DNA of 64,000 nucleotides from Halobaculum roseum (GTDB taxonomy: Archaea; Halobacteriota; Halobacteria; Halobacteriales; Haloferacaceae), in assembly GCF_019880245.1 (NCBI RefSeq), contig NZ_CP082286.1, forward strand, positions 1,816,521 to 1,880,520, given 5' to 3'. Position 1 is the stretch's first letter, and each line of letters begins with the position of its first letter. The notes under the pieces were generated by a model. That model had not been told where the DNA came from. It did no database searches and was given only the letters and a program-made list of their open reading frames with translations. Positions 1-64,000 of this stretch are shown one piece after another. The translations under genes were made by a program, and so were the position numbers.

Positions 1-455
1 GCAAGTCACAGGAAACGGGTCAACAGAGCAGTAAACAGGTCAGTGACCGCCTCCAGGAGGTCGTGACCGTCGGGCAGGTGTCCGGCAACGAGGTCACCGC
101 GGTGAACGTGACGGTGACGCAGGCGCCCGGCGCCGGCGAGATCGACCTGGAGAACGCGACGATCAACTGGATCGGGCCGTCCGGCACGGAGACGTTGACC
201 CACCAGCGGGCCTCCGGCACCGACTGGCAGTTCAACACCACGGCGGTGAAGAACACCGACGACTCGACAACGGTGCTCAACGACCCGGACGACCGGTTCA
301 ACATCGACTTCGACCTCGACGCCACTGACGGGCCCGGCAATCTGCAGGAGGGGCAGTCGGTGACGATCAAGATCAACACGATGTCCGGCGCGACCACGAG
401 CATCCGCTTCACGGTGCCCGAGTCGCTCGGACAGAAGAGCGCGGTCGAGCTGTAA
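1..455 (+). CDS. Archaellin (flagellin), 5'-truncated by the window edge
   Basis: C-terminal about 150 residues of an archaellum filament subunit; the first complete codon is at base 3. The start is outside the window, so the class III signal peptide and N-terminal helix are not visible. The visible part is nearly the same as the next gene: the shared blocks include [20 protein letters not shown]-like, VLNDPDDRF and [10 protein letters not shown]. It has several N-x-S/T sequons (NVT, NAT, NTT), as expected for N-glycosylated archaellins. The stop is 2 bases before the ATG of the second archaellin, so the two are co-transcribed. An internal GTG at 63 is not a real start because the reading frame stays open to the window edge and matches the paralogue there. 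Confidence 0.93.
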
Positions 456-457
456 CC

Positions 458-1057
458 ATGTTCGAGTTCATCACCGAGGAGGAAGAGCGCGGGCAGGTCG
501 GGATCGGGACGCTCATCGTGTTCATCGCGATGGTGCTGGTGGCGGCGATCGCCGCCGGCGTCCTGATCAACACCGCCGGCTTCCTCCAGAGCAAGTCACA
601 GGAAACCGGACAGCAGTCCAGCAAGCAGGTCAGCAATCGCCTCCAGGAGGTCGTCACGACCGGCACGGTCGACCAGACGAACAACACGATCACCGCGGTG
701 AACGTGACGGTGACGCAGGCGCCCGGCGCCGGCGAGATCGACCTGGAGAACGCGACGATCACCTGGATCGGTCCGGACGGCACGTTCATCCTCAACCACG
801 AGAACGCGAGCACGCAGGTCGACGACTCGTTCACCACGTCGGTCGTGAAGAACGCGGAGGGCTCGCCCACCGTGCTCAACGATCCGGACGACCGGTTCGA
901 CATCAACTTCGACCTGTCCGAGGGGAGCGACGACCCGAGCCTCCTCTCGGAGGGTGACGAGGTGACGATCAAGATCAACACGATGGCCGGCGCGACGACG
1001 ACGATCCGCTTCACCGTGCCCGAATCGCTCGGGCAGAAGGAAGGCGTCGAGCTGTAA
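458..1057 (+). CDS. Archaellin (major filament subunit), second tandem copy
   Basis: 199 residues. The N-terminus is a class III (type IV pilin-like) signal: a short acidic leader ending EEERG, then [18 protein letters not shown], the hydrophobic helix that packs in the archaellum core. The prepilin/prearchaellin peptidase is expected to cut after the Gly. The rest is the beta-rich outer domain with NVT, NAT, NAS and other sequons for N-glycosylation. It is a close paralogue of the truncated gene just upstream (2-base gap) and probably arose by tandem duplication. It is exported and assembled by the ArlI/ArlJ motor platform encoded 7 kb downstream. Confidence 0.95.
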
Positions 1058-1113
1058 GCCGGCCGCATCGAACGCGACTACACTTTTTACCGCCCGCGAC
1101 AGAACACCGAACC

Positions 1114-2061
1114 ATGAGCGACGACGCGCCGCGCGGAAACCCCGGCGTCGACCCGGACGACCTCGACATCTCGAAAAGCGAGTACGTCCGCGAGCTGGGC
1201 GACGACCGGTACGTCGTCTCGCCCGGGCGTCGTCAGCCGCAGCAGCCGCCGGAGGAGGGTCGAACCGAGGAGTCGTCGAACGACGCGGGCGGCGACGCCG
1301 ATGCCGGTACGGACGCGGCGGAGGACCCCGATGTCGCGTCGACGGCCGAATCGGTCCGCCGAGGGCTCTCGCGGACGGACGGCCCCGGCGCCGTCGACGC
1401 GCCGGCGGACGCGGCGCAGTCGTCCCCGTCGTCTCCGTCCGGGTCGCCGCCCGCGAACTCTTCCCAGGGTGTCGGGGACGCGACGCGGCGATCCGACGAC
1501 CCGGCCCGCGGCGACGACGGGCTTCCGGGCGATCCGACGACGGACGACCGGCCGACGGCGAATGACCGACCGTCGGCCGACGACCGCGCCGAATCCGGTG
1601 GTGGGTCGGGTGGCGAGTCGGGTGCCGAATCCGGCCCCCGGGATCGCCCGGCATCACACGTCCGTCGGGGCGCCCCGCGGGGGGAAGCGCCCGCTTCGTC
1701 GGCCGACCTCGACGCCGGGGCGGTCGGGGAGTGGCTCGCCGCCTCGCTCGCTGACACCGAGTTCGCGTACGGCTTCGACGCGACGCTCTCGCTCGACGGC
1801 CGCACGGCGCGCCACCGGATGGCCTCCGACGACGTGGGCGAGACCTTCGAGACGCTCGTGACCTGGTTCGCGGACGCCGCCGGCGGCGACACGCCGACGG
1901 AGGACGCGCTCGGGATCCTCCTGGCCGGGATGGACACCGGCCCGCGACTCTCGCCCAACGCCGTCCGCTCGGCGCTGGCCGGACTGGGCGTCTCCCGCGG
2001 CGACTCCGTCGAGGACGTGCTCGCGGCGATCGAGGAGGCGGGCGGCCTCCGACTGGAGTGA
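1114..2061 (+). CDS. Acidic haloarchaeal protein of the archaellum locus, unknown function
   Basis: 315 residues in three parts. A short N-terminal segment (about 1-45) contains DLDISKSEYVRELGDDRYVVS. A very long Asp/Ser/Pro/Gly-rich stretch (about 46-195) is probably disordered. A compact C-terminal domain (about 200-315) begins GEWLAASLADTEFAYGFD and ends in two helices. There is no signal peptide or membrane segment, so it should be cytoplasmic. It follows the archaellins and precedes cheY, which suggests a motility role. I believe it belongs to a haloarchaea-only uncharacterised family (possibly the one named DUF7500), but I cannot confirm that. A TATA-like ACTTTTTACC lies about 30 bases upstream, so it probably has its own promoter. 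Confidence 0.8.
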   Translation: MSDDAPRGNPGVDPDDLDISKSEYVRELGDDRYVVSPGRRQPQQPPEEGRTEESSNDAGGDADAGTDAAEDPDVASTAESVRRGLSRTDGPGAVDAPADAAQSSPSSPSGSPPANSSQGVGDATRRSDDPARGDDGLPGDPTTDDRPTANDRPSADDRAESGGGSGGESGAESGPRDRPASHVRRGAPRGEAPASSADLDAGAVGEWLAASLADTEFAYGFDATLSLDGRTARHRMASDDVGETFETLVTWFADAAGGDTPTEDALGILLAGMDTGPRLSPNAVRSALAGLGVSRGDSVEDVLAAIEEAGGLRLE

Positions 2062-2127
2062 GCGCTGCGGCGCGTCGCGCGAGCCGATCGCGGTCGGCCC
2101 GCGACGCCGCGTCGCCGCCGAACTCCC

Positions 2128-2163
2128 GTTTTCACGCCTGATACCCGCGGGGGAGCGTTTATC
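2128..2163 (+). promoter_or_regulatory. cheY promoter with shared motility-regulon element
   Basis: The 12-mer TCACGCCTGATA (2132-2143) is followed, 26 bp from its first base, by the TATA-like TTTATC (2158-2163). The cheY ATG is 32 bp after the first TATA base, so the transcript is leaderless or nearly so. The same 12-mer and the same spacing occur at seven other promoters in this window. Confidence 0.7.
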
Positions 2164-2189
2164 ATCGCCGTCGGGTGGATGTTCACCAT

Positions 2190-2552
2190 ATGCCGACCAG
2201 CGTTCTGATCGCGGACGACTCGGAGTTCATGCGGAACCTCCTGCGGGAGATCCTCGAGGGGGAGTTCGAGATCGTCGGCGAGGCCGAGAACGGCGTGGAG
2301 GCGGTCGACCTCTACGGCGAGCACGCGCCCGACATCGTGATGATGGACATCGTCATGCCGATCCGCAACGGGATCGAGGCGACCACCGAGATCACCGAGG
2401 AGCACCCCGACGCGAGCGTCATCATGTGCACCAGCGTCGGACAGGAGGAGAAGATGAAGGCCGCCATCAAGGCGGGCGCCGAGGGGTACATCACGAAACC
2501 GTTCCAGAAGCCGAACGTGCTCGAAGCCATCAACGACGTCGTCCCCGCGTAG
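2190..2552 (+). CDS. cheY: Chemotaxis response regulator CheY
   Basis: 120-residue single-domain receiver. The acidic pair D9-D10 and phospho-acceptor D53 (IVMMDIVMP) are present, with T81/S82 (MCTSVG) and K103 (ITKPF) completing the active site. CheA phosphorylates it, and in haloarchaea it acts on the archaellum motor through CheF proteins. I chose ATG 2190 over an in-frame GTG at 2175 because the protein then begins exactly like family members and because the TATA box is at 2158. The stop is 2 bases before cheC. It opens the cheY-cheC-cheD set, transcribed toward the arl genes. Confidence 0.96.
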   Translation: MPTSVLIADDSEFMRNLLREILEGEFEIVGEAENGVEAVDLYGEHAPDIVMMDIVMPIRNGIEATTEITEEHPDASVIMCTSVGQEEKMKAAIKAGAEGYITKPFQKPNVLEAINDVVPA

Positions 2553-2554
2553 GG

Positions 2555-3754
2555 ATGTACGTCGACATCCAGTCGCTGGGGGAGTTCTCCGATCTCGCGA
2601 GCCAGGGCGCCGACCGGGCCGCCGACGCGCTCGGGCAGCTCGCCGGCGCGAACGTGTACGTCGACGTGACCGACGTGACGCTGATGGCCGCCGGCGACCT
2701 GCGGGAGTCGTTCGCCGGCCGGGAGTTCGTGGGCGTCGAGATCGGGCTGCAGGGGGGAATCAGCGGGCAGACCGTGATGGCGTTCGAGCTGGAGGCCGCA
2801 GAGAGCCTCGTCGAGCGGCTGATGCCCGGCGGCGGCGACGGCGAGTTCGTCAGGAGCGGCGTCACCGAGGCGGGCAACATCATGACCTCGGGGTTCATCG
2901 ACGGCTGGGCCGACCACCTCGGCGTCGGCATCGACATGACGCCGCCCGCGTACGTCCGCGCGTCGGGGACCGACATCCTCCCGGACGGCGCGTTCGACGA
3001 CGACAGACAGGGCGTGTTCATGTTCGAGTCGCAGGTCTCCTCGATGGACGAGGACCTCGAGTTCGCGATCTACATGCTGCCCGAGTACGCCGGCTTCACC
3101 GACATGCTCGGCCACGACGGCCCCGTCGGCGAGGCGGGCGACGCGGTTCCGGTGAACAAGCTGCCGACGTTCAACGAGATGACCCGGCAGGGCGCGTCGT
3201 CGGCCGCCGACAACATCACGATGCTGACGGGCACCGAGACGGACGTGGACGTGTCGCGTCTCCGGTTCGTCCCCGTGCAGGACGTGCCCTCCGAGTTGGG
3301 GAAAGAACCCGTCGCCGGGACGGTGTTCGAGCTCCACGGCGACCCGAGCGGCTACCTCGCCATCCTCTTCGACGAGGCCTCCGCCGAGGAGGTCGCCGGC
3401 GGGATGATCCCCACCGAGACCGATCCCGGGATCGGCGACATGGAGCGGGGCGCGCTGCGGGAGCTCGGCAACATCATGACCTCCGGGTTCATCGACGGCT
3501 GGGCGAACGTGCTCGGGACGAGCATCGAGCACACCCCGCCGCAGTTCGTCCACGACATGGGCTCGGCGGTGATGAGCCCGCTCGTGAGCCGGCTCGGGAA
3601 GACGCAGGACCACGCGTTCATCATCGACTCGACGGTCCGCACCCCCGACGGCAACGTTCGATGCGACATCTACGCCCTCCCCGACCAGCGCGAGCTGGCG
3701 GCGGCGCTGGACCGCATCGAACCGGCCGCGACCGACGGCGGCCTTCCCCGGTGA
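2555..3754 (+). CDS. cheC: Two-domain CheC phosphatase (CheC-CheC fusion)
   Basis: 399 residues, about twice the length of a single CheC. CheC removes phosphate from CheY-P and partners CheD. Each half contains one clear phosphatase helix of the E-x2-N-x21-P type: EAGNIMTSGFIDGWADHLG with the Pro 21 residues after the Asn in the first half, and ELGNIMTSGFIDGWANVLG with the same Asn-Pro spacing in the second. The other helix expected per CheC domain (around ASQGADRAADAL near the N-terminus and GASSAADNITML near residue 210) lacks the E-x2-N signature. The reading frame runs further upstream, but ATG 2555 right after the cheY stop is the natural start. Confidence 0.93.
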   Translation: MYVDIQSLGEFSDLASQGADRAADALGQLAGANVYVDVTDVTLMAAGDLRESFAGREFVGVEIGLQGGISGQTVMAFELEAAESLVERLMPGGGDGEFVRSGVTEAGNIMTSGFIDGWADHLGVGIDMTPPAYVRASGTDILPDGAFDDDRQGVFMFESQVSSMDEDLEFAIYMLPEYAGFTDMLGHDGPVGEAGDAVPVNKLPTFNEMTRQGASSAADNITMLTGTETDVDVSRLRFVPVQDVPSELGKEPVAGTVFELHGDPSGYLAILFDEASAEEVAGGMIPTETDPGIGDMERGALRELGNIMTSGFIDGWANVLGTSIEHTPPQFVHDMGSAVMSPLVSRLGKTQDHAFIIDSTVRTPDGNVRCDIYALPDQRELAAALDRIEPAATDGGLPR

Positions 3755-3761
3755 GCTCGCC

Positions 3762-4301
3762 GTGAGCCCGACCGGCTCGCCGAACGCGGGGGCGCCGTCC
3801 GCGTCGCGACCACCCGAGCGGTCCGCTCCGCGGCGAAAGGTCGGGCTCTCGGACGCGACGGTGGCGACCGACGGCGCGGTGTTGGTCACCAGCGGGCTCG
3901 GCTCCTGCCTCGGCGTCGCGCTCCACGATCCGGGCGCGGGCGTCGGCGGACTCCTCCACGCGATGCTTCCCGCCGCGAACGGCCGCCCGGGCGCCCCCGA
4001 GAAGTTCGTCGTCGACGGCATCGACGCGACGATCGCCGCGATGGCCGACGCCGGCGCCGACCCCGACGAACTCCGCGTGAAGATCGCCGGCGCCGCCGAG
4101 ATGATCGAGTTCGACGCCGGCGGCGAGGGCGGCTCCGTCGGCGACCGCAACGTCGCCGCCGCGGAGGCGGCGCTGCGCGAGCGCGCAATCCCCGTCGACG
4201 GGGCCGACACCGGCGGCGACCGCGGTCGGTCGCTCCGGTTCGACACCGCCACGGGTGCGCTCCACGTCTCCTACGCCGGCGGGGAGACGATCGTGCTGTA
4301 G
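3762..4301 (+). CDS. cheD: Chemoreceptor glutamine deamidase CheD
   Basis: 179 residues, GTG start 7 bases after cheC. CheD deamidates receptor glutamines and binds CheC. The catalytic Cys49 (GLGSCLGV) and His66 (LLHAMLP) have the normal family spacing. The N-terminal about 25 residues are Pro/Ser/Arg-rich and absent from most CheDs. KVGLSDATVA marks the beginning of the conserved fold, so a later start is possible, but no good start codon is nearer the fold. It follows cheC directly, which fits the known CheC-CheD complex, and ends about 150 bases before arlCE, which has its own promoter. Confidence 0.93.
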   Translation: MSPTGSPNAGAPSASRPPERSAPRRKVGLSDATVATDGAVLVTSGLGSCLGVALHDPGAGVGGLLHAMLPAANGRPGAPEKFVVDGIDATIAAMADAGADPDELRVKIAGAAEMIEFDAGGEGGSVGDRNVAAAEAALRERAIPVDGADTGGDRGRSLRFDTATGALHVSYAGGETIVL

Positions 4302-4391
4302 GGCGGATTCGCGACCGAGCGACGCCCGGATCGCCGGCGGATGCTCCGGACGAGGAATCGCGACGTCGGACGGGAGATCCGTCGCACGGCC

Positions 4392-4427
4392 GTTATCGGG
4401 CACGATAATCCGCGGGGTGGCTTTAAG
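4392..4427 (+). promoter_or_regulatory. arlCE promoter with shared motility-regulon element
   Basis: A divergent copy of the 12-mer, TCGGGCACGATA (4396-4407), starts 26 bp before TATA-like TTTAAG (4422-4427). The ATG lies 31 bp after the first TATA base. The upstream flank GTTATCG and the downstream CGCGGGG are shared with the arlI promoter, so these two are the most similar pair of the set. Confidence 0.65.
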
Positions 4428-4452
4428 TTTCGTTCGGGGATGTTCAGGGGTA

Positions 4453-5928
4453 ATGGGTCTCCTCACCGCACTACCGGGAGCAGGGGTCGGCGGGTTCCCG
4501 GGGGCCGACGCGACGCTCCTCGTCTCGTTCGGACTCCTGGGCGCCAGCCTGCTCGATCGCTTCCGCGACGGCGACGACGGGCCCGGGGACGTCGACGACG
4601 GCGGCGACGATCTGCTCGGCGGCGACGACGGCGCCTTCGGCGGCGACGGCGGCGGCGACGACGACGACCTCGGCGACCTCGGCGGCATGGACGACTGGGA
4701 CGACGACGACCCCTTCGGGGGCGAGGACGGCGGCGGCGACGACGGCGTCGCCGAACTGGAGAAACGCGTCGACGACCTCGAAAACGAGGTCGCGAGCCTC
4801 TCCTCGACCGTCAACACGGTTCGCTCGGAGAACGAGGAGATCTCCGGGAAGGTCGAGGACATGGGGGAGGACGTCCGCAGCCTGCTCGACATCTACGAGA
4901 TGGTGACGCGCGGGATCAACCCCTTCGTCGACGACGTGCAGGGTGGGGGGGACCTCGGCGGCGAGGGGGACTTCGGCCTGTTCGACGACGCGGGCGGCGA
5001 CGGCGGCGACGACGACGAGGAGGACCTCGACGAGGACCTCGCCAGCGCCGACGCGGAGGGGTTCTTCGACGAGGACCTCGCCGGCGACGGGATGGACGAC
5101 CTCGACGAGATGGACGAGGGCGACGATCTCGACGGGACGGACGACGGGGACGACCTCGGCGACATGGAGGGGATGGACGAGGCGGACGGCTTCGACGACG
5201 ACCTCGACGGCTTCGGGGACGACGACGCGGATGACACCGATTCAGACACCATGGCGACCGACAACGGCGGCGGAAAGAGTTTCAGTGAACTGAAAGACGA
5301 GTACGAGTCGGGCGACGCCGACTGGGACGAGGGCGAGGCCCCGGACGACGGGGAGGGCGACGCGCTCGACGCGCTCGACGCCGAGCCGGAGTCCAACGGC
5401 CACGACGAGGCCGGCGACCTCGGAATGGGCGGCGAGGAGGAGCCGGAACCCGATCCGGATCCGGCCCCCGAGTCGACGGCCGGCCCGACGGACCCGAGCC
5501 GACGCGGCGAGGGCGTCGACGAGAACGGCGGCTTCGAGTTCGTCGAGGAGGACGATCTCTCCGACGAGCCGGACAAGCCGTACCTCACGAGCCTGCCGGG
5601 CGACTACGTGGGCGACCTGATGGTGATGGAGTGGCTGGAGTTCCTCGTCGAGGAGTCGACCACGACCGACGCGGTGCGCGCGGTCAACTACTACGAGCGC
5701 GTCGAGTGGATCGACGAGGAGGTCGCCGACCAGCTCAAGGGGTTCCTCTCGGGTTTCGGCGACATCGACCGCAACCTCATGGACCGTCCCGGGACCGACC
5801 ACCTCGATCTGGACCACCACACGCGCTCGCTCAAGTACATCATGCAGTTAACCGACGCCACGGCCGAGTCCGTCGTCATCGACCGGTGGCCGCAGCTTTC
5901 TGGGGGCATGCATGGGCCTCAGCGTTAG
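4453..5928 (+). CDS. arlCE: Archaellum cytoplasmic ring/adaptor protein ArlCE (fused ArlC and ArlE)
   Basis: 491 residues. The N-terminus has one hydrophobic stretch (LLVSFGLLGASLL), followed by a Gly/Asp-rich linker. A coiled coil (VAELEKRVDDLENEVASL.., about 97-130) and DIYEMVTRGINPFVDD form the ArlC part. A second, very acidic linker of about 220 residues follows. The C-terminal about 110 residues (KPYLTSLPGDYVGDLMVMEW to the end) are the ArlD/E domain. In haloarchaea ArlCDE connects the chemotaxis adaptors (CheF) to the switch. The reading frame extends upstream, but ATG 4453 is right for the promoter and begins MGLLTALPG. The end overlaps arlF by 17 bases. No separate arlD is seen in this window. 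Confidence 0.9.
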   Translation: MGLLTALPGAGVGGFPGADATLLVSFGLLGASLLDRFRDGDDGPGDVDDGGDDLLGGDDGAFGGDGGGDDDDLGDLGGMDDWDDDDPFGGEDGGGDDGVAELEKRVDDLENEVASLSSTVNTVRSENEEISGKVEDMGEDVRSLLDIYEMVTRGINPFVDDVQGGGDLGGEGDFGLFDDAGGDGGDDDEEDLDEDLASADAEGFFDEDLAGDGMDDLDEMDEGDDLDGTDDGDDLGDMEGMDEADGFDDDLDGFGDDDADDTDSDTMATDNGGGKSFSELKDEYESGDADWDEGEAPDDGEGDALDALDAEPESNGHDEAGDLGMGGEEEPEPDPDPAPESTAGPTDPSRRGEGVDENGGFEFVEEDDLSDEPDKPYLTSLPGDYVGDLMVMEWLEFLVEESTTTDAVRAVNYYERVEWIDEEVADQLKGFLSGFGDIDRNLMDRPGTDHLDLDHHTRSLKYIMQLTDATAESVVIDRWPQLSGGMHGPQR

Positions 5929-6352
5929 TGCCTCCGCGGGTGTCGTCTTCCTCGGCGTGTTCCTCGCGATCGGCATCGTCTACCCCGCCGCGGCCAACGG
6001 CTTCGAGCAGGTGAGCGACGCGCGCCACGACGCCGCCGACCGCGCGCTCGAACGCGCGAACACCGGCGTCGACGTCACGAACGCGACGTACTACTCGGGC
6101 AACGACACCGTGGTCGTGCTCGCCGACAACGACGGGACGACGACGGTCGGCGTGAACGACGCGACGCTGCTCGTCGACAACGCGGTCCCGCCGGAGGCGA
6201 ACGTCACCCGGTCGGTCGAGGGCGACGCCGCGACGGCCCTGTGGCTCCCCGGGGAGACGGCCCGGTTCGAGATCGAGGTCGGCGCGACCGCGCCGAACCG
6301 CACGCAGGTCGTCGTCGAGCACGGCGTCCGCGACGCGATCGGGGTGAACTGA
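5912..6352 (+). CDS. arlF: Archaellum stator protein ArlF
   Basis: 146 residues. The N-terminal hydrophobic helix (SASAGVVFLGVFLAIGIVYPA) anchors a beta-sandwich domain exposed to the pseudo-periplasmic side. ArlF binds the S-layer and with ArlG forms the stationary part of the archaellum. Several N-x-S/T sequons (NAT, NDT, NVT, NRT) would be accessible for glycosylation. Its ATG lies inside the end of arlCE (17-base overlap, different frame) and its stop is 1 base before arlG, which indicates translational coupling in the arl operon. Confidence 0.9.
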   Translation: MGLSVSASAGVVFLGVFLAIGIVYPAAANGFEQVSDARHDAADRALERANTGVDVTNATYYSGNDTVVVLADNDGTTTVGVNDATLLVDNAVPPEANVTRSVEGDAATALWLPGETARFEIEVGATAPNRTQVVVEHGVRDAIGVN

Positions 6353-6353
6353 G

Positions 6354-6806
6354 ATGGCGGGTGGGAGCGCCGCCGAGCTCATCCTGTTCATCGCGGCCAT
6401 CGTCATCGCGGCGTCGGTCGCCGGCACCCTGACGAGCGAGGTCGACCGCGTCAGCGACGCCATCTCGGCGAAGTCGCTCGACGTGGCCGGCGAGATCCGC
6501 GCCGACGCGGAGATCGTCTCCGACGCCGGCGCCCAGGTGTACAACCGTTCCGGCGACGAGAACGTCACCGTCCACGTCCGTAACACGGGTGCATCGGATC
6601 TCCCGGCGGAGCCGGGGACGTTCGACGTCCTCCTCGACGGCGAGTACCAGACGGGGGTGAACGTCTCCGTCGTCGGAGGGGGGACCACCTGGCACCGCGG
6701 CGACGTGGTCCGCCTCGAGTTCTCGGCGTCGGACCTGCCCGACGGCGACCACCGGCTGAAGCTGGTCGTCAGCGGCGACGAGGAAGTGTTCCGCTTCAGA
6801 TCCTGA
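6354..6806 (+). CDS. arlG: Archaellum stator protein ArlG
   Basis: 150 residues, starting one base after the arlF stop. The N-terminal helix AAELILFIAAIVIAASVAG is the pilin-like hydrophobic segment. The remainder is a soluble beta-sandwich with NRS, NVT and NVS sequons. ArlG forms filaments capped by ArlF that link the motor to the S-layer. Order and spacing (arlCE-F-G-H-I-J) match other euryarchaeal clusters. There is no oddity apart from the duplicated 13-mer that follows it and runs into the arlH start. Confidence 0.9.
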   Translation: MAGGSAAELILFIAAIVIAASVAGTLTSEVDRVSDAISAKSLDVAGEIRADAEIVSDAGAQVYNRSGDENVTVHVRNTGASDLPAEPGTFDVLLDGEYQTGVNVSVVGGGTTWHRGDVVRLEFSASDLPDGDHRLKLVVSGDEEVFRFRS

Positions 6807-6820
6807 GCTGCACCACACAC

Positions 6821-6846
6821 CCACCTCTCACAACCACCTCTCACAA
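6821..6846 (+). repeat. Tandem 13-bp duplication ending at the arlH start codon
   Basis: CCACCTCTCACAA occurs twice back to back (6821-6833 and 6834-6846); the last A of the second copy is the A of the arlH ATG. It is pyrimidine-rich and has no obvious Shine-Dalgarno sequence, so arlH translation probably does not depend on one. Confidence 0.8.
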
Positions 6847-7604
6847 TGTCACGAGCACAACAGAACACGCTGCTGTCGATCGGCCTGCCCGAGCGCGACC
6901 AACTGAACAAGGAACTCGGCGGGGGGATCCCCCGCGGGTCCATCGTCCTCATGGAGGGCGACTACGGCGCCGGGAAGTCGGCGCTGTCCCAGCGGTTCGC
7001 GTACGGCCTCGTCGACGAGGGCGCGTCCGTCACCCTGCTGTCGACGGAGCTGACCGTCTCGGGGTTCATCGACCAGATGTACTCGCTGCGCTACGACGTG
7101 ACGAAGCCGCTGCTCAACGAGGAGCTGCTGTTCCTCGCGGCGGACTTCGACTCGGGCGGGAACTTCTCCGACACCGACGCCGACCGCAAGGAGTTGCTCA
7201 AGCTCCTGATGGAGGCGGAGACGATGTGGAACTCCGACGTGATCATCCTCGACACCTTCGACTCCATCCTCCGCAACGACCCCACCTTCGAGGCGCTCGT
7301 GCGAAACAACGACGAGCGACAGGCCGCCCTGGAGATCATCTCGTTCTTCCGGGACATGATCTCCTCGGGCAAGGTGATCGTGCTCACCGTCGACCCCTCC
7401 GCCGTCGGCGACGACGCCATCGGCCCGTTCCGCTCCATCGCCGACGTGTTCTTCGAGCTGCAGATGGTCGAGGTCGGCTCCGACGTGCGCCGGAACATCT
7501 CCGTCAAGCGCTTCGCCGGGATGGGGAGCCAGGTCGGCGACTCGATCGGCTTCTCGGTGCGCTCGGGCACCGGGATCGTCATCGAGTCGCGCAGCGTCGC
7601 CTGA
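6846..7604 (+). CDS. arlH: Archaellum motor regulatory ATPase-fold protein ArlH
   Basis: 252 residues, KaiC/RecA-like fold. The Walker A motif GDYGAGKSAL is near residue 40, and a Walker B-like strand SDVIILDTFDS is near residue 135. ArlH binds ATP, hydrolyses it weakly, docks on ArlI and the ArlC-type ring, and is required for archaellum assembly. It starts after a 39-base gap filled partly by a tandem 13-mer. The next gene, arlI, has its own promoter after a 217-base spacer. Confidence 0.93.
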   Translation: MSRAQQNTLLSIGLPERDQLNKELGGGIPRGSIVLMEGDYGAGKSALSQRFAYGLVDEGASVTLLSTELTVSGFIDQMYSLRYDVTKPLLNEELLFLAADFDSGGNFSDTDADRKELLKLLMEAETMWNSDVIILDTFDSILRNDPTFEALVRNNDERQAALEIISFFRDMISSGKVIVLTVDPSAVGDDAIGPFRSIADVFFELQMVEVGSDVRRNISVKRFAGMGSQVGDSIGFSVRSGTGIVIESRSVA

Positions 7605-7760
7605 GACCTCCCCGTCCGAGCGGCCCTCGCGGGGGCGACGGCGGCGACCACGAGTGCGAGCGCCGCGAGGAGCGCGCGACCGCCCCAGTCCCCGTCCCCG
7701 ACCGAGGGGGTCACCGCCGCCGCTCGCAGCTCACCGCCGCGTCCTGCGGAGCCGTGGTTT

Positions 7761-7796
7761 GTTATCGCCGCTGATAGCTCGCGGGGAGGGTTTAAG
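7761..7796 (+). promoter_or_regulatory. arlI promoter with shared motility-regulon element
   Basis: TCGCCGCTGATA (7765-7776) starts 26 bp before TATA-like TTTAAG (7791-7796). The first ATG downstream, 31 bp after the first TATA base, is not arlI but a 30-codon leader ORF that overlaps arlI. The block from GTTATCG to TTTAAG closely resembles the arlCE promoter. Confidence 0.72.
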
Positions 7797-7821
7797 CCTC
7801 GTTCGCGGGTGTGTCGTCGTA

Positions 7822-7914
7822 ATGAGCATCACCCTCGCCGGGAGCCGGGGGCGCGGTGCCGTCACGGCCGATGACGGGTGCCGGTCGTCGTCGGCGCGGA
7901 GGTGCATTCGATGA
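7822..7914 (+). CDS. Small leader ORF overlapping arlI
   Basis: 30 codons (MSITLAGSRG.. to ..ARRCIR). Its ATG is where a leaderless start would fall, 31 bp after the first TATA base, exactly as at arlCE. Its TGA overlaps the arlI ATG as ATGA. The peptide resembles nothing I know. It could be a leader peptide whose translation delivers ribosomes to arlI (termination-reinitiation), or part of an untranslated leader that is open by chance. Codon content does not decide this. Confidence 0.4.
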   Translation: MSITLAGSRGRGAVTADDGCRSSSARRCIR

Positions 7915-9578
7915 CAGATCAAGGACAGGCGAACCCCTCGAGCGAGCTGAAGCAGCTGGCGATGAAGCGGCCGCATCTGCGCGAGCACCTGCAGAAGTTC
8001 AAGCAGATCACCGGGGAGTTCCCGATGTTCGTCGACGAGATCGAGGGCGAACACGAGGCCCGCCGCCCGAACGTGCTGTACCCGGTCGGCGGCCCGATCT
8101 TCTGTCACGTGTACGGCGACTTCGGGCAGGACACGAAGTACTACACCGTCGAGCCGACGCTGTCGGGCGCCGAGGAGCAGGTGCTCGACACGGTGAAATC
8201 GAAGCTGCTGCGCCAGAGCGGCCACAAGCCCGCTCCGGAGGGCGAGTCCGGGTACGACGACCTCATCGAGGAGCTGCTGGAGGACGTCACCGCCGTCACC
8301 GAGGAACAGGGCCAGCGCAACGTCCTCTCGACGATCAAGAACTTCGGCCGCGTCGAGGTGTCGAAACAGACGTACGACAACATCCGCTACCGGCTCAACC
8401 GCGACATCGTCGGGTTCGGGCCGCTGGAGCCGGTCATGCGCGACCCGGAGAACGAGGACATCCACGTCATCGGCCCGAAGGAGTGTCACGTCGACCACGG
8501 CGTCTTCGGCATGCTGGAGACGACCGTCGACTTCGGGACGCCCACGGAGTTCGACAACTGGCTGCGCAACATGGGCGAGCGGATGGGCGACCCCGTCTCC
8601 GACTCCAACCCCATCATCGACTCGACGCTGCCGGACGGGTCGCGTATCAACATCATCTACTCCGACGACGTGTCGATCAAGGGCTCCTCGCTCACCATCC
8701 GCCAGGGCGAGGAGACGCCCCTCTCGATCAACCAGATCACGAAGTGGGGGACGCTCAGCCCCGAACTGGCGGCGTACCTCTGGCTGTGTCTGGAGAACGA
8801 GCAGACCGTCTTCGTCGTCGGGGAGACGGCGTCCGGGAAGACGACGACGCTCAACGCCGTCCTCTCGTACATCCCCCGGGACTCGAAGATCTACACAGCG
8901 GAGGACACCGCGGAGGTCGTCCCGCCCCACAGCACGTGGCAGCAGCTCCTGACGCGGGAGGGCGACGGCGGCGACTCCAACGACGTGGACATGTTCGACC
9001 TCGTCGCCGCCGCGCTGCGCTCGCGCCCCGACTACATCATCGTGGGTGAGGTCCGCGGCGCCGAGGGTCGCATGGCGTTCCAGGCGGCCCAGACGGGTCA
9101 CCCGGTCATGCTGACGTTCCACGCCTCCGACATCGTCTCGATGATCCAGCGGTTCACCTCCGAGCCGATCAACGTCCCCGAGACGTTCATGGACGTGGCC
9201 GACGTGGCGCTGTTCCAGAACCGCGTCAAGCAGGGAGACAAGGTGCTGCGTCGGGTCACCTCAGTCCAGGAGATCGAGGGCTACTCCAAGGAGATGGACG
9301 GCGTCGTCACCCGGCAGGTGTTCGACTGGGACCCCGTGGAGGACGAGATCGTCTTCCGCGGGCGCAACAACTCCTACGTGCTCGAAGAGCAGATCGCGAC
9401 GCTGCTGGGCTACGCCGACACCCGCGACATCTACGACGACCTGAGCTTCCGCGCGGAGCTCATCGAGCGGATGATCCAGGAGGGCATCCTCGGCTACCAC
9501 GAGGTGAACGAGGCGATCACCTCCTTCCAGCGCGACGGCGTCGACGGGCTCCCCTTCGACATGCACCGCACGACCTGA
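7911..9578 (+). CDS. arlI: Archaellum motor ATPase ArlI
   Basis: 555 residues, type II/IV secretion ATPase superfamily hexamer that powers filament assembly and rotation. The Walker A VVGETASGKTTT is near residue 303; the Walker B region PDYIIVGEVRGAEG is followed by the His-box TGHPVMLTFHA. The N-terminal domain (about 1-190) is the ArlI-type adaptor. I chose ATG 7911 (MTDQGQANPSS) because the upstream extension (MPVVVGAEVHS) is not conserved-looking and because 7911 forms an ATGA overlap with the leader ORF. It is followed after 9 bases by arlJ, its membrane partner. Confidence 0.95.
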   Translation: MTDQGQANPSSELKQLAMKRPHLREHLQKFKQITGEFPMFVDEIEGEHEARRPNVLYPVGGPIFCHVYGDFGQDTKYYTVEPTLSGAEEQVLDTVKSKLLRQSGHKPAPEGESGYDDLIEELLEDVTAVTEEQGQRNVLSTIKNFGRVEVSKQTYDNIRYRLNRDIVGFGPLEPVMRDPENEDIHVIGPKECHVDHGVFGMLETTVDFGTPTEFDNWLRNMGERMGDPVSDSNPIIDSTLPDGSRINIIYSDDVSIKGSSLTIRQGEETPLSINQITKWGTLSPELAAYLWLCLENEQTVFVVGETASGKTTTLNAVLSYIPRDSKIYTAEDTAEVVPPHSTWQQLLTREGDGGDSNDVDMFDLVAAALRSRPDYIIVGEVRGAEGRMAFQAAQTGHPVMLTFHASDIVSMIQRFTSEPINVPETFMDVADVALFQNRVKQGDKVLRRVTSVQEIEGYSKEMDGVVTRQVFDWDPVEDEIVFRGRNNSYVLEEQIATLLGYADTRDIYDDLSFRAELIERMIQEGILGYHEVNEAITSFQRDGVDGLPFDMHRTT

Positions 9579-9587
9579 GCGCCGCGC

Positions 9588-11336
9588 ATGAGCACGAACA
9601 GCGCGTCCGCGTCCGACTTCTTCCCCGACTCCGCAGCGGAGCTCGCCGCCGATCTGGTGGCGTCGTACGACGCGCTGGACATGTCCAAACGGAAGTACGT
9701 CGGCTACATCCTGGCCCCTTCGGCGGCGTTCTTCCTGCTCACGATCGTCGGCGCGTTCCTGCTCCCGCTGCCGGTGACGGTCCGCCTGCCGATCCCCGCG
9801 CTCGGGATCTTGATACTCGTCGCGGCGGTGTTCTACCCGAAGCTGTACCTCAACGGCCGCCAGGTCGCCATCGAGAACCAGCTCCACCTGGTGATGACCC
9901 ACATGACCGTGCTGTCGACGACGAACATCGACCGCATGGAGGTGTTCCGGACGCTCGCGACCGAGGAGGAGTACGGCGCCGCCGCCGACGAGCTCGCGCG
10001 CGTCGTCCACCTCGTCGACACGTGGAACCAGTCGCTCGACGACGCGCTGCGCAGGCGGGCGAAGGAGGTCCCCTCGGACGTGTTCTCGGACTTCTTCGAC
10101 CGCCTCGGCTACACCATCGGCGCCGGGCAGACCCTCGACGACTTCCTGCTGTCCGAGCAGGACGCGGTCATCCAGAACTACATCACGGTGTACGAGGGGG
10201 CGCTGGCGAACCTGGAGGTCATGAAGGACCTCTACATGTCGATGATCCTCTCGATGACGTTCGCGCTGGTGTTCGCCATCGTCCTCCCGATCCTCACCGG
10301 CGACAACCCGACGCTCACCGTCTCGGCGGTCATCGTCCTGTTCATGCTGGTGCAGCTGGGCTTCTACGTCGTCATCCGGGCGATGGCCCCCCACGACCCC
10401 GTCTGGTTCCACTCCGAGGAGGGGGCGCCCTCGGACTTCCGGCTGTGGTCCAGCTTCGCGGTCGGCGTCTTCGGGACCGCCGCGCTCGTCGTCTTCGTCG
10501 GCGCCGGCCTGTTCAACGTCGGGCCGGGGCTGCGCGGGCTGCTCTTCTTCCTCGAGGACATCCCGCTCGCGCTGTACATCTGCGTCCCGATCACGCCGAT
10601 GGCGATCACCGGGGTGATGCTCCGGTTCGAGGAGCGCAACATCGAGGAACGGGACGAGGAGTTCCCGTCGTTCATCCGCGCGCTCGGCGCCGCCGAGTCG
10701 GCCAAACAGTCGACGACCGGCGACGTGCTCGCGACGCTCCACAAGAAGGACTTCGGCGCGCTCACGCCCGCGATCGTCCGCCTGTACCGCCGGCTCAACA
10801 TCCGGATCAGCTCCGAACAGGCGTGGTACACGTTCGCGACGGACACGCGCTCGTACCTCATCCAGAAGTTCTCGGACATGTACCTCGAGGGGCGCTCGAT
10901 GGGCGGCCGGCCGAAGCTGCTGGGGGAGCTCATCTCCCAGAACATGAACACCGTCATGCAGCTGCGCGAGCAGCGCCGGCAGGCGACGGTGACGATGATC
11001 GGGCTGCTGTACGGGATCACCTCCGCGTCGGCGTTCGCGTTCTTCATCGGCCTGCAGGTCGTGAACATCCTCGCGGACCTGTCCCAGCAGTTCAACATCA
11101 CCAACGCCGGCGGCGTCGGCAAGATCATCTACGCCGGCGTGTACGACATCGCGCTCATCGAGTTCCTGCTCCTGCTCGTCATCCTCTTCAACGCCGTCCT
11201 CTCGTCTGTGATGATCCGCACCATCGACGGCGGCAACAAGGCGAACGCCTACCTCCACTTCGTGCTCATGACGTGGCTCGGCTCCGGCGTCGCCATCTTC
11301 ACGAAGCACCTCGTCAGCGCGATCCTCACGATCTGA
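9588..11336 (+). CDS. arlJ: Archaellum platform membrane protein ArlJ
   Basis: 582 residues with several hydrophobic segments in clusters near residues 40-90, 215-260, 290-360 and 475-580, separated by two basic/charged cytoplasmic domains (T2SF/GspF-like) that contact ArlI. The N-terminal about 40 residues are soluble. It is the last gene of the arl operon. Downstream is a 520-base gene-poor stretch containing an orphan copy of the motility promoter. Confidence 0.94.
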   Translation: MSTNSASASDFFPDSAAELAADLVASYDALDMSKRKYVGYILAPSAAFFLLTIVGAFLLPLPVTVRLPIPALGILILVAAVFYPKLYLNGRQVAIENQLHLVMTHMTVLSTTNIDRMEVFRTLATEEEYGAAADELARVVHLVDTWNQSLDDALRRRAKEVPSDVFSDFFDRLGYTIGAGQTLDDFLLSEQDAVIQNYITVYEGALANLEVMKDLYMSMILSMTFALVFAIVLPILTGDNPTLTVSAVIVLFMLVQLGFYVVIRAMAPHDPVWFHSEEGAPSDFRLWSSFAVGVFGTAALVVFVGAGLFNVGPGLRGLLFFLEDIPLALYICVPITPMAITGVMLRFEERNIEERDEEFPSFIRALGAAESAKQSTTGDVLATLHKKDFGALTPAIVRLYRRLNIRISSEQAWYTFATDTRSYLIQKFSDMYLEGRSMGGRPKLLGELISQNMNTVMQLREQRRQATVTMIGLLYGITSASAFAFFIGLQVVNILADLSQQFNITNAGGVGKIIYAGVYDIALIEFLLLLVILFNAVLSSVMIRTIDGGNKANAYLHFVLMTWLGSGVAIFTKHLVSAILTI

Positions 11337-11437
11337 GTTCGAGCGCGCGGTGACGGCACCGTTCGCGCGGGTGCCGGTCGTGCGGGTGCCGAACGCGCGG
11401 ATACGGAAGCGACCGGGGGCCGTCCCCGATCCTCGTC

Positions 11438-11473
11438 GCTCTCACCGCTGATACGTCACGCCGAACCCTTATG
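11438..11473 (+). promoter_or_regulatory. Orphan copy of the motility-regulon promoter
   Basis: TCACCGCTGATA (11442-11453), the best match to the consensus, starts 26 bp before TATA-like CTTATG (11468-11473). Transcription should begin near 11495-11500. Unlike all other copies there is no start codon at +30; the nearest ATGs are 11514 (14 codons) and 11551 (51 codons, MGRDLAFARTPSRPPR..). The product is therefore a small RNA or an unusual short protein. Confidence 0.6.
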
Positions 11474-11550
11474 CTCGCCCGACGCGGAGTCTTCGGTAGC
11501 GGCGGTCGCAGGGATGCGGGAGCCGACCGCCGTCGGGTCGCGGCGAAGCC

Positions 11551-11706
11551 ATGGGTAGGGACCTGGCGTTCGCGCGAACCCCGAGTCGGCCGCCCCGGTC
11601 GGGGCGGCCGGTGCTGTTCTCGTGGTGGCTGTCCGTTCCGTTCACAGCGAACGCGCCGTCGGCGTCGCCGGCGTCAACGCCCGCGGTCGACGCCGGGAGG
11701 TCGTGA
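11551..11706 (+). CDS. Possible 51-residue protein downstream of the orphan promoter
   Basis: ATG 11551 opens a 51-codon frame, MGRDLAFARTPSRPPRSG.., with a short aromatic/hydrophobic patch (VLFSWWLSVPF) and a Ser/Ala/Pro-rich tail. It would be translated from a leader of about 55 bases if the orphan promoter is used. Composition is not acidic, unlike typical haloarchaeal proteins, and a GC-rich perfect hairpin lies inside the frame, so a non-coding RNA is at least as likely. Confidence 0.2.
   Translation: MGRDLAFARTPSRPPRSGRPVLFSWWLSVPFTANAPSASPASTPAVDAGRS
11587..11610 (+). other. Perfect 10-bp GC hairpin in the arlJ-cstA intergenic region
   Basis: CGGCCGCCCC (11587-11596), loop GGTC, then GGGGCGGCCG (11601-11610): a perfect stem with no downstream T run. 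It lies about 90 bases after the predicted start of the orphan transcript. It could be a structural element of a small RNA, or a 3' stem for arlJ. The remainder of 11337-11856 shows no convincing gene. Confidence 0.5.
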
Positions 11707-11856
11707 GTGACGTGCCGCCGGCGTATCGTACCCGACGTGGCTACGACGCGGCGGCGCCGCTCGCGATCGAGCGCGCCGAAAAAACGGAACCGAACGCAGC
11801 GGCGGTTGTTCGCTCAGTCGTCGGCCTGACCGACATCGGAACGAGTTCCGACGAGC

Positions 11857-13704
11857 TCAGGAATCCTGCGATTCCTGACCGCCGTCGGTGGCGACCGCGC
11901 CGCCCGTGCCCCTGCGGGCCTCCTGGATGTTGTCGTACCCCATCTTGACCAGCGACAGCGCCAGGTAGATCAGGGTGAACGCGATGGCGATCTGGACGAC
12001 CGCCGACAGCATCGCGAAGGCTCCCGCCTCGGCCATCCACGCGTCGTTGAGGAACTTCGCGTAGATGTTGTCGTGGAGCGCGAGCCACAGCAGACCCAGC
12101 ACGGTGATCGTCACCATGACCACCATCGGGCCGCCCGTGGAGATGAGCTGCTTGGAGTCGCTCCAGTTGGCGAGCCATACCGTCGCGGTGAGCAGCGCCA
12201 GCGCCGCGAGCAGCTGGTTCGCGCCGCCGAACAGCTGCCACAGCGTCAGCCACGAGCCGCTCGTGATCATGACGTACGCGGGCACCGCCTGCACGACCGC
12301 GTTTCCGTAGCGGTCGGCCGCGAACGACTCGACCGGCGATTCGGGCGTGCCGACGATCTCCTCCATCATGTACCGACCCAGGCGGACGGCGGTGTCGGTC
12401 GACGTGAGCAGGAAGCTCACGAGCACCAGCGCCATGAACGGGCCGCCGAAGGAGGTCGGGATGCCGAAGCTCGTCAGGATGATCCCGCCGCCGGTCGCGA
12501 ACGTCGGCAGCGCGAGCCCGATGCCGCCGCCGACCTCGGGCGCGACGAGCGCGACCGTGATCAGCGCGACGGTGGCGAGCAGTCCCTCGCCGAGCATCCC
12601 GCCGTAGCCGATCGCGCGCGCGTCGGTCTCCTTGTTCAGCTGCTTCGAGGTCGTCCCCGACGACACCAGCGAGTGGAACCCGGAGATGGTCCCGCACGCG
12701 ATGGTGATGAACAGCAGCGGGAACAGCGGCGCGCCGGAGCGGCCGATGAACCCGTAGAACGGTTCGAGTTGCGTGGTGAGCGGCTGGCTCGGCGTGATCG
12801 CGCCGATGCCCATCGCGCCGCCCAGCGTGCCGACGATGATCGCCAGCAGCGCCCCGCCGACCCCCGAGTACAGGAGGAACGACGAGAGGTAGTCACGCGG
12901 CTGCAGCAGCACCCATACCGGAAGCGCGCTCGCGAGCGCCCCGTACACGAGGATGATCGGGATCCACGCGGCGGTGTTGGCGCCGAGCGCGCCCGCGCCG
13001 GGGATCCACGACCCGCCGCTGCCCAGCAGGACGATCGTCTGGGCGGGCGCACGTGCGGCCGGCTCGAACAGCGCGACCGGGACCAGCGTCCCGACGTACA
13101 CGCCCGCGAACATCGCGGCGACGAACGCGATCGTTCCCGGGATGAACGAGAGGTTCAGCTGGTACAGGTACACGCCGAACAGCACCGCCAACCCGATGTA
13201 GATCAGGCTCGCGGTCGCCGCCTCGGGGTACGCGTTGAACACGATCGCGACCACGAGCGCGAACACCGCGACGACGAGCACGATCGTGAGGAACGCGAAC
13301 CACAGCAGCATGTTCTTGCCGCGCTCGCCCACGTACTCGCCGATGATGTACCCGATCGACTTCCCCTCGTGTCGGAGGCTCGCCGACAGCGAGACGAAGT
13401 CGTGGACCGACCCCATCAGCGGGTTGCCGATGGCGATCCACAGGATCGCGGGCACCCAGCCCCACACGACACCCGCGGTGATGGGGCCCACGATGGGCGC
13501 GCCGCCAGCGATACTCGAATAGTGATGCCCCAAGAGCACCGGCTTCTTCGCCGGAACGTACTCCTGTCCGTCCTCGTATTTGTGTGCCGGCGTCTCCCGG
13601 TCCTCGTCCAGTTCGACGAACTGGGCGAGATACCGCGAGTACCCGAGATACCCCGCACTGAACAGTGCGAGTACCCCGATCACCAGCCACATTGCTGCCA
13701 CCAT
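11857..13704 (-). CDS. cstA: Carbon starvation protein A-type transporter (CstA)
   Basis: 615 residues, polytopic membrane protein of the CstA family, which takes up peptides or pyruvate in bacteria. Family landmarks are present: KKPVLLGHHYSSIAGGAPIV near residue 53, GNPLMGSVHDFVSLSASLRH and FHSLVSSGTTSKQLNKETDA. Roughly 16 hydrophobic segments can be counted. The C-terminal tail (MGYDNIQEARRGTGGAVATD..) is soluble. The start MVAAMWLV is used; an internal Met five codons on is possible. The AT-rich upstream block (AATATAAAAACATTAA at 13738-13752, promoter on the minus strand) differs from the GC-rich surroundings. It converges with the arlJ side. Substrate in this organism is unknown. Confidence 0.9.
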   Translation of the reverse strand: MVAAMWLVIGVLALFSAGYLGYSRYLAQFVELDEDRETPAHKYEDGQEYVPAKKPVLLGHHYSSIAGGAPIVGPITAGVVWGWVPAILWIAIGNPLMGSVHDFVSLSASLRHEGKSIGYIIGEYVGERGKNMLLWFAFLTIVLVVAVFALVVAIVFNAYPEAATASLIYIGLAVLFGVYLYQLNLSFIPGTIAFVAAMFAGVYVGTLVPVALFEPAARAPAQTIVLLGSGGSWIPGAGALGANTAAWIPIILVYGALASALPVWVLLQPRDYLSSFLLYSGVGGALLAIIVGTLGGAMGIGAITPSQPLTTQLEPFYGFIGRSGAPLFPLLFITIACGTISGFHSLVSSGTTSKQLNKETDARAIGYGGMLGEGLLATVALITVALVAPEVGGGIGLALPTFATGGGIILTSFGIPTSFGGPFMALVLVSFLLTSTDTAVRLGRYMMEEIVGTPESPVESFAADRYGNAVVQAVPAYVMITSGSWLTLWQLFGGANQLLAALALLTATVWLANWSDSKQLISTGGPMVVMVTITVLGLLWLALHDNIYAKFLNDAWMAEAGAFAMLSAVVQIAIAFTLIYLALSLVKMGYDNIQEARRGTGGAVATDGGQESQDS

Positions 13705-13950
13705 GCTTGTTACCTCGTCACAGTCGTGTGCAGAATGAATATAAAAACATTAACCTTCGACGGTGGATCGACGGCGCTCATACGGCGGTTTCGCCGGCCT
13801 GAACGATCGTTCTCCCTTCGTTGCGAACCATTCGGTAGTGGATTTTGCGGAAAATCTGTCGTTGAATACTTTGTGGTTTGCCGCGCGCGCCTCGCGCGCA
13901 CCCCACACGCCCCACGCCGAACCGGACCGGGCCATCCCCGGCCGGGTGGC

Positions 13951-14952
13951 TCACGCCGAGCCGTCCGGGGGTGTCGCGGGCGGGGCCGCCTCGATGTCGA
14001 GCTCGTCGGCGACCTCCGTGAGGAAGTCGCCCTTCACCTCCTCGACGCGGGTCTCGATCTCGGCGACGACGGGTTGCTCGAACTCCTCGCGAAGCGTCCG
14101 GAGGTGCGCGCGCTCGGTCGCGACGCGGTCGCGGAGGTAGCGCGCGCCGCGGCCGTTCTCGTCGTCGTCCGGCGAGGGGGTGAGCCGGTTCACCGCGAGC
14201 CCACGAACGGCGAGCCCGCGGTCGGCGAGCCCCTCGGCCGCGCGCCGGGTCTCACGGACCGACAGCTCGTCGGGGTTGACGACGAGGAAGAAGGCGGCGT
14301 GCTCGCGCAGCGTCTCGCCGGCGTACTCGAAGAACTCCTTGCGCTCCTGTAAGCGCGCGAGGATCGGGTCGCCGTCCATCACTCTCCGGGGTTCGTTGTT
14401 GCCGATCGCGGCCTTCTCGTACAGGTCGATCGACTTCTCGCGCTTGCGCCGCAGCCGGTCGATCCACCCCTCCAGGAAGTCCGGCAGTCCGAGCAGCCGG
14501 AGCGTGCCGCCGGTGGGGGAGGTGTCGAAGACGACACGGTCGAAGTCGTCGCTGGAGCGCATCACGTCGACGAACCGGTCGAACAGCGCGGCCTCGTAGG
14601 CACCGGGGGTCTGGTGGGCCATCTCGATCTGGCGGTCGATCTCGTTGACGAGCGCGGCGCTGACCTGGTCGCCGAGCGCGCGCTTCGTCTCCATCAGGTG
14701 GTGTTCGACCTCCTCGTCGGGGTCGATCTCCATCGCCCACAGCCCGTCGCGGCCCTCGACGGCCTGCGGCTCGTCGCCCAGTTCCTGGTCGAACACGTCC
14801 GACGTCGAGTGGGCCGGGTCCGTCGAGACGACGAGCGTGTCAAGCCCCGCGTCCGCACACTTGACCGAGTACGCCGCCGACATCGTCGTCTTGCCGACGC
14901 CGCCCTTCCCGCCGAAGAACACGAACTTCTCCATGTGTGTGTCCTCGGACAT
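13951..14952 (-). CDS. ArsA/Get3-family ATPase
   Basis: 333 residues, single ArsA/Get3 domain. The deviant Walker A GGKGGVGKTTMS is near residue 15, switch I contains STDPAHSTSDVF, and switch II is DTSPTGGTLRLLGLP. Family members target tail-anchored proteins (Get3) or drive arsenite pumps (ArsA). There is no ars gene nearby and only one ATPase domain, so a Get3-like role is the better guess. I take ATG 14952 (MSEDTHMEKF) because it shares one base with the TGA of the upstream gene, a typical coupled start. MEKFVFF six codons later is the alternative. Confidence 0.88.
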   Translation of the reverse strand: MSEDTHMEKFVFFGGKGGVGKTTMSAAYSVKCADAGLDTLVVSTDPAHSTSDVFDQELGDEPQAVEGRDGLWAMEIDPDEEVEHHLMETKRALGDQVSAALVNEIDRQIEMAHQTPGAYEAALFDRFVDVMRSSDDFDRVVFDTSPTGGTLRLLGLPDFLEGWIDRLRRKREKSIDLYEKAAIGNNEPRRVMDGDPILARLQERKEFFEYAGETLREHAAFFLVVNPDELSVRETRRAAEGLADRGLAVRGLAVNRLTPSPDDDENGRGARYLRDRVATERAHLRTLREEFEQPVVAEIETRVEEVKGDFLTEVADELDIEAAPPATPPDGSA

Positions 14953-15275
14953 CAGAAGTGGTACTGCTGTCCCTTGCGTTCGAGCATCGAGCCGCGGTCC
15001 CACATCCGGCGCTCCCACGCCTCGAACTCGTCCTCGAGATACGGGAGCAGCTCGGCGGTGTAGTAGGAGACCGGCGAGGGGATGCCGAAGGCGTCCGGGA
15101 AGCACGCCAGCATGAACGTGTCCTCCAGGTCCTCGGCCTCCTTCTCGATCTTCTCGTACGCCGGGTGGGTCACCAGCCCGTGATACAGGCCGGCCGCCCA
15201 CTCGCGCAGCGCGTCGAGGTACCGGTCGATCCGGTCCGCGAGGGCGCCCCCGCCGTCGTCCGTGGCGTCGCTCAT
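14952..15275 (-). CDS. Conserved haloarchaeal protein coupled to the ArsA/Get3 ATPase
   Basis: 107 residues, mostly helical and soluble. It contains ADRIDRYLDALREWAAGLYHG, THPAYEKIEKEAEDLEDTF and the ending MLERKGQQYHF. I do not recognise a characterised family. Its stop overlaps the start of the ATPase gene by one base (TGATG), so the two are translated together and probably act together. The ATG is at 15275; a 111-base spacer separates it from the divergent CobW-type gene. Confidence 0.75.
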   Translation of the reverse strand: MSDATDDGGGALADRIDRYLDALREWAAGLYHGLVTHPAYEKIEKEAEDLEDTFMLACFPDAFGIPSPVSYYTAELLPYLEDEFEAWERRMWDRGSMLERKGQQYHF

Positions 15276-15386
15276 CGGTCGTGTGTGTGGCGCTCCCGTG
15301 GTTAAGCATGTCGCGATAGTGCGCGGATCGCCCTCGGCCCGCCGCGACCAACGGGCACAAGTACCACACGCGCGGATCGTTCGTCG

Positions 15387-16829
15387 ATGACGCCCGGACG
15401 CGGACTCGGCGGCGGTCCCGGACCGAGCGGCGACGACGCCGTCCCGGTGACGGTCCTCTCGGGGAGCCTCGGCGCCGGCAAGACGACGCTCGTGAACCAC
15501 GTCCTCTCGAACGCCGGCGACCGCGACATCGCGGTGCTGGTCAACGACGTGGGATCGGTGAACGTCGACTACGACCTCCTCTCCTCGGAGGACCTCCCGG
15601 CCGTCGGCGTCGCGGAGCTGTCCAACGGCTGTATCTGCTGTGAGCTGCGCGACGACCTCGAACGCGCGGTCGTCCAGCTCGCCGACGGCAAGGAGTTCGA
15701 CCACCTCGTCGTCGAGCCCTCGGGGATCAGCGAGCCCGGCCCCGTCGCCCGACAGTTCACCACCGGCCCGGCCGCGGCCCGATACCGGATGGACGCCGTC
15801 GTCACGGTGCTGGACACCCCGCAGTTCCTCGGCGCCTTCGCGGGCGAGGGAACCCCGAAGCGACGGGGGAGCACCACTCACGAGGGCGGCGAGGGTGCAG
15901 TCGGCGGCACGGCGGCAGACGGCGAGGACGCGGACCTCGGTGGCGACGACGCCGACCGCGAAGGCGACGGCGACGAAGCTCCCCGCCCGCTCTCGGATCT
16001 GCTCGTCGAGCAGGTCGAGGGCGCGGACGTGGTCCTGCTCAACAAGGCCGACCTGTGCGACGAGGCCGAACTCGCGGAGGCCGAGGAGCTGGTGCGCGCG
16101 CTCCGTCCCCGCGCCGAGATCCTTCCCACCGAGCACTCGGCGGCGCCGCTGGATCGGATCCTCGACGTGGACCTGTACGAGCATCGGGACGAGGAGCACG
16201 GCCACCCCGACGACCACGCGGACCACGGCGACCACGAACACGCCGACAGCGACGACCACGGGCACGCCGACAGCGACGACCACGGGCACGCCGACGGCGA
16301 CGACCACGGCCACGCACACGGCGGGGACGGCCATGACCACGCCCACCCGGACGAGGTGTACGGCGTCACATCCTTCGTCTACCGCGCGCGGCGACCGTTC
16401 CACCCCGAACGGCTCGCCGAGTACCTCTCGAACCTGCCCGAGTCGGTCGTGCGCTCGAAGGGGACGCTCCACGTCGCCGGCAGCGATCAGCGGCTGCACT
16501 ACAGTCAGGCCGGCCCCTCGGTTCGTGTGGAGGCGGTCGGCCCGTGGGTGGCGGCGATGGAGGAGGCCGACCGGGAGCTGTACCGGGCGAACCGCCGCGG
16601 CGGCGCCGACTGGGACGACGAGTGGGGCGACCGCCACACCGAGGTGGTCGTCATCGGCGTCGACCTCGACGAGCCGGCGGTGCGCGCGCGGCTGGACGAC
16701 TGTCTCCTCACGGACGCGGAGCTGGAGAACGGACCCGGCGTCGACCCCGCCGAGTGGTTCCCGACCGCGCCCGCCGAGGGCGACGGCGATGGCGACGGGA
16801 ACGCCGACGCGGTCGTTTCGCTGTCGTAA
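15387..16829 (+). CDS. CobW/COG0523-family GTPase metallochaperone with His-rich insert
   Basis: 480 residues. The Walker A is LSGSLGAGKTTLVNH near residue 34, followed by the metal-binding CxCC motif in NGCICCELR and the strand FDHLVVEPSGISEP. NKADL provides guanine specificity. An Asp/Glu/His-rich insert (about 265-325) has three near-perfect DDHGHAD-type units, a likely zinc-buffering region. The C-terminal CobW_C domain follows (VYGVTSFVYRARRPFHPERL). Members insert or deliver zinc, cobalt or nickel. A small zinc-ribbon protein gene lies 3 bases away on the other strand. Confidence 0.9.
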   Translation: MTPGRGLGGGPGPSGDDAVPVTVLSGSLGAGKTTLVNHVLSNAGDRDIAVLVNDVGSVNVDYDLLSSEDLPAVGVAELSNGCICCELRDDLERAVVQLADGKEFDHLVVEPSGISEPGPVARQFTTGPAAARYRMDAVVTVLDTPQFLGAFAGEGTPKRRGSTTHEGGEGAVGGTAADGEDADLGGDDADREGDGDEAPRPLSDLLVEQVEGADVVLLNKADLCDEAELAEAEELVRALRPRAEILPTEHSAAPLDRILDVDLYEHRDEEHGHPDDHADHGDHEHADSDDHGHADSDDHGHADGDDHGHAHGGDGHDHAHPDEVYGVTSFVYRARRPFHPERLAEYLSNLPESVVRSKGTLHVAGSDQRLHYSQAGPSVRVEAVGPWVAAMEEADRELYRANRRGGADWDDEWGDRHTEVVVIGVDLDEPAVRARLDDCLLTDAELENGPGVDPAEWFPTAPAEGDGDGDGNADAVVSLS

Positions 16830-16832
16830 CCG

Positions 16833-17054
16833 TCAGCAGGCGCAGCCGGTCGAGCCGGGCGAGCGCTCGAACGCCATCTCGTCGCCGCACTCCGGACACG
16901 ACGGGGGCTCCTCGCCGGTCACGTCGAGGTCGAGCAGGCGCTCGTCGCAGTCGTGACACCAGTACGCGCCCGTCGACTCCTCGGTGCCGCCCCCGCGGTT
17001 CGGCGATTCCGTCGAGGCCTTCAGCGTCTCGGTGAGCGTGCCGATCAGTCCCAT
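16833..17054 (-). CDS. Small zinc-ribbon protein
   Basis: 73 residues. Two CxxC knuckles (WCHDC and SCPEC, 21 residues apart) form a zinc ribbon, and the protein ends GSTGCAC. The N-terminal helix is MGLIGTLTETLKAS. It is similar in layout to the many CPxCG-type small zinc-finger proteins of haloarchaea. It converges with the CobW-type metallochaperone, with only 3 bases between stops. The function is unknown. Confidence 0.8.
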   Translation of the reverse strand: MGLIGTLTETLKASTESPNRGGGTEESTGAYWCHDCDERLLDLDVTGEEPPSCPECGDEMAFERSPGSTGCAC

Positions 17055-17140
17055 GTGTGGTATTCACACTGTCCTGCGCATAAACTGCGGTGCGGATCCG
17101 CGATCTCGACACACAACCGTCGAGTCCGCGATCGAGCGCC

Positions 17141-17545
17141 TCAGGCGTCGTCGGCGATGTTGTCGAGCAGGCGCCGCAGCTCGCCGCGGCGCTTCCACCC
17201 GGCGATCCGGTCGGCTAGCGGGAGCGGCAGCCCAAGCGAGACGCGCGAGACGGCCCGTACCCGACTGCCCTCGTTGGCCGGCTCGACGGTCACCGCCGTC
17301 TCCATCGCGTCGAACGGTCCCCGCTCGCCGACCTGCTCGTAGCGCCAGCCGTCGTCGGTCTCGGTCACCCGGAGGTCGAACTCCAGACCGCCGCCGGCGA
17401 CGGTGACGACGGTGGCGTCGTCCTCGGATCGGGTTCCCCGGACCACGAAGCTCCCCTCGTACTCGACGAGCGCCGCCGGCGAGAGCAGCCGGCGGAGCGT
17501 GTCGGGGGTCGCCGCGACGAACCGCTCGGCCTCGACTTCGCGCAT
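17141..17545 (-). CDS. SRPBCC (START-like) family protein
   Basis: 134 residues beginning MREVEAERFVAATPDTLRRL, the usual first strand and helix of the polyketide-cyclase/START-like fold. It continues with an alternating beta meander (YEGSFVVRG, ATVVTVAGGGLEFDLRV) and ends with the long C-terminal helix (KRRGELRRLLDNIADDA). Such proteins bind lipophilic ligands; the ligand here is not predictable. I use the Met at 17545; the frame extends nine codons further (MCGGRPPRG), which does not fit the fold. Confidence 0.75.
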   Translation of the reverse strand: MREVEAERFVAATPDTLRRLLSPAALVEYEGSFVVRGTRSEDDATVVTVAGGGLEFDLRVTETDDGWRYEQVGERGPFDAMETAVTVEPANEGSRVRAVSRVSLGLPLPLADRIAGWKRRGELRRLLDNIADDA

Positions 17546-17602
17546 GCCGCGGGGTGGGCGCCCCCCGCACAAAAGCCCGCGGGGAACCGCCGTCGGCCGC
17601 GC

Positions 17603-17926
17603 TCACCAGTCGACGAGCGGGAGCGTCAGCAGCACGAGCAGCAGCCCGAAGGCGACGGCGACGTACAACAGGCGCCGGAACCGCCACGAGGCGGGGATCT
17701 CCTCGCGGAGGTCCGGCCGAGCCGATCGCACGAGGCGATGGTACGCGAGGGCCACGGTCGGAACGAAGGCCGCGGCCGACCCGGCGAGCGCGAGCGACAG
17801 GTCGGCGCCGAACAGCGCCATCAGGTAGATCGGCCCGAACGAGAAGACGATCATGAACGCCATCCCCGCGACGACGAGGAAGGGGACGGCGTCGACGGCG
17901 TCGCCCTCGCGGTTCCGGAGGCGCAT
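17603..17926 (-). CDS. Small membrane protein, three helices, unknown function
   Basis: 107 residues. Hydrophobic segments are seen at about 14-37 (VPFLVVAGMAFMIVFSFGPIYL), 42-62 and 85-105, with a basic loop (RLVRSARPDLREEIP) between the second and third. No family is recognised. It is divergent from the 59-residue membrane protein at 17978, and the two share a promoter region of about 50 bases. Confidence 0.65.
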   Translation of the reverse strand: MRLRNREGDAVDAVPFLVVAGMAFMIVFSFGPIYLMALFGADLSLALAGSAAAFVPTVALAYHRLVRSARPDLREEIPASWRFRRLLYVAVAFGLLLVLLTLPLVDW

Positions 17927-17977
17927 ACCCGACCTACGACCGCGAGAGCCAAGTAGGTGGTACCCGCACGGCGAGGC

Positions 17978-18157
17978 ATGGCAAGCGACGGCGACCCGCG
18001 CGTGCTGCTCGCGATGAACATCGTCCTCTCGTCGATCTTCGCGTCGGTCGTCGTGTGGGGGCTGTCGTACCTCGATCTCGCCGCGTTGACGCTCGAGAAC
18101 GTCGCCGGGCTCGCGATCGTCGTCTTCGCGGCCACGTACCTCCTCGTGTTGCGGTAG
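17978..18157 (+). CDS. Small membrane protein, two helices
   Basis: 59 residues, MASDGDPRVLLAMNIVLSS.. with hydrophobic segments at about 9-31 and 38-58, ending LLVLR. It has the layout of many haloarchaeal small membrane proteins of unknown function. ATG 17978 gives a clean short hydrophilic N-terminus; an upstream in-frame GTG at 17957 is less likely. The divergent neighbour is also a small membrane protein. Confidence 0.6.
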   Translation: MASDGDPRVLLAMNIVLSSIFASVVVWGLSYLDLAALTLENVAGLAIVVFAATYLLVLR

Positions 18158-18213
18158 CGGCGGACGCCCGGCCGAGGCCCGAGTGCCGCCTCAAGCCGGG
18201 GCCGAGTGCCGAC

Positions 18214-18846
18214 TCAGGCCGCCAGCAGGAACACCGCGGTCATCGCCGCGCCCGCGGCGGGCGGGATGGTGAGGTTGTCGTCGACCACGTAGCCGCGGAC
18301 CACCGGCTTCACGCCGTCGGCGACGGTCGCCCCGAGCGCGCCCGCGGCCGCGGCGGCGACGCCGACGAGCGTCCCCGCGTGGAGGACGGTGATCGGCACC
18401 GCGAGCGCGAAGCACACGAGGAACATCACCGCGAGCACGCCGACCTCCTTGGCGGTCGTCGCGTCGTTGCTGCCGAGGTACCCGGAGATCGGGTCGCCGA
18501 TCGACAGCATCAGGATCGCCGACGCCGCCAGCGGCGGCTCGAAGGCGACGACCTCGGGCCCGTACGGGGGCGCGAACGCCAGCGCCGCGACGGTCGCGCC
18601 CACCATGAACAGGGCGTAGCCGGCGACGTTGTCGGCCTCGTACTCCCGCGTCAGCTCGTCGTACACGCGGTCCAGCGGCGGCCACTCCACGCCGACGACG
18701 AGCCGGAGGAACTCCAACAGGAACACGCCGGCCGTCGCGACCAGCAGGAGCGCCTGTAGCTGTCGCCAGGTGACGAGCCCGAGCAGGTAGATCGCCGGGA
18801 ACCCGGTCCCTGAGGCGTGAACCGCCCGCCGCTTCAGCTCCCCCAT
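18214..18846 (-). CDS. Polyprenol/dolichol kinase-like membrane protein
   Basis: 210 residues with about six hydrophobic segments. It starts MGELKRRAVHASGTGFPAIY, the signature of the SEC59/VTE5-type CTP-dependent polyprenol or phytol kinases, and carries SIGDPISGYLGS, the conserved Asp-Pro motif of that family. In haloarchaea such an enzyme could phosphorylate dolichol for N-glycosylation of archaellins and the S-layer. It begins 7 bases after the glyS stop, so it is probably the third gene of a CBS-glyS operon. Confidence 0.75.
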   Translation of the reverse strand: MGELKRRAVHASGTGFPAIYLLGLVTWRQLQALLLVATAGVFLLEFLRLVVGVEWPPLDRVYDELTREYEADNVAGYALFMVGATVAALAFAPPYGPEVVAFEPPLAASAILMLSIGDPISGYLGSNDATTAKEVGVLAVMFLVCFALAVPITVLHAGTLVGVAAAAAGALGATVADGVKPVVRGYVVDDNLTIPPAAGAAMTAVFLLAA

Positions 18847-18853
18847 CGGCGTC

Positions 18854-20650
18854 TCAGGCCGTCTCGACGTCCGTCTCGATCTCGTCGTGCGCCGCCGCCA
18901 GCGCGTCGAACGCGCGGTCCTCCTCGGGATCGAGCAGGGTGGCGATCTCGTCTGCGACCTCGCTCACGGGCACGCGGACCTGCCGCGCGGAGTCGCGCTC
19001 GCGGACGGTGACGGTGTCGGGGCCGTCGCCCTCGATGCCGTCGCGGTCGACGGTGACACAGAAGGGCGTGCCGACCTCGTCCTGCCGGCGGTAGCGCCGG
19101 CCGATCGAGCCGGAGTCGTCGTACTCAACCGACAGGCCCGCCGCGCGCAGGTCGCCGGTGACCTCGTCGGACAGATCGAGCAGGCGCTCGTCGTTGGAGA
19201 CGAGCGGGAAGACGGCGGCGTCGGTCGCGGCCATCTCCGGGTCGAGCGCGAGGTAGGTGCGCTCCTCGCCGTCGACCTCGTCGCTCCGGTAGGCGTGCTC
19301 GATGACGGTGTAGACGATGCGGTCGATACCGAACGACGGCTCGACGACGTGCGGGGTGATGTGCTCGCCGTTCTCGGTCACCTCCTCGACCGAGAAGTTC
19401 GCCACGTCGCTGTCGACCGTGTGGGTCTCGCCGTCGACCTCCACCTCGACTTCGGCCGCGTCGAAGGCGTCCGGCTCGCGCTCGGCCAGCGTCTGCAACG
19501 CCTCGGCGACCGCGCCGGCGTCGCCGCCGAACTCGGGGCCGAGCGTCGCCATGTCCGGGTCGACGGTCGCGCGCTCCACCGTCTTCGGCTCGTCGTACTG
19601 CTTGAACACGGTGAACGACTCGCCGGAGTGTTCGGCGTGCTTCGTGAGGTCGTAGTCCGAGCGGTAGGCGAAGCCGGTGATCTCGATCCAGTCGCCGCCC
19701 ACCTCGCTTTCCGCGTCCCAACAGTCGGCCGCGTAGTGGGCCAACTCGCCGGGGAGGTGCTGGCGGAACCGGAACCGGTCCATGTCGACGCCGACGCGCT
19801 CGTACCACTCCTGTGCGACGCCGAGGTAGTAACCGACCCAGTCGGAGCCGATGACGCCCTCGTCGACGGCGTCGCCGACGGTCGTGGTGTAGGCCTCGCC
19901 GTCCTCGTCCTCCTGCTCGTCGGCGGGGTACAGCGTGACCTCCACGTCCTCGACCTCGTGGAGCGGCGGCTCGTCCTCCTCGGGGTCGATGAACGTCTCC
20001 AGCTCGGCCTGCGTGAACTCGCGCACGCGGATGATGCCCTTGCGGGGGCTGATCTCGTTGCGGTAGGCCGGGCCGATCTGCGTGACGCCGAACGGGAGGC
20101 GGTTGCGCGCGTATTCCTTCAGACGCGGGAACTCGACGAAGATGCCCTGCGCCGTCTCCGGGCGCATGTAGCCGGGCTGGCCCGAGCCGGGGCCGATGCT
20201 CGTCTCGAACATGAGGTTGAAGTCCTCGACCGGCTCGCCGCCGAGGGGGGCGTCACACGATGGACACCGCAGGTCGTGATCCCGGATGATCATCTCGACC
20301 TCCGAGATCGGCAGCGACTCGGCCTCCTCGATGCCCGTGTTGTCCTCGATGAGGTGGTCGGCGCGGTGGGACGCGCCGCACTCGGGGCACTCGACGAGCA
20401 TGTCGTCGAAGCCGTCGAGGTGGCCCGACGCCTCGAAGACGGCCTCGGGCATGATCGTCGGCGCCTCGATCTCCATGTTGCCCTGGCGGACGGTGAAGCG
20501 GTCGCGCCAGGCGGACTCGAGGTTGTCCTTCACCGCCGCGCCGTTGGGGCCGTACGTGTAGAAGCCGGCGACGCCGCCGTAGGCGCCGTTGGCGCCGAAG
20601 AAGAAGCCCCGACGCTTCGCCAGCTCGATCACGTCCTCCTGCTCGGCCAT
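18854..20650 (-). CDS. glyS: Glycyl-tRNA synthetase (archaeal/eukaryotic alpha2 type)
   Basis: 598 residues. A class II catalytic core: ELAKRRGFFFGANGAYGG at the N-terminus, RPETAQGIFVEF, motif 2 in AYRNEISPRKGIIRVREF, and motif 3 in EPSFGIDRIVYTVIEHAY. Paired cysteines (CPECGASH and CPSCDAP) suggest a zinc site. The C-terminal anticodon-binding domain begins about residue 495. It charges tRNA-Gly. It starts immediately after the TAG of the CBS-domain gene with no gap, and the polyprenol-kinase-like gene follows. Confidence 0.96.
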   Translation of the reverse strand: MAEQEDVIELAKRRGFFFGANGAYGGVAGFYTYGPNGAAVKDNLESAWRDRFTVRQGNMEIEAPTIMPEAVFEASGHLDGFDDMLVECPECGASHRADHLIEDNTGIEEAESLPISEVEMIIRDHDLRCPSCDAPLGGEPVEDFNLMFETSIGPGSGQPGYMRPETAQGIFVEFPRLKEYARNRLPFGVTQIGPAYRNEISPRKGIIRVREFTQAELETFIDPEEDEPPLHEVEDVEVTLYPADEQEDEDGEAYTTTVGDAVDEGVIGSDWVGYYLGVAQEWYERVGVDMDRFRFRQHLPGELAHYAADCWDAESEVGGDWIEITGFAYRSDYDLTKHAEHSGESFTVFKQYDEPKTVERATVDPDMATLGPEFGGDAGAVAEALQTLAEREPDAFDAAEVEVEVDGETHTVDSDVANFSVEEVTENGEHITPHVVEPSFGIDRIVYTVIEHAYRSDEVDGEERTYLALDPEMAATDAAVFPLVSNDERLLDLSDEVTGDLRAAGLSVEYDDSGSIGRRYRRQDEVGTPFCVTVDRDGIEGDGPDTVTVRERDSARQVRVPVSEVADEIATLLDPEEDRAFDALAAAHDEIETDVETA

Positions 20651-21505
20651 CTACAGCGCCTCCAACAGGTGCACGTCGCGCACGATGCCGACGAGCTCGC
20701 CGCCGGCCTGCAGCGGCACCTGTTCGATGTCCTCGGTGATCATCTCCTGTGCGGCCTCCTGCACCGAGCGCGTCCGCGAGACCGTCCGCACGTCATCGGT
20801 CATGAACTCCGTGACCGGCTCCGCGGGGATCTCGACGTTCCGCGTGGGCACGTACGCCGCGCCGACGGCCTTGATGCCCTCCCACTTCCAGTCGTCGTCC
20901 TGGTCGGCGATGGAGTCGCCGGTGTTGTCCTCGCCCTCGACGACGCGGGCGACCTCGAGCACGTCGACCTCGGTGAGCATGCCGGCCATGTCTCCGTCCT
21001 CGCCCAGCGCGACCGCGTACGGGACGTTCGCGAAGAACAGCTGGCGCTCGGCGACCGTCAGCGGCGTGCCGGTGTACACGGTGTTCACGTCGGTGCCGGC
21101 CACGTCGCCGCAGGTGGCGTCGGTGTCGACCTCGTCGCGGGCGATCGCGGCGACGATGTCGGTGACGGTGACGATCCCCGCCAGGGTGTCCCCGTTGTGC
21201 TCCTCGACGACGGGAACGCGACGGCTGCCGCCGATCATCACCTGCGCGGCGTCGCGGAGGTTCGTCTCGGGCGTGACCGTCGGCACGTCCCGCATCAACA
21301 GCGCCAGCTGGTCCTCGTCGGGCTTCTCGATGAGGTCGTCCCGGGAGACGAGGCCGCGGTACACCTCGTCGTCGCCCTCGCCTTTCACCACCGGAACCGA
21401 CGAGAAGCGGTACTCCTGGAGGTACGTGAGGACGTCGTCGCGACTGCCGGGGAGCGACACCGTGACGAGATCCGCTCGCGGCGTCATCGCGTCTGCTACG
21501 TTCAT
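20651..21505 (-). CDS. Four-CBS-domain protein
   Basis: 284 residues arranged as four CBS modules: VADAMTPRADLVTV at 2, MRDVPTVTPETNLRDAAQ at about 70, the third around DVNTVYTGTPLTVAE, and the last at VTEFMTDDVRTVSRT. There is no attached catalytic or membrane domain. CBS tandems bind adenine nucleotides and regulate a partner, which is not evident here. It sits directly upstream of glyS with no intergenic space, so the two are co-expressed. The start ATG is at 21505. Confidence 0.85.
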   Translation of the reverse strand: MNVADAMTPRADLVTVSLPGSRDDVLTYLQEYRFSSVPVVKGEGDDEVYRGLVSRDDLIEKPDEDQLALLMRDVPTVTPETNLRDAAQVMIGGSRRVPVVEEHNGDTLAGIVTVTDIVAAIARDEVDTDATCGDVAGTDVNTVYTGTPLTVAERQLFFANVPYAVALGEDGDMAGMLTEVDVLEVARVVEGEDNTGDSIADQDDDWKWEGIKAVGAAYVPTRNVEIPAEPVTEFMTDDVRTVSRTRSVQEAAQEMITEDIEQVPLQAGGELVGIVRDVHLLEAL

Positions 21506-21667
21506 ACCCCGCAGTGCGCCCCGACGCCTCTTGTATCATGCGAAGGTGTGCTGGCGGCTGTCCCGGGCGCTCACCCGACGAATCCGGGAGTATTCCCCCG
21601 AGGGGACGACCCTGTGAAGCGGTGTCAATCCGACGAGTTTATCAGTGCGTATGTGAGATGCATTCAT

Positions 21668-21820
21668 ATGACAACGAGGCACACGGGGTGCGAGCCCGGT
21701 GAGGTGATGGCGTCGGTGGACGAGAGCTCCGCGGAGTTCGTCATCGCGGACCTCGCATGCGACGACGCCTGGCTCTCCGTCGGCGAGGCCGACGCCCCGG
21801 TGCTCGAGAACTGGTGTTGA
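21668..21820 (+). CDS. Small acidic haloarchaeal protein (DUF7556-like)
   Basis: 50 residues. EVMASVDESSAEFVIADLACDD is followed by AWLSVGEADAPVLENW. The layout (VMASVDE.. FVIADL.. AWLS.. APVL..W) matches my memory of the haloarchaeal family named DUF7556, whose function is unknown. The AT-rich leader (TTTATCAGTGCGTATG) includes a TATA-like box about 30 bases upstream. I chose ATG 21668; the long upstream open frame is antisense to glyS and the CBS gene. Confidence 0.6.
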   Translation: MTTRHTGCEPGEVMASVDESSAEFVIADLACDDAWLSVGEADAPVLENWC

Positions 21821-21934
21821 GGTCGGGGGATCGCTCCCCCAGTCGATTCTTCGGTCCGTTCTTCGGTCGCCGCTGCCGGTTCCCGGAAGCCACGCGTTTC
21901 CCCGGCGAATGCGATCGACGGGTCGGCCCCGCCG

Positions 21935-22183
21935 TCAGATCTCGTCGCCCGGGTCGTGGTCGGCGGCCATCCGCTCGGCTTCCGCGGCGTAGCGTTCGCG
22001 TCGCTCGTCGTCGACGGGCTCGGTGTCGTCCTCGTCGCGGTCGATGGCGGCGGTGATCGGCTTGCGCTGGAGCAACTCGATCGACGCCTGCCGGGTGTAC
22101 GACCGGCGACCGTCGACGCTCGCGTAGGTGAGTGTCACCGTCTGTCGGGTGTCGTACTCCCGGGAGACGAGCCAGAGGCGCAT
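21935..22183 (-). CDS. Small haloarchaeal protein, unknown function
   Basis: 82 residues: MRLWLVSREYDTRQTVTLTY then YASVDGRRSYTRQASIELL, two predicted strands and a turn, then an acidic helical tail (DDERRERYAAEAERMAADHD). No family is recognised. The frame extends upstream, but the Arg/Pro-rich extension is not protein-like, so the Met at 22183 is preferred. It lies downstream of, and in the same direction as, the soluble transducer. Confidence 0.6.
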   Translation of the reverse strand: MRLWLVSREYDTRQTVTLTYASVDGRRSYTRQASIELLQRKPITAAIDRDEDDTEPVDDERRERYAAEAERMAADHDPGDEI

Positions 22184-22310
22184 GCTTCCCGATTCGACCG
22201 CCGACGAGAAAGGCTGCGGGGTTCGCGGTCGGCGACCGCGGACGCGACCGATCCCGGACCGTGGGTGTCCGGCGCCGAACGGTGAGCGCTCGGTTCCGAT
22301 CGGTTGCCGT

Positions 22311-24125
22311 TCAGTTCCCGAACACGAAGCCGCCGTAGTCGCCGTCGGTGTCGGTATCGCCGTCGGACGCATCGCCGTCGGATGCCTCCTCCTCGGCCGC
22401 CTCGATGGTGACGCCGTCGTCGCCCTCGTCGTCGCGACCGGCGTCCGCGGGCGCGTCGATCGTGATGCCGCCGTCGGTTCGGAACTCCGACTCCCCGCCC
22501 GCGAGTCGGCTCGTCCGTCCGCCGTCGGCGCGGAACTCGGCGCTTTTTGCGTCCTTCCCGCGGAGTTCCATCACGCGCTGGGACAGTTCGGCGATGGCGT
22601 CGCTCTGGTCGTCGGTCGCGGCGACGATCCGGTCGGCGGCGTGTTCGGTCTCGCTCGAGCGCTCCCGGACCTCCTCGATGGTCGCGGTGAGCTCCTCGAC
22701 GGTGGCCGCCTGGTCGTCGGTCGCGCGCGACACCTCGGCGATGCCGTCGGCTGCCTGGTCGATGGACGCCGCGATGTCCTCGAACGCCACCAACACGTCG
22801 TCGATCTGATCGGCCGCGTGGTCGATCTGCTGGTGGCTCTGTTCGGCGGCGACGACCGTCGAGTCGGTGCGGTTCTGTAGCTGCTCGATGTTGCCCGTGA
22901 TCTGCTCGGTGTGCTGGCGGGTCTCGTCGGCGAGCGTCTTCACCTCCTCGGCGACGACGGCGAAGCCGTCGCCGTCCTTGCCCGCGCGGGCGGCCTCGAT
23001 GTTGGCGTTGAGTGCCAACAGGTTCGTCTGCTCGGCCACGTCGGAGATGACCTCGACGACGGACTCGATGTCGTCCATTCGGTCGCCGAGATCGGTGACG
23101 GAGTCGACGAGCTCCTCGCCGATCTCGGTCACCTCCTCGGTCGCCTCGCGTGCGTCCTCGCTGGCGTCGAGCCCGTCGGTCGCGGCCTCGCGCGCCTGCT
23201 CGGCGGCGGTGTCGACCTCCTCGGCGGTCGCGGCGACCTCCTCCATCGACGCGGAGAACGTCTGCATCTCCGAGACGCCCTCCGAGAGTAGCTCGTTCTG
23301 CTCGCCGACGTTCTCGGCGATCTCCTCTGCGGCGTCGACCGCCTCCTCCACGGAGTCCTCCAGGCGCGCGGTACCCTCGTCGACGCCGGCGGCGGTCTCC
23401 TCGAACGCCTCGGCCATCTCGTTGAGGTCGCAGATGACGTCGAGCAGCCGGTCGTCGAGGCAGTCGTTCTCGTCCTCGAAGGACGCCCGTGCGTCGAGGT
23501 TCCCCTCCGTCAGCAACCCCATCGTCGCGCCGAGCTCGTCGACGAGGTCCTCGACCGCCTTCTGGCGCTGGACCTGGTCCGTCCGATCGCGGACCGTCTC
23601 GACGACGGCGACCAGCTCGTCGTCCTCGTACAGCGGCATCGCCGTGAAGTAGATGTCGCGGTCGACGCCGTGCTGGTCGGTCATCACGCTGGTGTCGGAG
23701 TACAGCCACATCGACTCGTCCTCCAGGTCGACGCCGAACTCCTCGTGGACCGACTTCGGGTGTTCGAGCACCTTGTCGGCGAGCGTCTGTGCCCGACGGC
23801 CGTCGGGGTAGAACATCTCGCTGGCGTGTTCGTGGCCGATCGCCTCCTCGGCGCTCGCGCCGGTCAGCTCCTCGATCGCCGAGTTCCACGCGACGATCTC
23901 GCCGTCCGCATCGACCATGAAGACGGGCGACCCCATCCCGTCGAGCAGCAGGTCGTCGTCGACGTTCAGTTCGTCGTCCTCGTCCTCGTCCTCGTCGGCG
24001 GCGGCGTCCGACTCGGGCAGTCCGGCCGAGTCGGCGCCCGACTGGACGGTGACCCCGCCGTCCGCCAGCGGCTCGTTCGGATCCGTCCCCGTGACCCACG
24101 CACGGAGGCGAGCGAGTAATGGCAT
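22311..24125 (-). CDS. Soluble chemotaxis transducer (MCP/Htr type) with PAS domain
   Basis: 604 residues with no transmembrane segment, so it is a cytoplasmic receptor. The N-terminus is acidic and Gly-rich; a PAS domain (about 62-185) begins [22 protein letters not shown]. Long heptad helices follow, and the hairpin tip [19 protein letters not shown] (about residue 365) is the CheA/CheW contact site. Gln/Glu pairs in the flanking helices are candidate sites for CheR, CheB and CheD. The C-terminal 80 residues are acidic and end DYGGFVFGN. It is encoded far from the che genes but has the same promoter element, starting 30 bp after the TATA box. Confidence 0.93.
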
Positions 24126-24149
24126 ACATCTACGGCTCTGTGAATCCCG

Positions 24150-24185
24150 TTTAACGGTTGCCGTCCGGGAATCACGTGTGATACT
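24150..24185 (-). promoter_or_regulatory. Soluble-transducer promoter with shared motility-regulon element
   Basis: On the minus strand TCACACGTGATT (24181-24170) starts 26 bp before TATA-like GTTAAA (24155-24150); the ATG of the transducer is 30 bp after the first TATA base. It is the only minus-strand copy and the one furthest from an arl or che gene, which makes chance conservation of spacing less likely. Confidence 0.62.
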
Positions 24186-24276
24186 CGACGAGCGCCGGAT
24201 CCCGTTCCTCCGCCGGCCGTGCGTCGCCGCTCTCGACGCGTCACCCTCAAACGCGCGGAGCCCCCACTCTCCCGCG

Positions 24277-26010
24277 ATGGACGCGAGCGTCGTTCGCGAG
24301 CGCGCGGCGGACCTCCCGCGCGAGCCGGGCGTCTACCAGTTCCTCGACGGCGACACCGTGTTGTACGTCGGGAAGGCGGTCGACCTACGGGACCGCGTGC
24401 CGTCGTACGCGGACCCGCGGTCGGCCCGAGTCTCCCGGATGGTCGACCGCGCGGACGCGCTCGATTTCGCGGTCACGGACACCGAGACCCAGGCGCTCCT
24501 GCTGGAGGCGAACCTGATCAAGCGGCTCAACCCCCGCTTCAACGTCCGCCTCAAGGACGACAAGTCGTACCCGCTGGTCCAGATCACCGACCACCCGGTC
24601 CCGCGGATCGAGGCGACGCGCGACCCCGACGAGGCGGCGACCGTCTTCGGCCCGTTCACCGACAAGGGCCGAGTCGACACCGTGATCAAGGCGATCCGCG
24701 AGACGTACGGCCTGCGCGGCTGTTCGGACCACAAGTACCAGGGACGCGAGCGCCCCTGTCTCGACTACGAGATGGGGCTCTGCTCGGCCCCCTGTACCGG
24801 CGAGATCGACGAGGCGTCCTACCGCGAGGACGTCGCGTCCGCGGTCCGCTTCTTCGAGGGGGAAACCGGCGCGCTCGCGGATCCGTTGCGCCGGGAGATG
24901 GAGGCGGCCGCCCGGGCGCGGGAGTTCGAGCGCGCGGCGAACCTCCGCGACCGCCTCGACGCCGTCGAGGCGTTCCACGGCGAGGGCGAGGACGCCGTCT
25001 CCGACCGCTCCGACGAGCGCGCGGTCGACGTGCTCGGCGCGGCCGTCGAGGGCGACTCGGCCGTCGTCGCGCGCCTCCACAGCGAACGCGGTCAGCTCGT
25101 CGACCGGTCTCGCCACTCGCTGGACGCCCCCGACGCAGAGGACCGCGTCGCCGAGGTGCTCTCGGCGTTCCTCGTCCAGTACTACGCCGAGCGGGAGCTT
25201 CCCGACGCGATTCTGCTCTCGGAGCGGCCGGCCGACGACGACGTGCTCGCGTGGCTGGAGGCCGAGGGCGTCGCCGTCCGCGTCCCCGGCGCGGGACGGG
25301 AGGCGAAGCTCGTGGACCTCGCGCTGAAGAACGCCCGCAGCGGTCCGACGCGTCGCGACGAGCTGTCGGCGCTGGCCGATGTCCTCGGGATCGACCGCCC
25401 CGAGCGCATCGAGGGGTTCGACGTGAGCCACGCCCAGGGGAAACAGGTCGTCGGCTCCGACGTGTGCTTCGTCGGCGGAAGCGCCGAGAAGGCGGACTAC
25501 CGTCGAAAGAAGCTCACCGACCGCAACGACGACTACGCGAACATGCGCGAGCTGGTGAAGTGGCGCGCAGAGCGCGCCGTCGACGGACGCGACGACCGGC
25601 CCGACCCGGACCTGCTGCTCATCGACGGCGGCGACGGCCAGCTCGGCGCCGCGCGCGACGCTCTCGCGGAAGTCGGCTGGGACGTGCCGACGGTGGCGCT
25701 CGCCAAGGAGGAGGAGTTAGTGATCACGGCCGACGGAGTGCACCGCTGGGAGGACGACGCGCCGCACCTCCACCTCCTCCAGCGCGTTCGCGACGAGGCG
25801 CACCGCTTCGCGGTGCAGTATCACCAGACGCTCCGCGACGATGTGTCGACGGTCCTCGACGAGGTGCCCGGCGTCGGCCCCGAAACGCGCCGGCGACTCC
25901 TCCGGCGGTTCGGGTCCGTCGAGAACGTCCGCGCCGCCGGCGAGGGCGACCTGCTGGACGTGCCCGGCGTCGGCGAGAAGACGGCGCGAGCGCTGAAGGC
26001 GCGGCTGTAA
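24277..26010 (+). CDS. uvrC: Excinuclease ABC subunit C
   Basis: 577 residues. The N-terminal GIY-YIG nuclease domain starts [20 protein letters not shown] (about 14-33). A UvrB-binding UVR helix pair is near residue 205 ([20 protein letters not shown]). The RNase H-like 5'-nuclease domain includes [16 protein letters not shown] and [10 protein letters not shown], and the tandem helix-hairpin-helix end is [17 protein letters not shown] and [11 protein letters not shown]. It performs the dual incision in nucleotide excision repair. The start ATG 24277 fits the family N-terminus; the longer open frame upstream overlaps the transducer promoter and is rejected. Confidence 0.96.
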
Positions 26011-26184
26011 GCGTGGCCGATCGATCCGATGTGGCTGACAGGCGGTCCGACCGTCCCGCGACCGACGAAGGGGGACCGCACACCCGCCCGGGCCCTCGCC
26101 GGCTGCCGTTACGTCACGCGACGGGGTGGTCCCGGCTTCGGATACAAAGGTTCGGTCGGGCCGGGCCGGATCAGAGGGCGGAGG

Positions 26185-26862
26185 TTACTGCGTCCGGAAC
26201 GCGCGGTCGCCGGCGTCGCCGAGGCCGGGGACGATGAACCCCTCGTCGTTGAGTTCGTCGTCGATGGCGACGGTGAGGAGATCGGCTCGCGGCGCCTCCT
26301 CGGCGACGCGGGTGAGTCCGTCCGGAGCGGAGACGGCCGAGAGCACGAACAGGTCCTCGGGTTCGGGGTTGTCGGCGAGCACGTGATCGAGCACGGCGCA
26401 CATCGTCGATCCCGTCGCGAGCATCGGGTCGGCGACGATGACGGTGTCCTCGGCGGTAATGTCCGGCAGCTTCGTGTAGTCGATCTCGATGGGGAAGGTG
26501 CCGTCATCCCCCATCCCTGCCTCCTCGTTGCGGCCGGCGGAGATGACACCCTGTTTGGCGCGCGGGAACGCCTTCAACAACCCCTCGACGAACGGCGTCG
26601 CGGCGCGGAGGACGTTGATGATGACGACGTTGTCGAGCCCCTTCACGCGCTCGCCGGTCGTCTCCGCCAGCGGCGTCTCGATAGAGACGAACTCCGTCTC
26701 CATCGCGCCGTCGATGATCTCGTAGCCGCAGATGCGGCCCAACTTCACCAGCCCCTTTCGGAACGCCACCTGCTCCGTCTCCACGTCGCGCAGCCGTGAG
26801 AGCGTGTCCTTCGCCAGCGCGTGCGTGATGAGGTGTGCGTCCCCTCGCTCCTCGATAGCCAT
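26185..26862 (-). CDS. upp: Uracil phosphoribosyltransferase
   Basis: 225 residues. The PRPP-binding loop is [14 protein letters not shown] (about 127-140). The C-terminal uracil-binding segment includes [17 protein letters not shown]. It converts uracil and PRPP to UMP in pyrimidine salvage. The ATG at 26862 ([16 protein letters not shown]) is the family start; the longer open frame is antisense-like, basic and unsupported. A 174-base stretch separates it from uvrC, with no feature that I can identify. Confidence 0.96.
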
Positions 26863-27086
26863 CGTTGTTCGGACGTTGCTGTGCGGGCGGTCATAATCCC
26901 GTTGGCTCGCGCGCAGTGTGCGCCCCCGTAGCGCACGACCCGAATATCTGGCCGTGATCGGAGATCGGGCCATCCGGGCCGGACCGTCCGAGGTTCGACG
27001 ATCGTCGACTCGATCTACGTCGTTCGGCACCCGAGATCGTCGGTTTCGAAACGTTTACCGGAGACTCGGTCGGCTAGGTACGTGAT

Positions 27087-28001
27087 ATGACGAAAGTCAG
27101 CGTGATCGGCGCGGCGGGAACCGTGGGTGCCGCGGCCGGCTACAACATCGCGCTCCGGGACATCGCGGACGAACTCGTGTTCGTCGACATCCCGGACATG
27201 GAGGAGACGACGATCGGCCAGGCGGCCGACACCAACCACGGCGTCGCGTACGATTCCAACACGCGGATCCGCCAGGGTGACTATTCGGCCACCGAGGGCT
27301 CGGACGTGGTCGTCATCACCGCGGGCATCCCGCGTAAGGAGGGGCAGACCCGGATCGATCTGGCGGGCGACAACGCGCCGATCATGGAGGACATCGGCGA
27401 GTCGCTGCGCGAGTACAACGACGACTTCGTGTCGATCACCACCTCGAACCCCGTGGACCTGCTCAACCGCCACCTCTACGAGAGCGGCGAGCGCGCCCGC
27501 GAGAAGGTGATCGGCTTCGGCGGCCGCCTCGACTCCGCGCGCTTCCGGTACGTGCTCTCCGAGCGCTTCGACGCGCCGGTGAAGAACGTCGAGGCGACGA
27601 TCCTCGGCGAGCACGGCGACGCGCAGGTGCCCGTGTTCTCGAAGGTCCGCGTCGACGGCGCAGACCCCGAGTTCACTGCCGACGAGAAGGAGGAGATCCT
27701 CGGCGACCTCCAGGAGTCGGCGATGGACGTGATCTCCCGCAAGGGCGCGACCGAGTGGGGGCCGGCGACCGGCGTCGCCCACATGGTCGAGGCCGTGATC
27801 CGCGACACCGGCGAGGTGCTTCCCGGCTCCATCGCGCTGGAGGGCGAGTTCGGCCACGAGGATACCGCCTTCGGCGTCCCCGTGAAGCTCGGATCAGGCG
27901 GCGTCGAGGAGGTCGTCGAGTGGGATCTCGACGACTACGAGACCGATCTCATGGACGAGGCGGCCGAGAAGCTCTCGACCCAGTACGAGAAGATCGCGTA
28001 G
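27087..28001 (+). CDS. mdh: Malate dehydrogenase (halophilic LDH-like type)
   Basis: 304 residues. The Rossmann motif is [11 protein letters not shown] at 8. The mobile loop has [13 protein letters not shown] with the substrate-selecting arginines, and the catalytic His is in GEHGDAQVP (about 173). It interconverts malate and oxaloacetate with NAD(H) in the TCA cycle. The upstream sequence CGAAACGTTTACC (27047-27059) supplies a BRE/TATA-like promoter about 35 bases before the ATG. The protein is highly acidic, as in haloarchaeal MDH. Confidence 0.96.
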
Positions 28002-28281
28002 GGATCGATCCCAGCCACGAACGTACGCGAACCGAGCGATCTCGATCTCACTTTTCACGCCGACGGCGGATCGAGTCGACAACGCGGCGTCGATCGACGC
28101 GAGGGTTCAAATCCGATGCCGGAACCAGCCCCCGCGTGACCTGACGACGGCCGTGGCGGGTTCGCGGGTGTGCGGCGCCCCCGTCACGGTGCGACCGCGC
28201 CGCCTGTCAGCCCCACTATAGCCGTCGCTCCGGCGACAGATCGAGGCAACGACTAAATCGCTGGCTCGCACAGCCGAAGGT

Positions 28282-28485
28282 ATGTCCGACTCCTGTGACG
28301 CGTGCGGGTCGTCGGTGGAGGACGCGCTCGCCCGGACGATCCGCCTGTCGGTCGATCGCTCGACGGTCGACGAGCAGCGCCTGTGTCCCGGCTGTTTCGC
28401 CGAGTGGATCGACCGCTACGAGCAACAGATGCGGACCGAACCGGACGTGACGATCGACGAGGAGAACGACATCATCGTCGACTGA
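28282..28485 (+). CDS. Small zinc-finger protein, unknown function
   Basis: 67 residues, with CDACG at 5 and CPGCF at about 35 forming a split CxxC/CxxC zinc site. The second half (WIDRYEQQMRTEPDVTIDE..) is acidic. ATG 28282 is preceded by a 280-base spacer from mdh without a recognisable gene. It converges with another small Cys-rich protein on the opposite strand 9 bases away. Confidence 0.7.
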   Translation: MSDSCDACGSSVEDALARTIRLSVDRSTVDEQRLCPGCFAEWIDRYEQQMRTEPDVTIDEENDIIVD

Positions 28486-28494
28486 CCCGGATCG

Positions 28495-28671
28495 TTAGGT
28501 TCCGATCGAGCAGGTCGTCCCGACCGCGAGTCCCTCCTCCTCGACGTGTGCGGCCAGACACCCGTAGTTGCAGAACGGCGTCTCCTGGGTCGTGTCGCCC
28601 TCGCGGACGTACACCGGGTCGTGGACGGTCACGTCACAGCCGCAGTACGCGCAGTCGAGAGCGTCGCTCAT
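28495..28671 (-). CDS. Small Cys-rich zinc-binding protein
   Basis: 58 residues: MSDALDCAYCGCDV, then VYVREGDTTQETPFCNYGCL, ending TTCSIGT. CxxC, CxxxC and a His (CLAAHVEEEG) look like a TRASH- or treble-clef-like metal site. TAA at 28495 and ATG at 28671 are clear, and codon use is typical for the genome. I infer a metal or redox role but cannot assign one. It lies between a zinc-finger gene and an S9 peptidase. Confidence 0.7.
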   Translation of the reverse strand: MSDALDCAYCGCDVTVHDPVYVREGDTTQETPFCNYGCLAAHVEEEGLAVGTTCSIGT

Positions 28672-28753
28672 CGGTCGTGTCTCCGTCCGCCGGCGGGAAA
28701 ACGGACCGTCGGTCGTGCGCTCCGTTCGCTATCGCGGTCGGCGCGTCGGTCGC

Positions 28754-30799
28754 CTACTCCCCGTCGCCGTTCCCGTCGTCCTCGTCCTCGCCGGCGCTCA
28801 GCCCGTCGTCGTCCGGGCGGTCGAGCGCACGCTCGGCGTCGTGGTGCTCGGAGTAGCCGTCGAACCAGCGAGCGATGCGTTCGATGCGGTCGACGATGTG
28901 CGCCGGCTCGCCAGAGCGCGACAGCTCGTGTCCCTCGCGCGGGTACCGCACGAGCCGCGTGTCGACGCCGTGTTTGCGGAGGATCCGGTGGAACAGCTCC
29001 GCGGTGTTGTCCGGCGTGCGGTAGTCATCGTCGGAGTGGAGCACCAGCGTCGGCGTCTCAACCTCGTCGGCGTGGGCGACCGGCGAGTGCTCCCAGAGTA
29101 ACTCCGGCTCCTCCCACGGCGTCGTGTCGTAGTCGCCCTCGACCAGCTTGTACGCCCCGTCGGTCGAGCCGTAAAAGCCGGTGAAGTCGTACACGCCGCG
29201 CTGGGAGACGGCCGCACGGAAGTAGTCGGTCTGCCCGACCGTCCACGAGGTCATGTAGCCGCCGAAGGAGCCGCCGGTGAGGAACGCGTTCGTCTCGTCG
29301 ACGTACTCCCTGCTTGCGACCTCCTCGACGCCGGCCAGCACGTCCGTGAGGGTCACGTCGCCCCAGTCGCGCTCGATTGCCTGCATGAAGTCCTTCCCGA
29401 AGCCGGTCGACCCGCGCGGGTTCGACCAGAAGACGACGTAGCCGCGGGCCGCGAGCGTCTGGAACTCGTGCCACATCGTCCCGCTCGTGGTCCACATGGC
29501 GTGCGGGCCGCCGTGGACCTCCACGGCGAGCGGGTAGGTTTCGTTCTCATCGAACCCGGGCGGCGTCAACACCCACCCCTCGACGGGCCCCTGCCCGGAC
29601 TCGAAGGCGATGGGTTCGGGCTCGGAGACGGCGATGTCATCGAGGTACTCCCCGTTCAGGCGGGTGAGCCGACGCTCCTCGGACCCGTCCGAAACGAAGA
29701 GATCGCCCGGGTGATCCCACTCGCTTTTCGTGATCGCCGTCACGCCGTCGGCGACGTGGGCGCCGTTGACGGCGCCGCCGCGGTGCTCGCGCTCGGGCGC
29801 GTCGCTCGCGTCGCCGGGCGCCGACCAGAGGCTGGTCGCGCCCTCGTCCGGCGTGGTGAAGAACACGCGCTCCTCGTCGGGACCCCACTGCGGGGCGGCC
29901 TCGTAACCGAGGCCGCGGTCGAGGTCGGCCGTGAGGTCGTACGTCTCGTCGGCCGCGCGATCGTAGACGTGGAGTTCGGTCGGCTGGATGCTCGCCTGCT
30001 CGGCGTCGGTGTACGTGTAGGCGATCCGGTGATCCTCCGTGACCGCGAGCGCCGCGCCCCAGCCGGTGGTTTGGAGCACGTCCTCGGCGTTGCCGGACTC
30101 GGTGTCGTAGGCGACGACGTCGATATCGTAGTTGTCGTCGGGGTCCTCGCCGGCCTTCTGTGCCGTGAAGTACAGCGTCCCTTCGTCGCCCCACGTCGGC
30201 TCGGCGTGGTCGTGGTCGCCGTCGGTGACGCGCGTGAGGTCGCCCGACTCGACATCGAGCACGTACACCTGCGGGCGTTTCCCGTCGAAGTAGTTGGTAC
30301 CGGTGCGGTACACCGTCCGGTCGATGACGCGCGGATCCGGCTTCTCGGGCTCGTACTCGTCGGGAACCTCCAGGTCGCGCTCCTCCTCGCGGTCCTCCTC
30401 GGTCACGGACTGGAGGAACGCGATCCGGCTCCCGTCGGGGCTCCACGCGATCGAGGTGACGCCGCCGACAACGTCGGTGATCTGCTCGGCCTCGCCGCCG
30501 GGACCGTCGAGCGGAAGCAGCCACAGCTGTTGGGTGTCGTCGTCCTTCCCGCGCGTCGAGGTGAACGCGAGGCGGTCGCCGCTCGGCGAGAAGCGCGGTT
30601 CGGCGTCGTTCCCCTCCTCCAGCGTCAGCCGTCGGGCGTCGCCGTCGCCGTCCGTCGGCGCGAGATACACCGTCGACTCGTAGGAGTCGTCGTCGTTCGG
30701 CTCGCTGCGTACGAACGCCACGTGCTCGCCGTCCGGCGCGACCCGCGGGTCGCTCGGCTTGGCGATGTCGTGGAAGTCGCTCGCCTGAATCGTGTCCAT
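28754..30799 (-). CDS. S9-family (prolyl oligopeptidase/acylaminoacyl-type) serine peptidase
   Basis: 681 residues. The N-terminal beta-propeller (about 1-390) has repeated SPxGxRxAF/SPDGSRIAF-type blades. The C-terminal alpha/beta-hydrolase domain carries the nucleophile GGSFGGYMTSW (about 525), the Asp in LHSDDDYRTP (about 610) and the His in REGHELSR (about 640). It cleaves short peptides or acyl-amino acids from peptide N-termini. There is no signal peptide, so it should be cytoplasmic. The C-terminal tail is Asp/Gly-rich. The ATG is at 30799. Confidence 0.93.
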   Translation of the reverse strand: MDTIQASDFHDIAKPSDPRVAPDGEHVAFVRSEPNDDDSYESTVYLAPTDGDGDARRLTLEEGNDAEPRFSPSGDRLAFTSTRGKDDDTQQLWLLPLDGPGGEAEQITDVVGGVTSIAWSPDGSRIAFLQSVTEEDREEERDLEVPDEYEPEKPDPRVIDRTVYRTGTNYFDGKRPQVYVLDVESGDLTRVTDGDHDHAEPTWGDEGTLYFTAQKAGEDPDDNYDIDVVAYDTESGNAEDVLQTTGWGAALAVTEDHRIAYTYTDAEQASIQPTELHVYDRAADETYDLTADLDRGLGYEAAPQWGPDEERVFFTTPDEGATSLWSAPGDASDAPEREHRGGAVNGAHVADGVTAITKSEWDHPGDLFVSDGSEERRLTRLNGEYLDDIAVSEPEPIAFESGQGPVEGWVLTPPGFDENETYPLAVEVHGGPHAMWTTSGTMWHEFQTLAARGYVVFWSNPRGSTGFGKDFMQAIERDWGDVTLTDVLAGVEEVASREYVDETNAFLTGGSFGGYMTSWTVGQTDYFRAAVSQRGVYDFTGFYGSTDGAYKLVEGDYDTTPWEEPELLWEHSPVAHADEVETPTLVLHSDDDYRTPDNTAELFHRILRKHGVDTRLVRYPREGHELSRSGEPAHIVDRIERIARWFDGYSEHHDAERALDRPDDDGLSAGEDEDDGNGDGE

Positions 30800-30923
30800 A
30801 CCGCGGCCTCGGAGTCGCGCGCCAAGTACGTTCGGAACCCGGAACGCGGGGCCGCTGCCCCCTCGCCGTCCACCGTCGGCCGTCTACTGTCCGCCGTCCG
30901 CTATCCGCCGTCGACGTCCGCCG

Positions 30924-32084
30924 TCAGCGGAACCGTTCCGGATCGAACGCGGACAGGTCCGCCTCCGGGTCGACGCCACGAACGAGATCGGCGACGAGCG
31001 CGCCGCTGTACGGGCCGAGCGTGAGTCCGGTCGGGCCGTGTCCCGTGGCGAGGTACGCCCCCTCGACGTCGGGGGCCGCCCCGAGGACCGGCAGGCCGTC
31101 GCGCGAGACCGGGCGGAGCCCGACCCGCGTCTCGACCGGCTCCGCGTCGGCGAGCCCGTCGGCGACGCGCAGCGCCTCGCCGTACACGTCGTGGAGCCCC
31201 GCGACGGTCGCCCGCGGAGCGAATCCGGTGTCGTCCTCCCGCGTCGCGCCGACGGCGACCCGGCCGCCGGGCCACGACACCATGTACTTGTGCCGGAACG
31301 GGCTGACGATCGGCCAGTCGGCCGTGTCGGCGTCGACCGCGAGGTGGACGATCTGCCCGCGCTGGGGCTCGACGGGGATCGCAACCCCGAGCGCGTCCGC
31401 GAACGTGCCCGACCACGCCCCGCCGGCGATCACGACCGCGTCGAACGCCCGGCGTTCGCCCTCGACGACGACCCCGGCGACCGTCGTGTCGTCCGTTCCC
31501 CCGGGTCGGCTCTCGAGCGCGATGTCGGTCACGTCGGCGTGTTCGACCGAGAGCCCGTGTCTCTCCCCGGCGCTCCGCAGCGCGCTCGCGAACGTCCGCC
31601 CGTCGACCCGTCCCTGGTCGCGGTACACCATCGCGCGCTCGGCGTCCGACAGCGGCGGGAACAGCTCGCGTGCGCGCTCGACGGATATCTCCTCGAACGT
31701 GTCCGGCGACGGCGTTCCGTCCGTCTCGGATCGCCGCTGAGTCCGCCGTTTGGCCGCCTCGAACGCCTCGACCTCGTCGGGGTCGACGGCGACGCTGAGG
31801 AGGTCACACGAGTCGTAGCCGTGGTCGGTGACGCCGTCGGCTTCGAGGTCGGCGACGAGGTCCGGGTAGTGCGCCGCCGCCTCGCGGGCGAGGGCGAACC
31901 ACGCCGCCGAGTCCGTCCGGCTGCTCGTCGCCGGCGCGACGATCCCGGCGCCGGCGTCGGTCGCCCGTCCATCGTCCCGCCGATCGAACAGGACGGTATC
32001 GACGCCCTCGCGCGCGAGTCGGTGTGCCGCCGCCGAGCCGACGATGCCGCCGCCGACGACCGCGACCGAGTCCGGGTCGCTCAT
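30924..32084 (-). CDS. FAD-dependent oxidoreductase (DAO family, glycine/D-amino acid oxidase-like)
   Basis: 386 residues. The Rossmann dinucleotide motif VAVVGGGIVGSAAAHRLA is at residues 8-25, and the C-terminal FAD segment is YLATGHGPTGLTLGPYSGAL (about 345). It resembles glycine oxidase/sarcosine oxidase/DadA proteins, which oxidise amines. The exact substrate cannot be read from the sequence. It stands alone between the S9 peptidase and an IMPACT-type protein, on the same strand as both. Confidence 0.85.
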   Translation of the reverse strand: MSDPDSVAVVGGGIVGSAAAHRLAREGVDTVLFDRRDDGRATDAGAGIVAPATSSRTDSAAWFALAREAAAHYPDLVADLEADGVTDHGYDSCDLLSVAVDPDEVEAFEAAKRRTQRRSETDGTPSPDTFEEISVERARELFPPLSDAERAMVYRDQGRVDGRTFASALRSAGERHGLSVEHADVTDIALESRPGGTDDTTVAGVVVEGERRAFDAVVIAGGAWSGTFADALGVAIPVEPQRGQIVHLAVDADTADWPIVSPFRHKYMVSWPGGRVAVGATREDDTGFAPRATVAGLHDVYGEALRVADGLADAEPVETRVGLRPVSRDGLPVLGAAPDVEGAYLATGHGPTGLTLGPYSGALVADLVRGVDPEADLSAFDPERFR

Positions 32085-32147
32085 GGGTCGAGATGTCGGT
32101 CGACCCTCCTGAAGCTACGTGCCGGAGCGACGGCTGCCGGATCCGCG

Positions 32148-32780
32148 TTATCCGATGTCGACCCGGCCGCTCGTCGCCGAGCGCAGCCGGTCGCGGAGGT
32201 CGGGCGCGTCGGCGACGGGAACGCGCGCCTCGAACGTCACCTCGGCGTCGTAGTCGGCGTCGAACTCGACGCCCGTCGATTCGAGGATCCCCCGAACCGT
32301 CCCGGAGTCGTCGTACGCGACCGTGAGCGCGATGCGCTCGTGGGGTTCCTCCTCGACGACGCCGGCGGCCTCGAGTCCCTCCTTCACCGCGCGGGAGTAG
32401 GCCCGCGCGAGACCGCCGACGCCGAGGTTCGTCCCGCCGTAATAGCGCGTGACGACGGCGACGACGTTGCGGACCTCCCCCTGTTCGAGGACGTTCAGCG
32501 CCGGCTTTCCGGCGGAGCCGGTCGGCTCGCCGTCGTCGCTCGAATACTCCCGGAGCATCACCTCGCCCGGCGACTTCGACGGTCCGTCGCCCGCGGGGAC
32601 GCGGTAGGCGGGGACGTTGTGCGTCGCGTCGTCGTACTCCGAGCGCACCTCCTCAATAAACGCCTCCGCCGCCGCGACGGTGTCGGCGGGGGCGAGGTGG
32701 CCGATGAACCGCGACCCCTGCACCGTGAACTCCGCGGACGCGCGGTCGCCGACGGTGCGGTACGGGTCGGGGGTCGCCAT
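32148..32780 (-). CDS. YigZ/IMPACT-family protein (UPF0029)
   Basis: 210 residues. The N-terminal IMPACT domain has EFTVQGSRFIGHLAP and ATHNVPAYRV, then the family block SSDDGEPTGSAGKPALNVLE and VVTRYYGGTNLGVGGLARAY. The C-terminal about 70 residues form the small EF-G-like ferredoxin fold domain. Related proteins interact with translation factors or cofactors; the archaeal role is unknown. The ATG is at 32780. Confidence 0.88.
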   Translation of the reverse strand: MATPDPYRTVGDRASAEFTVQGSRFIGHLAPADTVAAAEAFIEEVRSEYDDATHNVPAYRVPAGDGPSKSPGEVMLREYSSDDGEPTGSAGKPALNVLEQGEVRNVVAVVTRYYGGTNLGVGGLARAYSRAVKEGLEAAGVVEEEPHERIALTVAYDDSGTVRGILESTGVEFDADYDAEVTFEARVPVADAPDLRDRLRSATSGRVDIG

Positions 32781-32810
32781 GGCGGTCGTTGCCGGCGGCG
32801 CGTGAAAGGG

Positions 32811-33305
32811 TTACTCGTCGCTCCTCGCGGCGACCGCGGAGCCGTCGGCGTCGTCGGCCGCGACCCCCGAGCGGTTCGGGTCGGCGACGAACAGCGCGAG
32901 GAACGCCGCCGCGCCGACCGCCTGCGCGGCGAACGAGACCAGCGCCACCGGATCGGTCGCGAGATGCGCGAGGATCTCGCCGACCGGGTCGGTCACGTCG
33001 TGGCGCGGGACCAGCCCGCCGTGATCGGTGAGGTGCCACCAGGCGTAGCCGGCGGAGTAGGTGAGCAACACCCCGACCGTCAGCGAGTAGAGTCGCCGGT
33101 CGTGCGAGCCGCGAACGATGACGGCCGCGACCCCGACGAGCAGCAGCGCCGACGGGACGAACAGGTACGGGCGCGGGTCGCGAAACGACAGCAGCGGGAG
33201 GTACACGAGGAGGTCCGGAACACCCTCGATCAGGTGGATCGCCGCCGAGACGAGCGCCGCCTGCACGCCGAGGACGCGCAGGACGCTCGCGGTTCGGTCG
33301 TCCAT
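32811..33305 (-). CDS. Haloarchaeal membrane protein, four predicted helices
   Basis: 164 residues. Hydrophobic stretches occur at about 9-28, 47-64, 74-93 and 119-142. It starts MDDRTASVLRVLGVQAALVSAAIH and contains AGYAWWHLTDHGG between the third and fourth. The tail is acidic. No family function is known to me. I use the Met at 33305; an upstream in-frame Met adds nine basic residues. Confidence 0.7.
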   Translation of the reverse strand: MDDRTASVLRVLGVQAALVSAAIHLIEGVPDLLVYLPLLSFRDPRPYLFVPSALLLVGVAAVIVRGSHDRRLYSLTVGVLLTYSAGYAWWHLTDHGGLVPRHDVTDPVGEILAHLATDPVALVSFAAQAVGAAAFLALFVADPNRSGVAADDADGSAVAARSDE

Positions 33306-33390
33306 ACCACGGTCTCGGCGAGTCGCGCCCAAAGCGCCGTCGGTTCGCCTCGCCGGGTGCGTTCGCGGGGGCGCGGCGCGCCCCCGCCGA

Positions 33391-33891
33391 TCAGAACTCG
33401 ACGCTGCGGACGTACGGCAGCTCGCGGATCGACACGAGCAGATCGCCCGGCAGCTCCTCGTCGGTGATGAGGTACAGTTTCGGCTCGTCGGCGAACTCGG
33501 GGTCGTCCGAGAGCACCTGTCGAAGCGAGAGCCCGGCGTCCGCGAGCATCCCGGTGATCTCGGCGACGATGCCGGCGGCGTCGGGGTCGCCGACCTCGAC
33601 GGTGAGCACGGTGAGCCCGAGCACCGGCGCCAGGTCCATCAGGCTCGGCACCGAGGTGATGTTGGCGAAGATCCGCCGCAGCTGCTCGTCCTCGCGGATC
33701 GCGGTCGTCGTCGCGTCGACGACCCGGCGGTCGACCCCCGCCTCGCGGGCGATCCCGGTGTCGGGGATCTCGATCCCGCCGGAGACGACGCGCCCCTCCT
33801 CGTTCACTGAGAACCCGCGCGCGAGCAGGAGCCGCACCACCGCCTGCTGTCCCGGCGACCCCTCGAACTTTCCCAGGATCTCGTCGAACAT
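33391..33891 (-). CDS. HTH plus ACT-domain regulator of amino-acid metabolism
   Basis: 166 residues. The N-terminal half (MFDEILGKFEGSPGQQAVVRLLLARGFSV-like start) is a winged-helix/HTH-like region ending IPDTGIAREAGVDRRVVDATT. The C-terminal half is an ACT fold (LTVLTVEVGDPDAAGIV.. ITGMLADAGLSLRQV). This is the architecture of the archaeal group annotated as amino-acid-metabolism regulators (COG2150). It probably senses an amino acid. It is followed upstream on the genome map by the hairpin-repeat mosaic. The start at 33891 avoids the mosaic-encoded extension. Confidence 0.85.
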   Translation of the reverse strand: MFDEILGKFEGSPGQQAVVRLLLARGFSVNEEGRVVSGGIEIPDTGIAREAGVDRRVVDATTTAIREDEQLRRIFANITSVPSLMDLAPVLGLTVLTVEVGDPDAAGIVAEITGMLADAGLSLRQVLSDDPEFADEPKLYLITDEELPGDLLVSIRELPYVRSVEF

Positions 33892-33949
33892 CCGTGCGCA
33901 TCGTCGCCCACGTGCGGGCATAACTGTTCGGTGTCGAGCGATCCGCGTC

Positions 33950-34440
33950 TCGCACCTCACCCTGCTCACGGCTCCCGTTGGTCGCCGTTCGCGTTTCGCG
34001 GTCTCATGGTTCGAGGGACGCCCGTGGCGTCCCTCGTCATCACGAGAGACGGCTTTGCCGTCTCTCGAACGACTTCGTTCGACCGCGCACACTCCCCGCT
34101 CGGATCGAGGCTTCCCTTCGGTCAGCCTCGCCTTGCTCACGGCTCACTCCGTTCACCGTTCGCTCTCGCGGTCTCATGGTTCGAGGGACGCCCGTGGCGT
34201 CCCTCGTCATTACCAGACGCCGGCCGCGTCTGGTCAGCGGCCGGAACGCTCCGCGTTCCGGCAGCATCACGAGAGACGGCTTTGCCGTCTCTCGAACGAC
34301 TTCGTTCGACCGCGCCCGCCTCGCGGGTCGTTTCACTCCCCGCTCGGATCGAGGTGCTCGCTTCGCTCGCACCTCGCCCTGCTCACGGTTCCCTCCGGTC
34401 ACCGTTCGCGTTCGTGGCCTCGCTTCGCTCGGCCACGCCC
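33950..34440. repeat. Mosaic of short hairpins and direct repeats
   Basis: Direct repeats: a 44-bp unit at 33997-34040 and 34167-34210, and a 50-bp unit at 34039-34088 and 34266-34315, both identical between copies. Inside are perfect palindromes: GAGGGACGCC/GGCGTCCCTC, GAGAGACGGC/GCCGTCTCTC, TCGAACGA/TCGTTCGA, CCAGACGC/GCGTCTGG and CCGGAACGC/GCGTTCCGG, each with a 2-5 base loop. A third module, around TGCTCACGGYTCMC, occurs at about 33963, 34134 and 34379. Open frames across it are repeat artefacts. I see no gene in 33892-34476. Confidence 0.9.
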
Positions 34441-34476
34441 GCAACGCCCTTATCGCCCCCCACCCACGCCCGGAAC

Positions 34477-35163
34477 ATGCGCGAACTCGACTGCGACTTC
34501 TGTGGGGGGACAGCCGCGGGCGCATACGAGGTCATACCCGCTGAACTCGACCCCTCCCCCGACGAACAGGCGCGCGTCGTCCTCTGTGACTCCTGCCGGG
34601 AGACCCTCGACGACGTGCTGACACCGCTGCTCGCACGACTCGGTTCCGACGACGTGGCCGCCGCCCCGTCGTTCGCGGCGGACGCTGCCGGCCACTCGTC
34701 GCCCGCGACGGACCCGAACGCCGGCGGCGACGACACCGACTCGTCCGACGAGTCCGTCGAGTTCGACGACGACTCGGGGATCGCGATCGACATCGCGGGG
34801 AGCACGGCGGCCGCCGATGAGTCGAACCCGGAGCCGGGGGCGGCGGACGCCGGAGACGCCGAGGACGATACCGCGGACGCCGACGCCTCGGTCGACGGCG
34901 CCGACGTGGAGGACGTCGCGTCCGGCGACGCCGACCCGACAGGGGACCCGGCCTCGACCGGCCAGCCCCGCGAGGAACCGCCGCACTTCCGGAAGGTGAT
35001 GCGCTTTCTCAACAACCGCGAGTTCCCCATCGCACGCGCCGAGGTGGCGGAGTTCGCGGCCGGCGCCTACGATCTGGAGGACGAGGAGGTCCGCGAGATC
35101 TTCGAGTACGCGATCGAACGCGGGATCCTCGCCGAGGAGAACGGCCAGTTGGTGAAGGGCTGA
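34477..35163 (+). CDS. Haloarchaeal protein with N-terminal zinc site and C-terminal helical domain
   Basis: 228 residues. The N-terminal CDFCGG and LCDSC pairs form a zinc knuckle; a long acidic linker (about 75-165) has many DADA/DDT repeats. The C-terminal about 60 residues (HFRKVMRFLNNREFPIARAEV..) form a compact helical domain. Function unknown. GCCCTTATCGCC about 30 bases upstream is a TATA-like promoter, so the transcript is probably leaderless. The long frame upstream runs through the repeat mosaic and is not coding. Confidence 0.75.
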   Translation: MRELDCDFCGGTAAGAYEVIPAELDPSPDEQARVVLCDSCRETLDDVLTPLLARLGSDDVAAAPSFAADAAGHSSPATDPNAGGDDTDSSDESVEFDDDSGIAIDIAGSTAAADESNPEPGAADAGDAEDDTADADASVDGADVEDVASGDADPTGDPASTGQPREEPPHFRKVMRFLNNREFPIARAEVAEFAAGAYDLEDEEVREIFEYAIERGILAEENGQLVKG

Positions 35164-35194
35164 CGGGCGTCGGCGGGGCGACCCGCCGCCCCGA

Positions 35195-35785
35195 TTACAG
35201 GTCGCCCTTCGTGCTCGGCGTGTCGCTGCGGCGCTCGTCCAGCCGGGTCGCGTCGTCCAACGCCCGGGCGAGCGCCTTGAACAGCGCCTCGACCTCGTGG
35301 TGGGCGTTGACGCCGCGATCGACCTCGACGTGCAGCGTGAGGCCGGCGTTCATCGCCAGCGAGTACGCGAAGTGCCGGGCCATGTCGCTGGTCAGCTCGC
35401 CGACCTCGTCCTGGGAGAACTCGCCCGAGAATTCGAAGTACGGCCGGCCGCTCACGTCGACGACGACGCCGGCGACAGCCTCGTCCAGCGGGACCCGGCG
35501 GTCGGCGTAGCGGCGGATGCCGCGCTTGTCACCCAGCGCCTCCGCGAACGCCTCGCCCAGCGCGATCCCCACGTCCTCGACGGTGTGGTGGTCGTCGATG
35601 TGCGTGTCGCCGTCGCAGCGGACGGTCAGGTCGAACAGCCCGTGCTTGGCGAACGCCGTCAGCATGTGGTCGAAGAAGCCGACGCCCGTGTCGACCTCGC
35701 CGTCGCCGTTGCCGTCGATCGCGAGCGTGAGGTCGATGTCCGTCTCGGCCGTCTCCCGACTCACGGCCGCCGTGCGATCGCTCAT
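35195..35785 (-). CDS. hisB: Imidazoleglycerol-phosphate dehydratase
   Basis: 196 residues. Metal-binding motifs are [28 protein letters not shown] and [13 protein letters not shown]. It removes water from imidazoleglycerol phosphate in histidine synthesis (sixth step). Monofunctional, without the phosphatase domain of enterobacterial HisB. The Met at 35785 is the family start; the upstream frame is a low-complexity Arg/Val repeat. hisA lies 400 bases away on the same strand, separated by a small opposite-strand gene. Confidence 0.95.
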
Positions 35786-35844
35786 GGCCGAGGCGTCGGC
35801 ACGCCCGGCCAAGACGGTTCCGGCTTCGGCGGCCGCGTGGCGCG

Positions 35845-35925
35845 CCCGTCCCCGCACTCGCACCCGCACCCACTTGCGCCGTCCCCGCACTCGTGTCCAC
35901 ACTCGCACCCGTACCCACACCCGAC
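35845..35925. repeat. Low-complexity CACTCG/CACCCG repeat upstream of hisB
   Basis: Two degenerate copies of a block beginning CGTCCCCGCACTCG, built of CACTCG, CACCCG and CACCCA hexamers. It lies between the hisB start and the small membrane protein gene. It could be slippage-prone, and its place just upstream of hisB may affect its promoter. Confidence 0.6.
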
Positions 35926-36002
35926 GGCCGGCGGTTGTCGGCCGGTCGTCCGACGGCCGTTCGACGGGGATTCAAGTCGCCCCGAGTGTGATAATAACAC
36001 GC

Positions 36003-36155
36003 ATGGACGACGTGCTCCCGGCCGCGATCGCGTTCGCCGGCGGCTCCGTCTCGCTGTCGTCGGCGACGGACTCGGGGCTCGTGATCGGACTGGTGTTGAT
36101 AGCGGTCGGGACGGTGCTGGCGGTCGCGTACGCGTCGCGACGGCTCGGCGAGTGA
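36003..36155 (+). CDS. Small membrane protein
   Basis: 50 residues, MDDVLPAAIAFAGGSVSLSS.. with one strong helix (LVIGLVLIAVGTVLAVAYA) and a short basic end RRLGE. It lies between hisB and hisA but on the opposite strand. A TATA-like TGATAATAA just upstream (35991-35999) suggests a leaderless transcript. Function unknown. Confidence 0.5.
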   Translation: MDDVLPAAIAFAGGSVSLSSATDSGLVIGLVLIAVGTVLAVAYASRRLGE

Positions 36156-36170
36156 GGCGTCGCCGCCGGC

Positions 36171-36893
36171 TCAGGCCGACTGCGCCTCCGCGAGCGTGAA
36201 CCGGCCCTCGTACAGCGCGGTGCCGACGACGACGGCCGCGGCGCCGGCCTCGCGGAGCGCGCGCACGTCGTCGAGCGTCGTCACGCCGCCGGAGGCGACG
36301 ACCGGGATGTCGACCGCGTCGACGACGCGCTCGACGCTCTCGCGGTTGATCCCCTCCAACTGTCCCTCCACGTCCACGTCGGTGAACAGGATCGCGCCCG
36401 CACCCAGCTCCTCGTAGCGCTCGGCGGCCTCCGCGGGGTCGAGGCCGGTCCCCTCGGTCCACCCGGAGACGACGACCTCCCCCTCCTTCGCGTCGAGGCT
36501 GACCGTCACGCTGCCCGGGTGCTCCTCGGAGATCTCGGCGACGATGTCGGGGTTCTCGACGGCCGCGGTGCCGAGGATGACGCGGTCGACGCCCCGATCG
36601 AGCAGGTCGAGGGCGTCCTCGGCGGTGCGGATGCCGCCGCCGAGTTGGACCGGCACGTCGACCGCGTCGAGGACGGCGTCGACGGCGGCGGCGTTGGCGC
36701 GTTCGCCCTCGAACGCGCCGTCGAGGTCGACGAGATGGAGCGTCCGGGCGCCCTCGTCGACCCACCGACGGGCCGCCTCGACGGGATCGCCGTAGCGCGT
36801 GGCGGTGCCGCGCTCGCCCTGGACGAGCTGGACGACCTCGCCGTCCTGCATGTCGACGGCCGGGATCACCTCGAACTCCGGGAAGTGGCTCAT
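36171..36893 (-). CDS. hisA: Phosphoribosylformimino-AICAR phosphate isomerase HisA
   Basis: 240 residues, (beta/alpha)8 barrel. The catalytic Asp is in VIPAVDMQDG, the second in LFTDVDVEGQLEG, and the phosphate sites are GGGIRTAED and GGVTTLDD. It catalyses the fourth step of histidine synthesis. The Met at 36893 (MSHFPEFEVIPAVD) is used. The upstream extension is not conserved-looking. Confidence 0.95.
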   Translation of the reverse strand: MSHFPEFEVIPAVDMQDGEVVQLVQGERGTATRYGDPVEAARRWVDEGARTLHLVDLDGAFEGERANAAAVDAVLDAVDVPVQLGGGIRTAEDALDLLDRGVDRVILGTAAVENPDIVAEISEEHPGSVTVSLDAKEGEVVVSGWTEGTGLDPAEAAERYEELGAGAILFTDVDVEGQLEGINRESVERVVDAVDIPVVASGGVTTLDDVRALREAGAAAVVVGTALYEGRFTLAEAQSA

Positions 36894-37054
36894 GTGGGGG
36901 CCTGCGTCGGGGCGGCTGGTAAGTCGTTCGTCACCGGCGACTCCGGACGCCGGGTTCCGGGTCGCCCCCGTCCGCCGGGCTCGGCCGACTCCGCCCGCCG
37001 CCCGACCCCGCGCCGTCGTCGTACTTATGTCTCGACCGTCCACACCACCCACGT

Positions 37055-37603
37055 ATGACCGTCTACGAGTCGGACCTTCCCGGGGTCGGGAAGAAACACG
37101 AGATCGAACTCCACGGCGGCGAGCGGCTCGTCGTCGTCACCCACAACACCGGCAAGCGGGAGGTGTTCCGGCGGGCGGACGAGGACAGCGACGCCGAGAA
37201 GCTGTTCGAGCTGTCCGACGGCCTCGCGCGCACCGTCGGCACCGTGCTGGAGGGGGCGTACTTCCAGCCGGTCGCCACCGAGAACATCGACACCGTCCTC
37301 GGCGGCGACGCGCTCATCGAGTGGTACGAGGTCCCCGAGGGCTCCGAACTCGCGGGCGAGACGATCGAGGCGGCAGACGTGCGCCAGCGCACCGGCGCCT
37401 CGATCATCGCGGTCGACACCGGCGACGACGTGACGCCCAACCCCGACCCCGGGGCGGGCGTCCACGCCGGCGACACGGTCGTCGTCATCGGCTCGCGCGA
37501 GGAGGTCGACGAGTTCCACGAGACGTTCATCGAGTCGCCCGACGGCGACGACGGGGACGAGGAGGGTGACGGCGACGACGGGTCCGGGACCGTGCTCGAC
37601 TGA
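37055..37603 (+). CDS. Regulatory subunit of a K+/H+ antiporter (KhtT-like)
   Basis: 182 residues. The N-terminal beta-rich part (MTVYESDLPGVGKKHEIEL) is typical of KhtT. The C-terminal RCK_C/TrkA-C domain (about 85-160: YEVPEGSELAGETIEAADVRQ.., TPNPDPGAGVHAGDTVVVIG) binds nucleotide or cation and gates the transporter. The tail is Asp/Gly-rich. Its TGA overlaps the ATG of the antiporter, so the two are coupled and form one complex. Confidence 0.9.
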   Translation: MTVYESDLPGVGKKHEIELHGGERLVVVTHNTGKREVFRRADEDSDAEKLFELSDGLARTVGTVLEGAYFQPVATENIDTVLGGDALIEWYEVPEGSELAGETIEAADVRQRTGASIIAVDTGDDVTPNPDPGAGVHAGDTVVVIGSREEVDEFHETFIESPDGDDGDEEGDGDDGSGTVLD

Positions 37604-38805
37604 TGGCGGCGGGCTCACCCGTCGCCGGCGGCGACCTCCACGGCCTGCTCGCGCTCGGGACGCTGCTCGCGGTCGCGGCGCTCGTCGCTGCCGCGGGGCG
37701 TCGCGTCGGGATCCCGACGGTGCCGCTGTACGTCCTCGGCGGCGTGCTGGCCGGCCCGCACGTCGCCGGCGCCGTCGGGCTCCCGTCGGTCGCCCCCGCC
37801 GAGGTGCTCACGCTCGCGGAGGTCGGGGTCGTCCTCCTGCTGTTCTTCCTCGGGCTGGAGTTCAGCCTCGACCGGCTGATCGCCGCCCGAAAGAAGCTCT
37901 CGGCGGCCGCCGCCGTCGACCTCCTCGTGAACTTCCCCGTCGGGGTCGTCCTCGGGCTGGCGTTCGGGCTCGGACCGATCGGGGCGTTCCTCGTCGGCGG
38001 CATCGTCTACATCTCCTCGTCGGCGGTGATCACCAAGTCGCTGGTCGACCTGGGGTGGATCGCCGACCCCGAGGCCGAGCCGGTGCTCGGGACCCTCGTC
38101 GCCGAGGACCTCGTCATCGCCGTCTACCTCGCGCTGGCGGTCGCGCTCGTCGCCGGCGGCTCGCCGGTCGACGCGCTCCCGCGGATCGCCGTCGCGCTCG
38201 GGTTCCTCATCGCGGTCGCCGCCGCCGCTCAGTTGCTCGCGCCGCGGCTCGCACCGTACCTCGGCACCAGCGACGAGGACCTGGTCGTCCGGACGCTGGC
38301 GGTCGCGCTCGTCGTCTCCGGGCTGGCGCTGGCGGTCGGCGCCAGCGAGGCGGTCGCGGGCTTCTTCGTCGGCGTCGGCGTCGGCGCGACGCCGCTGCAC
38401 GACCGCGTCGCCGACCGGATCGCGCCGCTGCGGGACGCCTTCGCGGTCGTGTTCTTCGCGTGGGTCGGGCTCAACACCGACCCCGTCGCCGTCGCCGGCG
38501 TCGCCACGTTCGTGCTCGCGGCCGCGGCGCTGTCGGGACCGGCGAAGGTGATCAGCGGCTCCGTCGGCGGGTGGCTGTACGACCTCTCGCCGCGGCGGTC
38601 GCTGCGGACCGGCCTCGCGCTGGTGCCCCGCGGGGAGTTCTCGCTCATCATCGCGGCGCTGGCGGCGGCGTCGCCGGACCCGACGATCGCCCGGGTGATC
38701 CCCGCGTTCGCGGTCGGCTACGTCCTCGTGATGTCGTTCGCGGGGACGATCGCGATGAGCGAGGCGTCCCGGATCGAGCGGCTGGTCGGCGTCGCCGAGA
38801 AGTGA
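37603..38805 (+). CDS. CPA2-type cation/H+ antiporter (KhtU/KefB-like)
   Basis: 400 residues with about 12 hydrophobic segments. Conserved pieces are VGVVLLLFFLGLEFSLDRL, YISSSAVITKSLVDLGWI and LGTLVAEDLVIAVYLAL. The last carries the Glu-Asp expected in the ion site. LALVPRGEFSLIIAAL is a CPA2 family landmark. There is no fused RCK domain; the upstream KhtT-like protein supplies regulation. It probably exports K+ or Na+ in exchange for H+. The next gene, cheF1, has its own promoter. Confidence 0.9.
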   Translation: MAAGSPVAGGDLHGLLALGTLLAVAALVAAAGRRVGIPTVPLYVLGGVLAGPHVAGAVGLPSVAPAEVLTLAEVGVVLLLFFLGLEFSLDRLIAARKKLSAAAAVDLLVNFPVGVVLGLAFGLGPIGAFLVGGIVYISSSAVITKSLVDLGWIADPEAEPVLGTLVAEDLVIAVYLALAVALVAGGSPVDALPRIAVALGFLIAVAAAAQLLAPRLAPYLGTSDEDLVVRTLAVALVVSGLALAVGASEAVAGFFVGVGVGATPLHDRVADRIAPLRDAFAVVFFAWVGLNTDPVAVAGVATFVLAAAALSGPAKVISGSVGGWLYDLSPRRSLRTGLALVPRGEFSLIIAALAAASPDPTIARVIPAFAVGYVLVMSFAGTIAMSEASRIERLVGVAEK

Positions 38806-38845
38806 TCGACGGTCGCCTCGACGCCGCGTCCGGCGCTCGGCGCCG

Positions 38846-38881
38846 GTTTTCACCGCTGAAGGCCGGTGCGAAACGGTCAAG
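38846..38881 (+). promoter_or_regulatory. cheF1 promoter with shared motility-regulon element
   Basis: TCACCGCTGAAG (38850-38861) starts 26 bp before TATA-like GTCAAG (38876-38881). The ATG is 30 bp after the first TATA base. Only the last two bases of the 12-mer depart from the consensus. Confidence 0.6.
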
Positions 38882-38905
38882 TCGACCGCCTCGCTGTCGA
38901 CTGGT

Positions 38906-39772
38906 ATGAGCGAGACGGTCGTCGCCGACTTCGTCGGTCGGTTCTTCGCGCCCGGCGTCGAGGGCGAACCGCCGACCGGCCGGATCATCCTGAGCCAGCG
39001 ACGGCTCGTGCTCGCGGCCGACGGCTACAAGGAGACGATCCCGCTGTCGTCGGTGTTCGACGTGAAGGTCGGGCAGGTGCCCCCCGAGATGGCCGGCTAC
39101 TTCAACGACACCGTCACCGTCGCCTACCGCACGGACGACCGCCGCGGAGTCGCCGCCATCGAGGGCAACGACACCAACATCGACCGCTTCGCGACGGTGC
39201 TGTTCAAGGTGCTGCTCAACGGGACGCCCGCGCTGGTGCGCCACCCGGCGAAGGTCGGCGGCCGCGTCGTCGACTCGGACACGCACCGGGCCGAACTCGA
39301 CGTGACGCAGGGCTCGCTCTCGTTCGAGAACTGCCCGGAGCCGTTCACCGTCGACCTACGGGCCGTCGTCTCCGTCGAGCGCGCCCAACGCGACCTGGAC
39401 AACGGGGACCGGCCGGTCATCTCCTTCCGGCACATCGAGGACGGCACGGCGGTCACCTCGCAGGTCGGGCTGAACTCCGGCCGGCTCACGAACGTGCTCG
39501 GTCGGTACATCCGGCTGCGCTACGCCGACGTGCAGGAGGAACTCGCCGACGTCGAACTCGGCGAGGCGGAGACGGAGGTGCTCGTCGCGGCGTACTCGGC
39601 GGGGCCGGGCGTCTCGCTGTCGAAGGTGGTCGACATCGAGCCGCAGCGGCTTACCATGCTGCTCAACGGCCTCATCGACGAGGGGCTGCTGGTCGACACC
39701 GACGAGGGGACGAAGCTCACCGCGAAGGGCCGGGTGATCGTCGGACAGCGGATCGAGGACGTGAACACCTGA
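38906..39772 (+). CDS. cheF1: Chemotaxis adaptor CheF (first copy)
   Basis: 288 residues of the archaea-specific CheF family, which links CheY and the archaellum (ArlCE) and is needed for switching. It begins MSETVVADFVGRFFAPGVEG. Family features seen are GRIILSQRRLVLAADGYKETIPLSSVFDV and the C-terminal winged-helix-like region (ETEVLVAAYSAGPGVSLSKV). A second copy is encoded head to tail on the other strand, with 35 bases between the stops. In Halobacterium salinarum the equivalent pair plus a HEAT-repeat protein was shown to interact with Che and archaellum proteins. Confidence 0.9.
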   Translation: MSETVVADFVGRFFAPGVEGEPPTGRIILSQRRLVLAADGYKETIPLSSVFDVKVGQVPPEMAGYFNDTVTVAYRTDDRRGVAAIEGNDTNIDRFATVLFKVLLNGTPALVRHPAKVGGRVVDSDTHRAELDVTQGSLSFENCPEPFTVDLRAVVSVERAQRDLDNGDRPVISFRHIEDGTAVTSQVGLNSGRLTNVLGRYIRLRYADVQEELADVELGEAETEVLVAAYSAGPGVSLSKVVDIEPQRLTMLLNGLIDEGLLVDTDEGTKLTAKGRVIVGQRIEDVNT

Positions 39773-39807
39773 GGGGCGACGGTCGCCGCCGGCGTCGCTC
39801 GCGACGC

Positions 39808-40719
39808 CTACTGCTCGTTCATCGCCTCGCTGGCGATGTTGCGGCCGCGCGGCTCCAGCGCCACCTCCCGGCGGGTGCGCACCTCCTCCAGCACCTCCGC
39901 CTCGATGAGCCGCTCGAAGATCTCCTCGACGCGGTCGACGCTCATCCCGAGGAAGTTCGGCACCTCGAACGAGGAGACGCCCGAGTACAGCGCCATCAAC
40001 ACCTCGCGCTCGGACTCTGACAGCTCGACGGCGCCGCGGTTTCGGTCGTGGCCCTGTCCGAGGTACGACTTGATCACCGCGACGAGCCACGGCTCCCCCG
40101 AGAGGTACGTCTGGACGCTCGTCCCCTCGTCGTCGGTGTGCTCGGCCTCGATGACGGCGGCCTTCTCGTCCATCACCGTGCGCTCGGTCTCCTCTAAGGT
40201 GCCGATGTCGTCGAGTTCGAGGCGGACGAACGCGCCGCTTTGCTGTGCGATCGAGATCCCGTCCGCCTCGACCTTCACGCGCGCCTGCTCCCACTCGGTG
40301 TCCTGGACGACGCCGCCCTTGATCGCCGGGTGGCGTGCCTTGATCACCTTGCGGTCGAGGAACGCGCGGTACAGGTCCGTGCGGAACTCCTCGTGCTCCT
40401 CGGCGGCGATGAGGAACGCGTCGTCGTCGATGCGGAGGCTGACGTAGTTGGAGACGCGCTGGATCTCCTGGTTGGCGTCGTAGCGGCCGCCGATGCCGTC
40501 GACCGACGACAGCGCGATCGTCCGCTTGCCGCCGTTGCCGACGAGGACGACCCGCTTGTTCGAGAGGACGATCCGCCCGTTCGTCCACCCCACGTCGTTG
40601 AGCTTCCGCCCGGCCTTCATCGCCTGGGCGAACTTGCCGCGGGTGTCCGCGACCTTGTACTCCTCGCCGCCGCCGGCCCCCTGTCCACCACCGCCGTTCC
40701 GCTGACTACTGTCGCTCAC
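39808..40719 (-). CDS. cheF2: Chemotaxis adaptor CheF (second copy)
   Basis: 303 residues, GTG start overlapping the stop of the HEAT-repeat gene as GTGA. The body parallels CheF1 (GRIVLSNKRVVLVGNGGKRTIALSSVDGI; C-terminal ESEREVLMALYSGVSSFEVPNFLG), with an extra Gly/Gln-rich N-terminus (about 20 residues). It is the last gene of the minus-strand operon cheB-cheA-cheR-HEAT-cheF2. The two copies are about equally divergent and probably have different partners or stoichiometry in the motor. Confidence 0.9.
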   Translation of the reverse strand: MSDSSQRNGGGGQGAGGGEEYKVADTRGKFAQAMKAGRKLNDVGWTNGRIVLSNKRVVLVGNGGKRTIALSSVDGIGGRYDANQEIQRVSNYVSLRIDDDAFLIAAEEHEEFRTDLYRAFLDRKVIKARHPAIKGGVVQDTEWEQARVKVEADGISIAQQSGAFVRLELDDIGTLEETERTVMDEKAAVIEAEHTDDEGTSVQTYLSGEPWLVAVIKSYLGQGHDRNRGAVELSESEREVLMALYSGVSSFEVPNFLGMSVDRVEEIFERLIEAEVLEEVRTRREVALEPRGRNIASEAMNEQ

Positions 40720-41942
40720 TGTCTAACACCTCCGAGCTTCGAGAGCGACGCGAACGCGCGCTTTCGCACCTGCTTGTCCACGTCGCTGTCGGTGATCGCG
40801 TCCAGCGTCTCCTTCGCGCGGTCGCCGCCCACGTCGCCGAGGGCGTACGCCGCCTTCGCCCGCGCGTCGACCGACGCGTCGTCGTCGTTCACCAGTTCGA
40901 TCAGCGTCGACTCCACCGCGAGCCCCTCCAGGTTGGTGATGCTCGTCGCCGCGAACTGCGCGGTCATCTTGTCGTCGTCGTCGAGCGCGTCGACCAGCGC
41001 GTCGAGCACGTGTTCGGGCGGCTCGGCGCTCGTCACTCGCCCGAGGAACCAGACGGCGTTGCGCCGCTGGCGCGCCTGCGTCGCGTCCTCTAAGATCTCC
41101 ACGAGCGGGCCGGTCACCGTCTCGTCGTCGGCGTCCTTGAGTTCGGAGACCACGGCGTCGCGGACGGCGTGGCTCTGCTTGGTCGGCGCGTTGGCGAGCA
41201 GCTCGATGATCGAGAACACCGCCGCCCGCCGCACCGTGTCGTGTTCGTCCGCGAGCGCGCCGGCAAGCTCCGGCACCGGCTTCGCCGAGCTGGCGTTGCC
41301 CAGCGCCGAGGCCGCGAGTCGCCGAAGGCTGACGTTCTCGTCGTCCAGCAGGTCCAACAGCGCCGCGAGCGCCTCGCCGCTGGCGATGGTGCCGAGCGCG
41401 TCCGCGGCGGCCGACTTCACCGCCGGGTGGTCGTCGTCCAGCCGCGCCTTCAGGCGGCTGACGACGCGCGGATCGCCGATGCGCCCGAGCGCGAGACAGG
41501 CGCGCTCGCGCACCCTCGGGTCCGGGTCCTCGAGCCGCTTCGCCAGCGGGCCGACGGCGTCCTCGTCGCCCATCCGACCCAGCGCGTTCGCGGCGGCCAT
41601 CCGGTACTCCGGGATGCTCGCGCCGCCGAGCACCTTCGCGAACGCGCGGACGGCCGCCCAGTCGGCGGCGTTCGGGTCGACCCCTGTCTCCTTGGCGATG
41701 AGCCGTTCGAGCCCGTTGCCGCCCAGTTCGTCGAGCCCGTCGACGGCGGCCGCCCGAACCGAGTCGTCGTCGTCCTCGCGGGCAAGGTGGATGAGCACGT
41801 CCACCGTCCGGTCGTCCTCGGGGTCGCCCACGTCGCCGAGCATCTCCGCGGCCCGGCGCCGCACCGCGGCGCTGTCGCTGTTCTTCGCGGTGTCGGTGAG
41901 CCGTTCCATGTCCCCGTCGCGGGCGAGCGTGTACAGCGACAT
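40716..41942 (-). CDS. HEAT-repeat chemotaxis protein (interacts with CheF)
   Basis: 408 residues made almost entirely of PBS-lyase-type HEAT repeats, such as ADALGTIASGEALAALLDLL, ACLALGRIGDPRVVSRLKA and AAYALGDVGGDRAKETL. About ten units can be counted between residues 25 and 405. The helical solenoid suggests a scaffold. A HEAT protein at the same place between cheR and cheF2 in Halobacterium (OE2401F) interacts with the chemotaxis and archaellum proteins. Both ends overlap neighbours by a few bases, so the operon is translationally coupled. Confidence 0.9.
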   Translation of the reverse strand: MSLYTLARDGDMERLTDTAKNSDSAAVRRRAAEMLGDVGDPEDDRTVDVLIHLAREDDDDSVRAAAVDGLDELGGNGLERLIAKETGVDPNAADWAAVRAFAKVLGGASIPEYRMAAANALGRMGDEDAVGPLAKRLEDPDPRVRERACLALGRIGDPRVVSRLKARLDDDHPAVKSAAADALGTIASGEALAALLDLLDDENVSLRRLAASALGNASSAKPVPELAGALADEHDTVRRAAVFSIIELLANAPTKQSHAVRDAVVSELKDADDETVTGPLVEILEDATQARQRRNAVWFLGRVTSAEPPEHVLDALVDALDDDDKMTAQFAATSITNLEGLAVESTLIELVNDDDASVDARAKAAYALGDVGGDRAKETLDAITDSDVDKQVRKRAFASLSKLGGVRQ

Positions 41943-42775
41943 TATCCAGTGTATCGGTAGATCCGGCTCCGTTTCGCCACCGGCTCGAACTCCTCGCGCA
42001 TGTCGGGGGGGACCGTCTCGGTCTTCCCGAGCACGAGGTACCCGCCCGGCCGCAGCGAGTCGCGCAGCGTCTCGAACAGCCGTCCCTTGTACTCGCTGTC
42101 GATGTAGATGAGGAGGTTGCGACAGAAGACGAGGTCCATGTCGTCCTTCGGCCCGTCGCGGATGAGGTCGTACGGCTCGAAGGCGACCCGGGACTTCACC
42201 GACTCGCGCACCCGGAAGACGTTCTCCTCCTGGTCGACGTACGTCTCCGGGTCCGACAGCGGCGCCAGCTCCTCGCCGATGTCGGTCGTCCGTGTCGTCT
42301 CGTACACGCCCGCGCGGGCGGCGTCGAGCGCCTCCTCGCTGATGTCGACGGCGGTGATCCGGAGCCGGCGCTCGTCGACCTCGGCGTCGTCGGCCGCGAG
42401 CATCGACAGCGAGTACGGCTCGCGGCCGTCCGCGCAGGGCGCGCTCCACACGTCGACGCCGCCCCGGCCGTTCTCCTCGGAGAGGTCCCGCAACACCTCG
42501 CGGAGGTCGGCCCACATGTCCGGGTCCCGGAAGAACCCGGTCACGTTGATCGTGAGCGCGTCCAACAGCGCCTCGCGCTCGTCGTCGTCGTCCTCGAGGA
42601 TCGCGCGGTACTCGGCGTGGTCGTCGGCGTCGCGTCGCTGCATCCGCGCGGCGATCCGCCGTCCGAGGTACGCCTCGTTGTAGTATCCCGGCTCGAACGG
42701 GACGCGGTCCTCCACGAACTCGATGACGCCCTGCAGGTCGCCGGCGCCGTCCCGGTCCGCGCTCGCGCGACTCAT
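41942..42775 (-). CDS. cheR: Chemoreceptor methyltransferase CheR
   Basis: 277 residues, SAM-dependent glutamate methyltransferase. The N-terminal helical domain (IEFVEDRVPFEPGYYNEAYL) is followed by TGFFRDPDMWADL and the SAM loop WSAPCADGREPYSLSML, then MDLVFCRNLLIYID. It methylates receptor glutamates opposite to CheB. The ATG overlaps the cheA stop (ATGA) and its TAA overlaps the HEAT gene start. Confidence 0.95.
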   Translation of the reverse strand: MSRASADRDGAGDLQGVIEFVEDRVPFEPGYYNEAYLGRRIAARMQRRDADDHAEYRAILEDDDDEREALLDALTINVTGFFRDPDMWADLREVLRDLSEENGRGGVDVWSAPCADGREPYSLSMLAADDAEVDERRLRITAVDISEEALDAARAGVYETTRTTDIGEELAPLSDPETYVDQEENVFRVRESVKSRVAFEPYDLIRDGPKDDMDLVFCRNLLIYIDSEYKGRLFETLRDSLRPGGYLVLGKTETVPPDMREEFEPVAKRSRIYRYTG

Positions 42776-45087
42776 CGGCGCCCCCCGAGCGTCTCCACGT
42801 CGAGGATGCTCACCACGTCGCCGTCGCCGAGGACGGCCGTCCCCGACAGGCCGGGGATGCCCGAGAGGATCCCCTCCAGCGGCTTCACGACGACCTCCTC
42901 CTGGTGGAGCACGTCGTCGCAGTGGAGCGCGACCGGGCGCTTCTCCTCGTGGATGCGAAGGAGCATGCCGTCGTCGGCGTCGTCGGTTCCGAGGCCCTCG
43001 GCGTCGGCGCTCCCGGCCGTGTCGTCGTCACCCTCCGGATCGACCTCGCTCTCGCCGTGCTCGCGGCTCCCTCCGTTCGCCGCTCGCTTCGAGGTCTCAC
43101 TGCGTTCGACCTCGCTTCCACCATCGGCGAGCGCACCGCCCGCGCCGGACCCGTTGCCGGCCGCCGCGCCGGCGGTGCCCAGCACCTCGCCGAGCCTGAG
43201 GACCGGGTAGATGTCGCCGTCGTGGCGGACGATCTCGTCGCCGTGGGCCACGTCGATGCCGTCGGCGCGGCTCACCTCCGCGATGTTCTTGATCGGGACG
43301 CCGTACTCGACGCCGTCGACCTCGACGAACATCACGCGGACGATGGCGACCGTGACGGGCAGCTTGATCTCGAAGCGCGTCCCCTCGCCGGGGGTCGAAT
43401 CGAGCGTGACGCTCCCGTCGAGATCCTTCACCGTCGTCCGAACCACGTCCATCCCGACCCCGCGCCCGGACACGTCCGTCACCTCGTCGTTGGTGGAGAA
43501 GCCGGGGTGGAAGACGAGCTCGCGCGCCTCCGCGTCGGACATCGCCTCGACCTCGCCGCGGGACTTCACGCCCTTCTCGACGGCCTTCTCGCGCAGCGCG
43601 TCGGCCTCGATGCCGCCGCCGTCGTCCTCGACGACGATGGTGACGTGGTCGCGCTCGCGGTCGGCGCGAAGCTCGATGGTCCCCGTCGGGTCCTTCCCCG
43701 CGGCCTCCCGTTCCTCGGGCGACTCGATCCCGTGGTCGACGGCGTTGCGGAGGATGTGGACCAGCGGGTCGCGGATCTCCGTGAGGATCGTTCGGTCCAG
43801 CTCGATGTCGCGGCCGTCGATGTCGAAGTTCACGTCCTTCGACTGGTCGCGCGCGAGGTCGCGCACGAGCCGCGGGAACGTGTCGACGACCGCCGACAGC
43901 GGGATGAGCCGCATGTCCATCACCGTGTCCTGGAGGTTCGTCGAGATCTTGTCCAGCTCGTCGAGGTTGTCCGAGTCGATGTCGGCCTCCTCCATCTCCC
44001 GGCGGAGCTTGATCCGGCTGGTCACCAGCTGCTCGACCAGCCCGTACAGGTCGTCCAACTGCTCCACGTCGACCCGGACCGACGAGATGTTGTCCGAGGA
44101 CGACGTGCTCGACCCGCCTGAACCGCCGCCGCCGGAACCGCCGTCGGTATCGTCGTCGTCATCGCCGTCCGCCGCCGTGTCCCCCTCCGCAGTCGGCTCC
44201 GCGGACGTCGGCCCCTCGCCGTCGCCCGCGTCGCCCGCGGACGGGTCGGATCCGCCCGCGTCCGCTCCGGCCGCGGCGTCGTCGGGTGCGGGTTCGACGG
44301 CGGCCACGTCGACCGCCTCGACCTGGCTCACAGCGTCGACGCCAGCCTCGACCGTCGCGCCGGCGTCGGCGACGACGTACAGGTCGAACGTCCCCTCGAA
44401 CTCCCCCTCCTCGATCTGGTCGCGGTCGGGGTCACAGGCCATCCCGGCGAAGGCGTCCTCGACGGCCTCCAACACGAACATCGCGTCGATGCCCGGCATG
44501 TCCGCGTCGCCGAGGTCGACGCGGGCGCGGTAGACGCCCTCGTCGTCGCCGGGCGAGAGGCCGTGTTCGAACGCTTCGTCGACGGCGTCGTCGTCGGTGT
44601 TGTCGGCACTGTCGGTCGACTCACCGTCTTCGGCGGCCGCGTCCGACCCGTCGTCGGACCCGGACGCGTCGTTCCCGTCCGCGCCGTCCTCGCCGCCGAG
44701 CGCGTCGACGCCCTCCTCCGCCATCGTCCGAAGGTCCTCCTCCACGTCGGTCGGGTCGATGCTCGTGTCGCCCGACTCGTCGATCTCCCCGAGCATCGCG
44801 TCGAGCAGGTCGACCGCCTCGAACAGCCGGTCCATCAGGTCGCCCGACACCGCCATGTCGCCGCCGCGGACCTCGTCGAGCAGGTCCTCCATCGCGTGCG
44901 CGAGCCCGGAGAAGTCGCCGAAGCCCATCGCCGCCGCGTTGCCCTTCAGGGTGTGGGCCGTCCGGAAGATGGCGTCCATCGCCTCCGGGTCGTCGGGGTC
45001 CGACTCCAGCGCGAGCAGGGAGTTGTTCAGTTCGGTGATCCCCTCCTCGGACTCGCGGACGAACGCCCGGATGTGCGCCTCGCTCAT
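42772..45087 (-). CDS. cheA: Chemotaxis histidine kinase CheA
   Basis: 771 residues. The phospho-accepting His45 is in the P1 domain (RTAHTLKGNAAAMGFGD). A P2-like domain is near 185-265 between acidic linkers. P3 dimerisation helices begin about residue 335 (VDVEQLDDLYGLVEQLV). The P4 kinase has the N box NAVDHGIESPEERE, G1 EDDGGGIEAD and G2 GRGVGMDVV. P5 (SH3-like) is at about 590-771. P5 is interrupted near 650 by a low-complexity linker whose DNA matches the hairpin-repeat family of 34.1 kb. It phosphorylates CheY and CheB. Both ends overlap neighbours by four bases. Confidence 0.96.
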   Translation of the reverse strand: MSEAHIRAFVRESEEGITELNNSLLALESDPDDPEAMDAIFRTAHTLKGNAAAMGFGDFSGLAHAMEDLLDEVRGGDMAVSGDLMDRLFEAVDLLDAMLGEIDESGDTSIDPTDVEEDLRTMAEEGVDALGGEDGADGNDASGSDDGSDAAAEDGESTDSADNTDDDAVDEAFEHGLSPGDDEGVYRARVDLGDADMPGIDAMFVLEAVEDAFAGMACDPDRDQIEEGEFEGTFDLYVVADAGATVEAGVDAVSQVEAVDVAAVEPAPDDAAAGADAGGSDPSAGDAGDGEGPTSAEPTAEGDTAADGDDDDDTDGGSGGGGSGGSSTSSSDNISSVRVDVEQLDDLYGLVEQLVTSRIKLRREMEEADIDSDNLDELDKISTNLQDTVMDMRLIPLSAVVDTFPRLVRDLARDQSKDVNFDIDGRDIELDRTILTEIRDPLVHILRNAVDHGIESPEEREAAGKDPTGTIELRADRERDHVTIVVEDDGGGIEADALREKAVEKGVKSRGEVEAMSDAEARELVFHPGFSTNDEVTDVSGRGVGMDVVRTTVKDLDGSVTLDSTPGEGTRFEIKLPVTVAIVRVMFVEVDGVEYGVPIKNIAEVSRADGIDVAHGDEIVRHDGDIYPVLRLGEVLGTAGAAAGNGSGAGGALADGGSEVERSETSKRAANGGSREHGESEVDPEGDDDTAGSADAEGLGTDDADDGMLLRIHEEKRPVALHCDDVLHQEEVVVKPLEGILSGIPGLSGTAVLGDGDVVSILDVETLGGRR
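43046..43118. repeat. Intergenic-type repeat inside the cheA coding sequence
   Basis: TGCTCGCGGCTCCCTCCGTT at 43058-43077 and the following bases closely resemble 34134-34175 (TGCTCACGGCTCACTCCGTT and onward), with mainly single substitutions and one indel. In the cheA frame it encodes an Arg/Ser/Glu-rich linker (SEVERSETSKRAANGGSREH). So this repeat family can be tolerated as a protein linker. Confidence 0.6.
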
Positions 45088-46178
45088 GCGCGCTCACCCG
45101 CGATTCCGGCCGCGATGTCGTCCAGCGGGAGCACCGAGTCGACCGCGCCCGTGGCGGCCGCGCGCTTCGGCATCCCGTACACGACACAGGAGTCCTCGTC
45201 CTGGGCGAGCACGCGGGCGCCGACCCGCGAGAGCGCCTGCACGCCGTCGCTGCCGTCGCCGCCCATGCCGGTGAGGATCACGCCGATCAGCGGGTCGTCC
45301 ACCGCCTCGGCGGCCGACCGCATCGTCACGTTCACCGACGGGCGCACGCCCTCCCCGCGCTCCTCGTCGATCACTTTCAGCCGGAGTCGGCCGTTTCGCG
45401 CGTTCGTGATCTCCAGGTGGTGGCCGCCCTTCGCGACCGCGAGCTCGCCGCGTCCGAGGCGCATCCCGTCCTCGGCCTCCCGCACCGACAGCCCGCAGGC
45501 CTCGTCGAGCCGGTTCGCGAACCGCCCGGTGAACGCCTCGGGCATGTGCTGGACGACGACGCCGCGGAGGTCGGCGTCGCCCGGGAGCGCCGAGACGACC
45601 CGTTCCACGGCGTCGGGACCGCCCGTCGACGAGCCGATGATCAGCGTCGTGTTCGGCTTGACGCCGGCGCCGGCCGGTCCGTCCGCGGTCGACGCGCTCG
45701 GCGACGCCGGCGTCGCCGAACCGGCTGCGGCGGTCGCGGCCTCGGTGCGCCGTTGTCGGCCCGCCCGCGAGAGGTCCGCCCCGGCGACCGACCGGACGGT
45801 CTCGACGAGCTGCTCTTCCATCCGGGAGACGCCCATCGACACCTCGCCGCCGGGCTTGGCGAAGAAGTCGACGGCGCCCGCGTCCAGCGCCGCGAACGTC
45901 TCCTCGGCGCCCTCGGCGGTGTACGCCGACAGCATCAGCGTCGGCGTCGGGTGCTCGGCCATCAGCCGTTCGACCGCCTCGATCCCGTCCATCTCCGGCA
46001 TCTCCACGTCCATCGTCACCACGTCCGGATCCGCGTCGGCGACGACGTCGAGCGCCTCGCGGCCGTCCGCGGCCTCGCCGACGACCTCGACCCCGCCGGA
46101 CTCCAGGATGTCCGCGATGAGTCCCCGCATGAACCGCGAATCGTCCACCACGACCGTCCGCGGCGCCCGCGCGCTCAC
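45084..46178 (-). CDS. cheB: Chemotaxis response regulator / protein-glutamate methylesterase CheB
   Basis: 364 residues. The receiver domain has DD near residues 13-14 and phospho-acceptor Asp in VVTMDVEMPEMDG (about 58). A Pro/Ala/Thr linker leads to the C-terminal esterase with catalytic Ser (GSSTGGPDAVE), His (QHMPEAFTGRFANRLD) and Asp (GMGGDGSDG). It demethylates and deamidates receptors. The GTG start at 46178 gives MSARAPRTVVVDDSRF. It heads the minus-strand operon cheB-cheA-cheR-HEAT-cheF2 and is divergent from cheW. Confidence 0.96.
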   Translation of the reverse strand: MSARAPRTVVVDDSRFMRGLIADILESGGVEVVGEAADGREALDVVADADPDVVTMDVEMPEMDGIEAVERLMAEHPTPTLMLSAYTAEGAEETFAALDAGAVDFFAKPGGEVSMGVSRMEEQLVETVRSVAGADLSRAGRQRRTEAATAAAGSATPASPSASTADGPAGAGVKPNTTLIIGSSTGGPDAVERVVSALPGDADLRGVVVQHMPEAFTGRFANRLDEACGLSVREAEDGMRLGRGELAVAKGGHHLEITNARNGRLRLKVIDEERGEGVRPSVNVTMRSAAEAVDDPLIGVILTGMGGDGSDGVQALSRVGARVLAQDEDSCVVYGMPKRAAATGAVDSVLPLDDIAAGIAGERA

Positions 46179-46258
46179 GGCGCACCCCCAGCCGGCCGTG
46201 CGGCGTCTCGAATCATGTCCTCGGCTACCGATACGCCGTTATTGAAGACACCGCCCCG

Positions 46259-46294
46259 AATTTCACGGCTGATAGCTCGTGCGCTACCGTTAAG
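46259..46294 (+). promoter_or_regulatory. cheW promoter with shared motility-regulon element
   Basis: TCACGGCTGATA (46263-46274) starts 26 bp before TATA-like GTTAAG (46289-46294), and the ATG is 30 bp after the first TATA base. It lies between cheB and cheW; whether it also affects the divergent cheB operon is unclear, because no second copy faces cheB. Confidence 0.7.
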
Positions 46295-46318
46295 CGACTC
46301 GATCGGGCGATCGGGAGT

Positions 46319-46771
46319 ATGGCAAGCAGTGAGCGGGCGGCCGACGCGGACGCCGTCTCGACCGAGGAGACGACGCAGGTGCTGGAGTTCGGACTCGGCG
46401 ACGAGACGTACTGTCTCGACATCGCCTACATCGACGAGATCGTCGACGCGGGCGACCTCACGGCGATCCCGAACTCGCCGCGCCACGTCGAGGGCGTCAT
46501 GGACCTGCGCGGGAAGACGACGACGATCATCGACCCGAAGACGCTGCTGGGCGTCACCGGCTCGGGCGCCCGCGAACGGATCATCGTGTTCGACCCCGAG
46601 GAGGTCGACGACGGCGGCACCGTCGGCTGGGTCGTCGACGAGGTGTTCCAGGTGCGCGACGTGCCCGCCGACCAGGTCGACGAGGCGACGACCGCCGGCG
46701 ACGACTCCGTTCGCGGTATCGTCAAGGGCGACGACCGGTTCGTCGTCTGGGTCGAGCCCCGCACCGAGTGA
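46319..46771 (+). CDS. cheW: Chemotaxis coupling protein CheW
   Basis: 150 residues, double SH3-like fold joining CheA to receptors. Conserved pieces are VLEFGLGDETYCLDIAYIDEIV, GVMDLRGKTTTIIDPKTLLG and VGWVVDEVFQVRDV. It is monocistronic with its own regulon promoter; the next gene starts 75 bases downstream under another copy of the same promoter element. It is divergent from cheB. Confidence 0.95.
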   Translation: MASSERAADADAVSTEETTQVLEFGLGDETYCLDIAYIDEIVDAGDLTAIPNSPRHVEGVMDLRGKTTTIIDPKTLLGVTGSGARERIIVFDPEEVDDGGTVGWVVDEVFQVRDVPADQVDEATTAGDDSVRGIVKGDDRFVVWVEPRTE

Positions 46772-46786
46772 GCAGGCTCCCGTAGC

Positions 46787-46822
46787 AGTATCACTGCTGA
46801 GTTTCGGGGAGCAGTCCTTATC
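46787..46822 (+). promoter_or_regulatory. KaiC-like gene promoter with shared motility-regulon element
   Basis: TCACTGCTGAGT (46791-46802) starts 26 bp before TATA-like CTTATC (46817-46822). The ATG is 30 bp after the first TATA base. It begins only 16 bases after the cheW stop, so the gene is independent of cheW yet wired to the same signal. Confidence 0.6.
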
Positions 46823-46846
46823 TGACCCCTCGTTCCGTGGTGAGGT

Positions 46847-47542
46847 ATGCGCGTTTCGAGCGGCGTTGCGGGATTCGACGACCTCGTCGGCGGGGGGCTC
46901 CCGGCCGAACGGCTGTACGTCGTCTGCGGTCCGCCCGGAAGCGGGAAGACGACGTTCTCAGCACAGTTCATCGCCGAGGGCGCCGCCAGCGGCGAGCGCT
47001 GTCTGTTCATCAGCATGCACGAGAGCCGGGCCGACCTCGAACGGGACATGGCCTCTTACGACTTCGGCTTCGAGGGGGCGCTCGACTCCGGGTCGGTGAC
47101 GTTCCTCGACGCGTTCTCCTCGGAGGGGAAGCGCTTCTTCGGCATGCCGGGCGACCGGCGCGACGTCAACAGCGTCACCAACCGGATCAGCTCGTTCGTT
47201 GAGTCGCGCGACATCGACCGGGTCGTCATCGACTCGACGATGTTGCTGCGGTATCTCCTCGACGACGACGACGACACGACGATGCGATTTCTCTCGGCGC
47301 TCAAGCGAACCGGCGCGACGACGTATCTCATCTCCGAGATGACGGACCCCTCGGCGTACGCCGACGAGCACTTCCTCGCACACGGCGTGGTGTTCTTCCA
47401 CAACTACATGGAGGACGACGGGATGCGCCGCGGCGTCCAGGTGGTGAAGATGCGCGGCGCCGAGGTCGACACCGACATCCAGGACCTCCGATTCACCGAC
47501 GACGGCATCGTCGTCGGCGACGGGAGGACGGTTTCCCACTGA
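46847..47542 (+). CDS. Single-domain KaiC/RecA-like ATPase in the motility regulon
   Basis: 231 residues. The N-terminus MRVSSGVAGFDDLVGGGLPA is typical of KaiC-family proteins; Walker A is GPPGSGKTTFSAQF (about 28), and Walker B is the strand DIDRVVIDSTMLL. Only one ATPase domain is present, unlike cyanobacterial KaiC. Related haloarchaeal proteins (Cir group) have been linked to regulation rather than a clock; the role here is inferred from its promoter and from lying next to cheW. Its TGA overlaps the ATG of the next small gene (TGATG). Confidence 0.85.
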   Translation: MRVSSGVAGFDDLVGGGLPAERLYVVCGPPGSGKTTFSAQFIAEGAASGERCLFISMHESRADLERDMASYDFGFEGALDSGSVTFLDAFSSEGKRFFGMPGDRRDVNSVTNRISSFVESRDIDRVVIDSTMLLRYLLDDDDDTTMRFLSALKRTGATTYLISEMTDPSAYADEHFLAHGVVFFHNYMEDDGMRRGVQVVKMRGAEVDTDIQDLRFTDDGIVVGDGRTVSH

Positions 47543-48006
47543 TGTACGAGGCTCGACTGGGGACCGACTGGGAGGACATCACGGAGACCGAGGCCATCCG
47601 CCGGGCGTACGCGCTCGGCGTCGCGGCCGCGTTCGGCTACGAGAACAGCGAGGAGTTCGACCGACTCAGGACGGCACCCGATACGTCCTACGACCGCAGC
47701 ATCATCGACCTCGCCTACCAGGAGGGCAAACACGAGGCCGAGGTCGTCCACGCCGACAGCGACGCGATCGACGGCGACGACGTCTGGGACCAACTGGTCG
47801 AGGGGACGGCGCCGAGCGACGCCGGGTTCGACGACACGGACGACCTGGTGTCGGGCTCGCCGGTCGCCCGTCCGATCACCGCCATCGACTTCCCGTCGGC
47901 GCTCGAACGGGCTGGACTGCTCGACGGAGGGAAAATCGGCGCGCTCGGCTTCCCCGCGCTGCTCGGCTCGGCGCCGGACTCCGGGACGCCGGACGAGGAC
48001 TCGTGA
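47542..48006 (+). CDS. Haloarchaeal protein coupled to the KaiC-like ATPase, unknown function
   Basis: 154 residues, acidic and soluble. The N-terminal half is helical (ETEAIRRAYALGVAAAFGYEN, then IIDLAYQEGKHEAEVVHAD). The second half is loop-like and ends LLGSAPDSGTPDEDS. No family is recognised. Its start overlaps the stop of the KaiC-like gene, so the two are made together; a regulatory partner of the ATPase is the simplest idea. Confidence 0.7.
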   Translation: MYEARLGTDWEDITETEAIRRAYALGVAAAFGYENSEEFDRLRTAPDTSYDRSIIDLAYQEGKHEAEVVHADSDAIDGDDVWDQLVEGTAPSDAGFDDTDDLVSGSPVARPITAIDFPSALERAGLLDGGKIGALGFPALLGSAPDSGTPDEDS

Positions 48007-48232
48007 CGCCGCGCTGGGCGGCCCACCCGGCCCGCTCCGGTCGGAGTCGGCCGTCGCGCGCCCAGTCGAACGACTCGGTCGGGGACGCGTCGGAGATCGG
48101 GGGCGACGGTGTCGACGGCCGCAACACGCCGACGGTCAGGAACGGGGTGAACCCGTGAGCCTCTACCGATCTGAACTGCCGTTTCCGTCGGTTTGGACAA
48201 AGGTTTTAGCTGTCCGACGCATGCTGACGCGT

Positions 48233-48859
48233 ATGCTGGAGGACGCCCCGCTGTCGCTTGACGGCGGAGGGGGAGGCGAGAGTCTCCTCATCGCCGGTCC
48301 GCCGATGACCGGCAAGTACGCGCTCATGCTCCGTCTGATGGCGGAGGCCGGCGAGCGCGGCGTCCTCATCACCACCGGCGACCCCGCAGAGCAGGTGCGC
48401 GCGGACTACGCGGACGTCGCGGACGTCGCGCCCGAGTCGGTCGGCGTCGTCGACTGCGTCTCCAAGCAGCGGGGCGGCGACCTCATCGAGGACGACCTCA
48501 TCAGGTACGCCTCCTCCCCGAAGAACGTCACGGACATCGGGATGAAGTTCACCGACCTGTACGAGGCGTTCCGCGAGACCGACGCCGCCGTCGCGGTCGG
48601 CATCAACTCGCTGTCGGAGCTGTTGATGTACCTCGATCCGCAGGACGTCTACCAGTTCGTCCGCGTGCTCACCCGGCAGACGCAAAGCGAGGGGTGGACC
48701 ACCATCGCGGTGATCAACTCCACGATGCACGACGAGCAGACGTTGCACACGATGTACGAGCCGTTCGACACCGTGATCAACACGCGCGAGGAGAACGGCG
48801 CGCGCGAGCTCCGCGTCCGAAACCGGACGCAGGCGGCGACGGCGTGGACGACGTTCTGA
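48233..48859 (+). CDS. Second RecA/KaiC-like ATPase-fold protein (DUF7504-like)
   Basis: 208 residues. A P-loop GPPMTGKYALM near residue 24 is followed by a RecA-like core (GVLITTGDPAEQVRADYADV, then AAVAVGINSLSELLMYLD). The Walker A has Met-Thr in place of Gly-Ser, so activity may be weak. It resembles the haloarchaeal group I remember as DUF7504. Two starts are possible: ATG 48233 (used, about 30 bp after TATA-like TTTTAG at 48204) and 48221, four codons longer; the frame also extends to a GTG at 48155. It is the last gene of the second motility block. Confidence 0.75.
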   Translation: MLEDAPLSLDGGGGGESLLIAGPPMTGKYALMLRLMAEAGERGVLITTGDPAEQVRADYADVADVAPESVGVVDCVSKQRGGDLIEDDLIRYASSPKNVTDIGMKFTDLYEAFRETDAAVAVGINSLSELLMYLDPQDVYQFVRVLTRQTQSEGWTTIAVINSTMHDEQTLHTMYEPFDTVINTREENGARELRVRNRTQAATAWTTF

Positions 48860-49247
48860 CCGACGCTCGACGCCCAATACCCTTCTGGACTGACGCCCCG
48901 TCCAACGGACCTATCCCGGCGATCGACGACCGTCAGCCCGTCGCTTCCGAGCATCGTCCCTACCGGACTCTCTGGCTACGTCTCGGCTGTCTCGCTCAAT
49001 CCCTGACTATCTCGCTTCGTCCCGCTCCGTCCCGGCCTGTCCCGGTCGTTCCCGTCCGCGTTCGTCGGGGCTGCGAGGGCTCACGGCGTCGTTTCACCCC
49101 AGAACGGGGTATCAGCCCTCACTGCACGTGGCCGCGACCGCCTTCGTGGTCCCGCGACTGACGACTCCACTCAGATTCCATATCGCGTTATTCAGTTTAC
49201 TACTGCCGACCGTCGCGCTTACCCCGATCCCCGCGGATCGTCCGACA
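48860..49247. other. Gene-free pyrimidine-rich interval
   Basis: 388 bases without a credible gene. 49000-49070 contains imperfect CCGTCCC/CTCGCTTCGTCCC runs (pyrimidine-rich on the plus strand). An AT-richer stretch with TATA-like CGTTATTCAG is at 49184-49195, about 55 bases before the next ATG. I see no clear terminator or RNA. Confidence 0.4.
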
Positions 49248-49583
49248 ATGGCCGAGTTCGACCCCGAGCAGTTCGAGGACAAGTACGCGAACTACTTCCC
49301 GGAGCTCCAGCGCGCGTACAAGAACGCCTTCGAGACGATGAACGACCGGTTCGACTCGGAGGTGATCCACGCGATCGACCAACAGATCCTCAACGAGTCC
49401 GAGCCGTTCTACGACGAGGAGACGGGGACGTTCACCGTCGAACTGCCCGAGAACCCGACCGATCGCCTGACGGCGATCGTCGTCGACGACGAGAAGCTGA
49501 CCGAGACGCTCGACCGGTACGTCGCGGAGATCGAATCGGAGCTATACCGCGTCTTCGACCTCGAACCGCCCGAGGAACGGTGA
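49248..49583 (+). CDS. Small conserved haloarchaeal protein (DUF5783-like)
   Basis: 111 residues beginning MAEFDPEQFEDKYANYFPELQ, then AYKNAFETMNDRFDSEVIHAIDQQ, with an acidic C-terminal half. It matches my memory of the haloarchaeal family DUF5783, which has no known function. I use ATG 49248; the longer open frame (49128) would add a hydrophobic N-terminus that does not fit the conserved start. Confidence 0.8.
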   Translation: MAEFDPEQFEDKYANYFPELQRAYKNAFETMNDRFDSEVIHAIDQQILNESEPFYDEETGTFTVELPENPTDRLTAIVVDDEKLTETLDRYVAEIESELYRVFDLEPPEER

Positions 49584-49647
49584 ACGGGCGACCGCGAGAC
49601 CCCGCCGAGCACAAGGTTGAAACCCTCGTACCGCCAACCGAAGGGTA

Positions 49648-50034
49648 ATGAGCGCCGACTCCCAGGACGACGGCGGCGAGGACGAACTGCGCGAGCGCAT
49701 CACGAACTTCCTGCGCCGCAACTTCCCGCAGATCCAGATGCACGGCGGCAGCGCCGCCATCCAGCACCTGGACCGCGAGACGGGCGAGGTCCACATCTCG
49801 CTGGGCGGGGCCTGTTCCGGCTGCGGCATCTCGCCGATGACGATCCAGGCGATCAAATCGCGCATGACCAAGGAGATCCCCGAGATCAAGGAGGTCGTCG
49901 CCGACACCGGCATGGGCTCGGGCGCCGACGGCGACCTCGGCGGCATGGGCACCTCCGACGACGGCATGTCCCCCTCCTTCCCAGGCGAGTCCTCGGACGG
50001 CGAGGACGACGAGGGCCCGCAAGCCCCCTTCTGA
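49648..50034 (+). CDS. NifU C-terminal-domain Fe-S scaffold protein
   Basis: 128 residues. The Nfu domain (about 12-95) includes FPQIQMHGGSAAIQHLD and the metal-binding CxxC in GGACSGCGISPMTIQAI. It can carry a [4Fe-4S] cluster for delivery to apo-proteins. The C-terminal about 35 residues are Gly/Asp/Ser-rich. It has a short promoter region (GGTTGAAACC) 30 bases upstream. Confidence 0.9.
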   Translation: MSADSQDDGGEDELRERITNFLRRNFPQIQMHGGSAAIQHLDRETGEVHISLGGACSGCGISPMTIQAIKSRMTKEIPEIKEVVADTGMGSGADGDLGGMGTSDDGMSPSFPGESSDGEDDEGPQAPF

Positions 50035-50367
50035 CGGCGACCGCTCTTCCGTTCGCTCCGCGCCGCGGTTCTCACGTGCTTACCCCGTAGCCGCTGCCAT
50101 TTCTCGCATCCGTCTTTAGCGACCCGGCTCGCTCGATGTCGCGGCGCCCAACGGCGCCGTTCCCAGCCGTATTCCCCGAATTCGGGACCGACGGGCCCGC
50201 TTCGACCGTTCTACGGCCGGAAGGCACGTTCGGGGGAACCGGACGATAAACTATCGGCCGCGATAGCAAACCCACCGACCACGCGTCGGCGACGGCCGAG
50301 CGGCCCGACTCGGGAGATCCTGACCTGTCGCGGGCGCCGAACAACCGGATCGAAGGGGCTTTGAGTA

Positions 50368-50383
50368 TTTAGGCGGGCCAAAA
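50368..50383. promoter_or_regulatory. Possible metal-regulator operator before the substrate-binding protein
   Basis: TTTAGGC-GG-GCCAAAA is an inverted repeat with one mismatch, directly before the ATG at 50387. TTTAGGC half-sites resemble DtxR/SirR-family operators known from haloarchaea. Its position downstream of a TATA-like GAGTATTTAG would allow repression. This is an inference from sequence shape only. Confidence 0.3.
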
Positions 50384-50386
50384 AGT

Positions 50387-51634
50387 ATGGGAGACGACAG
50401 CGGCGAACTCGACGGGCCCACGCGGCGTGACTACGTGAAATACGGCGGGGCGCTCGTCGGCGGCAGCGGCCTGCTCGCGGGCTGTACCGGGCAGTCGAAC
50501 GACGGCGCGACGACGACGCAGGAGCCGATCGAGCGGACCGAGACGGCGGCCGAGGAGACCGAGGGGACCGCCACCGCGAGTCCGGAGGCGAGCTACTCCG
50601 TCGAGCTGTCGCCCGTCGGCGAGGTCACGCTCGAGGAGCCGCCGACGAACGTGTTCACCCACTTCCCGTGGTTCCCGGACATGGCGAGCGCGCTCGGGCA
50701 GGGAGACACCGTCAACAGCCTGTGGTGGGACGGCACCGTTGCCGGCTTGGAGTACTTCACCGCCGGGTTCGACGACTTCGAGATCGAGTGGGCGGACGAG
50801 GCGGGGCAGTACGGTTTCTCGAAGGAACAGCTGTACGAACTCGACAGCGACCTCCACCTCGTGGATCCGGCGTGGGTGACCACACAGGACAACTGGAGCC
50901 GAGCCGACATCGACGAGATCGAGGACAACGTGGGTCCGTGGCTGGGCAACTACTACAGCAGCTTCCACGCGACGCCCCCCCAGGAGTGGGCCGACGGGTA
51001 CGAGTACCACAGTCTCTGGGGGGTGTTCGACCGCGTCGCGACGCTGTACGACGAGCGTGAACGGTACGAGGCGCTTCGGTCCGTGCGCGACGACCTGATC
51101 TCGACCGTCGAGGCGGGGCGCCCGCCGGAGTCCGACCGGCCGACCGCCGCGTACCTCTCGATCTCGGCGGACCTGTCCAGCATCTACCAGCTCAGGCTGA
51201 ACGCTCCCGGCTACTGGAACTCCCACACGCGGCCGCTGGGCGCCGTCGACGCCTTCGGCGACGACGAGTTCTCGGGGCCGTTCAAAGAGATCGACATGGA
51301 GGCGCTGCTGGAGGCCGACCCGGACGCGATACTCGCGCTGTGGACGGTCACGGACACCTTCGACTTCGGGGAGCTGAAGCGGAACCTCCGGGACGACCCT
51401 GTCGGGAGCGAGCTGTCCGCCGTCCGGAACGACCGGGTGTACCCGCAGGGGACGCGCTGGCAGGGACCGCTGATGAACCTGTTCCAGCTGGAGATGACCG
51501 CCAAACAGCTGTACCCCGAGGAGTTCGGGGCGTGGCCCGAGTACGAGAACGGCGACACGTACCCAGAGTTCGGCGCCGACGAACGGCTGTTCGACCACCG
51601 GCGGGTCGCCGACGTCATCGCCGGCGACACCTGA
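50387..51634 (+). CDS. ABC-type metal/siderophore substrate-binding lipoprotein (BtuF/FecB-like)
   Basis: 415 residues. The N-terminus has a Tat signal (TRRDYVKYGG) and lipobox LLAGC (about residue 33), so it is exported folded and lipid-anchored. A Thr/Glu-rich spacer follows, then a helical-backbone type III binding fold (VELSPVGEVTLEEPPTNVFT; final domain DALLALWTV-like and NDRVYPQGTRWQGPL). Relatives bind iron-siderophores, haem or cobalamin. No permease or ATPase gene is adjacent. A putative metal-regulator operator precedes it. The 352-base interval upstream shows no other gene. Confidence 0.85.
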   Translation: MGDDSGELDGPTRRDYVKYGGALVGGSGLLAGCTGQSNDGATTTQEPIERTETAAEETEGTATASPEASYSVELSPVGEVTLEEPPTNVFTHFPWFPDMASALGQGDTVNSLWWDGTVAGLEYFTAGFDDFEIEWADEAGQYGFSKEQLYELDSDLHLVDPAWVTTQDNWSRADIDEIEDNVGPWLGNYYSSFHATPPQEWADGYEYHSLWGVFDRVATLYDERERYEALRSVRDDLISTVEAGRPPESDRPTAAYLSISADLSSIYQLRLNAPGYWNSHTRPLGAVDAFGDDEFSGPFKEIDMEALLEADPDAILALWTVTDTFDFGELKRNLRDDPVGSELSAVRNDRVYPQGTRWQGPLMNLFQLEMTAKQLYPEEFGAWPEYENGDTYPEFGADERLFDHRRVADVIAGDT

Positions 51635-51742
51635 GGGCGGGCGCCGCCCGGCCGTTCCCGGGCTCGGCGACCCTCTGAGGACCGCTCCGGTCGCGTCGAG
51701 GAGACCAGAAGAGGGATTACCGGCGAGCGGGACTCGGGAGAC

Positions 51743-53323
51743 ATGAGCGACGACACGCCCGAGAACGTGCTGTTCGTCGTGCTCGACACGGTCCGCAAGG
51801 ACCGCCTCGGGCCGTACGGCTACGACGGGGGAACGACTCCCGGCCTGGACGCGTTCGCCGAGGAGGCGACCGTCTTCGAGAACGCGGTCGCGCCCGCGCC
51901 GTGGACGCTCCCGGTGCACGCGTCGCTGTTCACCGGGATGTACCCGCACCGCCACGGCGCCGACCAGGAGAACCCGTATCTGGAGGGCGCGACGACGCTC
52001 GCCGAGACGCTTTCGGCCGAGGGCTACCGCACCGCCTGCTACTCATCGAACGCGTGGATCACCCCGTACACCCACCTCACCGACGGGTTCGACGACCAGG
52101 ACAACTTCTTCGAGGTGATGCCGGGCGATCTCCTGTCGGGGCCGATCGCGCGGGCGTGGAAGGCGATGAACGACAACGAGGCGCTGCGGACGGTCGCGGA
52201 CAAGCTCGTCTCGCTGGGCAACGTCGCCCACGAGTACCTCGCGTCGGGCGAGGGCGCCGACTCCAAGACGCCGGCGGTGATCGACCGCACGAAGTCGTTC
52301 ATCGACGACAGCGAGTCGGCCGGCGACGACTGGTTCGCGTTCATCAACCTGATGGACGCGCACCTGCCGTACCACCCGCCTCAGGAGTACGTCGACGAGT
52401 ACGCGCCCGGCGTCGACTCGACGGAGGTGTGCCAGAACTCCAAGGAGTACAACGCCGGCGTCCGCGACATCGACGACGAGGAGTGGGACGCGATCAGGGG
52501 GCTGTACGACGCCGAGATCGCCCACATCGACGACCAGCTCACCCGGCTGTTCGACTGGCTGAAGGAGACCGACCGCTGGGAGGACACCGCGGTCGTCGTC
52601 TGCGCGGACCACGGCGAACTCCACGGCGAACACGACCTCTACGGCCACGAGTTCTGTCTGTACGACCAGCTGATCAACGTCCCGCTCATGGTCAAACACC
52701 CCGGCCTCGACGACGACCGCCGCGAGGACACCGTCGAGCTCCTCGACACCTACCACACGGTGCTCGACACGCTCGGCGTCGACGGAGGGGAGCCGGCCGC
52801 CGACGGCGAGGAGGCGGTCGCGCTCGACCGGACCCGATCGCTTCTCTCGGCCGACTACCGCGAGTTCGCCGGCCTCGACGACGCCGACCGCGACCCCGGC
52901 CAGCGTGCGTCGCCCGACGGGGAGTTCGGGTTCGTCGAGTACTCCCGGCCCGTGGTGGAGCTGAAACAGCTGGAGGAGAAGGCGTCGAGCGCGGGCATCG
53001 AACTGCCCGAGGACTCCCGGTTCTACTCGCGGATGCGCGCGTCCCGAGCCACCGACGCGAAGTACGTCCGCATCGACCGGATCCCCGACGAGGCGTTCCG
53101 GCTCGACGAGGACCCCGCCGAGGAGCGGAACCTCGCCGGCACCCCGGGCGGCGACGGGGGCGACGAGCGCATCGCCGAGGCCGAGTCCAGACTCGGCGAG
53201 TTCGAGGCCGCCGCCGGCGGCGCGTGGACCGGCGCCGTCGACGGCGAGGTGACCGACGACTCGCTCGACGAGATGGACGACGAGGCGACCGAGCGCCTCC
53301 GCGACTTGGGATACGTCGAGTAG
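51743..53323 (+). CDS. Sulfatase-family protein (alkaline-phosphatase superfamily) with Thr nucleophile position
   Basis: 526 residues. The metal-binding VLFVVLDTVRKDRLGPYG includes D15. The active-site segment APWTLPVHASLFTGMYPHRHG places Thr55 where sulfatases have the Cys or Ser that becomes formylglycine, and lacks the C/S-x-P-x-R sequence. Other metal ligands are in VVVCADHGELHGEHDLYGH (about 285). The enzyme therefore probably cleaves a phosphate or phosphonate ester rather than a sulfate, or is sulfatase-like only. There is no signal peptide. It is 108 bases from the substrate-binding protein. Confidence 0.85.
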   Translation: MSDDTPENVLFVVLDTVRKDRLGPYGYDGGTTPGLDAFAEEATVFENAVAPAPWTLPVHASLFTGMYPHRHGADQENPYLEGATTLAETLSAEGYRTACYSSNAWITPYTHLTDGFDDQDNFFEVMPGDLLSGPIARAWKAMNDNEALRTVADKLVSLGNVAHEYLASGEGADSKTPAVIDRTKSFIDDSESAGDDWFAFINLMDAHLPYHPPQEYVDEYAPGVDSTEVCQNSKEYNAGVRDIDDEEWDAIRGLYDAEIAHIDDQLTRLFDWLKETDRWEDTAVVVCADHGELHGEHDLYGHEFCLYDQLINVPLMVKHPGLDDDRREDTVELLDTYHTVLDTLGVDGGEPAADGEEAVALDRTRSLLSADYREFAGLDDADRDPGQRASPDGEFGFVEYSRPVVELKQLEEKASSAGIELPEDSRFYSRMRASRATDAKYVRIDRIPDEAFRLDEDPAEERNLAGTPGGDGGDERIAEAESRLGEFEAAAGGAWTGAVDGEVTDDSLDEMDDEATERLRDLGYVE

Positions 53324-53432
53324 TCTCCGATTCCTACTGCAGCCTCTTGGTTTTCAGAAGAAACACGCTACAAGCGAAACCGATAGCAAGAACGGCGAAT
53401 TGGAGAATACCCCGAAACCCAAACTCATCGTT

Positions 53433-54368
53433 TCACTCTCCGATCCGGTTCCGTTCCCACGTCCGCAGGAGGTCCGCCATCGTCCGGTTCGTCGGCGTGT
53501 CGACGCCGCGGTCGCGGCCGCGGTCGACGACGGCGCCGTTGATCGCGTCGACCTCGGTCCGATTCCCCGACTCCACGTCCCGGCGCATCGACGAGCGGTT
53601 GGCCGCGGTCTCCGCGACGACGGTGTCGACCGCGTCGACGGCCCTCTCGTCGGGTAGATCGACACCCTCTGCGCGGGCGACGCGGGCCGTCTCGCGGGCG
53701 GCGCGGCGGGCGACTTCGCGGCCCGGGCCGTCCGCGAGCGCGCCGTTGGGAACGCGCGCGAGCGCCGTCACGGCGTTGATGCCGGCGTTGACGGCGAGCT
53801 TCTCCCAGCGTCGGCGCGGCATCGCGGGGTCGGCGGTGCAGTCGAGCCCGCACTCGCGGAACGCGGCGGCGACGCGCTCGGCCCGGTCGCTCGCGGCGTC
53901 GTCCTCGTCGCTGTCGAGTCGGTCGTCGGCGAACTCGCCGACGTGGATCCGCCCGACGCCGGTACAGCGCACTTCGCCCGGGCCGACGAGTTCGGCGCCG
54001 TAGGTCGCGGACCCGGCGAGCACGCGGTCGCCGAGGCGTTCGGCGAGCGTCCCCTCGCACAGCCCGTTCGAGAGCGAACAGACGAGATCCGGGTCGCCGG
54101 CGGCGAGGACTTCGGCGGCGACCTCGGTGTCGTACGCCTTCACGGTCACGAGCGCGAGGTCACAGGAGAGGTCTTCGTGGGTCGGCTCGGTCGTCGCCCG
54201 CGGCCGGGTGTGTGCGTCGAGTTCGCCGACGACGCGCAGGCCCTGCCCCGCGACGCGACGGGCGTGGGGGTCGCGGGCGACGAGTGTGACCTGGTGTTCG
54301 CGCGCGAGCAGCCCGCCCACGAGGCTGCCGAGCGCCCCCGCGCCGAACACGACGATATCCATGTTCAC
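53433..54368 (-). CDS. 2-dehydropantoate 2-reductase-like (PanE/ApbA)
   Basis: 311 residues. The NADP-binding Rossmann motif is VVFGAGALGSLVGGLLA (about 6-22). The PanE motif with the catalytic Lys is RRRWEKLAVNAGINAVTAL (about 185), with a C-terminal helical domain. It reduces ketopantoate to pantoate in CoA synthesis, although related enzymes act on other 2-oxoacids. Two Met codons lie at the N-terminus (MNMDIVV); the second may be the true start. Confidence 0.88.
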   Translation of the reverse strand: MNMDIVVFGAGALGSLVGGLLAREHQVTLVARDPHARRVAGQGLRVVGELDAHTRPRATTEPTHEDLSCDLALVTVKAYDTEVAAEVLAAGDPDLVCSLSNGLCEGTLAERLGDRVLAGSATYGAELVGPGEVRCTGVGRIHVGEFADDRLDSDEDDAASDRAERVAAAFRECGLDCTADPAMPRRRWEKLAVNAGINAVTALARVPNGALADGPGREVARRAARETARVARAEGVDLPDERAVDAVDTVVAETAANRSSMRRDVESGNRTEVDAINGAVVDRGRDRGVDTPTNRTMADLLRTWERNRIGE

Positions 54369-54431
54369 GGGTCGGCGGGCGGGTGAAAAGAGCGGTTCGG
54401 TCGCCCGCGGCGGCCGCCGGGGGCGGGTCGG

Positions 54432-54725
54432 TCAGTCCTCGATCCAGTAGTAGACGTGCTCGCGCGGGGCCTCGCAGTTCGGGCACGCCTCGGGCATCCC
54501 CTCGCCGAGGTCCCCCATCTCCCCGCAATCCGAGCAGCGCCACATCAACTCCCCCTCGCCGAACTCGTGTCCCGCGCGCTCGTGCTCGACCGACAGCGAG
54601 ACGATCCCCTCCCGCGTCGTCACGTACACGCCGTGCTCGTCGAAGCCGCGAACGGTCCCGATCTCCCGCCCGTCCTCGGTGAACACGCGCTGGCCGAGCC
54701 CGACGGGCGGTCCCCCGTCGCTCAT
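54432..54725 (-). CDS. Rubredoxin-like zinc-ribbon protein, first of a tandem pair (DUF7130-like)
   Basis: 97 residues. The N-terminal beta-barrel (GLGQRVFTEDGREIGTVRGF) leads to a rubredoxin/zinc-ribbon C-terminus: MWRCSDCGEMGD and EACPNCEAPREHVYYWIED. The layout (PRC-barrel-like plus WRCxxCGEMG..CPxCxAPRE) suggests a metal-binding, possibly electron-transfer protein. A paralogue lies 133 bases away. Function is unknown. Confidence 0.8.
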   Translation of the reverse strand: MSDGGPPVGLGQRVFTEDGREIGTVRGFDEHGVYVTTREGIVSLSVEHERAGHEFGEGELMWRCSDCGEMGDLGEGMPEACPNCEAPREHVYYWIED

Positions 54726-54858
54726 GCAGGAACGTTACTCGCCTGACAGAATAAACCCGCCGGCGCTCCCACGGCGTCGGGAACGACCCGACGGGAGTTC
54801 CTCTCCCGGCCGCCCGATGCGGTGCCGCCGTGCGCGACACGCGTCCTCGCCCGCGCGG

Positions 54859-55167
54859 TCAGTCCTCGACCCAGTAGTACAGGTCCTCGCGGGGCGCCCC
54901 GCAGTCCGGGCACTGCGCCGGGAGGTCGCCCTCGATCTGTCCCATCTCGCCGCACTCCCAGCAGCGCCACATCACGTACGACTCCCCGAAGGCGCTGCCG
55001 GCCTCCTCCAGTGTCACCCGGCCGGTGTCCTCCGACGAGAGGACGTAGAAGCCGGCGTCGTCGATGCCCCGCACCGTCCCCAGCTCGGTACCGTCGTCGT
55101 CGTACACGCTCTGTCCGACCGAGATGTCCGTCACCCTGGGTTCGTCCTCCTGTTGCTCGGTGGCCAT
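54859..55167 (-). CDS. Rubredoxin-like zinc-ribbon protein, second of a tandem pair (DUF7130-like)
   Basis: 102 residues with the same plan as its neighbour: DISVGQSVYDDDGTELGTVRG, then YVMWRCWECGEMGQ and QCPDCGAPREDLYYWVED. The C-terminal 45 residues are very similar between the two, while the N-terminal parts differ more, a sign of an old tandem duplication. I use the Met at 55167 (MATEQQEDEPRVTDIS); the frame extends about 74 codons upstream toward the element boundary, which is not conserved-looking. It is the last host gene before the integrated element. Confidence 0.8.
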   Translation of the reverse strand: MATEQQEDEPRVTDISVGQSVYDDDGTELGTVRGIDDAGFYVLSSEDTGRVTLEEAGSAFGESYVMWRCWECGEMGQIEGDLPAQCPDCGAPREDLYYWVED

Positions 55168-55342
55168 ACGCGTGTGTACGTCGGCTGATCTGTTAAACGA
55201 TCCCATGGGTGCTGTGAACGAGGGACGTGGCAGTCGAACGAACCCGAGCGATCGACGGCTCACTACGAGCGTTCTATGATACGAGATACTCACACGACGA
55301 TCGCGTGACTGCGGTCCGAATCGGAGAAACAGATCGCGACGA

Positions 55343-55382
55343 TCACATGAAGTCCGCGATGGATCCTTGTTTGTTCTTGTCG
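55343..55382 (-). pseudogene. Displaced 3' end of the DNA polymerase D large-subunit gene (left attachment region)
   Basis: Read on the minus strand, 55381-55343 encodes DKNKQGSIADFM and stop. The current 3' end of the polymerase gene, 8.26 kb to the right, encodes DKNRPSTIADFM and stop. Codons here are GC-rich (ATC GCG GAC TTC), as in the host, so this is probably the original end. It overlaps the 11-bp core TGTTCTTGTCG (55372-55382). Only these 12 codons remain. Confidence 0.85.
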
Positions 55383-55456
55383 AACCCACCTATGACCTAT
55401 GGCAATTCTCCGGAAGTTTCTAGGGTGTGGCGTGTGCAGAAAGGGGTAGGTCGGCC

Positions 55457-56752
55457 ATGACCACCCCAAGAGAGAAATTCGAGCGGCGGAAGGAAACGTT
55501 TTCCGAGTATGTGGACTCGGGCGAGATCGACTCCGATACGGCCGAGGCGGTCCGAGAGTTGCTAAACGCCTACGACGATCACAACGTAATGACGCCGGCA
55601 CCCGAGGGTGAAGGCACGCGCGAGCCGGGAACCCTCACGGCGTGGCTATACCGCCTAATGCAATTCTCCCGCGAGCGGAAGCTTGTCGAAGCGACGGCGG
55701 AGGATTTGAAGCATGACATTCAGTCGATGCACGACGGCGGACACCCGTTGGTTAAGGACGAAGGTATTCAGAAGTCCACGCTTCGGTCTTATCAGGCGGC
55801 GCTACGGAAGTTCTACGGCTACCACACGGATCTGAACGTGGAGCCGGGGGAGATCCCGATGTTCGACCAGAAGGACCCGCAGGTTGACCCGTCGGATATG
55901 CTCACCAAAGAGGAAATCCACGAGGCGCGGGAGGCGGCTGACAACCCGCGAGACAAACTTATCTTTCAACTGTTGCTCTACACCGGCCAGCGGCGCGAGG
56001 CTATCCGCACGCTTCGGTTGAAGGACGTGAACCCCCAAGCGGGCACCTACCGACTGAACCCCGAGGTGGACGGGCTCAAAGGCGCACAGGATCGGAACGG
56101 GAAGCGACCCCTGCTCGGTGCGAAGGCGGCTGTGCAAAACTGGTTGGAGTACCACCCTGATACGACCGATCCTGAGCACTACCTGATCACGGCACGCCCG
56201 AACTACAGCACCCCGGACCCGACGACGCCCGTTTCGGGAGAGACGATCCGGCGGTGCATGGAGAAAATCAAAGAGCGGACGGACATTGACAAGCCGATGC
56301 ACCCCCACGCGATGCGGCACAACTTCGTGACTATCGCGGCGCGTGATTACGACCTCCCCCACGACACGATCAAATATCTGATCGGTCACGACGCCGCTTC
56401 ACAGGTGATGGAAACCACCTATTCGCACCTATCCGGTGATGACCACGTGAAGCGTGCCGAGGAGGCGTTCGGGATTCGTGAACCCGAAGATGAATCCCCA
56501 CTTACGCCGGACGTATGCGACGTGTGCGGAAACAACCTCGCGCCGAGTGCGAAGGCGTGTAGCCGGTGCGGAGCCGTGTTCACCCCGGACGCACAGAGCG
56601 CGCAGGAGTCGATTCAGAGCGACATGAAGGACTCTTACCGAGAGGTTGACCCCGAGGACGTGGACACGCAAGAGAAGATCGATGCGCTCGATGACCTACT
56701 TGACGACCCGGAAGTGAAGGCATTGCTGTATGAGAAGCTGTCTGATAAGTGA
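55457..56752 (+). CDS. Tyrosine recombinase (integrase) with C-terminal zinc ribbon
   Basis: 431 residues. The N-terminal core-binding (SAM-like) domain covers about 15-130. The catalytic domain has the first Arg in TGQRREAIRTL (about 178), HPHAMRHNF (about 282-290), the H in YLIGHDAAS, and the nucleophile Tyr in TTYSHLSGDD (about 321). After the catalytic domain comes a zinc ribbon (CDVCGNNLAPSAKACSRCG, about 354) and a helical acidic tail. It integrates and excises the element at the polymerase-gene site 75 bases upstream. The start is ATG 55457; the frame extends ten codons further. Confidence 0.92.
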   Translation: MTTPREKFERRKETFSEYVDSGEIDSDTAEAVRELLNAYDDHNVMTPAPEGEGTREPGTLTAWLYRLMQFSRERKLVEATAEDLKHDIQSMHDGGHPLVKDEGIQKSTLRSYQAALRKFYGYHTDLNVEPGEIPMFDQKDPQVDPSDMLTKEEIHEAREAADNPRDKLIFQLLLYTGQRREAIRTLRLKDVNPQAGTYRLNPEVDGLKGAQDRNGKRPLLGAKAAVQNWLEYHPDTTDPEHYLITARPNYSTPDPTTPVSGETIRRCMEKIKERTDIDKPMHPHAMRHNFVTIAARDYDLPHDTIKYLIGHDAASQVMETTYSHLSGDDHVKRAEEAFGIREPEDESPLTPDVCDVCGNNLAPSAKACSRCGAVFTPDAQSAQESIQSDMKDSYREVDPEDVDTQEKIDALDDLLDDPEVKALLYEKLSDK

Positions 56753-56882
56753 AGTGACCGTCTTAGATACCCGGTCGCACCCGCTATTTTGAAGAAGTGC
56801 TAGTGTATCTCGGGGAGCACGTAGGCTGCCATTTTGAATTTGAAGCAAACGGGCTAATATACGTCTCAATGGGCCAGCGTAG

Positions 56883-57965
56883 CTATTCGTTGGCATCTGA
56901 ATCCTCTAACTCTTTGGCGACAGCTACCTCTTCTTCTCTTGTCGTATCGGAAAGCCCCAGTCCTTCTTCAAATAACCAATCCGCTATAATGTCTCCATAG
57001 GCCGTCGTTTGCCATTTATCGCCGTTAACGCGCTCTAGGAGAGGGTTTGCGGACCGGACTTTGTCATGCCCCCTTTCCCGACGCCCTGTTTTGCCGGCGA
57101 GATCATTGAGAATAGTCACAACGACGCTTCGGTCACCGAGTCTCTTGCCAGCGCGGACAAAGTCGTTTGTGTGAATTGGTTGCTCGTCTGTCTGCGTAGC
57201 GACGTATTCAAACACCTCTCGCCGCGATTGGCCCCGTCGCTTCGAATGCAAATTCTTCACGTCCTCCTCGATTTGCCGGCGAAGTTTAGCTCGTTCCTCT
57301 AGTGATTTCCGTTCAACAACTTCGAGAATGGAAGTCTCTGAAAGAGCACTTGTAGCGTCCCACGCTTCTTGCCGGCGGTTATCCCGACCGTCCAACAGTT
57401 CGAATTGAATTTGTTGAACGACGAATTTGGAAGAACAGAAGTCGTTGTTCTCCAATACTTCTTGGATATATTCACGGGCCTCCCGAGTATTCCGGTCCTT
57501 GTTTATATATCCGTCAAACCACTCCTCGGTCACCTTGACCTGCCGATCAAGTTGCTCAGTCGTCTTTTCTCGCGTGCGTTCAAGCAATTCGGTCCGGGCC
57601 TCCATCCCGGTCGACTTGGTCACGTGGTCATGTGGTGCACCGGAATCAAGCCCCTCAATCACGCCCGAAAGGAAATCCGAGTGGGAATCAAGAGTATTGT
57701 CGGTTAGGAGATTGGAGACTAGTTCCCCAATGAGTTCACCTAATCCGCGTGGGGAGCGGTCCGTCTTGATGCTAACATCGGGGTGGATGTTAACTGAAGT
57801 AACATCTTCCCACAGAGAGAGGAGGCGGTCATCCATTCTATCCGCTTTGTCCTGAACGCGGTTCCGGAGTTCGTGGTCCCGGTATGACGACTCTTCGGGC
57901 GCTGAACCGGTCTCTGCATACGCTTTCTCGTAGTTGATGAGGTGATATGGTTTCGAGGAGACCAT
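56883..57965 (-). CDS. Element-borne protein of unknown function with wHTH-like C-terminus
   Basis: 360 residues, soluble and charged. The N-terminus is MVSSKPYHLINYEKAYAETG; the middle is rich in long helices (about 140-290: TGMEARTELLERTREKTTEQL, then KSLEERAKLRRQIEED). The C-terminal about 95 residues (IHTNDFVRAGKRLGDRSVVVTI.. to ADWLFEEG) look like a winged helix. No nuclease, ATPase or methylase motif is visible. Convergent with the integrase, in a typical cargo slot. Alternative start is 58001 (12 codons longer). It could be a defence, regulatory or replication gene. Confidence 0.7.
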   Translation of the reverse strand: MVSSKPYHLINYEKAYAETGSAPEESSYRDHELRNRVQDKADRMDDRLLSLWEDVTSVNIHPDVSIKTDRSPRGLGELIGELVSNLLTDNTLDSHSDFLSGVIEGLDSGAPHDHVTKSTGMEARTELLERTREKTTEQLDRQVKVTEEWFDGYINKDRNTREAREYIQEVLENNDFCSSKFVVQQIQFELLDGRDNRRQEAWDATSALSETSILEVVERKSLEERAKLRRQIEEDVKNLHSKRRGQSRREVFEYVATQTDEQPIHTNDFVRAGKRLGDRSVVVTILNDLAGKTGRRERGHDKVRSANPLLERVNGDKWQTTAYGDIIADWLFEEGLGLSDTTREEEVAVAKELEDSDANE

Positions 57966-57981
57966 ATGTCTGAATCCTGTG

Positions 57982-57997
57982 GGGAACGTTCGTTCCC
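57982..57997. promoter_or_regulatory. Palindrome between the unknown gene and the replication operon
   Basis: GGGAACG-TT-CGTTCCC, a perfect 7-bp inverted repeat with a 2-base centre. It lies just upstream of the start of the minus-strand gene at 57965. It is a candidate operator for an element-encoded regulator such as the RHH protein at 58321. Confidence 0.4.
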
Positions 57998-58044
57998 TCA
58001 CTATTTCAATGTATCCTGTGCCATCATATAGAACTACAGAAGCG

Positions 58045-58152
58045 ATGGGGACTCTTCCCCTGCGGGCCTACGCTCGGGAAAGCCGAGATGACCGTAAGGA
58101 GGAGATCCGACGCAAGCCTCGCGGTGTCGACGTGGACGCCCCTTGTGGGTGA
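58045..58152 (+). CDS. Possible 35-residue element protein
   Basis: ATG 58045 opens 35 codons, MGTLPLRAYARESRDDRKEE.., ending DAPCG. The charged middle looks protein-like and the ATG follows an AT-rich ATCATATAGAAC. The stop overlaps a GTG that begins a further 22-codon frame. No homologue is known to me. The intervening 58153-58320 has no stronger candidate. Confidence 0.3.
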   Translation: MGTLPLRAYARESRDDRKEEIRRKPRGVDVDAPCG

Positions 58153-58320
58153 TCCACGCCAAGCCGCGGTCACAAAATCACGTCAAAGGCGATCCGGCGG
58201 GGGACCGTCGTTCTTGAGTCTCTGACGGCAGACAAGCGGGTATCAAACCCTAACACGGCAAGGTTCCCCAGTTGGGACCCTAGATGTATCGAACTCAGAG
58301 CCAGCCCCAGCGAAACACCC

Positions 58321-58440
58321 ATGTCTACTGAACGCACGACAATCCAGATTCGCCCCGAGACTAGAGAGAAGTTGTTTGAGGAAAAGAACGGCCCTACGGA
58401 CACCTACGACGACGTTGTCAATCGACTCCTCAAGGAGTGA
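58321..58440 (+). CDS. Ribbon-helix-helix regulator (CopG/antitoxin-like)
   Basis: 39 residues: MSTERTTIQIRPETREKLFE then EKNGPTDTYDDVVNRLLKE. The beta strand TTIQIR followed by two helices is the RHH fold that binds DNA as a dimer. Similar small proteins occur as antitoxins or copy-number regulators; no toxin gene is apparent next to it. Its stop overlaps the GTG of the next ORF (GTGA). It probably controls the replication operon it heads. Confidence 0.75.
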   Translation: MSTERTTIQIRPETREKLFEEKNGPTDTYDDVVNRLLKE

Positions 58441-58577
58441 CGTATCGAGAACAACGCCCGTCGGTGGCACAAGTTCCTAAGCGAGTCCACCGATTCCGGG
58501 CGTCAGATCAACTGCGCGGGGAGGAACCCCCGCACCAGCGACTTTGCTTACTCGACCTAAATGAGTACCGCGACTAA
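58437..58577 (+). CDS. Small element ORF, 46 residues
   Basis: GTG 58437 overlaps the RHH stop as GTGA. The frame reads MTYREQRPSVAQVPKRVHRF.., a basic first half and a PPHQRLCLLDLNEYRD end. No family is recognised. It continues the chain of overlapping starts, which supports its being translated. It overlaps the next ORF by 17 bases. Confidence 0.45.
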   Translation: MTYREQRPSVAQVPKRVHRFRASDQLRGEEPPHQRLCLLDLNEYRD

Positions 58578-58701
58578 TCGGAGAAACGACGGAATCGAGC
58601 GAATCAACCACCATCGGGAAGAACTTGTGGCGCTTGCGGAGTCAGACTTAGCCTGTAGCCGGTTGGCAGCGGCGCTACTGGAGGTGTCTGACGGTGAGTA
58701 A
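58561..58701 (+). CDS. Small element ORF, 46 residues, helical
   Basis: ATG 58561, MSTATNRRNDGIERINHHRE.., continuing ELVALAESDLACSRLAAALLEV and ending SDGE. It is predicted helical. The stop overlaps the start of the next ORF (GTGAGTAA). The function is unknown; it could be a DNA-binding accessory or a replication-control protein. Confidence 0.5.
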   Translation: MSTATNRRNDGIERINHHREELVALAESDLACSRLAAALLEVSDGE

Positions 58702-58870
58702 AGGGATGGACGGGTGTGCTCCGTCTAATCGCACCTACGCAACCGAGTCACTAGACGCTTCCGGTGATTTCTGTGACGCCCCCTCGTGTTGGAGTAGGGC
58801 ACGCAGGCAGATTGACGATGCGCGACTATGCCGGTGGCACGCAAAGCACTATATGGGGGTGTCCTCGTGA
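58694..58870 (+). CDS. Small Cys/His zinc-finger protein of the element
   Basis: 58 residues, GTG 58694 (or ATG 58706). It contains FCDAPSCWSRARRQIDD followed by LCRWHAKHYM: a C-x4-C and C-x2-H-x3-H set that fits a zinc finger. The stop TGA overlaps the GTG of the primase-helicase (GTGA). Small zinc-finger proteins of this kind are common next to replication genes of haloarchaeal elements. Confidence 0.6.
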   Translation: MSKGMDGCAPSNRTYATESLDASGDFCDAPSCWSRARRQIDDARLCRWHAKHYMGVSS

Positions 58871-61323
58871 GCACATCCGCCCCCACCGACCTCACGGTCC
58901 CGTCAACCCTCAAAGAACGGGAGCAATGGATCTGCTGGCGTGAGGAGGAGCGCGACAGTCAAGACAAGCCGACAAAGGTACCAATCAACCCAACGGCCGG
59001 CGACTACGCCTCAGCTACCGATGCCGACACGTGGACGACGTTTGAGCAGGCACGCGAGGCACACGCCGGCGCGCGTGTCGACACGGACGGACTCGGATTC
59101 GTGTTCACCGATGACGACCTATTGGTTGGTGTTGACCTAGACGACGCCCGCGATCCCGAGTCGGGCAATCCGGAGTCGTGGGCCGAGGACATCATCGATC
59201 GGTTAGAGTCGTTCACCGAGGTATCCCCGTCCGGCACAGGGTACCACGTGTACCTTCACGGAATTCTCCCCGATGGTGGCAACCGTAAGGACGGCGTGGA
59301 AATATACGACCAGAGCCGATTCTTCACCGTCACGGGCGACCATGTGGACGGCACGCCGGCGACAGTCAACCAGCGGAACGATGCACTCCGCGAGGTGCAC
59401 GCCGACTACGTCACAGGTGACGAGAGTGACGACAGTAGCCCCGAAGGCGACACGAAGCGACCGGGCGAACATGTGGATATTTCGGACCAGCAGTTGCTTG
59501 AGAAGGCGAAGAATGCCGAGTACGGAGACGAATTCACTCGGCTGTGGCGTGGTGATACGTCCGACTATGGGGGCGATCACAGTAAGGCGGACTACCACCT
59601 ACTCCGGCACCTACTCTTCTGGACGGGCGGCGACAGGAGCCGCGCGGAACGCCTCTTCGGAAAGTCGGGTTTGACACGGCCGAAGTGGGAAGAGCGTGCC
59701 GACTACCGCGAGCGGACGCTTGACGCCGCCGAGGACGCTATCAGCAACTACTACGATCCCAACGCGAACACCGGCGGTCCGGAACACACCGACCCGCCGG
59801 AATGGGTCGAGAAGGACACAGCCGACACTCACGACTCTGTGGCCTCACTCACGCCGGCGAATGTGGTTGCACGCGCCGGGATAGCGAGCGACGACTACGA
59901 CAGTCTCTCCGGTGCAATTGACGGACTCAGCGACCGGGAGAAAGCGGCGATTGTGTGGGATCTACTCACCGAGAGCAACGAGTACCACCTTCGCGTGCAC
60001 CGAGAGACAGGCCGGCTGTATGCCTACGACGGCGGCGTGTGGCTACCCGAGGGGGAACGTACACTTCGCCACGCCGGCCGGCAAGCACTCGGGAGCACCA
60101 ACTACGGCAAGAACGTAGTCACGGAATTGAAAGAGCAAGCACGGGCCGATCCAAGGGCCGAAGTGGACGGTGATACGCTGGGATCAGATCCCGGGGTTCT
60201 TGCCGTCGAAAACGGGTTGCTCAATCTTGAAGCGGCAGCGAACGGCGACGACGCGCTTCGACCACTTGAGCCGGAGGATTACGCCTTGACCCGCCTCCCC
60301 GTGACCTACGATCCAAATGCCACGGCCGAGGAATGGGAAGCGACAGTTCGTGAAGTGGTCGAATCAGAGAAATTGGATCTGTTTCAGGAGTATGTTGGAT
60401 ACACGCTCCACCGTGGAGCCATGCCCTACAACCGAGCGTTGCTTCTGGTTGGTGACGGTGCGAACGGCAAGAGCACCGTCTTGAATACCGTCCGAGCAAT
60501 GCTCGGGGCCGACAACACGCGCTCGAAGGCGATCCATGACCTCTCAGAGCCGAACCACGTAGCTGACCTTCACGGTGCAATTGCGAACATCCACGCCGAC
60601 CTATCCGAAGGCGCGCTATCCTCGAAGGGAGTTGCGCGATTCAAGGAGTTGACCGGCGGCGACACCGTGGAAGGGCGACGACTCTATGAAGAGTCGTTCA
60701 CATTCGACCCAACGGCCAAGCACCTGTATGCGGCCAACAGTACGCCGGATGTGAGCAACTACGTAGATGCCGAGGATTCGGCGTGGTGGCGACGGTGGCT
60801 TGTCGTGCACTTCCCCCAGTACTTCCCACCACACGAACGCGATCCGGAGCTAGAAGATCGTCTGACTACTGACGAAAGCCTCTCCGGCGTGTTGAATTGG
60901 GCTATCGACGGGTGGGACCGATTGATAGAGCAGGGCGGATTCACGAACGCCGACCATACAGGTGAAACCCGCAAACGGTGGGTGACGTGGGGTGAGAACG
61001 TGGAGGCGTTCATTGAGAACCACGTCGAAAACGACCCGGACGCCGAGAATCTGTCCACGTCGGAAGCCTACGACGTATACAAGGCGTGGTGCCGTGAGAA
61101 CGATGAAGATCCGATTGGCCGTCGGAAGTTCACGGCGACGCTTCGGGATGCTCCTGTGAATGTTGGCTACACAAAAAGTGTCCGTCCTCACGGAACAGGA
61201 ACGCCGACGAACGGCTACAAGTCACTCGGGTTCTCCGGTGCCGTGCCGTCGCTTGAATCGGTCTTGTCCGAAGGCGACGGCGACGACGGAACGCGGAACA
61301 CGGGAATTGGGGCCTACAACTGA
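58867..61323 (+). CDS. P4-family primase-helicase (replication initiator)
   Basis: 818 residues. The N-terminal PrimPol-like domain begins EREQWICWREEERDSQDKPT; the metal-binding acidic motif VDLDDARD is near residue 89, and SGTGYHVYLHG follows. A primase-CT/linker precedes the D5/SF3 helicase with Walker A LLLVGDGANGKSTVLNTV (about 526), and ANIHADLSEG and YAANSTPDVSN as further motifs. The tail is a winged-helix-like D5_C (ENLSTSEAYDVYKAWCREN). It would open the element origin and prime DNA synthesis. GTG 58867 is chosen because it overlaps the upstream stop. Host-like GC, but typical element composition. Confidence 0.9.
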   Translation: MSTSAPTDLTVPSTLKEREQWICWREEERDSQDKPTKVPINPTAGDYASATDADTWTTFEQAREAHAGARVDTDGLGFVFTDDDLLVGVDLDDARDPESGNPESWAEDIIDRLESFTEVSPSGTGYHVYLHGILPDGGNRKDGVEIYDQSRFFTVTGDHVDGTPATVNQRNDALREVHADYVTGDESDDSSPEGDTKRPGEHVDISDQQLLEKAKNAEYGDEFTRLWRGDTSDYGGDHSKADYHLLRHLLFWTGGDRSRAERLFGKSGLTRPKWEERADYRERTLDAAEDAISNYYDPNANTGGPEHTDPPEWVEKDTADTHDSVASLTPANVVARAGIASDDYDSLSGAIDGLSDREKAAIVWDLLTESNEYHLRVHRETGRLYAYDGGVWLPEGERTLRHAGRQALGSTNYGKNVVTELKEQARADPRAEVDGDTLGSDPGVLAVENGLLNLEAAANGDDALRPLEPEDYALTRLPVTYDPNATAEEWEATVREVVESEKLDLFQEYVGYTLHRGAMPYNRALLLVGDGANGKSTVLNTVRAMLGADNTRSKAIHDLSEPNHVADLHGAIANIHADLSEGALSSKGVARFKELTGGDTVEGRRLYEESFTFDPTAKHLYAANSTPDVSNYVDAEDSAWWRRWLVVHFPQYFPPHERDPELEDRLTTDESLSGVLNWAIDGWDRLIEQGGFTNADHTGETRKRWVTWGENVEAFIENHVENDPDAENLSTSEAYDVYKAWCRENDEDPIGRRKFTATLRDAPVNVGYTKSVRPHGTGTPTNGYKSLGFSGAVPSLESVLSEGDGDDGTRNTGIGAYN

Positions 61324-61596
61324 ATGACCGACCGCACACGGATTTCTGAACGTGTTGAACAGCTCTGCTCCTACGTGAGTGAAACACTCTTCGCGTCGCT
61401 TCTCGTGGCGATCTTGGTGGTAACAGGGAACGCGAACGGTACGATCGGGGTAGTCGTTATTGGTCTACTCTACACCGTCGATCTACCAACACTCCTCACA
61501 GTCATTTGCCGCGAAGCCCGCGAGGAGTGTTCACGCTCCCAGACGGTGTGTGACCCCGTGGAACCGTCCGAGAGACGGCCGGGTACTCGACAGTAG
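61324..61596 (+). CDS. Small membrane protein of the element
   Basis: 90 residues, ATG directly after the primase stop. There are two hydrophobic stretches, TLFASLLVAILVVTG and GTIGVVVIGLLYTVDLPTLL, and a basic/Cys-containing tail (CREAREECSRSQTVCDP). It could be a membrane anchor, holin-like or conjugation-related protein. No family is recognised. Confidence 0.65.
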   Translation: MTDRTRISERVEQLCSYVSETLFASLLVAILVVTGNANGTIGVVVIGLLYTVDLPTLLTVICREAREECSRSQTVCDPVEPSERRPGTRQ

Positions 61597-61645
61597 GAAC
61601 GAACACTAAGCCCATGAAGGACGCCTATACAACCGACTTGGAAGT

Positions 61646-62278
61646 ATGAGCACGCAGGAACCGAGCGATACGGGCGGCCGATACGCGGACACCTGCGGGG
61701 CGAGCAACCGGAACGGCGAGCCGTGTAAGCTTCCGGCCGGGTGGGGAACGCCCGGATCGCAAGGCGGCCGGTGTAAGTTCCACGGGGGCGCGTCGACGGG
61801 GCCGGCCGACACCGAGCACTTGGCGGAGAACGACTTTGCCGAGGGGAACGCCGGCGGTGGCGCTCCCGAACTAAACACGAACGCCGAGATCCACGGTGGG
61901 TTTGCTGATTGGCGAAAGGTGTACGACCGACTGGAGGGAGCCGACCGCGCTCGCGTTGACCGACTGATTGAATCCATGCGGGAGACGGCGATCGAGCACG
62001 CGCCGGAGGTATCGGCGGAACGCCGCGAGCGGTTGCTAAAAGAGAAAGCGACCCTGTCGGTGATGAACACCCGAGCGATGGCCGACACAATCGGAACACC
62101 GGAGGACCCGGTCGGCGGGGCGCGAGGGTTCGTGATTGAGGAGGACCGCGAGCACGCCGGCGAGCACTACACCGTTCACAAAGCGAACCCGGCACTCGGG
62201 GCGTCGACGGCGATCGCCGCCCGACAGCGGATGATCGCAGAGGAGTTGCGACTGTGGCCGGGGTTCCGCGAAGAGTAA
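61646..62278 (+). CDS. HGGxSTG-domain protein (terminase-associated type)
   Basis: 210 residues. The N-terminal zinc module is CGASNRNGEPCKLPAGWG, followed by GGRCKFHGGASTG, the HGGxSTG motif of a family usually found beside terminase genes in haloviruses and phages. A helical central region (FADWRKVYDRLEGADRARVD) and a C-terminal region (ALGASTAIAARQRMIAEELRL) follow. It is similar in plan to small terminase proteins. No large terminase is present here, so it could hijack that of a helper virus. Confidence 0.7.
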   Translation: MSTQEPSDTGGRYADTCGASNRNGEPCKLPAGWGTPGSQGGRCKFHGGASTGPADTEHLAENDFAEGNAGGGAPELNTNAEIHGGFADWRKVYDRLEGADRARVDRLIESMRETAIEHAPEVSAERRERLLKEKATLSVMNTRAMADTIGTPEDPVGGARGFVIEEDREHAGEHYTVHKANPALGASTAIAARQRMIAEELRLWPGFREE

Positions 62279-62409
62279 CGAGCGGCCGCCGGTGTTAACC
62301 CACGATTCAAATTTGTGGGGTATGTCGATACAGTTTGAGAATCTCTTTTGATCACACCGATATGTGTATCGGCGCTATCACGCAATGTCCTCGTTATTTT
62401 TTCGACTAA

Positions 62410-62514
62410 TGTAGCCGATGTAGTACAGGGGTGAGTGAAAGTCGCATAGTAGTGGCGTGTGGATGATTTTGTATAAAGAAGAGTATCGCTCCCCCTCCCG
62501 CTACATCGGCTACA
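62410..62514. repeat. 14-bp perfect inverted repeat framing AT-rich DNA
   Basis: TGTAGCCGATGTAG (62410-62423) and CTACATCGGCTACA (62501-62514) are exact reverse complements with 77 bases between. They lie in a 290-base gene-free AT-rich segment after the HGGxSTG gene. Candidates are an origin, a recombination or packaging site, or an operator. No iterons are seen. Confidence 0.75.
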
Positions 62515-62571
62515 CGAATTGTATCAGCACCCAGTAGATTTTTGCTTGCGGCTTTCTGCCTTTTCAGGCGT

Positions 62572-63585
62572 GTGAAACGTCGAAGAATAATTGCTGGGTT
62601 GTGTGTACTAGTTACCGGGTGTACTGGGCAGAATAGCTCAAACACTCAAACCGCTACTGCCAACACAAATACACCAACTGAAACACCATCTCCTACACCT
62701 ACCAGTACCCCCTCACCAACCGCTTCACCGACTGAGGCAAGGCCAAACGAAGCTGAAGATGAAATTGACCGTGCGCGTGAATCTTTGTCGAAGGCGGTTG
62801 CTGCTTATAATGATGAAGTAGACACACTATACAGCCCCTCCCGGGACATTTCTTTCAGTACTTCATCAATCCAAACGCATCTTACTACAGCCGATTCTGC
62901 ACTTGAATCCGCACGGACTCAAGCCACGGATGAGCAAACCAAACAGATCGACTTCCTCCGTGGTTACTATGAGTTTGTCAATACGTTGTTGGCTGTCCTG
63001 AATGATCATGCCGCAGCGACAGGGAGTTTTGAAACTGGCAGAAGTCAGTTTTCAAACGGTCAATACCAAACTGCTATCGGGACATTTCGGACAAGTAAAG
63101 ACCATCTCCAGAGTGCCCTTGACGGCGTAGCAACCGCGAAAGAGAAATTAGGAGAACTTGAGGACGCTTCGTTGGAAGGCAGCGAAATAGGCTATTCAGA
63201 GGCATTATCGGCGCTAAACTCTCTGACCTCGTGGTTCGGGACGATGGATGTGTTACTAACAGGATATGAATCCCATTCTCTAGGAATGTCACGATTCAAC
63301 CGAGCAGGTGAAATATACAATGAGGGATTCTATGATAGCGCGAAAGGCACGTTTTCAGATGCGATCGAGTACCTGAATACAGCGGCCGAATCATATCCTT
63401 CGCCAGAAGATACAGATGTTCAGTCACGGATCGTCTACTACAATTACTTGGAGTGTCGGACAAATAATGACTTGTCTGCTGCAAAGGAAATGAAAAAAGC
63501 CTGTGTAGAAATGCAGAATGGAAATAAGAAAAAAGCGAATGAATTAGTCGGCTCTGCGAACGAACATCTGCTAGCTGATTGTTAA
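62572..63585 (+). CDS. AT-rich element lipoprotein with coiled/TPR-like helices
   Basis: 337 residues from GTG 62572. KRRRIIAGLCVLVTGC is a signal with lipobox LVTGC. A Thr/Pro/Ser-rich tether follows (TNTPTETPSPTPTSTP). The body is helical with repeated features (AVAAYNDEVDTLYS; QFSNGQYQTAIGTFRTSKDHL; IYNEGFYDSAKGTFSDAIEYL), like tetratricopeptide units. The base composition is clearly lower in GC than the neighbours. It is the last gene before the right boundary and a probable cargo gene. An upstream TTG frame (62542) is less likely. Confidence 0.75.
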   Translation: MKRRRIIAGLCVLVTGCTGQNSSNTQTATANTNTPTETPSPTPTSTPSPTASPTEARPNEAEDEIDRARESLSKAVAAYNDEVDTLYSPSRDISFSTSSIQTHLTTADSALESARTQATDEQTKQIDFLRGYYEFVNTLLAVLNDHAAATGSFETGRSQFSNGQYQTAIGTFRTSKDHLQSALDGVATAKEKLGELEDASLEGSEIGYSEALSALNSLTSWFGTMDVLLTGYESHSLGMSRFNRAGEIYNEGFYDSAKGTFSDAIEYLNTAAESYPSPEDTDVQSRIVYYNYLECRTNNDLSAAKEMKKACVEMQNGNKKKANELVGSANEHLLADC

Positions 63586-63600
63586 GAAGACGGCTCTCTT

Positions 63601-64000
63601 TCACATAAAATCAGCAATGGTCGAGGGCCTGTTCTTGTCGTTCTCGAACACCGACTCCAGCGAGCGTTCGAGGATCTCCAGGCGCTGGATGGTGTACTCG
63701 CGGCAGCCGAACTCCTTGGCGACCCGAAGCGCCACGTCCATGTACTTGTTCACGGAGCCGCGGTGGACGGTGAGCGTCATGTCGCCGCCGCACTCGCGAC
63801 AGTCGCCGGTGAGCGGCATCCGGCGGTACTTCTCCCCGCAGTCGAGGCACCTGGTCTCCTGGCGGGAGAACGCCCGGAGGTTCCCGATCAGGTCGGGGAG
63901 GAAGTGGTACTCGATGACGCGCTCGGCCACGTCCGTCTCGTCGACCGCGCGGAGCTTGCGCGCCAGCTCCAGCTGCGCGTCCATCTTGTCCATCATCGAC
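63601..64000 (-). CDS. polC: DNA polymerase D large subunit (DP2), C-terminal part, with element-derived last codons
   Basis: The last about 133 residues; the gene continues beyond the right edge. MDAQLELARKLRAVDETDVA and the zinc-binding CLDCGEKYRRMPLTGDCREC are followed by GDMTLTVHRGSVNKYMDVAL, the standard DP2 C-terminus. The final IADFM is also a DP2 signature. DP2 carries the catalytic centre of the main replicative polymerase of euryarchaea. The last nine codons before the stop derive from the element (ATT GCT GAT TTT, AT-rich); the displaced host version is at 55343-55382. The essential product stays intact with small changes (KQGS to RPST). Confidence 0.93.
   Translation of the reverse strand, partial: SMMDKMDAQLELARKLRAVDETDVAERVIEYHFLPDLIGNLRAFSRQETRCLDCGEKYRRMPLTGDCRECGGDMTLTVHRGSVNKYMDVALRVAKEFGCREYTIQRLEILERSLESVFENDKNRPSTIADFM
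63630..63640. other. Right attachment core (attR)
   Basis: TGTTCTTGTCG, identical to 55372-55382. The sequence on its left (63601-63629) is element DNA that supplies the new 3' end of the polymerase gene; on its right the host gene continues. It is located at codons D-K-N of the polymerase. Confidence 0.85.

Follow-up and report, generated by a model that had tools for sequence, protein, structure and literature searches.

In Haloferax volcanii the archaellum and chemotaxis genes are regulated by CsmR, a 13-kDa winged-helix protein, whose ChIP-seq motif TATCA(N4)TGATA adjoins the TATA box (2026 study, PMC13286277). Two regulatory RNAs of the same species have also been connected with swimming: deletion of sRNA63 raised archaellin mRNA 16-fold and increased swarming (PMC3956466), and hvo_1211s, an RNA encoded in the archaellum neighbourhood, affects motility (PMC13286277). 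Most haloarchaeal sRNAs that have been studied (22 of 27) are confined to one species (PMC3956466), and a literature search found no haloarchaeal sRNA tied by its promoter to a motility regulon.

We analyzed a 64,000-nucleotide stretch of DNA (the window, a term used here for that whole stretch) from the salt-loving archaeon Halobaculum, and noted an element downstream of the genes for the archaellum, the swimming motor. Our preferred reading, to which we assign a probability of about 0.68, is that this element is a gene for a small non-coding RNA with a CsmR-type operator, which most likely functions as a trans-acting regulator of motility mRNAs. By its description, sRNA63 is comparable, being a haloarchaeal intergenic sRNA that influences archaellin and che transcripts, but it has been reported from no other haloarchaeal genome (PMC3956466), whereas the Halobaculum RNA is genus-wide (9 of 11 genomes). 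Likewise, hvo_1211s lies near the arl genes, but it is ~420 nt in length, overlaps cirA in the antisense orientation and is linked to RosR (PMC13286277); in contrast, the Halobaculum RNA is predicted to be ~90-120 nt, adjoins arlJ and has a conserved part that is not antisense to a gene. It lies between arlJ and the convergent cstA, and the features of the locus, in window coordinates, are:

9588 to 11336, plus strand: arlJ, the upstream neighbour of the RNA in all nine species that carry it
11440 to 11453, plus strand: CsmR-type operator TCTCA(CCGC)TGATA, 9/10 against TATCA-N4-TGATA, with predicted binding
11462 to 11472, plus strand: BRE/TATA-like promoter core, 73.7% mean pairwise identity
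11498 to 11584, plus strand: conserved RNA whose 5' end is probably at 11496-11498, single copy in 9 of 11 Halobaculum genomes
11499 to 11533, plus strand: hairpin H1, from alignment folding, with an invariant GGGAG on the loop side
11534 to 11584, plus strand: hairpin H2, from RNAalifold, with the apical heptaloop GUAGGGA (11555-11561)
11588 to 11609, plus strand: GC hairpin, probably the 3' end of the RNA or a structure resembling a terminator
11857 to 13704, minus strand: cstA, convergent and downstream of the RNA, assigned by Pfam CstA and synteny

A CsmR-type promoter without a leaderless gene

The sequence TCACCGCTGATA is present at 11442-11453, and only one further exact copy of it occurs in the 3.72-Mb genome. 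The fuller site TCTCACCGCTGATA (11440-11453) agrees at 9/10 positions with TATCA(N4)TGATA, a consensus derived from another genus (that of Haloferax volcanii), and the number of 9/10 sites expected in 64 kb on both strands is 0.4. A TATA-like box, CCCTTATG (~11465-11472), lies 13-15 bases past the site, the same spacing as in the che/arl promoters. The arrangement typical of the CsmR regulon, that is, an operator adjoining a TATA box, is thus seen both in the window (9/10) and across the nine species (8-9/10). Mean pairwise identity is 73.7% in the BRE/TATA-like core versus 36.5% in the spacer behind it, between the TATA-like box and the start. The regulon resembles that of H. volcanii in operator sequence, in the position of the operator before the TATA box and in its arl/che membership. 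It differs in that, in this different genus and with binding that is predicted, the promoter at 11440 leads to an RNA and not to a protein gene. A csmR-like gene, named by its size, domain and place, encodes a 113-residue winged-helix protein (helix-turn-helix by Pfam), and in each of the nine RNA-bearing genomes it precedes the archaellins; a cirA-like gene is likewise just upstream of the archaellins in 9/9, so that the neighbourhood is as in H. volcanii. Judging from the DNA sequence, the promoter of the RNA is quite probably under CsmR-type control.

Seven further CsmR-type sites precede che, arl, MCP, KaiC and pil ORFs, and in each of the seven an ATG stands 44-46 bases past the site:

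2130 to 2143, plus strand: before a cheY-like ORF, 9/10, ATG at +46
4394 to 4407, plus strand: within the arl cluster, ahead of the ATG at 4453, 8/10, ATG at +45
7763 to 7776, plus strand: before the arlI leader ORF, 9/10, ATG at +45
24170 to 24183, minus strand: before an MCP transducer gene (Pfam MCPsignal), 9/10, ATG at +44
46261 to 46274, plus strand: before cheW (Pfam CheW), 9/10, ATG at +44
46789 to 46802, plus strand: before a KaiC-like ATPase gene, 8/10, ATG at +44
G000 C1:164990 (L070): before a PilB3-like gene of the pil region, leaderless ATG at +44

The 9/10 sites with a TATA-like box behind them are those of the cheY-like ORF, the arlI leader ORF, cheW and the MCP gene, and the last of the seven suggests that type IV pili may belong to the CsmR regulon of Halobaculum. 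Just outside the window, the archaellin promoter (G000 C1 ~1816287) also has a CsmR-type site and lacks an ATG at +44-46. Instead, the archaellin mRNA begins with an untranslated leader of ~40 nt (L145, G000 C1 ~1816287-1816387, shortly before the window begins), which ends in the conserved GGGACCGAGAGAACC before the ATG and in most species can form a hairpin between C-rich and G-rich segments. It is the sole arl-cluster mRNA of the CsmR-type promoter class that has a 5' UTR.

The promoter at 11440 belongs to neither of these coding arrangements: no long ORF starts within 160 bases past its site, and a leaderless protein gene of the regulon was rejected, there being no ATG 44-46 bases past the site that opens a conserved ORF. 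A sequence-only reading of this DNA had described an orphan promoter of the regulon type without a leaderless gene, a description that our analysis bears out in both the element and the TATA-like box. Its further statement that this is the best-matching copy needs to be relaxed, as the sites of cheY, arlI and cheW reach 9/10 too. That a start codon follows every other copy is correct for the gene-preceding copies in the window, but not for the archaellin promoter outside it.

Two observations on the other promoters may be recorded here. The MCP transducer gene (22311-24183, minus strand), which has its own CsmR-type promoter, lies ~10 kb from the arl cluster. The arlI promoter leads to a leaderless ORF of 28-32 codons (7822-7914), which is read in a different frame from arlI. 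In eight of nine species the stop codon of this ORF shares bases with the start codon of arlI (ATGA), and in G001 the ORF stops 4 bases short of that start; this conserved leader ORF is probably translationally coupled to arlI.

Conservation and fold of the probable RNA

When the interval was compared with its relatives, the conserved block was found to begin at 11498, which is +44 after the site, exactly where an ATG would otherwise stand. In all nine species the CsmR-type site precedes the RNA by 43-45 bases, matching the site-to-ATG distance of the coding promoters. The RNA is found once in each of these genomes, in the constant order arlJ, RNA and convergent cstA. In the nine-species alignment mean pairwise identity is 78% in the site, 78% in H1, 91% in the 5' arm and loop of H2 and 59% in its 3' arm; it is 73-93% over most of H1 and H2 as against 24-45% in the flanks. 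Averaged by region, the flanks and the GC hairpin reach 32-39%. This pattern is that expected for a promoter followed by a transcribed RNA which starts at the +1 of the regulon. The interval has the features of a haloarchaeal intergenic sRNA gene, being free-standing and intergenic, with its own promoter and without a conserved ORF, and we consider it very probable that 11498-11584 is the gene for a conserved structured RNA.

Beyond the genus, a model of the RNA retrieved nothing from the family (159 other genomes) or from the order (several hundred), under strict filters which weak matches could escape, and with the filters off no RNA was found around arlJ in 20 loci of other genera. In G028, which stands for a related genus, arlJ and cstA follow each other in the same order, and the RNA was not found there. 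A scan of the genome collection with an 18-mer of the loop gave matches in H. saliterrae and H. litoreum, besides three unrelated single matches that we took as chance; the exact 18-mer was absent from the viral contigs, and the plasmid collection had no match to the RNA. The RNA thus appears to be genus-specific. An Rfam scan of 11300-11900 with E up to 10 yielded nothing near the cut-off of any family. A guide RNA of the C/D or H/ACA type was rejected, since inspection of 11498-11584 revealed no RUGAUGA/CUGA boxes or 3' ACA hairpin, and no guide-RNA family matched.

Folding of nine sequences with RNAalifold yielded two hairpins, H1 and H2. In H1, both partners are altered at alignment pairs 9/31 and 11/29; such two-sided changes are few, namely two pairs in four cells. 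In a slide control 92.6% of cells were paired in the structure versus at most 50% when it was shifted, and 33 of 500 column shuffles reached the observed score, so that the support from covariation is weak and suggestive only. The pair counts understate H2, because the 3' arm of G001 is wrongly placed in the MAFFT alignment. Stronger evidence is given by H2 itself: its 5' strand is near-constant and its 3' arm only 59% identical, and pairing is nonetheless kept, as is illustrated by UUGGAUC/GAUCCGA in G001 versus UCGGGUC/GACCCGA in G005. When only the 3' flank was shuffled, H2 lost stability in the majority of species (z between about -1.5 and -3.1), with the exception of G002. The predicted apex of H2 is CCA-U-GG[GUAGGGA]CC-UGG, the loop of which is identical in eight species; G002 has three changes in this otherwise invariant apex, and its fold is less clear.

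Behind the conserved block is a perfect 10-bp inverted repeat (11588-11597/11600-11609), in the place, about 90 bases from the predicted start, where the sequence-only reading had put it. The sequence of this GC hairpin is kept only in the sister G009, and identity over 11591-11615 is 32.5%. Equally strong hairpins of different sequence occupy the same place in G003 and G005, giving strong hairpins in four species of two mutually unrelated sequence types, and a T-run is found instead in G001, G004, G007 and G008. The GC hairpin, to which the sequence-only reading had drawn attention, is outside the conserved block; it is best read as the putative 3' end of the RNA. Accordingly, conservation over the earlier proposed interval 11498-11620 holds for 11498-11584 and fails for 11588-11609. 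That reading had proposed to look for compensatory changes in the stem of the GC hairpin; changes that keep the pairing are seen in H2 (G001 versus G005), and two-sided changes in two pairs of H1. Conservation in relatives with arlJ extends to nine of the ten Halobaculum species in which this gene is intact, the exception being G006. The suggestion of a small RNA is well supported by the presence of 11498-11584 in these species, by the regulon-type start and by the retention of pairing in H2.

Proposed function and alternative explanations

Transcription would start at ~11496-11498 from the RNA's own promoter, and the gene would span 11498-11584, or up to ~11615 if the 3' end is included. From the operator and spacing that it has in common with their genes, the RNA would be expected to be made together with the archaellins and the Arl and Che proteins. 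H1 and H2 would each expose a G-rich loop (GGGAG and GUAGGGA), and these loops could act in trans, by short base pairing or via an RNA-binding protein, with the outcome that expression of motility mRNAs is adjusted after transcription. Judged by the company that the RNA keeps, a regulatory role in motility is likely. No 10-nt complement of the H2 loop is conserved across the genus, and nothing conserved was found in complementarity to the RNA inside the arl locus. As a pairing partner the archaellin leader is not outstanding, placing no higher than the top 11-28% of windows. The complement of the loop is matched perfectly over 12 nt at one place in the genome; since the CBS-domain gene there is encoded by the other strand, this match makes no obvious target and was rejected. 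This outcome of the target search leaves room for a protein-binding or decoy role.

Bacterial decoy RNAs of the CsrB/RsmZ type carry GGA/GGGA in hairpin loops and are linked to motility. The Halobaculum RNA shares GGGA loops and a motility link with them, but has only two or three of the motifs, and we regard this as a mere resemblance; haloarchaea are not known to have a CsrA. As a decoy, the RNA would use its GGGA loops to titrate an RNA-binding protein from motility mRNAs, for example from the archaellin leader with GGGACCGAGAGAACC. The loop is indeed more conserved than pairing needs, yet lacks a conserved complementary target, and GGGACC is found in the apex of H2 (eight of nine species) as well as in all nine archaellin leaders. 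However, the GGGACC of the archaellin leader lies partly in a predicted stem and not in a loop, two conserved blocks of such size would by a rough estimate share a 6-mer by chance about once in eight cases, and we know of no such RNA-binding protein in haloarchaea, which makes a decoy doubtful. Less likely still is a cis element that separates the arl operon from the convergent cstA as a terminator or boundary, in which the CsmR site would serve only as roadblock or decoy DNA. The position between convergent genes, with GC hairpins or T-runs behind, would suit such an element, but it is the terminator-like part that is least conserved, while the promoter and the RNA, including unpaired loop bases, are conserved. 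Moreover, the TATA box and the exact start spacing are kept, and a terminator has no need of a promoter of its own.

The coding alternatives are a protein of 51 residues from 11551, already suggested by the sequence-only reading, or one of 14 residues from 11513. The former has an ATG in eight of nine species and a GTG in the remaining one, but only MGRDL is common; the frame dissolves after seven codons, its lengths range from 42 to over 100, and the sequences diverge. The 14-residue frame has its ATG in three of nine species only. Neither start is at the leaderless position. We consider a small protein very improbable and rejected both frames. A decayed or chance promoter without function would fit the restriction to one genus and the absence from G006, but is scarcely credible, as selection is evident on both promoter and RNA in nine species that have only 24-45% identity left in their flanks.

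The trans-acting small RNA thus being our preferred reading, its structure, genus-wide occurrence and regulon operator-to-start distance would add to motility control a post-transcriptional arm that is concrete and can be tested, and its promoter extends the 2026 CsmR motif to Halobaculum. A more specific version, in which this genus-specific RNA is hard-wired into the archaellum regulon and serves either as a decoy that binds a protein or as a dedicated regulator in a feedback loop, is put forward tentatively. If it were true, the regulator that turns on the swimming machinery would also give rise to an RNA that tunes the expression of archaellins or of chemotaxis genes. This would amount to a post-transcriptional checkpoint for archaellum assembly, of which we found no description for archaea.

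Genomes without the RNA

The two Halobaculum genomes without the RNA provide natural comparison species. In G010 the arl cluster is deleted and the RNA is absent; the place of the RNA lies past the end of the deletion. At this locus (L069, C26) a fusion joins the beginning of an archaellin to the last part of arlJ, and csmR and cirA are intact. G006 lacks the RNA and has an intact arlJ (97% identical), arlHIJ, archaellin and csmR, which indicates that the RNA is not strictly required for the arl cluster. The cstA of G006 is of a divergent type common to G001 and G010, and its arlJ groups with that of G005 (moderate support). Given this conflict, recombination near the end of arlJ may have removed the RNA from G006, or never brought it.

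The cstA genes of G001 (L045), G006 (L068) and G010 (L069) are 68-71% identical to that of the window, versus 87-99% among the rest. No matching split is seen in arlJ, and recombination at the arlJ-cstA border is probable.
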